This document shows, piece after piece, positions 1 to 64,000 of a stretch of 64,000 nt of DNA; position 1 is the first letter of the stretch, and every line of letters starts with the position of its first letter. This stretch comes from Ectocarpus siliculosus (taxonomy: Eukaryota; Sar; Phaeophyceae; Ectocarpales; Ectocarpaceae). The translations under genes were made by a program, and so were the position numbers. The DNA lies in NCBI GenBank assembly GCA_000310025.1, contig FN648650.1, forward strand, positions 3,446-67,445. Reading direction: 5' to 3'. The notes beneath the pieces are model-generated. The model searched no databases. It was not told the DNA's origin and saw nothing but the letters and a program-made list of their open reading frames with translations.

Positions 1-1271
1 CGAGACGAGACGCCGAAAGCGTTCCGGATCCTGGGAGTGACACGGCCATGGTGTACTAGACCGTATTGTCGTAGTTTGTGAAAGTTCGACCGATTGACTG
101 CACTTTGAACCCCTCTGTTGTCCGTTTTGTTTATGTTGTCCAACAATTAGTGCTTGCCCCATTTTAAATAATGGCTGCTTGATTGCTAGCTTACTCCCTG
201 TTGTTCGACATTTTTGTTGCTCCCCATAAACGATCGCTTGTAATACTCAACCCGTCTCTCTTGACCACCTATTTTAGCTCTAAATTCTCAACGATTTTTC
301 TGAACGACAGCTATCGTTTACTCTATTGCCGTTCGGGCGTGAAACGAACTTGTCCACCGTACAACCCAGCCTCTCCTTGTTGGTTCGGGAACAAGGCGGG
401 GAGGGGACTCATTTTGGGTACGGAAATTCACGTACGACTCCCCTCCCTTGTGCTTTTCACTCTTGCCCGACGAATCCCCCCCCTTTTCTTTTTTTTTCAC
501 AAACTTTTCGCGTAGCTGCGCAAATGACATATTGCATGTGCCCCAATGATAAATGGCACGAGCCTACATGATAGGCATGTTTCTGCAAGGTGATAAATGG
601 CATGTGCCTGAATGATTGGTGGCGTGAACGAAAATGATGGATGCCATGTGCCTAAATGATAATCGTATATGAGCGTGTCTTTCGGACCCTCTGGGCGACG
701 ATGGGGAGCTACAGCACTGTGACGACTTCCTCTTACGTTACACTACACGGAGGTGAACCATCCATTGTTGTATTGTTGGATGCCGCCCCTTGTCCCCTGT
801 CTCTCTTCGCTCCCCTTCGACGAAGAGATTTAGCGGTCGTCCCGTTTGTCTTTTGGTATACCGTACGGTGGAAGGGAGCGTTGAAGCCACCGCTAAGCAC
901 GACATGTTTGATTGACGCGAGCTGTTTCCGACGAAAATCTCACGACCCCATCCGGTGCTTTTCATTTCTGCTCAAGCTCCCCGACAGGTCGTACAATACA
1001 ATATGAAACGAAATGAAATGAAGCCTTGCAGATCTGATCGCTTTCACTCATCACACCTTTTCCCGCCGTACCCTTCCCGCTGTACCCCGTTTCCAAGGGC
1101 TTTGTGATGCCGCCCCCCCGCCCATCACTTCAAGCAGCGTTAATCGGTAGTCACTATAACAGCAGTTCCAACATGGCGGTTTCCGACATCATCAGAGGAG
1201 TTGACTCCCGCCCGCCCTTGTGTCGATGTTTGTTGCTTGCTTGCGTCGTTTTGCCTGTTTTGTTTCTCCAG
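1..1271. other. No confident gene; flank and probable introns of the acyltransferase gene
   Basis: I see no exon here that I can support. Upstream exons of the acyltransferase gene that ends at 1931 should lie here or left of the window, but none could be matched by phase or motif. The open frames present are short and carry no recognisable domain. A short degenerate repeat at 525-662 is listed separately. Confidence 0.4.
525..662. repeat. Degenerate ~30-bp tandem repeat
   Basis: The words GATAAATGGCA, CATGTGCCT and AATGAT recur four or five times at roughly 30-bp spacing, with substitutions between copies. This looks like a decayed minisatellite in non-coding DNA. No function can be read from it. 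Confidence 0.55.
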
Positions 1272-1931
1272 ACGGTGTCCAACGTCCCTGGTCCCCAGGA
1301 GCCCGTGAGACTCGCGGGAGTTGGGATGAAGAGGATCCATTTCGCGTTCTCGAACATCATGCCACAGGTGTGCTGTTTTTCAATGACGGAGGGGGGGGTA
1401 TCCTCTGGTGTTTGAGCTGTTGTGTGGCTATCCAGTATCGCTTTTGTGTTTGTTCCTCGATGGTGGTTGCTGTTGTTTTGGTCATGTAAGTTGTTGACGT
1501 CTCTGTCTCTCGTGTTGCTCTTTCGTGTTCGTATGTCTGTTGCTGTTGTTATTGATGATGATGCTGCCGTCGATCCCATTCCGTATTGGTTCTTTCACCG
1601 TCCTTGAACCCGCCGCCTCTTGACCTTCACCTTCACAATCACGACCCTCTCCCTTACCATCACAACGCGATTCCTACATACGTTTCCTACATCCTATACC
1701 TGGTAGGTGGGTGCCGTAAGCCTGGACGGCAAGCTATCCGTCAACTTCGTCATCGACCCCATCTCTGTCCCAGACAGCTTCACGCTGTCGGCCCACTTCC
1801 TCGACGAACTAGAGGCCCTCGCGGCTGGTCTGGGCGTGGAGATCTCCGGAGACATGTCGGCGCTAAGGACGCAGGCAGACGCGCTCACCCGCGTGATGGA
1901 AGCCGCCCTCACTGCCCCGATGTCGTACTAG
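1272..1931 (+). CDS. WS/DGAT-type O-acyltransferase, 3' end (last two exons)
   Basis: This is the C-terminal part of a wax-ester synthase/diacylglycerol acyltransferase-like protein, a family that esterifies fatty acyl-CoA to alcohols or diacylglycerol to make storage lipid. Exon 1272-1367 follows a CAG acceptor and ends at CAG/gtgtgc. It encodes a segment with the family signature SNVPGPQEPVRLAG, corresponding to the (T/S)NVPGP motif that opens the C-terminal WSD (DUF1298) domain. A 339-bp intron follows. Exon 1707-1931 starts after TAG, keeps phase 0, and encodes GAVSLDGKLSVNFVIDP and an aspartate/helix-rich end typical of this domain, stopping at TAG 1929-1931. The catalytic HHxxxDG half is not visible and must lie in exons further upstream. 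The family call rests on motif resemblance. The splice junctions are inferred but agree in phase. Confidence 0.7.
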
Positions 1932-1963
1932 GGTTTTAGGGTTAGGGTTACCCTAACCCTAAG
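1932..1963. repeat. Head-to-head telomeric repeat palindrome
   Basis: Immediately after the acyltransferase stop codon the sequence carries TTAGGGTTAGGG (1936-1947), a TTA spacer, then CCCTAACCCTAA (1951-1962), its exact reverse complement. It is an interstitial telomere-type tract in inverted orientation and lies in the presumed 3' UTR. It could be a scar of break repair or telomerase healing, or a chance palindrome of a common word. Confidence 0.8.
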
Positions 1964-3601
1964 ACAGTACAACCGTTTTTTGGCGTGTGGGCCACGCATA
2001 GTGCCTTGAAGTCAGCTAGCGGTGAGACGTGTTCGCGTAGCGGCACGTCCTTTTAGATGAACCGTTTTTGGCGTCTGAGCTATGTATGGCACCTGGAAGG
2101 TCTGTAATGAGCGAACGGTGGAATATGGTCTGTACGTGTAGTGAGTGGCAGTAGCGGTATGGCCGACGCGAGGTAAAATTGTCTCTGTTGGTTTATCAAG
2201 TCCCGACGAAGTATTGTATGCCGCGGCGGGAAGGTGAAAAGTATGAGGTATGAACACATTGTAGAGCGCGCCGCGCTCTTGGGGAAGCACAGGCAGGTGC
2301 TCGAGCGCATGTAGAACACAGTATAGCCGCGCTTTTGTTCTCTGGCGGCGTGCCAACTTGATTGAACAATAGAGATGGGGGGGGTCGGTGCTGGCCCCGG
2401 GCGAAGGCAAGGGACCGTTCATTCCACCGTTTCCTTCGTAGGCACAGAAGGGTGCCACTCATAACTGCGAGGATAGAGGATAGATGTTTGCTCTTTGGCG
2501 TGCGCGCGATTGTTTTTCGTTTGGGAGCTAAACCATGGAAATGTCTTCGGTTTTCTTTGCCGTGAATGCCCTCATGGTACGGACAAGGGGGTGCCATCTC
2601 TGACCAGGGACTGTAGTATTGATTGATGGCTAACTGCTCTGGCCCACCTTTGTGTGACGCCACAGCAGTATTGTACTTTGCTGCCATCACGAAGTCCATC
2701 GTGGTTGTGCGGGACCAGGTGTATTAGATGTGTTCATGGCTGCTGACGATTCATTCCCGCGTACTGTGGACTATGCCATGGTATGCCCACAGCCTCTTTT
2801 CCAGTCCAAGAGGAGTTTTGGAGTCATTCAGTCGCGGTTGTATCGATTGCCTGGTTCGAAGGAAAAAACAGGATGGAGCTCGAACTCACAAGGTTTAGTC
2901 CTGGAAGTAAGGCCCAACGAAGATATACTACTGAAAAGCGCGATGACTGCGCTGACTCGTGGTCCAGTGGTCATTGTGGTTGTCCACAGATACCAGCGAA
3001 ATAAATCCACCACCTCCTTTTTTCGACTGCGGTGTGCGTCGTGAATGGTGTTTGCAGAAGCTGCTACAACAGTCGCAAGCAGTGATGCACTACTTTCACT
3101 CTAGATTACACCTGCATTATACCGCGTGTGCTGGGCGTTTTTGCTTCGAGAGGCAACGATTGGCAGCTCCATTGATGTTGCTCTTGTTGCCCGTGCAAGA
3201 GGCATGTCCGTCGTCAGGTGTGGGCTATAGGTCGAGAGGGGACAAGCAGAGTGAGAATGTGAGTGACATATCTGGGACTGCTGTGATTCATCGTCGAGGC
3301 GAACGCAGCTAGCTGTATCTGTACCAACCTCCAACTCTCCGTGCTGCTCTTCCCGCACATCCCGCGCATCTTCAAGAAGTATCAGCTAGTTTTCAGAGTA
3401 CAGAGTACAGTCGGACGACAGCTAGCCGATTGAGAGAGAGGTTAGAGGTCTGGGACTTTGGCATACATCGGGGTTTCCCCTTTTTCGTTGGCGTGAAGAT
3501 CGTTTCCCCGCACGCGCGTCCTTGGGATGGCGGTCAAAAAAACACACGACAGAAAACAAAAAGCAAATCTCACACGTGCTGTTATCCAATGCCTCCTGCA
3601 G
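1964..3601. other. No gene seen
   Basis: Both strands were read here. Only short open frames without domain signatures are present. The 5' exons of the next gene (first placed exon at 3602, entering in mid-codon) probably lie in this stretch but could not be identified. Confidence 0.4.
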
Positions 3602-6600
3602 TTGACCTTGAACTGGAGCTGCGAAGGCTAGGCTGCGTTGATGGTGTCCTTGGCCTCCTTCGTCGGCGTTCCATAAACGAATCTGATCATGTCTACGCTG
3701 ACAGAATCCAGCTGGGGGCAGCCTTGCTCGCATGCAAGCTCGATCTCCGCGCTGCACCTACAAAATGCGGCGCAACCGCCATTGCGGCAGGAAGAGGCGG
3801 TGCCGGCGGAGATGAGGAAGGTAGCGCGTTGGCAGCCTCCTGGGGCGAAGAAGCTCTTGCTTCGGTACTAACCCTAGTTGTACAAGGTGGGTGGTGCTTT
3901 CGGTCCCCAATTTCAATAGCACGGCAGCAAATCCGGCCGTACATATGGGTTGTATCAGCTGGTATGTTGTATGTCATGGAAGTCTGTATTTGTGCAAGCG
4001 GCCTGCAGCATGTACGATGTTCTCCGTTCAGGATCATATGCATACGCCAACGGTGACCAAGTCTGTTTCGATGATCGATTACTCCGCGACCAGTGTACAC
4101 CGTTGTGCTACTCACAGACAACTGCTGCATCGGAGGGATGCTTGCGATGCGACTTTCCTCTCTGTCAATGCGCGTGGCCGCTCCTCGGACGTCGTACTCT
4201 CCGAAGGTAGTTGTTCATCGAAGGTTCGGGACATCTTGTTCCGCCTTTTGGCCAAGCTTGGGCGATGCGCCGTCGAGGCGGATGTGGCGTCGCAGCTGTT
4301 CGACCTGCTATCCGATAACTATGCTAGGAACGATCAAGAATGTAGGTGGTTATAGAGATGACATTCACCCACCGATACTGCTCGATTATGTAGTTATTGT
4401 GAGGTACGGCCTGTTTTGTTGCAAGCAACCACGAAGGGGAGTCCTTGCCGAGGTTGAATTGAAAGCAATCTGCACGTTCGTAGCTATCCTGGCCTGGCTC
4501 AATTGAAACGTTTGTTTCCACAAATATAGTCTTGGTGGGGTCCCGGGTGAACCCTCAGTATTGCTGATCGAGTGTGTCTGAGAATAATCCGAAGTCATGC
4601 ACGTTCCCTCAGCCAGTGGTACTATCCATCGCTCTGGGGCATGGTATGTACTGCTGTACGTACAGAACAACTACGATTGTATCGGCCAATCAAGGGGGGT
4701 AATTAAGCGCCCTCTCTGAAAAAAATATTTCTCGCGCCGCAGGCTGTCGACATGTATCCCGCGCGTTGGCCCTAGGCCTGCACGAGAGCGAGGATTGCGC
4801 TAAGGCGTTCGCGCACGACGAGCACCGCGTGACCACCCTGCTAGCGATCGTCTTTCCAGGCGGTCAGGTGAAGATCCTAGGCGATCATGGCAATGTCGCG
4901 GCATCATCGGGTACTGTTGATGCTGCTGCTACTGCTACTTCCGCTTCTTTGGGGAGTCTTGGGGCGGAGACATCCATCGGCGACTACGAGACACGCGAGA
5001 ACGCCCTGAGCTGCATTTACAGCATTGTCCAGGTGAACCTCGTGATGCCCCGCAGATTACTGCACGACGGTACCACACCTTGGAAGGGTGACCTGTGGTA
5101 TAATGGCTGTGAACAGCTCTGGAGTTTCGGATGACCGCTTGTTTTGCTCTCTGTGGTTGGGGTGTCTATGATACGTCCTGAGGCATCGTGGTACGCAATC
5201 TTCTGCAGCTGCGACCGCGTGGTTGCATCCAACAGCGCCAAGTTTTGAAGACTCAGTTTCGATTTTCGTTGGCCTCGGAAACCACTAAGCCATGAAATAA
5301 TACTTTGGCGACATCATGGACCGGCAAACCTCACAGAGGTTACCCATTGACTCAAGCTTTTTTGCACATACGCGAGCAGGCAGACGCCACTGCTGTCGAG
5401 AGCATTCAGAGCGCAAGAGGGCTTTGGCCATTGTTCGTCCTGGCCATGGGGGAGGAGCCAGCTTCCGGTGGTAAGCTGGTACCCCGGATGGTCTATTGTA
5501 ATGCTCAGCACACCATCTAGCCAGGCGTCCCTTCCAAAAACCTCCCTCGCATGCGCTTTTTGCATGGATTTGAATGGAAACGTTCCTAGCCTGCTTTTGA
5601 CACATCGTAAGCGGTGAGGGGGTAGGCGAAACCCTCGAGCTTAGCGGCAACAACACAGTTTGGCCTTCTCAAGGTGCCACCTAAAGCATTGTTCATGGCA
5701 GTGTTCCAAAGATGATGCCTTGCGCGCCGTAGACAGGACAGTTGACTTGGCACCGCAGCCCTGAGAGGCTCAACCTCGATGCTGTTTCTCAAACGTGATT
5801 GGTCTTATCTGTATACTTTCCAAAAGAAGCCTCGTTCAACATGGCATACACGACGTGAACGAAAGCCGTACTAATGGAAAACGCCAACGGTTTAGCTCAA
5901 TCCCTCCGGTTCCATTGGACTTTAGATATTGCGATGACAAAGATGACGCTGATAGCAACGATGAAACTTCGGTCTGATGATCTATGCTGCATCTCCCTTC
6001 TAACAACTCGAAGACGGTGATGGCTTATCTGCGCGGGAAGGACAAGGCAACCACCGCCGACCGCGCACGAGTATGCCGGGACCGCGCCTATTTCCTTCAC
6101 GAAGAAACTCCACGACATCTACCGTTGTCTCCTTTGCCGCCTCGGACGGTGGTAGCGGTGGGCGTGACGGTATCGGTGTCAAAAGACCTATGACGACAGG
6201 AGCATGGACTCCGGCGAGGAGCCCTTTGGTCCCCGACAAGGCAGCATCGGGGTCAGCGACAGCGGCGGATTTGAAGTCTTGGGGGGAACGGGGTCTGCCG
6301 CGAAGAGGCGGTCAAGCTACGGGACGTGACGGTGGAGGCGGTGTCAGCCGTCGCGGAGCGCCAGCCTCCGAAAATCCCGACGCGGCAAACCCGCCGCCTC
6401 CCGGTACGGCAACAGAGGAGTCGACGGCGACGCCGTCACCACCACCACCGCTAAGCGAAGGCGGACTACGGACGGCGGGGGGAGGACACGAAGCGCAGCC
6501 TGCGCTATCGGCGTCGTCGCCTCGTGCAATTGCGGTCGACGCGGTTTTCAGCGGCGGCGGCGAGGGAGGCCGCGGGGGAGGTGTGACTCGGCGTGACAAG

Positions 6601-9600
6601 CCGCTAACGTTGTTGGCGGCGTCAATCCTCCTCGCAGGTCTTCGGGGAGGCGCGCATCGTCTGGCAACGGTAAAATTAGGACGAGGAGGACGAGGAGGAG
6701 GAGGAGGAGGGGGAGGAGGAGGAGGAGCATCGAAGCAGCCGACAGGCAGCAGAGAGGGAGCGTCAAGTGGAAGCAAGCGAAACTCTCGTCGATCTACCAC
6801 CGGCCGGAAGGTGGGAGGAGGAGGGGAATCAGCGGCAGCAGTGGCGGGAGTGGAATCGTCATCCCGGGGGCGGATGGGCGAACAGCCGCCACCACCGCCG
6901 GGGCCGCCGCATGCCAGGCGACGAAGCCGCAAGATTGGACGGCGCCCGCAAGGTGCTGGTACCACGATAGCGGGTGCTGCGCAGGAAGGCGACGGAGAAA
7001 GCAAGGGAAAGACGCCGCGGCGGGCGCGAGGCAAGAGACGCTCATTGTCCTGGCGTAGGGGAAGGCAGGCACGACAGGAGGCCACGATCGATCCCACAGA
7101 ATCCAGCGGGACTGTCCCTACTCGGGAGCCACCCGACCTTGGACGCACCCCCGTGGGTGATCAGCCCCCTTCCTGTGTTGATGGGGTTGGCGCGGACGTC
7201 TTGAGTGCCCCCGCACGCCATGAGCGCAGTAGAGCCGAACGCCTGACGGCGCTGCAGAGACATGGTCGGCGTGGAGGGGAGAGAACTGGTGCCGTATTTT
7301 CGGAGCTAGAGCGTCTCGGCGCCGTCCAAAGAGTACCCGTACTGCTCGACGCACACTGTCCGTTTCAGCAAGAACTGGGGGTGGTTATCTTGGAGCGTGG
7401 GATTGAGGAGCTGGAGGGGTGGGCGTACGTGGGCCGCGGCGAGGAAGGGGCTGCGGACGAGACCGGCAAGCAAGATGCGAGAAGAAGGCATGGCACCAAC
7501 TCTGCTCGCCGGAGCAGGCTGTCTCGAGTGTCTACGGTTTACTCTCCCGCAAGTGCAGTAGAGACGTGGCCTGTTGAAGACACAACACACGTTCGAATAT
7601 TCCAAAAGCTAGTGTGGTTGCCGTTTAGTTCGTGAACGTCTTTAGACCCGTTCATTTCCGCACTGCAATCTGCCTCTGTTCTTGCGTCATCGCCACCAGC
7701 AAGCCAAGACGGTCCTGTCCAACCACGGAAACTGTATTTTGTCTACCTCGTAGGGGGCTGCTTAGCATCGTAAGATAGCTTCTCCGAGAAGGAGCATCAC
7801 GGAGATATGCGTTTATTTTCGAAGCGCTCACCCGACAACACCTCGTTCTCACTCTCACTCCCTGCTTTGGTCCTGCTGCCCCCTGTCTCCACACACATCT
7901 CCGACGCGCTCAATGTTACATCCAGGCACTCGTCGTCAGCGGCCTCGACGACGATCAAGCACAAGCGCGAGCGTCAACAGCAGCTCGTCCGCGCGGGAAG
8001 CGGGACATTGCTCCGGTCCCTGTGCTGGTTGCTCCTGCACCAGCGCCGGGGCGTCTCGGACGGAGCCGCGGCAATCCTGCTAGCCTTAGCCGCGACGCTG
8101 ACCTCCACCCCAAACAACACCCACCTCAAACACGCCGTCCACGACGGCCCTGCCGCGTGGGTCGTTATCGACCTCATCGAGCAAGGCTGTGTGCCGATCC
8201 TCAGGATGGCCGGGGGAGGGGTCGCTCCTTCTACCTTGGAGGCGGAGGTGGAAGGAGGGGGCGGGAGTATCGTCTCCAGGCAGGCCGCGAGAGTGATCCT
8301 CGAGGCCGTTGTTGCGGAGGCGTGTGGGCGGCACGCCGGGCGGCTCGTGCGCTCCGTGATGTCGTCGGGCAGCCGGAAGCTGCGCGCGAACGTGGCACTT
8401 GGGCTGACCGTCTTGTCGGCCGGGACAGGAGGAGTGTTGGGAAGAGAAGTGAGAACCCTATTGATGATGATGTTGTTGTTGTTGTTGGTTGTTGGTTGGT
8501 TGCGCTCTGTTTGGTGTTTTGGTCTTCTTGTCGTCAAGGACATGCTCCCCACACCTTTGAGAATGCAACGTGTCGGGCCTTCGAAACCGAACTTCGGTTG
8601 GAATTATCGGCCAGGCTGCGCCGGCCCCTCCCATACGAAGCCCAAACCTTCGCTTAAGCCTCACAACTCGTGGGTCGAACGTCTGAGTCAGAGTCAGGGT
8701 CGGTACCAGGCGAGACTGCTCCACTTGGCGGTTTGACGACAGGCTGTCATCCAGCAACGATTACAGCTGCTTGAAGCCTGCCGATAACACAGCGACGCTC
8801 CTCGTCGGCAATATCCCGACGTTCTCCGGTGTTTGATTCCTCATGCAAGCCCTGTCCTGCGTGTTAGAGGAGGCCCGGTGCCACTGCTGGGAATCGCTCT
8901 TGGTGACGCAGGAACTTCGAGCGGTCTTCCGTTCGACAATAGTCGTGCGTCGGTTGTGGGAAAGGGGTCACCTGCCGATGGATGCCTGTTTCGATTCCAT
9001 TGCAACCTCCAGCAATTGTTCATATTCATTGCACACCCACCACGATCGCACGTAAGGCGGTTTTAACGCATGCAACCGTAACATGTCGACGTCCGATAAA
9101 TTTCCCGTCGGGCGTTCCTATGAAATTGTCACTCATGATATATCCCTGTATCGGCGGAGGCTGCGGGGGGTTCATAGCGAGGACGTCACCATAGACACGT
9201 TGCTGCTGGGGCTCTTTGTTGGTGCCGACTTTACCGAGATCTTCTGGGGTGACAGCCCCCCCCCCCCCTCTAAACGCCTGATCGGAACTCCTGTCGCTAG
9301 GCCTATACTCCTCGTTTAAAACTCAGATGAATGTGCGATACACTCATGAACGACAGTAGTTTTCGGCCATTCGTCTGTCTCTAGCTTGTTTGGCCGGTAC
9401 TGGAGGCTTTACGTAGAGATCGCGACCGGCCGTGGAGAAAAAAATCGCTACATCATCACCATCAACGACAACAATATCACCACGTTACTGTCCTCTGCTT
9501 CTGCAGGCCTGGGAGTTGTTTGTGACCGGCGGCGCGCTACCCGCTGTCCTCGGGATGCTGCGCTCCCCCACTGGCCGCCCCGCCGCTGTGTCGTTCCTGA

Positions 9601-12600
9601 GGACGGTTTCCGCCCTGCTAGGGGGGGATCCCGCACCCCAGAACATATTCTCAGAGGGGGTGGTGTACTACGAGGGGAAAGGAGGAGGGTACAGCCGTGA
9701 GGGGTGGGCGGATGGCGGCGGTTTAGCTGGCCCTTCCGAGAGGTGCGTGTGGGTCTCCGGGGTGATGTTGTCTTCTCGCACGAATTTCGTCTCTTGAACG
9801 ACGAATAGGGGAGGGTGAGTGCGAAGAAACAGCAACAGCTTTGATACAGTAGTGTGTTTTGTCTTTGGCGGCTCGGAGGCGAGAACTGGAAAGTGGGGGG
9901 CCGAGCTCCCCAGCGCATATAGTGGCATAGTTTGTTGCAAAGCACTCTTGTACTCAGTGTTGCATGATTCTGCGTGCACATACATTGCCGTGGGAGGCGA
10001 AAGGAACGAGTAACCGGCAGGTATGTAGGGGTAGATGCTGGGACGTACGTGGAGGGAAGCTGCTCTGTGTGACACCGTGAACGCGTCGGAGATCATATTG
10101 TTTCCCGCCAATATCAATAACCATGTGATACCCGCGTAGGTTTTTGGCGTGGTGCTGTGCACGTTGACGAAACGCCCGCACCAAAGACGTGCACAAAAAT
10201 TATGACTTGCCAAGAGCTGACGCCTTTCGAACGCCAACCGCTTCGGAACGGCCAGGTAACCTTCAGAGTGTTCACTCCCACTACGTTTTCCGTCCTCTGT
10301 TCTGGTGAATGTCGTGTCATCGTTCCTACTGTGCCCACGGTGACCCAAGCGCCGACGAGGAAGAAGAAGACACCGTGGTTCTCGTGGTAGACCCGTTGAC
10401 ATGTCTGGAGAGGGAGAAGGGGATCTCAAGTGATCGAGGCGAGCATACGGAGGAAGAGGGCATCAAGATGGCCTGCCCGCCGCGAAAGGTGAGACGATTT
10501 CGCACGGTTCGCTCTCTCGTACATTTTGTCCATGCAGTGGGAGGAACTTTTCGCCTATCATTGTACAGGCCCAAGTTCTTTTCCGTGTGATGTTTTCAAA
10601 AATTGGGGAAAGAAGGAAAGCACCTGTACAGCGGGGAGTTGAACCATGGCCCGACCCAAGACGCAGAAAGTGCCAGATGAGACAAGGTGTGGCGAAGACG
10701 TTTAACCGCACGTATGTCATGTGTCGAGCTGTCATGTCCACTTGTACTTCATCCTGTGGTGGTGACGTACCCGTGTTTTCGTGGAGATGCACACACTGCA
10801 GTATCCATGCGCACAATGCCCAACCCATTGCCCTCGGAATACCTACAGACAGAATTTTTCATCTTTGACGCTCTCGTCCATCGGATGACCCGCGGCGCCT
10901 GACAACGGTGGGCTGAATTCAAGTGTAGAATGACAATCAACATCTCGGGATCAGCGATGATGTGTGGTCGGAGGAAATCGAGGCCTTTTCGTGACGAAAA
11001 CGAAACTCCTCCCCGATGAAACGCGACCCGTCCATCAATATTTTCGCGTGCAAGATACATCACGATACATCACGATACTATGAACAGTATTCTACTGCAA
11101 AATCTCACCTACTTTCGTTTGGGTGTAAACATAATTTTCTGCTCGCTGTTTCTTAACCCAAGGCCTGTCCGACAAAACTACGTCTGTGTGATTTGGCCTC
11201 TTTCTGACTCGAGGTTATCTGCCGGGCGTCTACCCGCCTGCGAGACGTGATCATCAACTCACCGGCGGGGGAACTTCCCCTGCTGCGTGGCCGTTACCGT
11301 ACCTGGGAAGAGGCGAGTATCCACCGGTGGCGTTGTATTCCTTTTCGTGTATTGTATCTGCTGGATTCAAATTCTGCCGTATTGCCAATGTGTAGGAAGC
11401 TCGCGTGCACCGGCTATCACCCTTGCGATCGCGGCGGCGCTCATCAAGCGGCAGTTAGTCCCTTGACCGGTGCTGTCAACACTTCTGAGCCCTAGAATGC
11501 GATCATTGCTTGTGTCTGGTCTTCTCCGTCGGCTGTGGAAGTTTTAGAATGGAGTCTCGATACGCATGGGGAGATCGCTAGTCCATGGCAATACCAACCG
11601 CCGAGGAACATTGCTGGTACGATGTGGGAGGACACCCGCTAAAAGGAAAGAACAAAAGAATCTACCCTTCGACGGGGAAGAAGTTTTCCGCGTACCCCGC
11701 AGCCCTCGTGGGTGTCCCGCTCTCTCGGTGCTGTGCATCCGAGTGAGACTTCCCCCGTTGTGGCTTTCGTTAACGTGCCCAATCGTGTGTGCCTTTAGGT
11801 GATGGCGCACATGGGGGCTCCTCACACTTTCACCGCCTCAGGCCCCGGCTACTCGACCGAGTTTTTGATGGAAATGTTCGTCCTGGCTGCCACGTTTAAC
11901 ATCGAGGTCGGTGGAACGACGGGACTAATGTCAAAAAAACAGATTCTTAACGCCGACGTCGTGGGTCGATTTCCGTATTCCCCGCCGCGTAGCTCTCAGA
12001 GCGGCGTGCATAGCCATAGCTGGTCAAACCTGTTCTCTTCTCCAGAATATGGCTATGTTCCTACTGAGGGCATCAGTTCCAGGGGCCCTGGTCCTGCTGT
12101 ATAGGTCCAATCCTTCTCATACAGGTATGTATGTAGCAGAATGACCCAGAAAGCGAACCAGCTTTTCACATAGATTTTCGGCACCAAACGAGGATAATTT
12201 ACATCTCAGACACCAGACAACGATTGGATACTTGACCCAAACCTTTGCCGACCTGTGCCATTCCTGGCACTACCAGCTGGCTGACTCTTGAAAGATCCTG
12301 GTGCACAGTAGTGCGTTTGCCGCCCTAAACATGAGTCCCAACACCGCAAGAAAATACCTACGATACATTAGTTCCCAACGAGCTATTGTAAGCCCCCCCT
12401 TACCCATGTCTCGCGCTGTCCCGTAATGACTCGGAAAACGGCACGATACGCGCAAAAGGACCAGGCCAACGGCTACGCTCACGAGCTGCTTCGACGGCTC
12501 GGCGTTCCTCTCGCCGGCGGTGGTGGTTCAGAGTCACCGACACCAAGGAGCACATCAACAACTCTTGCAGCCGCAGAGCTCTCTTCTAAGGATCCGATCA

Positions 12601-13127
12601 AGCCATTGAAAGACGCCGGCAGCAGCAGCAGCAGCAGCAGCATTGAAACCGGTGGAAGCGACACGACTAAAGGCGCCACAGAGATTGGGGCGAAAACTGT
12701 CAGACACAGCGGAGAGTGCGGAGAACCCTTGCCTCGTGATGGAACGGAGCAGGCAGAGGGAGAAGACCCGTTCCCAAGACCCTCGCAAGCAGGCACTGTT
12801 GAAGATGAGAACAGAGATATAAGTGATGGCAGTGGTGGCAACCGCAGCAGCAGCAGCAGTAGCAGTAGCAGCAACATAAGTAGCAGCAACATGAACGGCG
12901 GTCGCCACCGGGCAGACTCAACTGTCTTCGCGGTTCTAGAGGGGGGGCTCCGTTGCCGACACGACTGGCTGTGTGCGGAGGCGTTTCGAGAGACATCGGA
13001 GACGATAGGCAGTGGGGACGGGGAGGGGTTGCCGCCTTCCCCGCGCGAGCTGACGGCACTTCTCGGCCTGCTGCAGCAGGTCGTGTCGAACTTACGCGTT
13101 GCAGCAGAAGGTGAGAAGGAAGGATGA
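3602..13127 (+). CDS. Large helical-repeat (armadillo-like) protein, multi-exon, partly resolved
   Basis: Several exons join in consistent phase. The left block is 3602-3886, 4207-4341 and 4742-5032. The right block is roughly 7947-8448, 9507-9742, 10350-10488, 11799-11906 and 12459-13127 (stop TGA). Encoded segments are Leu/Ala-rich amphipathic helices, for example KVRDILFRLLAKLGRCAVEA and VTGGALPAVLGMLRSPTGRP, which resemble armadillo/HEAT helices. The last exon adds Ser-rich runs (AGC repeats near 12630 and 12845) and a Leu-rich C-terminus. The link between 5032 and about 7947 is not settled. That stretch is GC-rich and open in more than one frame, the longest being 6073-7635 (Gly/Arg/Pro-rich). 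The 5' end is also missing. Two genes rather than one cannot be excluded. No catalytic domain was seen, so a scaffold role would be a guess. Confidence 0.5.
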
Positions 13128-14960
13128 GGAGAAACGGAGGGTTTGTGAGGAAGAATTGGGTGTGGTAGCGGCGAGCGCTGCAAGGGGACAAACGACCGGA
13201 AGAGTCCGTCGCTCAGCCCCCGACACTGGTATGCACATGCGTGGGCCAAACACGTTACCAACCAAATCGTTTTTTTTTCTTCTTCTCGAATACACTTCTA
13301 CTAAACGATGCACACGACAGCGCATGGGTGTGAGCGATGCTGCAGAGGTCATAAAGAGCTTCAAAATACTCATGTATGGCGTGCACGTACATTATACTCT
13401 CTGGACGTCCGACATGCAGGGGAACAATGCCTTAATCCCCTCTCGGGTTTTCCTGACAAACACGTCTTGGTCAATGTCTGATTCAAGTTACAATGAGGAC
13501 CGGCGGGGTGTCATGCGAAAACAGGAAAAGCAACTCTACCCTACATAGTCACATGCACGAGCGCAGCACAAAAAGAAATGGATGAATTCCAACACCAATT
13601 CACCCCGCACACGCAAGAGCGGGAGGGAAATCGAACCTGCATCTTCTATTCGAAACTGAATCCAATCTGCGCGCCGACACAACAGTCAATATGGTCTGTT
13701 TACGCGAAGAAATTACACTCATCTATGAAATAGAGAAGCAGGGGTTATGTAAACCCGAACCCTAACCGCATCTCCCGCAATTCCGCCGATGATCCCATAT
13801 TTTATCCATCTGTTGCTTGCTAATTTAGACCCGCGAAGGCTACTGGCCATTGCCAGATCGAGGAAGCATGTTCAATATCTTGGCGAGAATCGGACGGGCC
13901 CCCAACGTCCACTGCTCTTTACCATTCATTCGCGATGGGAAATTCTCGGCAGGCTTGACCTGAGGAAAAGGAATTTCTCCCATGACAACCGCTACGAGAG
14001 AAAGGTCAACCTTTGATGTCGATGCGCCTTGTCATGAACGGACCAGTCCCGTTGGGTGCACTCCGCTCGTTTGAGTATTCGTTTGGAACACACTTCTACC
14101 ACGTACGTGTGCAGATCATGAGCTGCCTGCTACATGGCCGCAACGCCATAAACAGTAAAATGACAGGCACGGTCGGTACAGCGTGGCAACCTTGGTCATA
14201 GCCGCTTGATTGCTGTGCGGTTTTCCAAGTAGCTCCCGGAAACAAGTGAGCGTGCCTAAAACAAACCTCAAGCTCTAATAAACAGCAGAGCGACCGCGGG
14301 CGGTACAGCGTGATAATCTCAGCCACCGCCCCCTTCGTTTCTCCAGACCCTAGAAAACCAGTGAGCGTGTCCTGGGTCTCCTCCCCCATCCCTATACACA
14401 GAGCTCGGTCGATGCTAATGACAAAAAGACACACACACCCCTGCCGTAGCCCCACTCCTGGAAATCTACTATAATACATGAACGAGTATCAAGCTCCACC
14501 CGCCAGCAGACGATTACAGTAACACTACGGTACCCCGGCAAAATCCCAACATTCATTGTCGCGCTTCGACGACGATCGAACAAAGGTCTTCATACACTGT
14601 ACAAACTTGCCGGCGCGAGAACAGCGCAAAATCCACCCGCACAGAATTCGAGACGGCCCAGCAAACAACCTCGGTGCCACCATGAGGTCGGCCTGAGATA
14701 ACAGTAAGTGGGAAGGTTCCTTCTAACCATCCCGCCGCACGCGAAAAAGCCTTCGAGGGCAACACCGAACCAGTCGAACACTCCCTCCTCGGTCGGCATA
14801 AAAAAAGAAAAACTGCGGAAGCATGAAATACAACAGCCCTCCCCCGCCCCCCCGTACGCATGGTGTGGAGGTCGCTGTCGGTGCTGTTGTCGCTGTGGTT
14901 GATGTCATCTTCACAAGAATTGGCCGTTCCGGTTCCGACGCCGGCATGTTCCCGCTGGTG
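13128..14960. other. Intergenic region between convergent genes; no gene seen
   Basis: This lies between the 3' ends of the armadillo-like gene (+) and the 7TM-RGS gene (-). Open frames are short and lack domains. Around 13600-13690 the minus strand contains a GGTTCGATTTCCC word resembling a tRNA T-arm, but no complete cloverleaf can be drawn. Confidence 0.5.
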
Positions 14961-17900
14961 TTAGGGCCCGCCGCTCGCGGGAAAGGGTCCGGGATCAGGG
15001 TCGGCCTCCGCTAAGAGCGTTCTGAAGGCTTCCGTGTGAAGAAACCGATACAAGAGATTCGTCTCCAGCATGTCCCTGATCTCGATATATGCCTTGTTGA
15101 GCACCAGCCTGGACACGGAGACAGCAATGGACAGTAGTGAACAAAGCATGGCAGCGGTAGGTGTCGCACGGGACAGGACAACATACAGACAAGTCATCAG
15201 CAGATGCTGGGAGAAAGGGGATTAATTCGCTGTCGTATACGCACGTACAAGAACGGATAGCAGGAGAGGGGCCACGTGACAGAAACGTTGGACATCACGC
15301 GCCGAAGTCATGCACGACGAGGCGAGGAAGAAACGGTTTGCAGGGGATAACCCTAAGCATAAGGTTGACCCCATGGACCATGCAAGAAACCCCGATCACT
15401 TCATTGCGGTTGCTTAAATAACAAACACAGGGAGAATGCTGTTCGGGAACCGTAGAAATATGAGTTGGTCACCGTGCAAGACTGCATTATCGTATATCAT
15501 TGCTATCCTACTACGGACTCTTGTCTGCGGGAAGGGATGGATTTGTTGGGTTGTCTGTAAGAAAAAAAATAAAACATATTTAAAAGTGAGGTGTCACTAT
15601 GCAGTTGTCCTCGGAATCCACCGACCTTCGCCCCGCGTCGTTCATTTCGAAAAACGCGGTGGAACCGCACTGGAAGATTTTCAGGATGCGCTCCTTGTCC
15701 GTACCGCTGTGTCGTCAAACGCGCGCCGGCGACAGGCAGAGAGTCGTAAGGGGGCAGAATGTATCAGGGGCGGCGTCAGGACGAGGAAGCTATTCTGCAA
15801 TCACGGGTGGTCTCGAGACGATGTTTTCGTCGCTGTCGAAACGAGCAAGAGACTCGGTGCTGCGACGGCGGCCAAGCAAGCCCGCGTGATGCTCGGCATA
15901 CTTTTCATGCCCCGGCGGCCGGAAACATATTTCCTGCTCTCTTCGACGCAATACAGACCGCTACACCCTACGGGTTATTTACATTGTTTCTTCCTTCTAA
16001 TCTCTTGGAGAACGATTCTCGCTTCACGATCATCTCGTGTTTTCCCGCCCGCAGCCTCACCCGATGTTGATCTCATCCAGCGCCCCGTCGGCTACGAAGC
16101 GCTTGACTATCGCGTTGAACGCCGCGAACTGACTGGCTATAGGCTTCGCAATGCTGTAGTCCCCGCTTTCATACCTGGGGCAACGATCAAAGGAAAAATC
16201 ATACAACCAACGAGTTAGATTCGGTCGAATCGTCCTGCACGCCAACGTGGAACAAACAAAGGGTGTACTGGGTCAAATATGGCTGACAGACAAGAGGAAG
16301 GACCGGTTTTCGCAGAGGATGCCTCGATCGACTCTCATCTCGGTTGCCTGCTTCGAGTTGGCGCACAACGGACGGCGTAGAACAGGGAAAATGTGGCTGA
16401 CAATATATTTCGGCTGCGGAAGAAACTGTCAAGCTGCGAATAGTGCACTATTCGCCAAATAGGTCTCGTTGTCCCCGTACCATGTCCGACGACAAGGATA
16501 TTAACACCTGGCACGGTACATGCATCTACTGGCAAAATCTCGGAACACGCGATTGGCATCCTCCATCCTCTCCGATGTAAGTTGGTTAGTTTGCATCCTT
16601 TGGCGGGCTAGACCATGAAGTAGAGGTAGAGGCCATCGAAGCACCCGAGGGACAGGTGAGCGGTGACCTATATACCGCCCAGGCGCCTAGTCCAGCGAAC
16701 TACTGTAGATGCACAATGTAAACCTCGACAAAAACACTCGCTTACGGCGCCTTCCCGGTGGCTTTTTCGATGTCAGATGCAGCAACGATAAATCCGACCA
16801 CTCTTCAACACCAATAGTTCCATTTTTCAACCAACGCCTCGCTACAGAAGTAGGTGGCTTCTTCTCCGATTCGTCTCTTACGGTTGGAGTTCTGAGCATC
16901 CTACAACCCTTGTCGCAAACAGGCACTGACCGCTGTTGTTTTGCTACCTTGCAACAGCTGCAGCATCTACTGTATCTCACTGGGTGACTGCCTCCAGAAA
17001 CATGATGGACTCCTGGCACAGCGCCCGGTGCGCGAATCCCCGGAAGGCCTCAGCCACCTCTGGCACCGTGGTCATCGTGTCGTAGCTCCACTTTGTCCGA
17101 ACCGTGGAAGCCGTTTCGTCGCAGTCGGACAAGCGGCTTTCGTCCTGACTGCTGGTATTGCTGCGGACGGAAAGTTCTGTCTCACTGCCAGAGTTCGCCC
17201 GAACCATGCCCGTGTTGCTGGTCAGATCAGTTTGGGGTTTGGTTGGATGGGAGCGGGTATGCGATGTTTGTTGGCGTGGCTGCAGTTGGCTCCGCGGGGA
17301 GAGGGATGGGGTTCCGAGCTACTGGATACGGTCGTGACTGTTGCGATGTCCCCACACTGGCCTACGGTAGGGACGGCAAAGATCCTTGGAGGGAGGGTAG
17401 CCGATGCCACGTCGTGGGAAGTAAGAAAAACAGACAAGTCTCGCACGCCCCCTGGTAGAAAAGCCACCATGCCTAACAACTCTTGACCTTGCCCCAGCAT
17501 CGCTTGTCACGCTGACAGTGATAGCGACAGTGACAGCAGTGCAACATCCGGCGGCGACATCCAGGCGCGGTGTTTCTGACAGCCGAACGCATCACTGGAC
17601 ATGTGTTTAGCTCGGCTGTTTTTCATTGGGCGGGCGTAATTAGGGTCTGGGAAGCAGGAGGGGGGTGTACTCATAGTCGTGCAATGCCGTAGTCGTTAGA
17701 CCGTTGACCTCGCATCTCTACAAAGCCGGGACGGAGCCCGCCGGGTTCTCACCGGACCAGGCACTCACATCACCAAGCGCGAAGCGCCGTGAGGTATTCG
17801 GCAAGCCGCATGAAGGGTGAGCTGCATCCTGCTAAGGATGTTCGGCATCTTGTGCTTACTTCATTGCATACGGATGGCAGCCGCGAATGACTCAATCTAT

Positions 17901-20900
17901 TTTCTGGTGCTTTCACTTCCAGAGACGGTTATCAGCACTATGGAGCTGCCTCGAGCGTGCCTGACCAATTGAAGACAGTGCCGTGCGATTATCCCCTTCG
18001 CACGGAGTGAGGGTCCTCGATCCCGCACAACATAACCTACTCGACCACCATAATGGCCTCAACAAACAAGGAAAAGAACAAAGGCAAAAAAGCACAACAA
18101 TAACCTGGTTGCCGAGCTCACGAATAAATCGGAACGTCGTTGCCAAGCGACGAAAACCAAACCCCGACGGCAAACACCGGGGGAGAGAGGGGAAGCAGGA
18201 GGGGGGCGGCAACTCATTGCACACGGAAGCTATTACTGACAGAATTCTTGTGTCGTTTTCAAAGAATACGTGCAATCACAGAAAGACTTCCCGTTCAAGA
18301 CAATGCCCCAATCAATCAAAGGGACGTTTCCCGTGTTATTTTTGCAGGGGACAGTACAGCATGGTGCCCGGATAGACAACCGACTAGGCAGAGCAGTCGA
18401 GACTCACCGTGAACCATTTCTCTTGGGGGCCCTCATTTGTTCTCTGCAAACGACGATCGGTCGCGCGATGGGGTTGAACATCACGCGTCGCACTGGGTCC
18501 ACCACGCTGCCAAAACGAGAGAAAAAGGGGTTAACAATGAACGATGTCAAGAGAGAGACGTCGAAGAGCAAGGTATCTAACCCTCTAACCCAAAGGCATT
18601 GATCACGGCGAATAGGAGGCTCTCGGCCACAGCAACCGGCATCAAGGCTAAGCTTTTATACACACAGCGACGAGCTAGGGCTCGTTCGTAGCCAAGAAAT
18701 GAACTACACTGCTTGTCCGTGTGGCGAGCAAAAAACATCGATCATCACGTGGGGTTATTCAATCTACACCCAAACAACACGACACCTTTCGTTGTTCACG
18801 GCTAACCTAAGTTGCCATTTTTCGAACCCTAAGAAATAAAAACGCACAGTCCTTGTCAGGAGCGGTATTTCCGTGTTTTTTCGGTGTGTTCCAACTAAGC
18901 CCCTCATTGCTACTACGCGAAACACCTCAGTGGAGAAGTCGGGCGGAGGAGTTATGATAGTTACCTGAGACCGAAGAGCACAACTGTCCAAAACAAGCCA
19001 ATGTTGTGGCTGTTGACGAACCCCTATTGTCGGTTCAGCGACGGCGAGAGCACGAGGCGTGTTAGGTAAGATTAGCGAGACAATCACCCGCACGTGAAAA
19101 TTGCGCCAAGGGCGGTAGAACATATAATCGAGACCGGTAATGCGGCTGAAGCTTAAGCTTCCCACGGCGTGGCTGTGATCAGAGCACGAGGTAGCAGCTC
19201 ATTGAGAAGGACATCGAACCAAAAGGAGAGCTTTGCAACGCGTTCTTCTCTGCCGTAGCCGTGTTCCTTCCTCGCCAGAGGATGGTTGCAATTTTTTGTT
19301 CAAGGATGGAGCGTTGGATTCGAGTCGATGGAACGACCTCGGAAAAAATGCGACGAGAAGGAATCTCTGCCCCTTCCTCGCCCTTCAAACGTCGCGAGCA
19401 CATGACGAGTCGATCGCGGATCTAGGCCTCGTCTCGCCCAATGCTTGCGTCAAAATGGTCGACCCCCGCGACAAAATTCAACAGGGTTCTGTTCGCACAA
19501 GCACCCCGAGACTGCCGTCGTGGCTCCGATTTTAAGAGGGTGGTGTGACGAAGGCCCTTGACCCTCATATATCGGAGCCCCCTCTTAAAATCGGAGTATG
19601 TAAGAAGGTACATAAACTTGTTATTGCGGGTCGAGTCCGTGACAACCGATTTCGACCCTCTAGCATCGGAGTCCCTTGTTATAAGGTGCCCTCTTCGATC
19701 GGAACCACGACCGTACAGCGAACCACTGGAGTAGGTATCGATATCGCATCTAATTATCTGGAATAATCTTCTTGTTGCCATTCCATGCAACCTACTCAAT
19801 TGCTAGAAGAGAAGAGGAGCAGCGCCCGGTCGAGAACATAAAGTTGAAGGCGCAGAACGACTATTGAGGTTGCTTGCTCTGTGTGGCAAATGCCTGGAAG
19901 CCAAACGTACGCCAATGAACGGCGTCCACCCACAGATGTCCAGAACACACAAGCACGAAGGACGTGCGTCAAAGCACACCCAGAAAGCGTGTCCAGTGGA
20001 AACCCTGAGCCTCGTGCTTCGCGACAATGTGGTTCCGAGAAAGATCGGTAGAAAACACAACACAGGAGCACCAGCCTACGGCGTTGGTGAGCGGGCGAGA
20101 ATATGATGGAGTTGTGAGTATTCTCTCCGTGTCACTGCGCCGCTCACCTTGACCCCGTCGGATAGGAAGTTTGTCTCCGTTAGCCGAACCACCACTGCGG
20201 AGTTAGTTGTTGGTGTTGGTAGTGGTCGTGGTACGGTAGCCCCAGCGAGCAATTCGGAGACGTGGGAAAGAAGGAGGAGCGGTGGTAGTATCGCGAAAGG
20301 CGTTAGGGTCAGCGTAAGTCGCAATAGCACCTCCGTAGTAGGTCAATCAAGGGTATCACGGGTGGATCTCTACCGCAAATCATGGCAAGCGCGCTCGCCA
20401 ATAATCGTGGCACTTTCATCGCCCGCAATCAGGCCAGCGATACAGCAGAACCGGCGTCGAACGAGTCATGCGAAAACGAAAACGAAGAGTATTGATCGTA
20501 CCTATGTCCATGACACCAAACATAGCTGCGATGCAGAGCTCCCAAGAAATCCTGAAGATATCGTCCACCAACCTGTTTGCACACGTTTTACGGCACAATG
20601 GAAGATTTCAGGCGGGGGCGAAGGTACGCAAAGCATTTTTTCTCACAAAGATCTTGGAACAGAGTCAAGAAGCTTAGGGCGAAACCTCGGTCAGCCTTTG
20701 TTGTTCCTGCATCAAGGCCACGCAAGTTTTTTCTTTGTTTCGGAGGGCAAGCTTGTGCGAACGGTTGCTCTCCTGCGCATGCTCTGACCTGAGGCATGGG
20801 CACCACAAAGATAGGTGAAACCAACTCGGAACTTCCGAATGGGCGAGCACTCCTAGGAACGAGGGTAAGCGAGAGCTTACAATTAGGGAGAAAACGTTCA

Positions 20901-23848
20901 CGTTTTTCGCTGCTTGTGATGTCTTTTGTTGCTCATAGCTCACCACACCACTGGAAGCAAACACAGCTGTATGCTGATGAGGGCGACATGGCACACCCAC
21001 ATGGCATCCAGCTCCGCCGCGAGGAAGCGGCTAGTGGACATGAAAGGGGTGCAGTACATGCATTCGCGGACGGAAAAACGAGACCGGCAGCGCGTAAATT
21101 GTTGTCGCGAGCTTAGCTGCGCGTCTCCAAGCTTCATAGCCTTGGTTGCGTCTGCAGGAGGGGCGCCTTCCGTCTCACACGGTTGTGTGTGTTACCAACT
21201 CTAGCCTTGTTCATGTGCTGTTTGCTACGCAAAACACGAAGAGTTCACGGACCGAACTCGCTGGGTCTCGTGAACGAACGCCAGCCGAACAACTACGAGG
21301 AGGGCTTCGGTTTCTGCTGTTTTAGTTGTCGTCCTTCTTGCACACGACACCTTAACGGTGTGGGTGTTCGTAACGCTCCAAACAGTAATCCAACCTTTCT
21401 TGTTCGTGTTGTCATCGTACCGCGATCCTGAACGATGAGCGTTCGCGACACGTTTTTCGAGCGCAAAATGTGCTGCGTTGAGCCGCATGCGGAGCGACTG
21501 TGGCAAAACAGAGGAACGCGGTGGTAAATACCAAATGACAGGCCAGGGGTGCCCCCGGCTAGACTCTGAAGCCCACCTCTTCTCGTCTCAGAAGGTGATG
21601 CGGGAAAACAAGATGACACAAGTCTAGAGAGCTTAGTACCCAAGAATCGATGCTAGTTTTTTCTCACTCATGGTCGTCGCCTCCCCCGTATTCGATGTAG
21701 TAGTAAGTTGGGATGGCAGTCGATACTGCGCCGATACTGAGGCTCGAAACCACGGCAAGTTTCTCCTGTGCAGACAAACACCGACAACAGATGGAAAACA
21801 TTTCGGCCTGCTGAGGCAAGCGGGGGGGGACTGGGGCGGACTCACAACCACGCGGTCATCGCATCAACAACATTGCGTTTCGAGGCGAGCACCAACAACC
21901 CTTTCCCCCTTTACTGAAAAATGTCGTGCGTTGATTAAGGCTTGGGGATTCCACGCGAGTTCGCGCAAACGGGTTGACTTCTGTCTCTTTCGGGTAGCAC
22001 CAAGGGTCGACCCACCGTCTTGCCTGCTAGACACGGTACGCACATCACGAGTATTGCTGCCAACTTACCCACATTACCCATGGTATGAACCTCTTCACCC
22101 GGGGGCTGAAGGACACGCCAAGGCGAATAACGCGCCAGATGTAGCAGCTCTCTATCGAAAAAATAATGAAGAAGTAGCCCTGAGTTTAGGGGCGAGGCGC
22201 GAAGAAGCACGCGACGAGCAAAGAGCGTAGAATAGAATCAGGCAGGGATGGTAACGAATACACGAAGACCACACTGCACGCAAGACGGGTACAGGACAAC
22301 TATTGGAAGGCGAATAAATCGCCACCCCCGACGGCAGGTTGTTTATTTGCCCGTCGCAGAATATGACAGAGTCGGCATCTGCTCTGATCGGCTTAAATTA
22401 AAACCTTGGCACCGCACTCGTGGGTCGCGAAACACTCTCGATAACCCGCTCCTTCGAGATGCGTCCAAACCTGTGGGACCGAGAACTACAGCTCCGAAAG
22501 GCTAGATTTACCACGGACCTCCAGAGCGGGTCCACGAAACAAATTGACACGGTTCGAGGTTCACCACGTCGACATTCTTAGGAAACAAGATGGCATGAAC
22601 GCCGCAGGTACATGGGGCAGGGTAGAGGGTACGCACAAACCGTCAATATAGCCGTCCGTCCCCCCCGCAACCAAACCAGAGTCGATGGGGAAGGTTCAGT
22701 GCAAACGTGAACTCTGAGAACTCGAGACCGAATCCCCTAGGGGCTCTTTCACACATGCAAAATATGTGCGCCACATGCGGACACAACCCAAGCTCGTGGA
22801 CGCCCGCGCGCTCTGTCGCGTTGAAATGTTTACCGAATGAACAAGGAACACGTTCGAAGGCCAGCCCAACAGAGTCCTGCACATCACGTGCACGTCTAGG
22901 GTCAAAGCGGCCAGTAGGCACAACCCTAAGGTCATCACCAGGTAGGCCGACCTGATGAGAGTTTGGAGAAAAAAGAGCAGGGGAATCCACCTCGTGAGTC
23001 GACAGGCAGCCTACGTGAGGTTTCTACATGGCGAGCGGGCGAAAGAGCGATTGTCGCCTATCTCTGTGATCGAGGGCCACGGAAGGTTTTTCAGACAGTA
23101 CGATGGGCAGGAGGGTATGACGCATGATTTCGGAACGGCTTGCTAACGCTGAAGGAAAGGGAGCTACCAAAGGTAGAAGGGCATCCGAGGGTTCCGGCAC
23201 GTCAAGGATGTTTTCAAGATGGACCAGAACAGTAGTCGAACTGTGTCTAAAGCGTGCTTACGTACAGAGAAAGTTTTTGTAGACTCCCACACACCATTGG
23301 AGATGGCGATTTCTTCTCTAATTTGCGTGAAGCCTGAAAAAATATCGCTTGCACACGGCCACCACAATGAACAAACACGAGGATTCTTCGGAGACAGTCC
23401 GACCAAGTAGGAGGCAGCTATCTAGCTTAACTCTCCCAGCAATACAACATACGTACAATAGCTAAGTTTCACATGCTGAGAGCACGCAAGCCAAGCAGCA
23501 CACCGAGCCGTACAGAGCATGTACTAAAGTCACAGGTGACGCATGACGTGGGCGCTTGGGCGAGAAAAAGGGAAGGAAAACAGGGGAGGATATGTACAGA
23601 GAGACGAGAGAGTAGAAATCGTACAGCCATGGCGCCAACGGCGGCCGAAAGAGAAGAGAGTAGCAATCGCACCTGGCGCGGATCTCCAGCACGTTGCGAT
23701 ACTGAAACATTTTGAACAGCACCATCGTCCCCAAGACGAGCATGGCGGAGCCGAAGATGAGATGAAACAACGCCTGTTCCACTGCTCTCTCGTTGAGAGG
23801 CGCGACACCGATAGCACCGACAGGGTTGATGGGAACCACGACAAACAT
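14961..23848 (-). CDS. Seven-transmembrane receptor with C-terminal RGS domain
   Basis: Exons on the minus strand: 23848-23673, 22951-22834, [at least one unplaced in 22833-22106], 22105-22069, 21765-21668, 21030-20944, 20572-20502, 20194-20148, 19023-18965, 18506-18408, 17160-16981, 16174-16061, 15108-14961 (stop TAA). Every placed junction has GT-AG borders and matching phase. The product carries hydrophobic helices such as ALFHLIFGSAMLVLGTMVLF (TM1), YLVMTLGLCLLAALTLDVHV (TM2), LAVVSSLSIGAVSTAIPTYY, MWVCHVALISIQLCLLPVVW and HNIGLFWTVVLFGL. Six of seven are visible; TM3 falls in the unplaced gap. The C-terminus is an RGS box split over three exons, with FRGFAHRALCQESIMFLEAV, a DEINI motif and RDMLETNLLYRFLHTEAF. 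RGS domains speed GTP hydrolysis on G-alpha, so this fusion would both sense a signal and turn G-protein signalling off at the membrane, as in plant AtRGS1. The start Met at 23848 is tentative; an in-frame TAA lies just upstream. Confidence 0.8.
19528..19597. repeat. Short inverted repeat in an intron of the 7TM-RGS gene
   Basis: CGATTTTAAGAGGG near 19528 reads back as CCCTCTTAAAATCG near 19582, separated by about 40 bp. It lies in the intron between exons 20194-20148 and 19023-18965. It could be a decayed small MITE. Confidence 0.5.
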
Positions 23849-26800
23849 GATAGGGGTTGCCCTTTGAGCAAATTACTGCCGGGTGCCGAGGTAATCCACA
23901 CTAAAACACATCATGGGACAACAAGTAGGGCTGGCTGTGGTCCAGGGCGGACATAACATTTGCGCATGTTGAATAGGCCGACTGCCACGGTTTCCCTGCT
24001 GCACATACAATAGTAGCAGGTCGGAGTTCGATTCTCTCTTTGCTGGCTGACAAGATGACAAAAAAATGTTTGCAGCCTGCTGTGAAAAACGATCAAGTTT
24101 ACGTCTTGAAGTTATTATTTGATTTCTACATGTAAACAAAAAGGTGTACAATACTATTTTTGGGTACAGATTGCGCCTGCACTTTAGAAGTTGAGGACCA
24201 TATGTGAGCCCGGTTATGAATCCCTACACTAAAACCTAGATAGCGGCCATGTGTGGCCCGCAAGGGGAATTCCTGTATTACTGCCTCGGCCAAAGCTAGG
24301 TGCTTCTAAGCGCGGGTGCTATCTGCAGTTGGCCTATGACCACGAAGGGGTCCGCGTCAGTTGGAACGGTACAGATATTAGATATTATAGAACGCCTGGA
24401 CCCTCCTCGCGATAGGTTATCAAGAAAGCATCGCAGGAACACAGACAGGCGGAGGGATACAAAAAAAATACAACATACAGTACTACAAGACTAGAAGACT
24501 CTTTCTTGCCGTGTGACCCCGGCTGATACGCATAGATAGGTCAAACATCATATCATGCACCGAAAGGTGGTGCTTAACTTGTAGACTTGACGCTAGAATA
24601 TATCGGACGAGCACTTCGCACACACCACACACGTATGGACTAATTAGTATTAGGTCCTTGAGTGATGTATGTGGTACAGAAAGCAGTAGGTCCTCCTAGA
24701 AATGAGCGGGCAAAGTTTGGACGTTGGACGCATGTGACTAAATACTGCATGCAATCTGCAAGGCGACCGCCGGAAGCGAATGTCGGAAACCTCCCGTGCG
24801 CAAAGCTACCAGGCTCACAGGTAACTCCTCATCCATCGGTATGCGTTGGTTGTTGGACGCCAGGTTTTAGTCTACATGCATGCAGTAGCACGCATGCCGC
24901 GAGATGAACGTGTCGCAGTGTCGAAGCGGGACAGTATGTACAGCAGTAGAGGACAAAAAGGTCAAGAATACAGCCTCTCGCGATGGCTACTGCTGCTCTA
25001 GACTGCAGTACCACACCTGTGGCAAAAACACCCGTCTGCCTCCACTGCCGGCACCGACGCATCATTGCGGAAAAAAAGTGAGGGGAGCGGGGTATCATGT
25101 GTAGTCTACGAGCTTCTTCGCCCTCTCTTATTACATCTATCTGTAGTCTATCCGCGCGTGGAGACAAAATTGAAAATTTCGAGGGAGAGAGACAGCGACA
25201 AAGAGAGCGGACATGCCCACACATCATGACCTCGCGTTGCTGCTATGGAACTGCCTCGACCCTAAGCTAAACGGTGCTGCACAAGTGCATGTGCAGCAGT
25301 AGTCCGAACCTGGTTCGTCTTCTAGCAGGTCTGCGTTGAATCCACCACCATTATTTCCGCCCGATTTCTCCTCAAGGCCTGCGAAACGAGGGTTCGACGC
25401 GGCAGCGCACTCAAGTCAACGGCAGGGGGCAGCATCACGCCTTGGATGTACAGTTCCCACTAATGCGAGGAAGGGAGGCCGGCTGTAACCTGCTCCAGCA
25501 GTAGGTATCTTCCTCCCTTCTCACTGTTGTTGCTCCTGCTACGCAACCACCATTTTGCCATGGAAGGAGGGCCACAACGAAAATCCCTGTTCACCAGCGA
25601 CGGGGTCTGGCATTCATCCTGATTCATCCATTGATTTGGCTGCTGCGAAACTTACTTTCCTCATCGGAGGTTTCGCGATCGCTCATCGCCTTCTCGAAGT
25701 AGCCAGCCCTGTGTTTGTGCTCCTCCAAAGCAAGTCAGCTCCCTCTTGTGTGGGGGAGGGTTGGCCCACTACACACCGCGAAGCTATTTTGGGGGTTGAT
25801 GAAAGCTTGCTTCCGCAGCCGATTCGCGACAATTACCGGCGGCGGCAGTGTTCCAAGTTTTCCCTCTTCTTCTGTGGTGCGAGCAGGACCACTGACTTTC
25901 GCACAAGCGCGGAGAGGGGTGACGCAAACAAACAAAGGACGCGGTCTTGTGGTTGCGTCCTGTGCGGGTTATTTCTCCCCCTACCGCTCTACAGAGTGCA
26001 TCGCACATCAATCTCCATCTGCAGCCCAGGACAGCGTGCGTGGTGGCCGCGCTGCGGACCTACGTTTGTATGAACACACGTTGTCGGACGACGGCAGTTA
26101 GCTACTAGCTATTGCAATGAAGCGGAGAGAGACATGAACGAACGCTGGGGGTCGGTTCGAAGGAACCTGCCCCACCTCTTGCGGCGAAAGGCCGCACTTG
26201 GCTCTGACCGCGCCCGTATGCTTGCGCACACGCCACTGCCAGCGGTGGAAAATTCGAAAATTCAAATATGCAGTTTGTAGTGTATTTTCTTCCGTGTGCG
26301 GTCCGGTCGCGGGACTGTCATCGTGACAATGTAACTCCGTTCGAGCAGGCACAACAGGGTTTCTGCACAACAGCCAGGCAGCCAACCCTCACGACTTATG
26401 TATGTCGAAGTGGTGGTCGCCACGCACACAGCAACACACAGCCGCTTCTTTTCAAGAGACTGACAGCCGACCTCCCGACTTGTCGACGTAATGGTTGACA
26501 AAGCGAGACACAGTTGTCTTGTTCCAACAGACGCCCTTCCGGGCAAAGTGAAATGGTTGAAACAGCATGCCGTCTCTTTGAAGTACTGAATGGTTGATAC
26601 AACAAAACACAGCCGTCTCGCCGTCCCTTGCACGTTGCTTTCATCTTTCATCCCTGTTTGGACCCTCCTAACACCCTAATGCCAACCTCAACACACCGGT
26701 GCGTGTGAAGTCAGTTGACCGATAGGTACTCCGAGTAGCAAAAGGTTGACCTGCAGCCAACAGAGTTGACTTCGGAGGTGCAACAACAGAAGGAGCATCA

Positions 26801-29116
26801 CGGCGGTTTCACGGGGTACCCCTGTAACGACACCACGAAAACGACGAGGAAGGAAACGTGTTGGTTGTGGCGCTTTGCGATTTATTGCGGACACGTGTGC
26901 CTGCGGACTTTGCGTATTATACCCCCCCCCCGAGGCCGCGTCAACCAACAAACCGTACATAGGTTACATCGATACCACCCCCCGCGACAGATTTATTTTG
27001 TTTCGTCTACACACTGCAGTCGTTTTCGGGAAAGCTCTCGCTCGAGGAGACAGACGGCTCCACGCCGCCATTTTTTCTCGGCACAACGTCACTGCTTTCC
27101 TACCGTGTATGCATATGCATTCGAGCTTTCAAAATGGGTCCAGGGAGTGTCATGTATCTTGTACAACCTGGGGTACTCTACTGCTGCTGTGTTAGAACGG
27201 CTTTTTATCCATTAGACTACTGTACACTCAAACAGTATAACAGTCAAATAGATCTCCTCCGAAATACCTCTTGGCTGCAGCAGCCTCCCTCGTGCTTCCT
27301 TGGGGCAGACCAACAAGTGCCCCCAAGTCTACCCTTCAAGTCAGGTTTCAAACACTTTCACGCTGACTCAATGCTGCTGCTCTCTGATTGGCCAACAGAT
27401 ATTTTATCTTCCGCTCCTCATAAAACTCAGATTTCAACGCCTCTGTCTCTGCAATCTTCTGCGTTTTTAACATGCCGAATGTACAACAGACAGCTGCGCG
27501 GTGTACTACGGGGTACAGTAGTTGAGGGATGATCAAAAACTACAAAATACACACGGGAGAATTTACGTACATATGTACAGCAGTGCCGTCGAGCCCTTGT
27601 GCTGGTGGCCCCTTTATCCAGTGCCCACCTCTCTACCCCTCCCTGTGGCACGTGACAACCGTTCGAAAGAGAGACTGCAGACGGAGACAGCAGCCCTCTC
27701 GTTGCGGGTATGTAGTAGCTGGGGCATGGAATAATGCTCGCGCTCATGAAATCGACCCGCGCTGAAATCGACCCGCGCTCATGAAATCGGGGGGGTATGG
27801 CGGCGGTCCTCAAGTCAGTGTTTTTGGGTTAGGATTATTAGGGTAAGGGACTTTAGGGCTTGAAACGAAAAGGTTGCGAGGTCCGCTCGCTGTGTCATAC
27901 CGACCTACGTTTTACGTCAAAGTGGAAAGCACCTTTCTCGGAGCGAGGTAGGCGGGCAGATAAACCGGAACTGCTCGTACTTTACACTGTTGTGCACTGT
28001 ATGCATCACCCGACACCTCTAGTACAGCAGTTTGGCCTATGCACACAAGCCTAGATGCTCGTTACATTTAGTAGAAATATCGTTTCCATACGCCACTTTG
28101 CCTGCAGATATACTACGTGCCCACTTGTTTGCTGTGCTATGAACAACCCGGCCATGATTAGCCGGGCACGAACGTACGTCCCGTACAACGTCAATGCCCT
28201 CCGAGCCACACCATGTGACACGATACATTTGTCTGGAACACGAACAAAGGTTAACGTTGAAACCCAAATGGTCGCCCGTTCCTGTTGTTGTGTTCTCTTT
28301 ACATTTTGGAAACCCTCGGCTATCATTCAACTAGACTCCTGTTGGTTCACAAGGATATGAGATAAACTTACTAACAGGCAAACCAAAAATCAGCAAAAAC
28401 GCAGATATGTGTATTGTGTGTGAACCGAAGGACCCCGAGTTATCCACACTACCGTACAACCGATCGGGCCACCACTCAAGATCTCCATATTACAGGAACT
28501 TACGAAAAGTTCCACCCTTTCGAAAACACGAGCTTGAACCCCACTCTACCCTAGTCCCTCCCACAGAGGACATGAGAAACGACCAAGCTTCGGGCAAAAT
28601 ATGAGGTTCTCATGGGTGACGGCATCTATTGGCGCATGTTGTACACCTTGCAAGCGTCGGCAATTAAATGGACACGAAACCAATATGACGACATCAAGAC
28701 ACCCTGCCAGCAGAATTCCCTACTTATTTCCTACAGCCACGTGTAGGGTCAATCTTTCGCCCGAAGATTCCGCGCGAGTCTCAACCTCGATATGCATACT
28801 TAGGAACTCGGGCGGCAGAATATCCATGGGGCCCGGCAATGGCCACTAGCTACCACACTTTGGTGTGGGGGGGGCGGACCCCCAAAAAACCGTACGGTAC
28901 TCTCACCTCGCAATCGCACGACGCGTTGTGCCCGCAACGAACAGCAGCGTGCATGAGACGAAAAGGTCCACCCGTCCAATGCACAGCAGGGGGCGGTGGC
29001 CAAAGAAATATTCATACTACCGGTTTCCCACCAACAAGTTCACACGCACAAGCAGAAGCTGCCGTACTCCATGTGGCGACGACGCCTCTCTTATTGCTCC
29101 ATGGCCATCCTGATCT
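23849..29116. other. Gene-poor intergenic stretch (5.3 kb)
   Basis: This lies between the start of the 7TM-RGS gene and the 3' end of the oxygenase gene. It holds one small MITE (24167-24325), a poly-C run near 26922, and short duplications such as GAAATCGACCCGCGCT near 27755. The longest frame (25555-26073, +, 172 codons) has no recognised motif and no supporting splice structure. The 7TM-RGS promoter presumably lies at its left end, but I see no specific element. Confidence 0.5.
24167..24325. mobile_element. Small MITE with pogo-like terminal inverted repeats
   Basis: The left end CAGATTGCGCCTGCACTTTA (24167 onward, preceded by TA) pairs imperfectly with the right end CTTCTAAGCGCGGGTGCTAT (24303 onward), giving a 159-bp non-coding element. 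The right flank reads CA where TA would be expected, so that copy of the target duplication has mutated. Its ends resemble the perfect 23-bp termini of the element at 47358-51577 (CAGAACCGGCCCGCACTTAA...), suggesting a non-autonomous relative. Confidence 0.6.
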
Positions 29117-32100
29117 TCAAACCTCCTCCTCGTCCTCCTCGTCCTCGTCCTCTTCGTCCTCTTCGTCCTCCTCGTCCTCGTCCTCGTCCTCTTCGTCTTC
29201 GTCGTCCTCGTCCTCGTCCTCCTCGTCTTCCTCTTCGCTCTCCTCTCCACTACTACCCGAATCCTCCGACCCTTCTTCCTCAAGATCCACGCGAGAAACC
29301 CGCGGCCGCCTGGTTCCTTGGTACTCCACGCAGAAGCTCCTGCCGACCCTCTCCTCATCTCCACTGCTGACTCTCCTTTCATCCTTTGAAGCACAACCAG
29401 CGGCAGCACCTTCCGAGTCGGCAGGGGATGGAAGGTGTAGCAAGGCGATGGGTACCGGCACGAGCACCTCATGGCGAAGGTGCTTCTCTGCCTCATCCCC
29501 GACCTCCCCAAACTCCCACTTCATGTCCACAGCCGCCGCTGCCGCCGCCGCGGTCTTCTCTCCCTCCCTTGCCGCCACCGACCCGGTCGCAACACTAGCT
29601 TCCTGCCGTTCAGGTTCAGGTTTGGCCGGACCGAATCTCCTTTGTTTCGTCGCCACCGATCTCCGTCCCTGCCCAGGCATGGCACCATCATCGCCAGAGC
29701 CCGTCGGTGCCGCCGTTTCATCTACGAGGAGAGGAATCGGCGGGACGAAGTCGGAGGACGATAGCCTCAGCGCCAGGTTGGAGGGTCCGAGCTCTGCGGC
29801 TGTCGGCGCCGGGAGTGGCGCGGCGTTCCTTGGGGTATGGTTGAGCCACACGTTCACCAGGAAAGTGACACGCCTTCTTCTGGCGGTGGTGTTGCTGCTG
29901 CCGCCCTTGCCGTCAACAGAGCTGCCAGGGAGAACCACCTTCGACTCGCCGTCCTTGTCCCGCTTCTTGGACCCCCCCCCCCCCAGCGGCGGTGTTTCGT
30001 CGAGACCGGTAGTCTGAGGTGGCAGCGCTAGGTCTGCGGGAGCAGCGTGCAGGTAGCGGCCGTCGAAGCAGATGTGCTTGCCCAGCGCCGGGCGACTCAC
30101 CCACGCCTTTGCGGCCTCCCCTGAGACCTCTTCCATATCTTCGCACGCCATTGGCCCCTGTGGAAGTACCAAAGCGGCGGCGGCGGGGGGGGTGACACGG
30201 GCAGCGACAGCAGTACACGTTGGTTGAGCTGGTGAAGGTTCTCATGCGTCGTGTAATTTGTAATTTCGGGCCTGGTCTTATACGCGGGCGGGTTGTGGAA
30301 GCCAAGAAGCACTAGCTACAACGTCAAGACAATAATAACGACTACAACACCAACATTTGACTACAACATTGACTACAACGGAACACAACAGCAAGAGCGA
30401 CAACCAACAAAACACAACCACCACTAACAACGACAACGACAACGACAACGACCCCAGTAGTAACCAACAACGACAAGCAAGAAGTCACCTTCTTCTCCAA
30501 GACTACTGTCGGGCCTCCGTTCGTTGAAAGGTAGGTGACCGTTGCCAGACACGGGTGCACGTTTATCCCACGAGCCTCCATGCCGTAATCCTTGTCCCAG
30601 TGCCACCCGATGTCATCCGCGTCTTCGATAACCTTGAGTTGGTTGTCGGGCGTGGGTCCACTGGCACGGTTATAGAGAGGACACAGAAGGACAAATGCCC
30701 CAAAAGAGGTTCCAAGCACACAAGGATTCTCTACCCTTACGTCGAACCTCCAAAATCTGAAGACATCGATCATCTACGTATTTGGGACTTGTGTTCTCCA
30801 CAACCCTTTACAACCCGAAAGTTAGATCACCAAGTTGAAACAACGCTGCCACGGCTACTGCAGTGCACGCATCGAGCAAAACACAAGGCGAAGCGCTAGT
30901 CTATCTCTTCGAACAATGCCTGTGTGATTTACCCCCGTGAAGGGAGCAGCAGCCGTTAAATGGCCAACGAACTTGCAATCCCTGGGAGCACAAAAATCAA
31001 CAAATTTCAAAGCTGTTCGGGTCACCCATATCTGAAGGCTTCCTGCAAGTACCATGTAAATTTCAAAGCTGTTCGGACCACCCCGTATTTGAAGGCCACC
31101 TACAAGTAGTTGAACAACAGCCTACACAGACAGTTCGGACCACCAATATTTGAAGATTTCCTACAACTAAAATTCAACAACAGCCTACACAGACTGTTCC
31201 CACCACCTCATATTTGAAGGCTATTTACAAGGCATTGAACAACAGCTTACACAACATCGGGGACGGTACCGTTGTGGGTGGGTGTGCGGGGGGGTACAGC
31301 AGTATCATTATGGTGCTCGCTCGAAAGGTAAGAGCATGTTCATGCTCAGAGGAGCAAAGACACGAAATACACCAACGGCCGAAGATGTATTGGAGTTTCC
31401 CATGAACAGGCAAGGCAATCACAAACGGCACCCGCAAAATCCGCTAAACACGGGAAAAAAACGGTTGGCTGTTCTCGCCTCTCTTCCTAACCCGTGCATT
31501 TCGTTGGCCAGCCTAGAGCTGTCGATGCTAGATTAGATTACAGCATGACAGTTTAACAAACACCCTACTCGTAATTCATGTAGTGCTGTTTCGTTAAACC
31601 GACGCGTTTCCTCTGGACAGCAGGATAGCGCGGACGATACCAACAAAGTATAGAGCGACATGGACACGATGGTGGCAGGCACAGAGAGACAGACAGATAG
31701 ATAGACCTACCTGCGTCCACCACTCGGCGCCCGATGTCTCTTGGTTAAACCTCGCTCCTGCCGTGTGAACCTTAAATACGTCCAACGCCAGCCTCTCCAG
31801 ACAGTTGCGCGGGGCTGCGTTGGCCTGTTCAGCACAATAAACAGCACACAGCACACAGCACAATAAACAGCACACAGGAAACGGGGCACTCAATGACCCA
31901 TGTGAAGGTTCGTTTCTTGTTGGTGCAAGAGGACCGGGGGGGTTGCAGCTGATTTACCTACAAACGTGCCATGGTGAGGCAAGCCGAGCATAATAGAACG
32001 ACAGCTGCTACCCCAACCGTTCAACGCGTACGCGTACGAAGCAACTTGTCTCCTTCGCTATCCTTCTCGGTGACGCATGCTAGTGAAATGTTCGGAGTCG

Positions 32101-35100
32101 TGGACGTCCACGAGGCGTTGTGATGCTACGGGGAAAAGGGGGGGGGTGGTGGATACCTCAAGCAAATCCAAGGTAACAAGGTCACACTTACGAAGGTACG
32201 GCAGGGGTGCCTGAGGGCGATCGGGCCTATATTTTACCGGCGTTAGTGCGAAACACCGCAACCGTCGACGCGAACAGGTACAAGAACGCCATCACTGAGT
32301 TGTAAGAGGCATGCATCTGGGTTTGACTTCACCCACAACAGCAAACGAGTTTCGAGAAACAGAAAAGAAAAATAAGCTGCTAAACCACCGTCACTACTAA
32401 CGACTACAGCCCTGGGAACAACAGACGCAAGTGAGGGCCAACGACAGACATCGCAGGGGTACAAATGTACGAGTTGGTGGATACTGTACCTGTATCCAGA
32501 AGGTCTCGCCCGTGCTGTACTCCAGTTTCTTCGCCCTCGCAGAGAAGACGGTCTTGTCGTTGGGTGTGTGCGTGATCCAGGAAGCGATGGTGTCATGATG
32601 GGAAGGCGTTATGATGGGGTGGGATGAGGGGATGTGATAGTTGATGGGATGATGGGATGGGCACGATGTGGTGATGGGATGATGGGATGATGGAATGGTG
32701 TGATGATGCGATGATGTGATGGACATGATGTGGTAATGGGATGATGGAATGATGTGATGAAGGTATGAGGGTATGATGTGATGATGTGATGATGCGAGTA
32801 AGGGAAGATGGGATGATGGGATGATCGGATGAGGGTATGATGGGTTGCATCCATACCCCGGTCCCGGCATGCTTGTTTTCGGCGTGTTTTGTGTTTCAGT
32901 CCATAAGTGCGCGAGGGTAGGCACGCCCGCACCCAAAACCCACCCACGCACGCAGGGAACGCAGTCCATATTTAGATGAGGACGAGACAACGAAAAGTAG
33001 CGCGGGGGGGGTAAGGCGACGGTAACAGTTGAAGGTGTAGCTTTATCGCTGGGGAGATTTTCCCAGCGGGAAGAAAAGCGGAGTGTGCCGCACATGAAAG
33101 GCGAACCGAGGGGCAGACGGAAGAGAGGGCCAAGGGGAAAGGGTTATGAACGCGTTCGCAGTGCCGCTCCTCATGTCCGCCAACTATGCCTCCCACGGCG
33201 GCGCGTTAATGCTGTACCCTGATGCTTTGATACTTACGTACTTCGAAGTACATCACAGCAAAACGGTGGGCGAAGATTGGATAGTGTTCCGAATAAAACC
33301 GGATGTGCATTGCCACCGTCTCGTACGCTGCAACGTATCTGGAGATCTCTCCGCGTCCTTTACTCAAATCTGAAAACCAGCTTCACCTATGCATACGAAA
33401 AACAACTATGTATGAAAAAACTACCTCTCGTGGTAGTTGCTTGGCAATGTCTGCACAAGACACAGCTCTCCTACAATGAACAATTGATGCAAGCACTCCT
33501 CTCTGGATTCGCCAAAAAAAACATTTTTTACTTTTTATATCCGTACCTGGCAGTCCTTCACGACTTGTGCGAGGACCTCGGGGGGTGACAGGGCCTCCGC
33601 CAAAGCGTTGGGGGCGCTGCGGAAGTCGAACGACACGTTTCCCGCAAAAGGCACGCGGCCTTCAGGATCCAGAAAAAACTGCCAGCGCGTGGGGCGGGGG
33701 AGGGGGCATAAGAAATGCGATGTTCTGCAACCGTGCGCTGTTTTTGGCTTTCGTCCGCACACAACCACAACGAGAAGCAGGATCTTCGAACATCTGGCAC
33801 GAACCGACATCTTGAAATATCCCCCGTGGAATCGATCGCGCAAGTAACTGATACACGAAGCAAGGGGATGCCTGACATGTCCCCAGCAAAGGATCCCCTC
33901 CCTGCCGCCTATCATAGTACCCGACAACTCAAGTTTGCGCAGCTGGAACTGCCAGCAAATTTCACAAACGATGTGTGCTTTTAGGTAGGAAGAAGACGAC
34001 CAAGTCGAACAGCCCAGATCATCGGGGATACACCGATCGACTGCAAAATCTTGGGTGGCAGCAGGCGATAACTCTGTGAACTAGATTACCAACACTCTCC
34101 ACGCTATTGATCGGGCGGTTGGTGATAGAGAGAAGGGGCTGGGTACACAGCAGTACCGTAGGTGACATGACGTATGATGTCACACCTCCTGGACCGGATA
34201 CTCAAAGCTTAGCTCGACCACTCCACAGCAGTACACAGGGTGACGGTGCCGAGAGTGGCAGTAGGCGTTGGAACCGTCTCGTCGAGAGCTTTCCGGTATC
34301 GTTTGAATGCACGTCCTCTTCGTCGAGGAGTAACCGACCTTAGAAAAACTTCGTAGAAAATAAGTCCTGGGGGTGTGGTATCGCATGTCATACACAGGTT
34401 CAATATTATAGCACGGTCACCCGCACATCGTTTGATTCCACCAAAACACGCATGCGAGGACAAAACCGAGGCGCCTTAGAGCACTAGGGACACGTGTCTG
34501 TCCTCTGTTTGTTGCCGGGCTGGGGTGTGGTTACATATGTATATGTGCACGCCAACAGACGAGGACCATGTCTCAGATTTGCCGATTCCAACCCAAGATA
34601 GCACACCCCCTGCATCGATTTTCAAAGCTCGATTACTCCAAGGCGAAGAGGATTTATAAATCCAGCGATACGTTTTCGGAAAGATCAGTAAGAGATGCTT
34701 CAAACCCCCCGATTCCCGCCACCGCCACTCTATCTGCCGTGGAGTACTCAAGCTTTGAAAGTAGCTGGAAAATAGGTCCAGGGGTGTGATATCTTCTGTC
34801 ACCTGCGGTAGCAAATGCACGTGCAGCATACCATACGAACGACTTGACAGGAGGTACAATAGATACACCTGTGTCATGCAATAGGATATATCCATATGTC
34901 TTTCATCGTCGTGGTACATGACGTCGAGCGGAGACATGCGTGTACTGAGGTACGACTGTAGAGGGAGAGGTGTTGGGAAGTGTGGCGCGCGCGAGTTGGT
35001 TGCCTCTATCCTCTCTCTCACCGTTTCCTCTTCATCGTTGGAGTCGGAGTCATCCCACTGCTGTTGTCCTGCGCTCTCGCCACTACTGTCGTCACCCAGC

Positions 35101-35123
35101 ATCCCGGCCGTGTCGTCCCCCAT
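29117..35123 (-). CDS. 2-oxoglutarate/Fe(II) oxygenase-like protein with acidic C-terminal tail
   Basis: Exons on the minus strand: 35123-35022 (start ATG, Asp/Ser/Glu-rich), 33678-33547, one ending at 32490, 31824-31711, one ending at 30489 (GPTPDN... onward), and 30157-29117 (stop). The exon ending at 30489 carries GWHWDKDY, the HxD iron-binding pair. The last exon carries GKHICFDGRYLHAAP, giving the distal His, and RVTFLVNVWLNHTP, whose Arg suits 2-oxoglutarate binding. The fold, order and spacing fit a dioxygenase; the substrate is unknown. About 60 Asp/Glu residues at the end come from a TCCTCG microsatellite. Two uncertainties remain. The exon ending at 32490 has no AG acceptor for some 260 bases upstream. 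The phase into the HWDKDY exon (acceptor near 30668) does not match exon 31824-31711, so a small exon may be missing. It diverges from the gene starting at 35477. Confidence 0.72.
29118..29240. repeat. TCC/TCG microsatellite coding for a poly-Asp/Glu tail
   Basis: On the plus strand this is an uninterrupted run of TCC, TCG and TCT triplets. On the minus strand it encodes alternating Asp and Glu at the end of the oxygenase-like protein. The opposite strand is open as a poly-Ser/Arg frame, which is only a shadow of this repeat. Confidence 0.9.
30424..30456. repeat. GACAAC microsatellite in an intron
   Basis: Four to five tandem AACGAC units lie just inside the intron after the exon that ends at 30489 in the oxygenase-like gene. 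Confidence 0.8.
31005..31258. repeat. Four-copy ~66-bp tandem repeat in an intron
   Basis: The unit contains AGCTGTTCGGACCACC, a TATTTGAAGG-type word, then CTACAAGT and, in later copies, TGAACAACAGCCTACACAGA. Copies start near 31008, 31064, 31133 and 31192 and diverge slightly. It is non-coding, inside the oxygenase-like gene between exons 31824-31711 and the one ending at 30489. Confidence 0.75.
32597..32850. repeat. ATGGG/ATG minisatellite next to an oxygenase exon
   Basis: About 250 bases are built from GATGGGATGATG-type words. On the minus strand the tract is open in frame with the exon ending at 32490 and would encode repeats of His, Ile, Pro and Ser. It holds no AG dinucleotide on the minus strand, so either the tract is translated or the exon uses an unusual acceptor. 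Confidence 0.85.
34107..34800. repeat. Diverged repeat copies in the first intron of the oxygenase-like gene
   Basis: Words such as ACTCAAGCTTTGAAAG, AAAATAGGTCCAGGGGTGTG and TATCTTCTGTCACCTGCGG around 34750-34805 recur in altered form near 34330-34385 and inverted near 34160-34215. This suggests two or three decayed copies of one short repeat. Borders could not be fixed by eye. Confidence 0.4.
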
Positions 35124-35476
35124 GGTTCGTCCGTTCCTTTGTGTGTCGCTGGTGTGTGGCTCCAGGCCTGTGAGGGAGTACCTCTACGCCTCTGGTATGC
35201 CTCTACGCCTGCTCCCATGAAGCGGGGGATGCAGTTGACAGTCTTGCAGCAGGCGGTTTCACTTTCTTCTTTTTGCGTTTTTTCCTCTTTTTCGCTGGCT
35301 CTCTCGACTTTGACCAGCTGCTCGCTCTGCTCTGCTGTCGAGTTTCTCCGCCTCGCCAGCACATGTTCCTGTGAGGCTTCGCCGACACACCCAACTCACA
35401 CACTCTCTCTCTCCCTCCCCCCCGGCATCAACAAGAAAACTCACGAAGCCCAGCAGCAACGCTACAGGCAAGAAGA
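35124..35476. promoter_or_regulatory. Presumed bidirectional promoter
   Basis: The start codons of the oxygenase-like gene (35123, minus) and the Gly/Arg-rich protein gene (35477, plus) are 353 bp apart and divergent, so both promoters must fit in or overlap this gap. It is rich in CT tracts and has no obvious TATA box. The role is inferred only from the gene layout. Confidence 0.5.
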
Positions 35477-38400
35477 ATGGCAGACCACGGAAGGCACGGC
35501 GGCGGCGAGCACGGCAAGCACGAGGGCGGCGGCGGGCGGGGAGAAGGCGGTAGGGGCCATGGGCACGAAGGAGGCAGGGGTGAAGGAGGAGGCCGCGGGG
35601 GCGGCAGGGGCCACGGGGCCGCTCACGAAGGCCCTGGTGGTGGTCGGGGTGGCGGCGGCGGCCGCGGCGAGCATGAAGGAGGTCGGGGCGGGCGGGGCGA
35701 AGGCCATGGGCCCGCTCACCACGGCGGCCCGGGCGGTGGCCGCGGTGGCGGCGGCGGTCGAGGCGAGCATGAAGGGGGACGGGGTGGGCGGGGTGAAGGC
35801 CACGCGCCCGCTCACGGCGGCCCTGGTGGTCGGGGTGGTGGCGGCGGTCGAGGCGAGCACGTGAGTCGGCCGCTGCTTTTGCTTGCACCGCTGTAGTCTA
35901 TGTGCACGCGCGACGAAAATTGACTGCTGTCGGAGAAATCTCGAATTTTGGGAGCGGTTGAGCGGTTGAACATGAAACGGTGAGGTAACACACCCGCCGC
36001 GACATGATGTCAGGCACAACAGCCGCATCCCCAACCCCGTGTTCTATAAACTACAGTATATCATCATGCTCACGCTCGAGGGCGTGCGGGTAGCGTCAAG
36101 GCGTTTGCTCAGAGCGATCGATCCTTCGGCCGGGAGACCTCGGCTTTGAACACGACGTTTTACATTTGTGGAAACGGATATGTACATCCGTGAGAAATCA
36201 TGATTGCAAGAACCACAGGCCACAATCGGGGGGTTGTTTTTGTTTGGGGCCTTGGGTCGAGCAGGTGCCCTCTCTTGGGCGCCTAAGGCGTTGTCTTCAA
36301 CTAACCCGTACATGCATCTCTGGTGCTTGGCTGGGGTACTGCTGTAGCTGCTTCGGCGATGACCGTACTCTGTTGTTGTCCATCCCTCCCTCTGATACAC
36401 ATACAACGATCGAATCTTTTGCCGACCAGATGGCCTGTCCGGCCTCAACTGCTGTGTTTGAGCAAGTTTTTGTCCAACGAAGTGAAGAAAAAATCAGTGC
36501 AGTCTGTCCCCGTCGCCCCCCGCCCCGCCACTCCCCAGTGTGCGAGGTGCTGTAGTGCACTGCCGGTTTCGCTCTGACGCGCACCTCCCGCAAAAACTGC
36601 GGCCGCTACTGTACGTCAGAGGCTTGTCTGCGTTCTATTCGTCCGTGGATTTTCCCCTAGGACAGATTTCGCCGAACAAATCACATTTGACCCCCTTGCT
36701 CCTTCACCAATTCCCGTGGTTACCTTTCCTCCGGTACCGTCGACCTTTTCTTGGTTTTCAGGGCGGCAGGGGCGGCCACCACCACGGTGGCAGTGACTCG
36801 GTGAGTCTAGTCTTGATTCTACATGCACACTATCGTCTCTCTGGATATATCAAGGGCTCAAGACATAAACCCTGCCGAACGTTGCTTGGAGGATCTCTGT
36901 GTTGTGTGGGTTATCCGACGCACGCGCGACCACAAAGATCCGCGTGGTTCATGAACATCACAAATCCCGAGGTTGAGGATTGGCTGCAGCCGGGAGCAGT
37001 AGGGGGCAGGGGGGCAGGAACACGCTCATGCTGTAGGTTACGTTTTGTCGCTAAATCTCGCCGAGCGGGCGGGTGCTTTAATTTTGCAATTGAAGTTTTG
37101 CTGGGGTTGAAGTTCTTTCGCGTGGCGTACAGCTGCTGGCGGGCATACACTTGATATCTTGAATGGGTAAAAATACTTTTAGGTTCATGTAGATTGTTTT
37201 CTTTTAAGAGTTGTACCGAAATCGGGGTTGCTATGCATACAGTAACACGTTGGTTGTTGCTCTTTCACTTGTTGGATTAACTATTGCGATCTGCTTAGAA
37301 ACTTTGTGGGTTGGTGTTATGGTCCTCTTCGTTGCTCTCTATTGCTCGCTTAAATTTGCTACTTGTAATTTTTTGGCAATGTTTTTTTTTGCTTCTGGTT
37401 CAACAGCTCATTGTTGTTTCCTGCTACTGTTGTAATGCTTGTAGTTGCTGCAACTGCAGCTGCAGTTGTTACATTTTTAAAGCACGCGTATTCTTACCTC
37501 TATTCGTAGGAATCTTCTTTGTGTTGTTCCTGTTCGGGACTGAGTTTAAGCCGACGGGCGGTGTGGCTGTGGCTGGTGTGGTCTGTTCCACCGACTCAGG
37601 CTACAAGTGCTGGGCAGCAGCTTCCAGCTCTCATCTTGTTGTATTGTAAGGAATGCGTCAGTCGTTGTTGCCCGGCACTAAAACGTGTGGCAACACCCCA
37701 TCTATGTACGACAGGCAGATCTCGGACGGGTTTTCTGGCAATCAGCATTGTCAATAAACACTACAGAGCTTCTGCGGCTGCAATCACGCTTTCTGTCCCT
37801 CTGTTTTCGCTCTGTCGTGTTTCTTGTTTTCGACTACAGCTCTGTCAGGTTTTCTTCTGAAGAATTTAACCTGGTTTACGTTTTTTGTCTGTTGTGTGTG
37901 GTGTCGACCACGGCTCTCTACAGTAATTTGTTTTTCTCCTGAAGAATTCTGACTTGTTTGACTTGTTTCCGTTTCTTTTTTTCCGTTTTCAGGACAGCGA
38001 GGGGGATGACCCCAAGTTCCCCGGAATGTCGACGAAGGTGAACGAGGTCGCCAGGGCCTACCGCGACAAGCACAACATTCCCAAGGGAACACCCCTGTCC
38101 GCGGAACACAAGGTAAACGTAAACGTGAAGGGCACAGCGGCAAAGTTCGGAACGACACCCACGTTTACGCGGTCCTGTACGCGCGTACACGTGCGTGTGC
38201 TGTACACTGTAGTGCACTGAAAGGAACTCGCAAAGAACGGCGACAACCAACTCGAGATACGCCTCAAGGAGATGTGTCTTGTATCGATGTATGGAACGAA
38301 GCCCATGTAGTAGAAGCCCAGTGATCTCGGCGGTAACGTAGAGAGGGGGGCAGCAGACACGGGTTGTGTAACCCCCCCCCTTTGGGAAAAATCCTGCAAT

Positions 38401-38643
38401 ACAATCTGCAATCTGGCCAACAATAACGCATCCTCCTCCGTGCTACGGCGGACTAGAACAGTATGTTTGAAGCACGAGTCGCAGTGCCCGCAGAATCAGA
38501 TCGTGTCAGAAGAGTTTAACGTACGTAGTCTCACTTTTTGCCTCCCCTCTTGCTGCCTGCCTGGTGCCTGGTGCCTGCAGGAGAAGCTGAAGGGCGTGCG
38601 CAGGGAGGCCCGCAAGGCCTTCCGCGAAGCTCACCCCAAGTAA
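35477..38643 (+). CDS. Gly/Arg/His-rich small protein, four exons
   Basis: Exons 35477-35860, 36762-36800, 37993-38112 and 38581-38643 all have gt...ag borders, all meet in phase 0, and give 201 residues ending at TAA. Exon 1 starts MADHGRHGGGEHGKHEGG and continues as imperfect repeats of GGRGEGH, GGGRGGGGGRGEHE and similar, about 128 residues with little but Gly, Arg, His and Glu. Exon 2 adds a GGHHHGGSDS stretch. Exons 3 and 4 encode a short ordered-looking domain with PKFPGMSTKVNEVARAYRDK and a basic helix KLKGVRREARKAFREAHPK. RGG-type tracts commonly bind RNA or drive condensation, but no RRM or other known domain is seen, so function is unassigned. The antisense strand of exon 1 is open as an Ala/Pro-rich frame, which I treat as a shadow. 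Splice agreement across four exons makes the gene itself likely. Confidence 0.72.
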
Positions 38644-38666
38644 AACACACGTACGTGCGGGCCGAC

Positions 38667-38699
38667 GGCTGATCTGACCTGATCTGACCTGATCTGATC
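38667..38699. repeat. Three tandem copies of CTGATCTGAC
   Basis: A 10-bp unit, CTGATCTGAC/CTGATCTGATC, is repeated three times just downstream of the Gly/Arg-rich gene, in its presumed 3' UTR. Confidence 0.85.
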
Positions 38700-40108
38700 G
38701 AAAAACCAAGAAGCAACATCTGCGATTTCTTGAGCAGTATCCACGAGAGAGGTCGACGTTTGAGAGACAGCCACCTCGCTTGTTGTCGAGAGATGGAGAT
38801 GATCAATTTTTCGTTTCGTTGGAACTATCGAGTCATGCGTTCGTCGCATGCTAGAGGCGTATGTTGCAGTGACGTGGGTTGAGTTTCGTCCATCCCCGCT
38901 TGCACGACGTCACGAACTTCGATGTTGGATGTTGGACTTGAAGTAAACTTTTGGCATATCAGCAGCAGTGACACCGTGCTTGCGGTGGTGGTGGGAGGTC
39001 CTGCTGCTGCCCGATGTTGCTCCAAGTACCCCGTGCAATCCGCACATGTAGCGTTGTCGGTTGCTTTCCATATTTGTTCTTGCACGGCGAGCTCAGCGGT
39101 ATCGACTGCGGGCTACTTCTGTTTTTTCGAATTAGAACTACCTTTAAAGGTACAACTATTTGCGACCACTGATTTCGTGGTGCGAGGTGTGAGGTGATTT
39201 GATCCACGCCAACACTACCGTCAGCGGTAGATAGCTTCGGAAGGCGTTGGTTTCTCCGGCTGCGTGATAAAAAGGTAGGTTCATCAAGAGAGAAAATAGA
39301 AGGGTCTGTCCCTGGCTGGCAAGGTCGTGCCTGTTTATAGAATGCCGCGAAAAACCGTCGCTAAAACGGGCGAGGATAACGCAACCGGGGGAAGTCTAAG
39401 TTTTTTTTTTGTTCTTACTCTATGGGCAATGGCCTTTGTTCTATGTAGACCAAATTCCGCAGGAAGAAATACATTGTAGGTAAAACTTGAGCGCATCGTT
39501 GCATCGCTTGAGGTTGGTTAAGGGTTGAGCCGGCCGCCCTGATGGTCTGCTGTAGGGGGTACAGTAAGGTAAACGTCGAAACTCTACGCGTGTGCTTGGT
39601 GAGAAAGAGCTCAGTTCTCGGGCGTGTGTCGCCTGTCGCTTGTATCTACAGCGTACTGTAGTCGTCTAAGACGCTTCTTCGTGAGTGTTCTTTGAGGGGA
39701 GGATGCTGAGCCCTTTTGGAGTCACAATTGAGAGGCACCATGCGCCGAGGTTGATGATTTTGCGACTACGGATGAGAGCCGCGAGGTCTTCGATAAGCTG
39801 ATTGGGTCGGACACACCGACTGTACGGTGCACGACTTGAAGAGTTGCACATTCATACGTGAACGGACGTATCCGACCATGAAAAAAAAAGAAGGCCTCAC
39901 GCGGCACCAAAGCTTTTTTTTCTCCCTACAATGCAGAAGGATATCCGAACTCGTGTCCTTTCGGTTTGAGACGCGGGGCATGGGGTGCAAGCATATAGAG
40001 TTGTTTCCAGTGTCACGGAGGAATGCGCCAGAGCTTGACCCCGTCCATGGGCAACCAACGCGTGTGAAATGCGGGTAGTCTGCTGCTTTCCCCAGAGGGC
40101 GACATGGG

Positions 40109-40738
40109 GTGCAGTGGCGAAGGTGCTTCGCATCAGCAGAAGACACTCTTGACCCATGGAGAGAGGACGGGGGAGCACCTGTCCTCGACAACTGCAAGAC
40201 TGGTGGTGCGGGTGTCAAGGGTTGTCAACCGTGCTTATGCCCCAACGTGGGCGACTGCATCTCCATCCCCCAAATGAAACGTTGGATTTTTACTTTTCCC
40301 TCGAGGGACAGAAATATTTGGTGTTCGCCAGAAATGACATAGATGGACCCGCACCAACCAAAGGGTTGGGCCAGATTCGTTAGTACAGAAGACTATCCGC
40401 ACATACATCAACCCTGCCAACACATGCAGACTCGACATTCAACTAGGAGACTGTACCCAAACAAGCGGTGCTGCCCTGCCCTCGCCCCTGCGCTATGAAC
40501 ATCCCCTCGAGAACCTCTTGTCTGCGCTGTGCTACGGGCAGACCCTCTCCTACGCCACTTCGACCATCTGCCATCGACCCGAGCTCCGCAAACTAAATCC
40601 TTGGGTGACTGCGAAGTGTCAGGAGTCCTATTTTGTTGTTCTCTCCTCGTCGTCGGGGACAAGGAGAAGGAATGCGCCGCCAACCCTGATGACAACTCCG
40701 GCATCGAGATTTGGATACGCTACGACACGGTGTAGAAA
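40109..40738 (+). pseudogene. Possible gene remnant, frame broken
   Basis: Frame 40109-40342 encodes a Cys-rich stretch (NCKTGGAGVKGCQPCLCP). A neighbouring frame continues with ETLDFYFSLEGQKYLVFARN, and a later frame ends with ECAANPDDNSGIEIWIRYDT and a TAG at 40733-40735. The pieces look protein-like but sit in different frames with stops between them and no clean splice sites. It could be a decayed gene or an unresolved spliced one. No family was recognised. Confidence 0.3.
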
Positions 40739-40863
40739 GAGATGTATGTCCGCTCCGGCGGCCCAAGCAGTCGCTTGTTGAAATGTAATATGGCTTTATC
40801 TAGCCAACCAGATCGCAGCACGGGGTGCTCTAGGAGCAGCAGCCCCTTTGACGGTGTTCAGAC

Positions 40864-40914
40864 CCACCACCACCACCACCACCACCACCACCACCACCAC
40901 CACCACCACCACCC
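40864..40914. repeat. (CAC)n microsatellite
   Basis: About 17 uninterrupted CAC triplets. The surrounding frame would encode poly-His but has no other support as a gene. Confidence 0.95.
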
Positions 40915-41445
40915 CGTGAACTATGGTGCATTTCGCCCGTGCGCTGCGCATCTACGGTAACTAGTATGTATTATTCTCCAAGCAGCGGTGTTCCACCACA
41001 GAACGCCACACAATCTTCATAGCACACGTTCTTTGACATGAAACGAAAAATCTATTATAATATACCACCGCCTTCGTCCCGTTAACCACAAGTGTACCTC
41101 CTGCCCAAAGAGACTGCTGAATAACAAGAGTCTAGCATACATCTTAAAATGACAAATACACGAAAGCCATGCGTTGCTCCGAACAAACACCAGACTAAAT
41201 TACAGACTGAAACGTCAGTGGTGCAGCCCCAAAGGACGTGCCAGACAAGCGGCGAGCGCTTGCCCCCCACGCCCTCCTCTAGAGGTTGTCACGTTGTTCA
41301 TCCTCGTGGGCATCTACTTTAAACCTCAACGCCAGCCGCGGCAACCCTCGAAGATGCCGCTGGGGGCCTTCGCCTTACTCCCAACTTTACATTCTTGTGC
41401 CAAACATTCTTCTTGCGTTACTCCAGACACTCCGGTGCTACATAG

Positions 41446-42192
41446 CTATGTGTACGACAGCAGCACCTCCGACAAGAAGCGAACCAGGCTTCTCTCCGAG
41501 AACTTCTCGGGGAAAACGAGGACAGGGCCGCCCGAGTGCACCTGGACCTCGTAGCTCTCCGACCTTGCCCTCAGCACCAGCACGACGGTGCTCCACAGCC
41601 CCTGCAAGGGCAAGAGCATTGGAGGGCAGAAGGGAGCAGGACGGGTCTGCTAGTGGTGTACAAAGACGGCGGACAGGAAATTGTCGACTGCGGCGGCTTC
41701 GGCGTTCGGGATGGGGAGCGGCGGGGATATTGGGAAGGGCCTTGCTCCTTTCGATGTGGGGTACAAGCAAGTGCGGTGCGCGTCTTCTGAAAGGGTAATG
41801 CTGGCAAAAAGCAGGGAAATTCGGCGGGAAAGGCAAGAACTCCCACGTGCGTCTTCTGATTCTGCAAAACTGGCCCATAGCGGGCAACGTCGGGGAAAAA
41901 AAAAAATGCTCACCCTATCGTGCAACTCCAAATGCTCGAAGTGCTTGACGAGGGTCTGGTGTAGCCGTAGCAGAGCTGCCGCCTCGCGGGACACCGGGAC
42001 GCCCGCAAACTGCACCCTGCCGCTCCGCAAGAGATCGTCCACCTGCGATCAGATACATAACACCAACACGAACACCATATTAAAAACAATGAACTGTTTC
42101 TTCTAGACGTCATATTGCATCCTACCGGCCTAACCGAAACCCCACGACAGCAACAGCAGCCGCAGCCGCAGCCGCAGCCGCAGCCGCAGCCG

Positions 42193-42224
<32 letters not shown>

Positions 42225-45200
42225 ACAGCAAGAGCAGTAGGGATACTCTAAGAAGAGGAACGCAGAAAAGAACCTTAAGGGGTCGGGCCTTTCTTTCGTC
42301 GCTGGCATCGTTGAGAAACATGCCCCGTCCTTTGGCGGGAGAAAACGCCCAAAATGAATCCAGCCATAGAATATAGAACAAGAAACAGCACAACAACAGC
42401 AGCAGATGCCACAACATCAACACGAGAGGATAGGACTGGATGTTCCGCCGCCCACGGACACACAACTTCCTGTACCTTACTGTACCTTACTGTACCACCT
42501 CTCCGAACCCCAACCCTAACCCTAACTCTCCGATGCGGTTAGGGTTAACTCTCCGATGCGGTTAGGGTTAGGGTCAGGGTTAGGTCCGAACGTGTCGCCG
42601 TCGCAATCGGTAGTCGAGTCGAGCGCATTGAGACAGCGGCGTGGGTGCTCCATGCAGAGGCCGAAAACAGAAGGGGGTGTAGGGTGTAGCGCACTCACTC
42701 ACTGACGATGACTCCCTCATCTACTCGCTTTACCAACGAGACCGAAGACGGCAACGAACGCTACCTATCGTGCATCACCCTAGTACAATGTATCAAACAC
42801 GACAAAAAAAAACCGGGGCGTGTGCGCGTCGAAGATAATTTCATCTGTTTTAGGTTCTACCCTAATCCGAGTTCTTCGGTTCAGGGAGTCAAGACCGTAG
42901 GGAAGGCTGGATGATAAACGAGATGCCTGAAGAAGAGAAAAATCAAGCTTGATATCTGTGAGGGCAGCACCACTGTGCGCAATCCCGGCCTCAAGCAGCT
43001 GTAGTAGACAAAGACACACTTCGCTATTGCAAACGCATCCGTGCCTACCATCGTCACCGTCTACGTCCCTCTCGACAACCACACACCATTCCACACCACC
43101 AAGAACAAAACACAGGTCATGCCAATAAAAAAAACAACGCTCATGTAAGTACACACGACATGAAAAACTAACGCAGGCCAGCAGCACGCAGTGTTATACG
43201 GTAGATGACAACACATGACGCCCTTTTACAGATAGCGCCTGCACATGAGAAATTCTAGTTTTTGCCGAGGCTGGGGTTCTTACTGTATTCCGAGGGTCAT
43301 GCTACGAATGGTCGCTATATACGATTTAGTGCAATGTTTTTTAACCAGACTCGAAAATTGTACGTACTTCGTACTAAACTTTTCATGGTCGACAGCATGG
43401 CATGAGGTTCATGACTGCCAAGTTGTAGAGGGCCATACAGGGGCTCTCTGCATACACTCCCGTACCCCTCTCCCCTCACCCGTCGAGATCTCGCTTGCGA
43501 AGAAGCCTCGGCGCCGCCAAACCTTCTCGCCCCCTTTCCCCCACCGCCACCGAGCCCTCCCCCGAAGAAACCCGAACCGGCGCCGGCGTCCCACGGGTCG
43601 ACATGGTGGTTGTCCCCCGCGTGCTCGATGGTGAGTTTGCGAAGCTCCTCGGAGGTAATCGTCGGCTCATCCCCTTGGTCCCGGTTGGTGGTTCTGGAGG
43701 CCCTGCGGTCATGTCGTTCAAGTTGGATTTTGTCAGGTAGATTTTGTACAAGGACCTTGAGGGTCCATTTTATTTTAGGATACTCGTTGTGGACAGGTTA
43801 GCGTGTGACGACGGGAATCGACCGCATCAAGAGATAGTCTATTATAGACTAGCGGACAGGTGGTATTGGGTGGAGAGATCAGAACGGTTTCTAATATGAA
43901 GACACCAACACCAACAGCAGCAGCAACAACAACAACAACAACAACAACAACAACGCATTGGCGTAGAAGGCCTGCGCCGGAGATCCTTAAGATCGTGTTG
44001 GTGTTGTTATTGTTGTTGGTGGTGTTAAGTTAAGTTTGTCTCTTCTGCTATTGTTGCACGGAAGAGATTAACGAAATTAGCATCGCTTCGACAAGCAAAC
44101 AGCCATCGGTGTTTCCGACCAAGTCGTGCTTAAGGTTTGGCTGCCGTGCTATTGGTTGGACCGAGAATAGGACTAGGTATGCATATCATGTTGTACTCGG
44201 TGTCTCGCTAACCCTCCGCCGCTAAGGTTCCTGTCGTTGTCATCACCGCCTATGCCGTCGTTGTCATTGCCGATGACATTGGTGCTGCTAGTGCTGCTGG
44301 TACGATGAGTCCCCGAACAAAACAAAACTTAGCATTGTTTGAATCCCCGTACCATACCCTAGGTAGATAGCGACAACCCACCAGGTGGGAAAAGGAACCA
44401 ATGCCCGATCCCAGGAGTCAACCCTTTGCATGCGTAGGTGTGTACAATTGTAGCCAAACCAAGCACCGTCGACCGATGTAGATGCGTAGAAACATGGGTT
44501 TGGGGTGCAGAGTGTGTAGGGAGACAGAACGACAGCAGGGATACGGACCCGCAAGTCACCATCCACAAAAAAGAAGAGATACATCACCAAGATGGTCTTT
44601 CATGCCGGTCAACAGTCATCGGCAATCGCGTGCCACGTGGCTCTCGGCATCGACCCTCCGCATCGCCTCGCATCTCTCACCTATGGCGCTACGATTATTC
44701 GGCGTACGACTTTGATTTCTAGAAAGTTGAAATCCTTTTTTGGGTAGATTAGCTGGTCTGCCACCACGGCAGGTTGCCGCGACAGTCAGATGGTCAAGTA
44801 TGGACATTTGGAGGTATTTAGGGGAGACCGGAACGGTTTTGACTGTGCAGACAACAACAACAACAACAACGGCAACGGCTGCAACAAAAACAACTGAGTG
44901 CTCCATCTGCGCCACCCTTTTCCATTTTCAAGGCGAGAAAGATCAGCGACCCTTGTTACCACGCGAACGAAAAGCACACACAAAACACCAAAAGTAAGTT
45001 GAAAGAAGCGGCTCAAGCTATTACAGCATGCGGAACCTCGCCTCGGAGAATCCCAGGACACACAAAAAAAAAAACTTGCGCCTTTCAGCCAACCGAGGGC
45101 AAAACAATACACATCGGACTGCAGTATGAGTTTTGGAGGTGACGTGCTGCTTGCATGCGGCGCTGTTGTATCTCTGCAAACGAGAAAACAACGAGAAGCT

Positions 45201-45902
45201 CCAACAACCTGTGTGATTGCAAAGTCGATGCATAACACCAGAGCCAACGCACCAGAGATCTGATTACTAGATAAAGGTAACAGAAACTTTGCGGCATTCG
45301 CTGGTGGCAGGCCGGTTGCCTTTGGTGCAGTGTCAACGGGGCAGGCAACTCGTGGAGTGACCGTCGCCTCTCAACCAGGCTGCCGAACTACAGTAAAACT
45401 TTTCCAGGTTCTGGAATGTGCCTTGGCTCCATCCCTCCACGTCACGTTTAAGCCGTTATTCGAGGACATACTCCTGTTCAGCGAATAGGGTAACGCACCA
45501 CGCCGACGTACGGTCTTTTGGGGTTTGGGCTAGCCCCCACCTCAAACAGCCAACCAAGCGACCAATCCAATCACCCACCGTTCCGTCCGAATGCCATCTC
45601 GAGGCGCCCCCCCCCTCCTCCTCCTTCTGCCCACTCCGAACGCCTCGCCGTAGAAAGCTTCTTCCGTTCCCCCCTCCCTCACCCTCACGCCGTCCCCAAT
45701 CGCCCTCCTCGCTTGCTCATCTTCTGTCTCCTGGTTACCACCGCCAGCATTCCCGTGGTCGTAGCCGACCGATGCCCGTCGCAAGAGCCCGTCTAGCTGC
45801 CGGCGGAGCTGCCCGCGAAGCGATCCCGAGGGGTCGGAGGAGAGCGTCGGGGGAAACCTGAGCTCGGCGCTGAGCTCCACGAGCGAGCTGCTGCTGCTGT
45901 TG

Positions 45903-45933
<31 letters not shown>

Positions 45934-47114
45934 TGCCGCTGTTTGTTGTATCATTTCTGCCCGATTGCCGCCATGCTTTGTCGGCGTTGTTGTTGGGGCC
46001 GGCGTTGTCGGACGGGGAGGGGTTCTGCTTGTGGTGGAAGAAGGTGAGGGAGTAGAACGAGGCCACCGTCGGGGGCGGCGCCGGCGACCTTACGCTACCG
46101 CTGCCGTTGGCCGGTTTCGCTCCGGCAGCCCCTGCCTCCAAGGCCTCCGCAGCGTCAATCAGCGTGTTGAGGTCCTGCCAGGTAACAACGTAAAAATACT
46201 GTGTGTGTGTGGACACGTCAAATACACAGACAGGTGTGGCGGGGTTGGTCGTATGGTGCAGGCTCTGCTGCAAACAAAGGCTGCTGCATCTCGAAGCCAG
46301 AGGAAAAGTAGCGAAAAACACATGGGCTACAGCTGCAGCTGCTGGGTATACATTCGAGCGTTGCTGTTACGAAAGCAGCGCGTTTTCGACTGCTGCTAGC
46401 ACATTAACTTTTTTGTCTCCACCATCAACTTTAAAATTTCAAGTACAATCAGTGCACCCGGTGGTACCTCTACACCTGGTGCTGTAGACCTTGCAGACCA
46501 AGAAGTCCCCTGAATCCATCAAAGAAAGGCAGCACTCGGCAGCACTACTTCGGGAGGCTAAGCGTGCTCCAGTGCTGCTGTGGGTTTTCCAGCGTGATAG
46601 ATCATCATTCCCTGGAGCGAGGATGGTGCGACAGCACTCGACAAAGAGCCAGCGTAGAGCCACCAAAACTTATTTTCTTTTTCTACTGCTGTAATCCCAC
46701 TCGCGTAGAGGCGACTTTCAGCTTCAAGCCAAGCAGACATCACCACCCGCTACGCACCTTCAAGGACTTGGAGTTAGTGCTGGCCACGTCGGGAGGATAC
46801 TGTCCGAACATGTCGGGATGCACGAGCTTGATGAGCGGCATCATCCGCTTGCGGACACTAATACCCACCCCGCCGCTGGCGGCGGTAGATGTAGACAGCG
46901 CTGGCAGGCGGAGGAGCAGCTCGGGCGTATCCTTGCACGCGTTGCGGCCGCGGGAGCAGCGGCACCCATTGGAAGGAAGCGAGGGTGCCCCCTTCCTTGT
47001 TCTCATCAAGACAGCTCGCATCGCATCGGACCTTCTTGCTGTGTTTGATGTGAGATGGCCGAGGGGGCACCACGGCATCACCTTGCACCACCACGCGGGA
47101 GGGGGAAGCCGCAA
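41446..47114 (-). CDS. TCAIM-like protein (DUF4460/DUF4461), probably mitochondrial
   Basis: Six exons on the minus strand, 47114-46758, 46174-45739, 45173-45113, 43702-43480, 42042-41914 and 41601-41446 (stop TAG), have gt...ag borders and agree in phase, giving about 453 residues. That is close to the roughly 500 of animal T-cell activation inhibitor, mitochondrial (TCAIM). Exon 1 ends with RKRMMPLIKLVHPDMFGQYP and an SLK stretch, the J-domain-like HPD block of DUF4460; exon 2 opens with DLNTLIDAAEAL, matching the continuation. The last exon carries YEVQVHSGGPVLVFPEKFSE and RSLVRFLSEVLLSY, resembling the end of DUF4461. The N-terminus is rich in Arg, Ser and Ala with few acids, suiting a mitochondrial presequence. 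The true start may be a later Met (for example in MRAVLMRTRKGAP). Exon 2 holds Ser/Asn runs from a microsatellite. Exon 4 is Gly-rich and least certain. Biochemical function of the family is unknown. Confidence 0.75.
42147..42238. repeat. CAGCCG/CAG microsatellite in an intron
   Basis: CAGCAG passes into (CAGCCG)n and back to (CAG)n(CAA). It lies in the intron between exons 43702-43480 and 42042-41914 of the TCAIM-like gene. Confidence 0.9.
42472..42590. repeat. Interstitial telomere-type words with a duplicated spacer
   Basis: Three ACTGTACCTT units (42472-42500) are followed by CCCTAACCCTAA, then two copies of CTCTCCGATGCGGTTAGGGT, then more TTAGGG words. The telomeric units thus change orientation within the tract. 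It is intronic in the TCAIM-like gene. Confidence 0.8.
43229..43251. mobile_element. Solitary pogo-like terminal repeat
   Basis: CAGATAGCGCCTGCACATGA, preceded by TA, resembles the left end of the MITE at 24167 and the termini of the element at 47358-51577. No matching opposite end was found nearby, so it may be a truncated MITE. It lies just right of TCAIM-like exon 43702-43480 in transcript order. Confidence 0.35.
43902..43954. repeat. CAA/CAG microsatellite
   Basis: CACCAACAC, then CAGCAG, then about nine CAA triplets, in an intron of the TCAIM-like gene. Related GTT-rich sequence follows near 44000. Confidence 0.9.
45889..45940. repeat. GCT/GTT microsatellite inside TCAIM-like exon 2
   Basis: On the coding (minus) strand this gives AGC and AAC triplets, encoding runs of Ser and Asn within exon 46174-45739. 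Length variation here would change the protein without shifting the frame. Confidence 0.9.
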
Positions 47115-47588
47115 GTCATCCCCCTAAATTATGAAAGGAGGCGTGTTGAGGAACACAGTCTCGCCACACAATGAACGGCGACTGTAGACGGTAGCCTATC
47201 AACATACATGATATTCTACCCGAAAAATGATATGCACCCACAGGGACGCATACATGTATAAGCTTTGTGATTTGCTCAAGGAATTTGGATTATTAGAAAA
47301 AGCGACAAGAAAGATATATAGTTGTTTTTTAAGTAATTATTAGTTATTTTTTGGGTACAGAACCGGCCCGCACTTAAGAACCTCTTATTTGGAGCGAGGC
47401 TCGCTTCTTGTTGGCTGCCCCAAGCCGAGCTCAAGTTCTTATTTGCCAGGTTCTTATTTCGTCGTCAAGTTGTCTCCAGAAACGGTGTTCTTGTTCTTAT
47501 TTCATCATCGATTGCTCAATTGGTGCACTACTCAACTGCACTCGAGGCAGAGTTTCATACCCGCAAACTCCCCCCCATGGGGCAACTG

Positions 47589-50500
47589 TCAACCGTCTTG
47601 GTCCACAAGAGTGACGTTGGGGGTGCGTACCCTTCCCGCCCTACTGACGCTCTCAAGCAAAACCCATGAGCCTACCGCCGCGTCCGGATCTCCGCTGTAC
47701 TTGTCTAAGGGCAGCTTCATCTTGCGCGTACTGTGGTCTACTTCCAGCTGCACACAGTAGTCGTACAGGTGGCGCTGCGGAGATTGCTGAATGATCAACC
47801 CACCGAACCACCCCATGCCCAGCCGGACAAGCACTCCACGTTGCAAAAGCAATCTGTCAAGAGCAGCGGGGGTAAATTCTTGAAGGCGAAAGCCCGCCGG
47901 GATCTCCATTCCCTGCGTCTCGTCCTCCGGGTCGTCTGGGTCCATGCTGTCGTCCTCGTCCAAAAGAGCTAGCTCGTCGGTCTGGGATTGAGACATGTCT
48001 GCGACGAAGGGTACCGTGAAACACGAGAAGGAACGTACGGGTGTCATCGCCGTTACTCAACTGAAGTGAACACACCATTTGCTCGTAGACGTGACGCGGA
48101 AACAGAATATCAGCAATATCCCAAACAGCACAAGGAAAGATGAACAAAAAGGACAATGAATTAACTGTAGTCTTGTAGTGCCAATCAAACTTACTGTCGT
48201 CAAGACGAACAAAAAGGACAATGAATTAACTGTAGTCTATGTAGTGCCAATCAAACTTACTGTCGTCGTCTTCATCGCTGTATCCAGCGCCCTCCATGCC
48301 CTCCCCGCTGTTGGCACCGTTGCGCTCATCCCCGACGACCGGCTCGCGCCTTCCGGCGCCCTCCTCCTCCTTCCCCTCGGGCCCATCGCTGCCGTCCTCC
48401 GAACCTCCTTCGTTCTCGCTGGAGTCTTCATCGTTTGCGAAGGTGTACGGCTGGTCCAAACCCTCCAAGGTGATTCGATCATCGCCTGAGCCGTCCACGG
48501 TCATCGCCATCCCGCACTTTTCGAAAAGGCGGTGTCGGTACCCCTGATTGCTGTTGAGTTTTTCCATGGCCGCTCCCGCCCATTGAGTGATCAGTACGCG
48601 CCGGTCAGAAGCTGTCAGCGACGCGGTTTCCCACCTCTCGATGTTGTCCGACTGATCGAGCCACTTGTCCATCTCGTTGCCAACTTCCACCTTGAGAAAT
48701 CGTCCGGCTCCTGCATCAACTGGCTGCACCTCGTCCGTGCACTCCGCAGGGCCAAGCCAGGCGAGAGTGTTGCACTGCTTCGCAAGATACCCCTTGAACT
48801 CGTCCGTGGTCTGCGCGTGCAAGTTGTCCATTATCAGAATGGACCTCGCCTTGGGGAGCTCACCCCGCCCGCGGATCAGGCCTTCGCGGTACGACCTCTT
48901 GGCCCACTCCATGCAGAACTTTTGGTCCGCCCACGCATTCTGCTGGAAAAACACGTCGACGTCCTTGTGGTACGCGGCCTTCTCCACCGGCGAAATCCGC
49001 TTCCCCTGGCCTCGGAAAATCACCGAAATCCGCATAGTCTTCTCACCCGGACCAAAGATGACTTGCATGGTGCACTGCCTTTTCTCTAGGCCAGCAAAGG
49101 GCTGCGAGATGGCTACACGCAACGCGCCTGTTTTTTCCCACGTGCTGATCAGCCCGTTCACGAATGGCAAAGGCACTTGATCCACATTCCAACGCTCCCA
49201 GAGCTGGAACTGACCGTACTTGGGATCTCTGGACTCTCCCTCCGCGACCGTCGACATCGCCGACACGTCCGATGCCTCGGGTGCCCTGTACCGTACCGGC
49301 TCTTGCAGGAGCTTGCGAAACCGCCGGTGGAAGCGCTGGATCTTTGGTAGGCGCTCTTCAACAGACTTGTTCTTGAGGTTGCTCCTGCGCCGTTTGGACA
49401 GCTTATGCCTCTTTGCCCATTTTCGTGCCCACCTGAAGGACGCGCTGAACGCCGCCGCCCGTTGGTCCTCAGGGTGATTCTCTTGCACGAGCTTCCGGAA
49501 GGTGACCGTCAGCCACAGGGTCGACACCTTCAGCTTCCTCCTCCGCCGCGCCAAGAACATATTGTGCAGCTTCTTCTCTTCCTCAGGAAACCACCGCTTT
49601 GGCTGCTGTTTGGCAAGGAGGGTCTTCTTCACGTCATCTGCTGCCGATTGGACTATATTGGCCTCGTCCTGAGCCCACTTCACGATCAGGCTGTAGTTAA
49701 CCTTGAGACGGTCCTCTAAGTACTGGAGAGGCGTGAGCTTCTCCTCCTTGAAGAGGTCTGCGGCGTCTTCCTGGAGGAGGCGCAGCTGGGTCACAACATG
49801 GGCTTTGAACCTGTAGTCGTATCGCTTGCGCTTCACAGCTCCACGAGTCTCCTTGACTTTGCGGTCCGTAAAGCCGTCGCTTTCCAAGTCGAGATCGCGG
49901 AAGCGCTTCCGTTGGAGGACAAACGAAGCCGCCCCCCTGGCACCATCGACCTTCACGTGCCAACAACGTCCAGGCCCGGCTTCTTCCCACGGCTGAACAT
50001 GCCCTTTGGGAGTCTTCCCCAGCATCCGCTGCAGCCGCAAGCTGTTGGACATGTTTGCATTGCTATGCTGTGTTTTCACGTGGATCCCAAGTCCTTGCTC
50101 GTTCACGAAGGTCATGGGACAGTGAGTGCACGGTAGGCGCCGCTCTGGGGCCGGAGGTGGGAAGTTGATGCCCGACACATGCTCTGTGACACCACCGCGA
50201 GTCCGCTCAATCTGCACGGCGCGGTAGGAGAAGGGCGGAATTGAAGTGCAGGTGATTCAACGAGCTGTGGACCTAAAATTGCGTGGATGTCGATGGCAAA
50301 ATATATAAATCTATGCAGATGGGGCGGGGGGTGATTACATGACCGTCTCTCGTGTGTTTGTTTCACGGTGCTGCAAAAAAAAGGTTACAAAATACGGTTG
50401 GCACGGCGCTCGTGTACGCGTTCTTTTTCGCCACTGTGTCTACTGTGCCGTCCTTGCCTTCCTCAAAAACGTGAGGCAAACGGAGAATATTTGAAAAAGT

Positions 50501-51185
50501 TGTACACATACATATACGCCATGCTGAAAGTCAGTCGTTTACACCAACCTGTGACAGAGTAGTTTTTCTCTCGATTTTTCATTTCATCACCACCGCGTTT
50601 TTTTTTAAACAACAGCAGCAGCAGGAGCACTCTTGCTGTATCTACACTACATACATACAGCGGCTGGACCGCCGTACGACTGCTGTATATATGTACATCA
50701 TCACAGCAACAGAGTTGTCAGACGACTGAACTCACCGGTTTTCCGCTGCCACGAGCGAACGCGTTGATGATGTTCCCACCTAGAACACCTTGGGCAGCTC
50801 GATTCCTGACTTGCTTCCCCCGATCTGCGACCTTTCTCTTCCCGGCAGCCGCAGCAGTAGCAGGCGGTGGGTGCGAAGACGGTGCACCTCGCGCGCCGCC
50901 CGCATCTTGTGGCGTTAAAAACGACGGACGGGTGCTGGTGGAAATACCCTGGGCCTCTCCATCAATCTGCGTGATCCACTCTTCTTCGTTGAATACACCC
51001 GTCTGCATCAGCCCCCATGCGTTCTCGATTGCGTCCCATCGCTCCTTCGCAACGGAGTTGCCCGCCTTCACATGTGCCTTTATCGTCTCGAAGTGACGGT
51101 CAAGAATCAGTCCTCGTTGTTTCAACTCCGAGAGTTTGCCAAGGTCCTTCAACAACCCATGGGATAGGGGGTTGGACAGGGACAT
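47589..51185 (-). CDS. pogo-like DDE transposase with C2H2 finger, three exons
   Basis: Exon 1 51185-50736 (MSLSNPLSHGLLKDL start; an upstream Met at 51266 is possible), exon 2 50211-48261 and exon 3 47998-47589 join in phase to give about 936 residues. Exon 1 matches no known domain. In exon 2 come a C2H2 zinc finger (C178, C181, H194, H199), basic helix-turn-helix/CENP-B-like segments around residues 275-450, and the DDE_1 core: D494 in WNVDQVPL, D612 in LIMDNLHAQ, D649 in QPVDAGAGRFLK. All three acidic residues are present, so catalysis is plausible. An acidic linker leads to exon 3, which encodes a compact segment with VRLGMGWFGGLIIQQSPQ, possibly a Tudor/SH3-like fold. Without the second splice the protein would stop at 48226, eleven residues after exon 2. 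The enzyme would cut and paste the surrounding element at TA sites. Confidence 0.88.
48142..48267. repeat. 65-bp tandem duplication carrying the splice donor
   Basis: Two near-identical copies (48142-48201 and 48207-48267) differ by a one-base indel. Each contains ACTTAC, that is, a GTAAGT donor on the minus strand. The one used to join exons 2 and 3 is at 48260; the duplicate lies at 48194, downstream of an in-frame stop. Confidence 0.9.
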
Positions 51186-52304
51186 GATCCCCCTGCACGG
51201 CAGGCAACTCGTGGCACGCTGCACCGCGTTGCGTGGTAAAAAAAAAAACTCGCTGGCACGGGACACGACGTGTATGAACAGCAGACCCCCACCTAAAAAA
51301 AAAATCTAAAAGTCTAGGTAGGTACCAACTACCTAGCAAAAAACCTGGGAATGCCCCCCCCCCCCTCCTCCTCCATCTGTGTATGTTCTTCTCTCGCCAC
51401 CGCCGCGTCATGTCGTATGTTCTTGTCTGTTGCACTAGTCGTACACCTCACTGGAGGTTCTTATTCTTAACAGCAGGTCCGATCTGAGCACGTGTTCTTA
51501 CGGGCAAATTCTTAAAAATTGGATTTTTTGTGGCTCAAATTCTTAACGTCCATATTCTTAAGTGCGGGCCGGTTCTGTATTAGGATGGCAAGTGGAGAAA
51601 CTGATCACTTGAGACTTGCGACCTGAACGCCCCATTTTTATCAAGGAGAAAACGCAAGGGTACAAAGGGACTCGAATCGATGTCGCTAGACTGAAAGCTC
51701 CACGCGTCACCACTACACCAACCTGTGGGTCAGTTGTTATCATACTGTGGCAATCTTGCGTTTCTAAATATGACAAAGATGGCCCGGCTGTTTTTTTTTT
51801 TTATGACGGTCACGATTTTTGTTGTTCCGCTCGCCGCTCAACGCATCTATTCATATGTGGTGTCACAAGAATCACAGACTGAGACAGACAAACACAGACA
51901 CAGACAGACTTCGAGCGGGAGTACATGAAGCAGGGTGCAAAACCAGACCGTTCGGAGAGGCTCTGCATCAGCCCTTCCTTTGTGTGTGCTGGGTGGGGCT
52001 GATGGGCCTTTTCGCTTGTTCTTCAGGTCTTCTTGCCTGCACGCAGGGAAACTTCAGGCAAATTGGACGGGTGTGCCATGCATTCCCAACGATCGTATCA
52101 GAAAACCAGAGCCAAATTTAATTCGGCTACACAAACGGCAAGATAATAATTATGATTTCCGGGAAAGTGCAGAAAATATAATATGTATTGTGATATGGGT
52201 GTGTTTGTTTTCATTTATTATTTTTCAGGTTTGGGGAGTACATACACATATATAGGGGTGTTTGTTTGTTTAATTAATTATTTTTTGGGTTTTTGGGAGA
52301 CAAG

Positions 52305-52431
52305 TCAGAAACGCCGAAACCAAGAAATATCAAAACCAAAATCCAACCTATGAGCCGAACCATTGACGTCCTCTCGGACTCACTAGGTATCACTTATCGG
52401 GCCAACCCGACGTCTATGCCCAGGTCATATC
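52305..52431. repeat. 127-bp direct repeat, copy 1 (copy 2 at 52861-52987)
   Basis: The two copies differ at one base (GACGTCC versus GACTTCC) and are 556 bp apart start to start. The DNA just before copy 2 (52812-52860) also matches 47264-47312 beside the pogo-like element, so this is a dispersed repeat. The pair might be terminal or split repeats of a retroelement, but no link to the neighbouring retrotransposon could be shown. Confidence 0.85.
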
Positions 52432-52860
52432 TCTTGACAAGAAAATACAAAAGTCAACGCAAATTGGAAAACAAATTTGGTACTAGACAGATTTTTCTCT
52501 TCCCATTGATCCCTCCTCTCTTGAGCGACAGGGTGGGTGGGTGGGAAAATTCGATCAAGTCCCAAACGAAAACTCTTTTCTCTCGCTGCTGCTTTGCTGC
52601 ACTGCCTTTGCGGGCGATGCAACGTTTTTCCCTTCGAGGCCCTCGGCTTCCCAAGGATCCCAAAAGCTTCTGCCAACCTCTCTCTCTTCTCTGTACCCTG
52701 TACACAGCTATACCCCCGTGTACCCTTTTTTGTCTCTCGCCGCTCTTCTTTCACGAAATTTCCGGTACGCTTCCACAAACCACGGATTCACGGTTATACC
52801 GAATCCTTCGTTTTGTGATTTGCTCAAGAAATTTGGATTATTAGAAAAAGCGACAAGAAA

Positions 52861-52987
52861 TCAGAAACGCCGAAACCAAGAAATATCAAAACCAAAATCC
52901 AACCTATGAGCCGAACCATTGACTTCCTCTCGGACTCACTAGGTATCACTTATCGGGCCAACCCGACGTCTATGCCCAGGTCATATC
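52861..52987. repeat. 127-bp direct repeat, copy 2
   Basis: Second copy of the repeat at 52305-52431. It ends about 50 bp left of the recombinase stop codon of the retrotransposon. Confidence 0.85.
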
Positions 52988-53037
52988 CCAATGCGCGGCC
53001 CGATATTCGGCGCTCTTGTCCACGCTATTTCTCCCCT

Positions 53038-54459
53038 TCAACTAGACGCTAGTGCGCGCGATACATAAATAGCGCCTTCCCCTCCGGCCCTAACGTACGT
53101 CATAAAGGTCCTGACTTCCACCTTCCCGCCCTCTGAATCTGAATAACCGATGCGCCCTGCTTTGCTACACAGGTGGAGGTCGACCCCCCTTCCCCAAAAT
53201 GTCGGATGCCCTCGCCCCCTTGTGGAGGCCTTGACAAGGTCGAACACCTTGGAGAAGACAACCAAGGTCTAAAAAACACTCAATTTCTCCCATTTCAAGG
53301 CCTTGGTTGTCTTCTCCAAGGTGTTCGACCTTGTCAAGGCCTCCACAAGAGGGCGAGAGCATCCGACATTGTGGGGAAGGGGGGTGGACGTCCACCTGTG
53401 TAGTTGCGTCGCACCACCTATCCTCCCTGAGTGTAGCGCGAAGTGCGTTGGGTTTTCTCCTACTCTTCTCGCCATGTCTCTCAACGCTGTTGTTGCTTCC
53501 GACCTCGACATTACTGCCCACCGTCCCTGCTTGACCGACTGCATGAGGGGCGCGGTACTTCCTAACTCTGGGTGCACGTCAAGCAGATTCAGCAAAATCT
53601 CGAGCGCCCCCATCTTCTCAGCCATCTGTCCCACTTCCTCGTCCCGCGTTACTCTCTCTCTCGTCACTGCCGCGCCTCGCCTCTTTTGGTCCGCTTTCGA
53701 TGCGCGAAAAGTCACTTCTACTCTGTCTGCCCGCCTTCTTTCGTCCCACGCTAGCCGACACGATCCTTCGAAGAATACGAGGTTCCCTCTCGTAAGACAA
53801 AAATCGGCGTGTACTAATCCGTTGTGGTAGGCCCACAGCTCAGACGCTCGGCACAGCAAGAAATACGAGAGAGCGATCCCCATCCACGTCACTAGTCTGA
53901 AAACATCCGTCAGCGCTCTTTCTCTCCCCGCTATAATCATCGGCACGGTGAGCGGTTGCCTTACCAACTGTTTCGTCTCTGCCCTCGCATGCAGTCTGTC
54001 TATTGCGTTCCCAACAGCTGCCACTCTGAAGTGCGACGTGGGCAGCTCCCAGCCTGCGTACAGTTTATGGAAGTACTTGATAGCCGCGAGGTACCCCTTC
54101 ACCGTTTGGCTCTGGTTCTTATACACTAAGCACCTCGATGCCATAAACACAGTCAGCTCTCTCACTGTGCTATCCACGCCGTCCTCCTCGTACAACCATG
54201 GACTCAGATTCGCTTTAGCTCTTTCATCTGTCCACGTGTCCCACTTGCTGTGGTATCCTTTCAGCGTGCTCGCGTTCAGGGAGCCGTGCTCCATTATCCT
54301 GAGGAGCCTTTCGCCTTCATCGCTCGTTCCCTTCGTCCCGTGTTCGCTTCCTGTACTTGAACACGTTAGGGTCATTACACCTTCTTTAGTTCTTTTGCTC
54401 ATCATTCTCGTCTTACTCTTATTACTTCTTTTCTTTGCACGCTTGCCATGCGGCTCCAT
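53038..54459 (-). pseudogene. Tyrosine recombinase (integrase of YR retrotransposon), disrupted
   Basis: The main frame runs 54459-53403 and contains the catalytic Arg in SYFLLCRASELWAYHNG and the His-x-x-Arg block HFALHSGRIGG. Just after GGATQL the frame enters a 233-bp foldback MITE (53168-53400). Genuine recombinase sequence resumes at 53167, where a frame ending at 53038 carries the catalytic Tyr in FMTYVRAGGEGAIYVSRALA. Without the insert the frame would continue for some 18 codons, then needs one more single-base shift to reach the Tyr block. In the family this enzyme inserts circular cDNA by strand exchange, without an integrase-type target duplication. The broken frame makes this copy inactive. 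Confidence 0.88.
53168..53400. mobile_element. 233-bp foldback MITE inserted in the recombinase gene
   Basis: Two arms of about 100 bp (53168-53268 and 53303-53400) are near-perfect reverse complements with a loop of about 34 bp. The ends read CACAGGTGGA...TCCACCTGTG and are flanked on both sides by TA (53166-53167 and 53401-53402), a Tc1/mariner-type target duplication. It is non-coding and would form a long hairpin when single-stranded. Confidence 0.9.
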
Positions 54460-54602
54460 ACGAGGCCATCCATTCTTTGGTTCTGGAGTTTCTCTTGCAG
54501 TATCATTTCAATTAGCTCTCTTCCGGTGTCTCCGATGTCTTGCATTCGCCAGTTATTATCATGCGTGAGTCTTTCCACATTGACTTCTACGTCCTCTGAC
54601 TT

Positions 54603-55094
54603 TCATCTAGATATCCCGTCCGCGAGGGTATTCTCGCGTCCCGGGATGTGTTTTGCCACATGACACCATCCGTTTTCAATCTCCATGCGACCAAGCAGTC
54701 TCATGAGCAGTCCCGCTTGCCTGTCTCTCGAGCCCCCGCATCTGTTCACCCACGACACCGCCGACATATTGTCTCCCCTCATCATGATAGCTTGTCCGTG
54801 TTGCGTCGGATTTTCTCCCACGACCATTTGGACCACCCAACATGTAATTATCATTCCGAGCAGTTCTAGCGTGTTGATCGTGATCGCGCTGGTTTCTTTG
54901 GCTTCCGCTTTCCTTTTCAGCTCCGCGGTAAACGCGGGTTTAAATCGGTACCGCCAGAATACCTTTAGTTCGGGACAGTGTCCGCCGACTGCGTCGAAGC
55001 TAGCATCCGACAGGTAGTGACGGAAAAGCGTGCGTTGGACGTGGTTAAAGAAAAACGCGATAAGTGACTCTCCTTTCTCCGCCAGTTTACCTTT
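54603..55094 (-). pseudogene. RNase H domain of the YR retrotransposon
   Basis: The frame open from about 55094 to 54603 encodes EAKETSAITINTLELLGMII, then an acidic RGDNMSAVSWVNRCGG block and a C-terminal HIPGRENTLADGISR, typical of the RNase H that follows reverse transcriptase in DIRS-class elements. It is in a different frame from the reverse transcriptase upstream, which stops at 55093, so a frameshift separates the two. Confidence 0.8.
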
Positions 55095-56226
55095 ACAGCG
55101 CCCATCTCCAGAAGTCTAGGTCTCCATGGAACTCCCAACCGAGACGTACCTGCCTCTTCTCTCTTGACCGTCTGTTAGCCTTGTCGTGTAGGCCGGTGAG
55201 GCGTAAGAGGTGCCATACGAAATATTTCCCCGCCCTCATGACATATGTCAGGTTCCAGAGTTTTCCAGCCATACTCAGGACTTCTTGCACACTACCGAAT
55301 GCTCTGGTCTGTGGCCAATCGTTCTCTAGCGCGGTCCTTATCGCATCAACCCTCTCATGTGTTGTTGCGATCGTCATTTTATGGGTGTCTATCGTGTGTC
55401 CAAGAAAGTTCACTTTCGTGTTCCAGTCTGTGCTTTTCTTCGGGGCGAGAATGGGCGTTTGGCCCGCCTCTGCTGGCCCGAAGAGTCTCACACAGTCAGA
55501 CGCTAATAACGCGGAGGCTACCAGCGCTGAAGCGTCGTCTGGCGCATGTTGTACTTTCAGAAAAGCGAAATCGTCTACGTACACCCCGCACGAGAAATCG
55601 TGGTGGGGTCCGCCTCCGTCATGCGGTTTCACGTTGGCGTCTCGGGGCACTCGGGCGGGTGGTCCGTCTTCCCACGGCTCGACTATTTTTACATGTGACA
55701 TCATTTCGATCCCTTCGTCTACTAGTTGTACGTTGTGTACGTTGGTGTTGCGGTGTGAGTGTTCAGCAGCGGACGCCATGACTCCCCCAAAACCGGGCGA
55801 ACCTGCCCATCCAAACGTCAGTCTGAAGTCGGCGACTAGTACGTCTCCTATCACATAGCAGATTTTTTGTGCATCGTCTGGCGCAACTCTCACGTTTCGG
55901 TAAGCGTTGTTCACGTCCGCTGTGGACACTAGTGTCATCTTGTCAGGCCATTTGACTCTCAAGCGCGTTATTTCAGCAAGGAAAGCAGGCAGAGTCTCTC
56001 CGCACAAACAGTCGGGTACTTCTTCTGTTACCGTATCCACGTTGACTCCTCCCTTCTGTCCGCGCATTAGTTTGGGGTCAATAGAAGAATCGTTGATGAT
56101 TCTGATTTGTTTTCCTACCACAGCTCCTAGCGGCGATACGCGAACGCCCTTCATGCGAGCCGCGTCCGCTACGTCGAATACGAGGCATCTGTTCTGTTCG
56201 ACGTCGTCTATCAGCTTCTTCCACAC
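55093..56226 (-). pseudogene. Reverse transcriptase of the YR retrotransposon
   Basis: About 377 codons. Visible blocks are RIINDSSID, the STADVNNAYRNVRVAPDDAQ finger/palm region, RLTFGWAGSPGFGG, and the catalytic CGVYVDDFAFL (the YVDD box lies near 55572-55583), followed by a NFLGHTID thumb-side motif. These mark a DIRS-type polymerase. The frame starts by a shift from the spacer frame, which stops at 56244, and ends at a TAA before the RNase H. The domain itself is uninterrupted; the frame changes at both ends indicate decay unless some are programmed. Confidence 0.88.
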
Positions 56227-56243
56227 CAGTTCCGTGTGGGCGT

Positions 56244-57965
56244 CTATCGTACTGTGATTTCCGTATCGAAGAGCGCAAGGGCGCTCTCGAGGTTAGGCGG
56301 GCTGTCGTGCGTTTTTGCTGGTACACCGTTGTCTACGATGTCTATGAGATTCGCTAAGTCTGGAAAGTGTTTTTTGGTTCCGAAGTGTTGTTCGAGGTCG
56401 CTCAGGTTTAGCGGAGGTGACACCAAGGTGCCGCCGATTTCCCTCGCGACGTCTCCCAACTTTCCGTCGTTCGTTTTTAGAAGCATTCTACCAGCCTTCG
56501 CAAGTTCGTGAATGATTTCCTGTTTTTCGTCAAGTCGTGTACCACGTGCTAGGCATTCCTTTTGTTCTCTCCACATTTCAGCCAGTAGCTTCCCATAAGG
56601 AGGTGGCAAGGCTGCCGACCCGTCACTATCCGAGTCCCTCTTGCCGTAGGGGTCTTTGTCTCCAATACACGTATTGGGTCTAGCACTCTTGCGATCTTCT
56701 CCCTGGTGCGAGGGGTCTTTTTCTCCCCGGTAACGGGGGTCTTCTCTAGTGTTTCCACTAGGTCTTTCTCTGCCTTTGTCTCCAATACACGTATTGGGTC
56801 AAGCACTCTTGTGATCTTCTCCCTGGTGCGAGGGGTCTTTTTCTCCCCGGTAACGGGGGTCTTCTCTAGTGTTCCCACTAGGTCTTTCTCTGTCTTTGTC
56901 TCCAATACACGTATTGGGTCTAGCACTCTTGTGATCTTCTCCCTGGTGCGAGGGGTCTTTTTCTCCCCGGTAACGGGGGTCTGCTCTAGTGTTCCCACTA
57001 GGTCTTTCTCTGTCTTTGTCTCCAATACACGTACTGGGTCTAGCACTCTTGCGATCTTCTCCCTGGTGCGAGGGGTCTTTTTCTCCCTGGTAACGGGGGT
57101 CTTCTCTAGTGTTCCCACTAGGTCTTTCTCTGTCTTTGTCTCCAATACACGTATTGGGTCTAGCACTCTTGTGATCTTCTCCCTGGTGCGAGGGGTCTTT
57201 TTCTCCCCGGTAACGGGGGTCTTCTCCAGCGTTCACGCCGGGTCTATTATTTTCTCCCGTGTTACGGGGATCTTTCTCTCTCACTTGTTCAAGTCTAGCG
57301 CACTGTTGTTCTACTCCTTGGTTAGAGGGGTCCATTAGCGCTGGTTCTGAAGTAATTTCATGTTCATCACTATTGGTGCGTGGTCTACTTTGGTTGGTAC
57401 TTCTACGAGTACACGGTTGTTCTACTCCTTGGTTAGAAGGGTCCAATAGCTCTGGGTCTGCAGTAATTTCATGTTCCTCACTACTGGTACTTGATTTACT
57501 CGGGCGGGTACTTCTTCTCTCACGGTAGAACACGTTCGGTGCCACCAACCCGGGAAGAGGCGCTTCAGGTAGCGCCACGGTCCTGCTCCTGTCTACAAAA
57601 GCTGCTACCGTGCGGTCATCCGCCCTCCTCGCCCGCGTTGGCCCCACCTCTGGATGGGGCCCGTATTGTCAGGAGTTGGCACCTGCTGCTCCGTGTGGCC
57701 TGTAGTTGTTGCTGTAACGGGCGACTACGGGGCGTGGTGCAGCGGGGGCAGGGGCGGGTGCGGGGGCAGGGGCAAGGGCGGTCGCGGGTGCGGGGGCCCG
57801 GACTGGCGCTATGGGCGGCGGACTGGCGCTATGGGCGGTGGACTGGGCGGCGAACCGGGGGGGGCGACGCTGGGGTGAACCTGTACGTGGTTGAGGGCGC
57901 AATGCGGGCGGGTGCACTTTTGTCCTTTCCAGTGGGAGTGACACGCGCGGTGGGGGGTTTCCCAC
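56244..57965 (-). pseudogene. Linker coding region between gag and reverse transcriptase
   Basis: One frame is open across this region apart from TGA codons at 57669-57671 and 56799-56801. It overlaps the gag frame by about 150 bp, as expected for gag-pol frameshifting. It encodes Ala/Pro repeats, two copies of a block containing LLDPSNQGVEQPC or LMDPSNQGVEQQC, then five 40-residue repeats (IGDKDRERPSGNTREDPRYQ type), and ends with KLLAEMWREQKECLARGTRL up to 56244. The second TGA comes from a single-base change in one repeat copy (the other copies have AGA there). Confidence 0.7.
56654..57240. repeat. Five tandem copies of a 120-bp coding repeat
   Basis: The unit contains TCCAATACACGTATTGGGTC, GATCTTCTCCCTGGTGCGAG and GGTAACGGGGGTCTTCTC. 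Copies are more than 95% alike by eye and exactly 120 bp apart. Because 120 is a multiple of three, each frame repeats as 40 residues, and two minus-strand frames are open. Confidence 0.95.
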
Positions 57966-58951
57966 GTGAGGAGGTCCTGCTGGAACGGGGACAGCGTCGC
58001 CACCGCGTGTTGGTTGGCGACGGGTGCTGCGGTTATCCGCGGGCGGGATGCTGTATGACCGCTCGTGGCGCTGCTCGCTGACGCTTTCCTCTTCTGTGGC
58101 TGCGGGAGCCCGGCCAGGCCGTTGTTCAGCTTTCCGATGATGGCGTTGGCGTTGCCTTCCGCGGTGAGGCCGCGCAGCCGCGAAAACGCAGGGGGGGGGA
58201 CGGGTTGCACGTCGTCAGCCGCCGGCGGGGAGATGTCGTGGTCGGCGCGGATCGCGGCGCCAAGGTCTGAGATGTTCCCGAGATACTCGTTGATGTCGGT
58301 GTTGGTGTCGGTGATCAGGCGCGTCTTCACCGCTGCTTCTTGACCCATGACTTCCGCCGAATGAAGGCTGAGGTAGTCCCGGGCGTTGGACACAATGCGG
58401 CTGATCTCGGCTTTCAACTGTTGCCTGCGGCCGGTCGATGGTTCGCCTGCGGCGTGTGTACCATGGTCCAACACGGCGAAGAACGCTTTCGCGAACGTCT
58501 CGAGATGAACGATGAAGTCGCGTGGCTGCGGGGTCCACCCGGTAGGGAGGGGTGGGGAGAACTTGGCGATATCGACGTTGGCGATGGTCATCAACGAATC
58601 GATCATTTCGGCGTCGGGATAGGCCACTTTGCGGAGCAGCTGGGCAATTGCGTTCTTTGACAGCGTGGTGCCAACGAACCACCCACCGCGCAGCAGAAAC
58701 TGCGTCGCCGCGGGCTCGTCTCCCCGTGCCTTCGTGTCGCGGCGAAACCTCTCCTTTTGTACCTGGGTGTTAAGGCCCTGGTTTAACACGATAATATTTG
58801 GGCCCAGAGCCTGTGCTTGCAGGGGCTGTAGCACGAGCTGGCCGCCTAGCGGGAAATTAATAGGCTGGGGCTGGCCTTGCTGCTGGAGGCCGGCAGGGGG
58901 GAGGTGGCCAGGCTGCTGTGGCTGCTGCTGATGCTGCTGTTGCTGGTGGTA

Positions 58952-58990
<39 letters not shown>

Positions 58991-59314
58991 CTGTTGGTAC
59001 TGCGGGTGCTGCTGCTGCTGTTGCTGCATCCTGAGCTCCAGGTTGCCGAGTCGATCGCTTTGCTCTTTTAGGAGTACAGACATCTGCAGCAGTAGCTGGA
59101 CTGGGTTGATGGGGGGAGGTGGGCCTCCCAGCCCGGCTGGCGCGGCTCCGCCCGCATTCTGGTCTCCTCCTGCTGCGGGGGGCGCCTTGTTGTTTCCCGC
59201 CGCCTGTTGGTTTCCCGCCGCCCCTGCTGGCTGTTTTCCTGCTGCTACTGCCTGTCCGCCACCATGGGGAGCTGCCGCTGCTGCTCCTCCTCCTGTATCC
59301 CGACATACATGGGC
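57809..59314 (-). pseudogene. Gag-like protein of the YR retrotransposon
   Basis: The frame is open from 59314 (after a TAG that could also be a splice acceptor) to a stop at 57809; the first Met is at 59083. The N-terminus is Ala/Gly/Pro-rich. It is followed by LLKEQSDRLGNLELRMQQ (coiled coil), a poly-Gln tract, an ordered capsid-like part with FLLRGGWFVGTTLSKNAIAQ, and near the C-terminus a Cys/His cluster ACHSHWKGQKCTRPHCALNH, fitting a nucleic-acid-binding zinc motif of gag proteins. The frame itself is intact; it is labelled as part of a dead element because the pol part is broken. The call rests on position and the C-terminal Cys/His motif. Confidence 0.75.
58915..59029. repeat. CAG/CAA microsatellite coding for poly-Gln in gag
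   Basis: GCTGCTGTTG triplets on the plus strand encode long Gln runs, broken by His and Tyr, in the gag frame on the minus strand. The opposite strand is open as poly-Leu, a shadow frame. Confidence 0.9.
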
Positions 59315-59639
59315 CTACTTTGTCGTGCAGCATGAGGGAGAAGGAGGTGGGAGGTGGTTTAGGAGCATAGCGGTGAGAGATGCACGCCAGTGGGGGGGGG
59401 GGGATGGCCCGAAAAGTCGGGTCGGTTGATGGGGGTGGTTCCTGTCGCGAGTGGTGTTAGGTGGGGGTGGGGGTGGGGGTGGGGTGTTGAAACGTTTATT
59501 GCGACTGTTTGATTTCGATACGTTGTGTGAGAATGGGCGGTGTAGATGAGATGAGTGGTTGGATGTGTCGTAAATGCAAGTCGGGACTGGGGTGGGAGAG
59601 CTGTGTGGCTAAGTTATGCTGAAAGTGGTGCGTGTACAT

Positions 59640-59699
59640 TGAACACCGTTTTCAAATATTTGAAAACCGTTTTGAACATTTGAAAACCGTTTTGGGTTA
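59640..59699. repeat. Three tandem copies of TTGAAAACCGTTTT
   Basis: Units of about 20 bp built on TTGAAAACCGTTTT sit between gag and the next ORF upstream on the minus strand. They might be promoter or boundary repeats of the element. Confidence 0.8.
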
Positions 59700-59702
59700 G
59701 AC

Positions 59703-60923
59703 TCACACGGCCTGGACCGGGAAGTTCAAAGTGACCTGGTTTTCCGACACACCGGGGAAATCAAGAGACTTGGCGAGGGTGCCGATGCTTTGGCTGTCGT
59801 TCTTCACGAACGCCCTTGTGAGAGAGAAGTGTGGCATCAGTGAGAAGGCTTTCGGCGGATGCTCCGTTCCCGGCTCCCTCATGATCTTCCACATGTCCTT
59901 CCTCGTGTTTCGAACGTCGCGCACGAGATTCGACGCGTCCTTCTTGCTCATCTCGACCCCCTCGTCAAACCATGGCGGTACAGGTGTTTCTTGCGGAAGA
60001 TGTCGTTGCTGTAAGAACCCCTCTTTCGTCTTGGACGACTTGATGGATTGCTGCCTCTCGTTGATTTTGGACCACATCTCCCCTCTCCTCTTTTGAAGGT
60101 GAAAATCAACCTTACGACACTTGACCTCGATCTGTAAGACATCGTTCAGCCTGGCTTTCACGTTGTACAGGAAATCTTCGCGCCCAGTCAACTCTTCTTC
60201 TGTCTTCGGGTGTTCAGGCGGGTTCTTGGGTGGAGGTCTCTTCACACGCAAAGGTTCAAAGAGACCTCTGTACTCCGACAGGAGGTCCTCCAGGGCTTCT
60301 CCCCACTCAGGACGAAGCAGCTCCTTTTCACTTCCTCTTTTCTGGTCTACGAACTTGCGTATAATTGGCAAAGCTCGTTCAGGAGTCTTCTGCCTAGCTG
60401 CCTCGTAAATCTTCTTTGCTGCACGGGGAATATTGGTCCAAAAGCGTTAGTCGTCCCGGTGCTCCCACAGTCTTCTCTCGAGGCGACACGAAAGGTGATC
60501 CACCACTCTACTCTCGAAATTTCCGGATATATGTTTCTTGATAGACGTCATCATTTCTCCGCAGAGGGCGTCTCGGCATCGAAGAGGGAATTCTTGAACC
60601 TGTCGTAGCGTCTCGTCGTCCAATTTAGATTCGTCGAGGAACGATTTCAGATCAGGATGATGCAGAGGCCTTGTGCTCTTGTGAAGCGGATTCCCCGATA
60701 TTCGCGTGAGGCAGATATCAGGAAATGCAGGTATGCAAGCTGTAATACTACCAGTCGTAGGAGAAAAACCGCGGGGTAGGATTGCATTGCTGTCGATGTA
60801 AGCTTTTCCACCAAGATTCGGCTCCGCTTTCGACGCGCGACCACGCCCCGGAACAGATGCGGAGGTGAGTGTGAAAACCGGTCGGGTGAGGCTGACTATT
60901 CCACAGACTACTTGTGCACGCAA
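59703..60923 (-). pseudogene. Unrecognised ORF with an in-frame stop, upstream of gag
   Basis: One frame encodes about 400 residues (60923-59703), interrupted by a single TAA at 60447-60449. It includes the stretches HPDLKSFLDESKLDDETLRQ, GEMMTSIKKHISGNFESR, RAAKKIYEAARQKTPERALP, EALEDLLSEYRGLFEPLRVK and a basic, Lys/Arg/Glu-rich helical part. The frame ends at FPVQAV, where GTGTGAGT offers a splice donor; the TAG acceptor at about 59315 before gag could make it the first exon of the gag gene, or it may be an independent repeat-family gene. I recognise no domain. Confidence 0.5.
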
Positions 60924-61117
60924 GGCTTTACATGTACCTCGAGGCCAAAGTTCAAATCGTCAGGGAAGGAGGAGTAGGTGAAGTAGACGGGCATGCTTAA
61001 CGCGACAGAATCGTGGTTTGATGGACGGGATATTTTATCTCCGATTTTCTTTGTTTGGATACGATAGATTTTCGATCGCGTGCAGCGCGTCTACAGCGTA
61101 GAGAGGGTCGAACGGTT
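60924..61117. other. Short spacer, nothing recognised
   Basis: No coding potential is seen between the ORF upstream of gag and the duplicated 3' end of the membrane protein gene. Confidence 0.5.
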
Positions 61118-61727
61118 TCCTATCTAGCGATATGGCTGTGTAGGCTGTAGCAAAGATGTGAATATTGATTTCAACAATTACCTCTTCATGTTATTTACAC
61201 CAGACCAATAGCGAAGCCCCTTACTCACTTGCAATCACACCGAAACATACCAATACCGCAGCCAACAGGCTGGAGGAGAGGTATCTCTGTGGATGTTTAC
61301 CACCATTATCCCAGCGACTGTCGGAGTCGGTCCAGGCTTTTCTGACACTGAACTTCGCCGCATGAACGACGGCCAAGACGCGGGAACGCTCTCAAATGCA
61401 GGAACATCATCCGATCCTGCGCGTGGCCTCAACCCCGGCGAACTCTCGGATGACGACGCTGCTCCGACAACTTGCTTCCCTGAAGCATAACAGATGCCAA
61501 CCACCTCTCGACAACGATAACTGGAATCATCAACACACGACCTGCCACCAACACTCCCGAAACTAAAGCCTGGCTCTGGTCGCTCTCACCAGACACATCC
61601 ACTTTCAGCAGCAACAAGTCAAACATGCTGAGGAACACAAGTACATAAATCCCTTGCGAAAGCCACATGTCGGACTCAGACTCGGTTGGCGACAATATGT
61701 TAAACAACAACGAAAAGACTTGGGTTA
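61118..61727 (-). pseudogene. Broken tandem copy of the membrane protein gene 3' end
   Basis: About 610 bp closely match 61730-62336, including the non-coding start TTTCCTATCTAGCGATATGG. The copy encodes the last membrane segments (LSMFDLLLLKVDVSGESDQS) and the Ser/Pro-rich tail of the adjacent gene. A 2-bp insertion (CTCTCGAC in place of CTCGAC on the plus strand, near 61507) shifts the frame, and the 5' part is absent. It is a truncated duplicate lying directly downstream of the intact gene. Confidence 0.85.
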
Positions 61728-61862
61728 CGTGTTTCCTATCTAGCGATATGGCTGTGTAGGCTGTAGCAAAGATGTGAATATTAATTTCAACAATTACCTC
61801 TTAATGTTATTTACACCAGACCAAACTTGCGACCACACCGAAACATGTCAAAACCGTAGCCA

Positions 61863-63864
61863 CTAGGCTGGAGGAGAGGTATCTCTGTGGATGTTTACCA
61901 CCATTATCCCAGCGATTCTCCGAGTCGGTCCAGGCTCTTCTGACACTGAACTTTGCCGCATAAACGATGGCCATGATGCTGGAACGCTCTCAAATGCAGG
62001 AACATCATCCGATCCTGCGCGTGGCCTCAACCCTGGCGAACTCTCAGGTGACGACGCTGCTCCGACAACTCGCTTCTTCCCTGAAGCGTAACACATGCCA
62101 ACCACCTCGACAATGATAACAAGAATCATCAACACATGACCTGCCACCAACACTCCCGAAAATACAGCCTGGCTCTGGTCGCTCTCGCAAGACACATCCA
62201 CTTTCAGCAGCAACAAATCAAACATGCTGAGGAACACAATTACATGACCCCCCCGCGAAAGCCACATGTCGGACTCAGACTCGTACGGCGACAATATTTC
62301 GAACAACGAAGAAAAAAACAAAGTAAGTAGCATGGTGATCGCAATCTGGGCCGCATCGTTCGGAAAGATAAAGACGACTACACCCGTCAGCATGACACGG
62401 CGTCCGCACTCGACTACTTCGTAGTAGAATCGCTCGGGCCTGTACGGCTCCCACAGCCCGGAAATCGACAGAGCTACTGTCTTGTCCGCACCAGCGTCGG
62501 CCAGAACGTGGCGACGTTGAAACAACAGGGCGGCATAAAGCAGGGGGATTCCCACCGGGTATACAACAATCATGATCGCTGCGTACACTTTAAAGGCCTG
62601 GTGCTTGGCATCCGTGCAGTGAATACGGTAGTCCGCCCGAAGGTATTCGACGTCGTCATCAAGTATCTCGCAAGCGAAGGTTTGAAACACCGTTGATGAA
62701 ACTGAGGAATACACCAGGAAAGTCAACAACAGTAGGGCCGTCTGATGTTTGTGGTAGATCTTCTCTACTCCACCAGTGTCGCCGGATGCGCTGTGCCTAC
62801 GCAACACGATCCCGTACGTCATCGCCAAAAATCCAACAACGACCAACGGTCCTATAGTAGTGACGAGAAGTCGGTCGTGGAAGTCCATATCGGACCACAA
62901 GCACCCGGCCGCGAGCACGGAACCGATGTCAAAGTTGATCACGTCGATCGCGCTCAGAAAGTCTTGGTACACGCCAGGATAGGTGACATTGGCCGCGTCA
63001 GCAAACTGCGCGGGAGAAAGGCATTTTCATTCAGGTGGAGTTAGGACATGGCGTCAAGCCCCCGACTTGATTCGCTATTATCCAAACGTGTGTGTACCCG
63101 TCCTTTCGTTCAGTGCTCTATCGAGCTTCCTCGCTCTACAACAACCTATTATGTACAACGGGGGCGTACCTGGGTCAAAATTTGCCACACGACGACAATG
63201 ATTTTCAACGACTCGACGGGAACCGCTCCAAGTACCATGCGACGGAAGCACCCCAAGATCCCGTCTTCATGCTCCGTCGACAACATGTACTGGAAAATTG
63301 CCACAATCGCAAAGACTGTGACAATCACGGCGATGGCAGCGATGACCGTGAGTCCTCGGCGTCTTGAGCTCGAGCAATGCGTGCAGGTGTGAGCAAGCGA
63401 TGGAGAATAGTCGGTTTTGCACACTGCGCAATCTGCAGAGGTAGAAATGGGCAAACGCAGGTGGTAACAAGGGTACGGGTAAGAAACGTGCAAAACCGCA
63501 ACCAAGGTTTCTGACACCTTCCGACAAATCATCACAAGCAAGCTCGTACGTCCCTACCTTCCACTTCTCGCTCACATGGTCCCTGGTATCCTGAGGCACA
63601 AAAGTTGTCCGCTCCCGTCTTACCCCCTGCGCAGGCATCCGCATTGTAGCACGCCAGGATGATGACGCTTTCGTAAGTTGCACGCCAGTAGCCTTCTTCA
63701 ATCTTGAGCGTTTCCAACGTCAATCCACTTTCGTCGGCCGAAGTGTGCTCCAATGGGACCTCGCATGTCGGCGTGACGGTACCGTCCGCGATGGTGCAGT
63801 TGGAGCACTCGTTCCAAGCAGGACATTCGACGCACACTGTCTCAAAGCGTGCATTGGTGTCTTC
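61863..63864 (-). CDS. Cys-rich multi-pass membrane protein, 3' part
   Basis: Three exons, 63864-63558, 63432-63170 and 63005-61863 (stop), agree in phase; the 5' end lies beyond the window. Exon A is extracellular and Cys-rich (ETVCVECPAWNECSNC, ACAGGKTGADNFCASGYQG). Exon B has CAVCKTDYSPSLAHTCTHCS, then a first membrane helix (LTVIAAIAVIVTVFAIVAIF), and ends WQILTQ. Exon C opens FADAANVTYPGVYQDFLSAI and carries about six more hydrophobic helices, including LLVTTIGPLVVVGFLAMTYG and HVIVFLSMFDLLLLKVDV, before a Ser/Pro-rich cytoplasmic tail. The pattern, an EGF/ephrin-receptor-like Cys-rich ectodomain followed by a TRP- or GPCR-like membrane block, is common in large stramenopile surface-protein families. 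Ligand or ion specificity cannot be read from the sequence. Confidence 0.75.
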
Positions 63865-64000
63865 CTGCATTTTTAGGACGGAAAAGGTGGACTGTGACTT
63901 TTGACCATCTGGTGGTGAAGCAAGTACGTGGCAGACGAAGCCTCGGGGTAGTCAAAGGGTCGAGAGGCATGTGTCACGATGCAGGAAACGCACCAACCAG

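Follow-up and report, generated by a model that had tools for sequence, protein, structure and literature searches.

A 13-exon Ectocarpus siliculosus gene for a seven-transmembrane protein with a C-terminal RGS box, a putative membrane-tethered GAP with several paralogs

Our sequence data confirmed that the minus strand of positions 14961-23848 of the window, the whole stretch of 64,000 nucleotides analyzed from Ectocarpus siliculosus, carries a real 13-exon gene for a seven-transmembrane (7TM) protein with an RGS box. Judged by its architecture, an RGS domain combined with seven segments, the predicted protein belongs to the known 7TM-RGS kind, and the locus probably encodes a membrane-tethered GAP for Gα that would be gated by its 7TM part. 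The fusion of a 7TM part to a C-terminal RGS box, put forward in a preliminary description of this DNA, was borne out by the Pfam match, the hydropathy of four homologs, and paralogs that join TM to RGS exons with matching introns.

The 13 coding exons, read on the minus strand with splice sites tested by script, join into a frame of 459 amino acids with no internal stop and one terminal stop. All 12 introns of the splice model have GT-AG borders and agree in codon phase (incoming phases of exons 2-13: 2,0,0,2,2,1,0,2,2,2,2,2), with a mean length of 626 bases. Exon 1 (23673-23848) holds the start codon, a short N-terminus, and TM1, with a TM1-ICL1 region similar in paralogs C13, C24a, and C15; exon 2 (22834-22951) covers the end of ICL1 and TM2, with its junctions kept in C13; and exon 3 (22078-22179; acceptor ..actcag, donor gtaatg) encodes TM3 and ICL2. 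In nine copies from the C26 and C68 arrays, TM2-TM3 lie in one open stretch. The alignment with C13 also supported exon 4 (21668-21765; TM4), exon 5 (20944-21030; TM5), exon 6 (20502-20572; ICL3 with DDxFxI, a motif also found in the four-homolog TM alignment A4, and most of TM6), exon 8 (18965-19023; TM7), and exon 9 (18408-18506), in which the end of TM7 is followed by a basic, presumably cytosolic tail. Exon 7 (20148-20194; end of TM6 and outer loop 3) is continuous with exon 8 in C13, C24a, and C24b. The RGS box starts after a linker in exon 10 (16981-17160), continues through exon 11 (16061-16174), which contains the Asn of EIN, invariant in a comparison of eight boxes, and exon 12 (15626-15706), and finishes with the stop codon in exon 13 (14961-15108), all four exons being supported by Pfam and by alignment with the RGS box of paralog C10. 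An in-frame stop lies 11 codons 5' of the ATG. Because no in-frame ATG was found just upstream in the C13 paralog, the model is least secure at its start codon, and an extra 5' exon is possible. The outer limits of the preliminary description were exact, with the ATG at 23848 and the stop ending at 14961, and its chain of minus-strand GT-AG exons in agreeing phases was retained, with 13 coding exons in place of 12. The TM3 exon that it had left to be found is now placed, which brings its six hydrophobic helices to seven hydropathy peaks, and the RGS box occupies four exons (E10-E13) rather than three.

The seven peaks come from simple hydropathy, taken as the mean of four aligned homologs (three in the case of TM1) with adjacent peaks merged, and lie at about residues 25-54, 56-90, 89-120, 133-158, 172-200, 198-226, and 234-264 of the model. 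Lysine and arginine are concentrated in ICL1 (3), ICL2 (3), and the tail (9), every other loop, ICL3 included, having one. An N-out, C-in topology is likely because ICL1, ICL2, and the tail are basic and outer loop 2 is acidic, and the RGS box would then be on the cytosolic side; contrary to the simple charge rule, acidic residues outnumber basic ones in ICL3, by two to one. Motifs common to the four best TM parts are RSxxLV after TM1, YxxRxIRLxVxF after TM3, DDxFxIxxEL before TM6, and LSxxxPxR after TM7. None of the Pfam 7TM families exceeded its cut-off in four members (best, 7tm_3 with an E-value of 0.061 in one member), the window protein matched no 7tm Pfam profile at E-values up to 1, and a profile of the four TM parts matched no PDB chain up to the same value.

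The RGS domain (PF00615) is the single Pfam-A family detected in the spliced protein at E-values up to 1 (E-value, 3.3e-7; bit score, 31.1, with the cut-off at 23.9; protein residues 313-441). The match spans profile positions 3-116 of 117, in keeping with the complete box described earlier, and it falls within the 17160-14961 exons, as read from the spliced model. When the unspliced genome was searched with PF00615, three other places were listed and the window gene was absent, as would be expected of a box split over four exons. A single-sequence search of the PDB returned RGS9 (E-value, 0.25) and an unrelated phage protein (0.79), and a profile of four family RGS boxes matched 20 distinct sequences up to an E-value of 0.01, all of them RGS domains, led by RGS2 (1.7e-7). 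Animal RGS2 is soluble and lacks a 7TM part, unlike the window protein; its Cys-(E/Q)-E stretch, EIN, and late Asn line up with the window box. These Cys and late Asn positions may bear on the choice of Gα and are a lead in that respect.

The exons of the model are short (47-180 bases) and were picked by hand, and GT and AG are common dinucleotides, so a chance chain of splice-like signals and open frames with no gene behind it was considered. This reading is extremely improbable in view of the comparisons with other genes. The RGS box of C10, joined from its own exons and spliced-aligned to both strands of the whole window, each divided into 6 chunks, recovered E10-E13 with the same three introns at a score of 134.2, none of the remaining 11 chunks scoring above 54.6; the C15 box in the same test recovered E10 and most of E11 (101.2), followed by a wrong continuation. 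The alignment of the C13 paralog (score, 835) starts at residue 28 and reaches the last exon, and all 11 C13 introns were in the modelled phase. Nine of these 11 lie exactly at modelled junctions, the E4-E5 intron being displaced by about 4 residues and the E9-E10 intron by about 2, next to alignment gaps in loop or linker; the E7-E8 junction is continuous coding sequence in C13, which accounts for its 11 introns against 12 in the window gene. Over 413 codons the two genes share 41.9% identity, with 184, 150, and 257 differences at codon positions 1, 2, and 3 (0.45/0.36/0.62), and the DNA differs in 90 of the 173 codons that encode the same amino acid. Such codon-position differences fit a frame under selection and, together with the lack of an internal stop, led us to reject a pseudogene.

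A misjoining of two adjacent genes, one for a 7TM protein (E1-E9) and one for a soluble RGS protein (E10-E13), could be suspected from the E9-E10 intron, which at 1247 bases is longer than any of the other 11, and from the poor conservation of the linker. We consider this very unlikely, since the model has no stop between the 7TM and RGS parts, and the order of TM exons, basic tail, linker, and RGS is repeated in C13, C24a, and C24b, each with a phase-2 intron at the E9-E10 point or at most 2 residues from it. C24a (score, 544; 33.4% identity over 419 codons) has 13 introns, of which 9 are at exact junctions, 2 are within 1-2 residues, and 2 are extra; C24b (score, 437; 32.9% over 374 codons) has 11, of which 8 coincide with modelled junctions, 1 is a single residue away at most, and 1 is extra, the aligner having put E10-E11 elsewhere. 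A different doubt concerns what the RGS box does. The L, C, E, and S of LCxES, the F and L of FL, a late Phe, and the Asn that ends E(I/V)N or QVN are invariant in all eight family boxes compared, and the Asn is presumably the main switch contact known from RGS4. All eight also have Ser at the position that we take to correspond to Asn88 of RGS4. This Ser could point to a real 7TM-RGS gene whose box serves as a scaffold or effector instead of a GAP, or whose product is mainly an exchange factor, and some RGS-like boxes do bind Gα without strong GAP activity. Such a role is unlikely given the invariant Asn and the Naegleria 7TM-RGS proteins, the boxes of which are described as GAPs that accelerate hydrolysis on several Gα subunits (PMC9283941).

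The 7TM-RGS architecture and the residues invariant in all eight boxes make a GAP role our best guess. As a membrane-tethered GAP, the protein would have a short outer N-terminus, the 7TM part, and a cytosolic tail formed by the complete RGS box. The 7TM anchor would keep the GAP for Gα at the membrane, where the RGS box would speed GTP hydrolysis on Gα; a cue received through the 7TM part might then alter RGS activity or the location of the receptor, such that Gα stays active. We infer GAP activity, ligand gating, expression, and a self-activating Gα partner, as well as the topology given above, and the dampening of G-protein signalling at the membrane suggested in the preliminary description would follow by analogy with known systems. 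As for the input of the 7TM part, a gamete pheromone or some other outer cue is a matter of speculation.

In plants, Gα loads itself with GTP and a 7TM-RGS protein speeds hydrolysis, the promotion of GTP hydrolysis being described for AtRGS1 (PMC3386157, PMC3718340). The window protein resembles AtRGS1 of Arabidopsis in having an N-terminal 7TM part and a C-terminal RGS box (PMC5575782). The RGS parts of the two align weakly (phmmer E-value of 0.0013 in a set of four sequences), and the 7TM part of AtRGS1 has no significant similarity to A4 (hhalign probability, 0.14%; E-value, 0.41), a provisional AtRGS1 sequence serving as reference in both cases. Unlike AtRGS1, the window gene has several to many paralogs in its genome, partly in tandem. 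Common descent with the plant AtRGS1 family is not shown by these alignments, and the hhalign miss leaves room for a distant descent. By description rather than by sequence, the window family is also like that of Naegleria fowleri, for which 28 7TM-RGS proteins and several Gα subunits are reported, in its architecture, its many members, and its several Gα subunits (PMC9283941). Several of the Naegleria proteins are described with large outer domains (EGF-like, lectin, GPS), in contrast to about 25 residues before TM1 in the window protein. Among the four diatoms studied in PMC3727952, Thalassiosira pseudonana was the only one reported to have a complete RGS domain.

Candidate partners are present in the same genome, in which 22 Gα matches were distributed over five multi-exon loci (C3, C1, C19, C479, and C7, with 3-5 exons each; L010-L017) and single weak matches in C11 and C2. 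Switch II reads DVGGQ at all five loci. Switch I reads RVRTSG in C3, RIRTTG in C1, RTRTTG in C7, and RVMTSG in C479, only its end being readable in C19; the residue before the switch I Gly is thus Thr or Ser at the four loci read, and the Gly itself is kept in all four. We take these Thr/Ser and Gly positions to be the residues named in two studies. According to these, the Thr before the switch I Gly is an RGS contact that is changed to Asn in grasses (PMC3386157), and a Gly-to-Ser change makes Gα insensitive to RGS (PMC9283941). For Ectocarpus, six Gα paralogs are reported, all expressed in gametes, and the discussion of the pheromone receptor in that source offers only a suggestion that it is a GPCR (PMC3879662). 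A search for Gγ gave no match in this genome, and the controls were equally blank.

To place the window gene among its relatives, the full protein was compared with the genome (189 Mb in 492 contigs), which gave at least 52 places at E-values up to 10. Twelve of these are the window gene itself and were removed before paralogs were counted; the remaining 40 are distributed over C68 (16), C26 (11), C24 (5), C13 (3), C20 (2), C15 (1), C97 (1), and C87 (1), all such counts being lower bounds. The window gene, C13, C24a, and C24b were modelled over most of their length, and seven further loci have TM2-TM3 and RGS exons in line, three in C26 and four in C68 (in one of the latter, the last RGS exon alone was seen), giving 11 genes with the modelled four. 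Family RGS boxes preceded by hydrophobic stretches with like motifs occur at two loci in C20 and one each in C15 and C10. Of these, C15 and C10 had their 7TM parts tested against shuffled sequences, and the spliced alignment was matched by 0 of 100 shuffles for C15 and by 30 of 100, hence no better than shuffles, for C10. With this reserve, some 15 loci seem to hold both 7TM and RGS parts. A single part was found at five more places (two in C26, three in C68); the count leaves out C97, the weak places at C15:5098027, C476, and C11, and also C87 (E-value, 5.4), which gave one long and unconvincing alignment.

The C26 (4737875-4838619) and C68 (860-91272) regions form tandem 7TM-RGS arrays in both orientations (L030-L032, L034-L038, L041-L044, L046, L047), in which the alignable DNA of the copies agrees at 67-98%, some copies reaching 95-98% over 3 kb. 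The number of paralogs would be smaller if C68 is a haplotype copy of part of C26, as it may be. An RGS gene in C14 (L002) was rejected as a paralog, its neighbouring frame being a PAS domain (E-value, 5.9e-18) and its RGS box failing to align with the window family (E-value of 0.25 among three sequences). At this locus (C14:1830281-1833631; L002, also L008-L009), the RGS frame stands beside a PAS/LOV-like frame with GRNCRFLQG, which we take to be the LOV motif, and a weaker PAS-like frame, and the locus could be a LOV-RGS photoreceptor gene.

A search by title and the start of the abstract, subscription papers and preprints aside, found no literature on a 7TM-RGS family in brown algae. The combination of 7TM-RGS proteins with self-activating Gα is described as the dominant mode of G-protein signalling in plants and other bikonts (PMC9283941). 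If our reading is true, a many-membered 7TM-RGS family alongside at least five Gα loci would extend this design to another multicellular lineage, and the family would be a candidate set of receptors for the alga. It is conceivable, and at present rather doubtful, that the alga senses its surroundings, perhaps including gamete pheromones, through some 15-20 tandemly expanded 7TM-RGS receptors that silence several self-activating Gα subunits, and that 7TM and RGS parts were joined independently of plants.

Apart from the 7TM-RGS and Gα genes, EsV_1_7_cys (PF19114) had at least 150 matches in this genome, since 150 of the 880 candidates were scored and every one of them matched; 14 control genomes gave none. 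An expansion of EsV_1_7_cys is a mark of brown algae, in line with a likely brown-algal origin of this genome. Scans of the whole window for tRNAs and Rfam families gave no match. Elsewhere in the window, also on the minus strand, a 369-aa membrane frame with multiple helices lies at 61863-62972, with a TRP channel match below the cut-off (E-value, 0.0091). Two frames of 396 and 377 aa at 53269-56226 had no Pfam match at E-values up to 0.01 and, by eye, are like a retroelement recombinase and reverse transcriptase. A 663-aa frame at 48226-50217 matched the DDE_1 endonuclease (E-value, 1e-9), which points to a DDE-type transposon.
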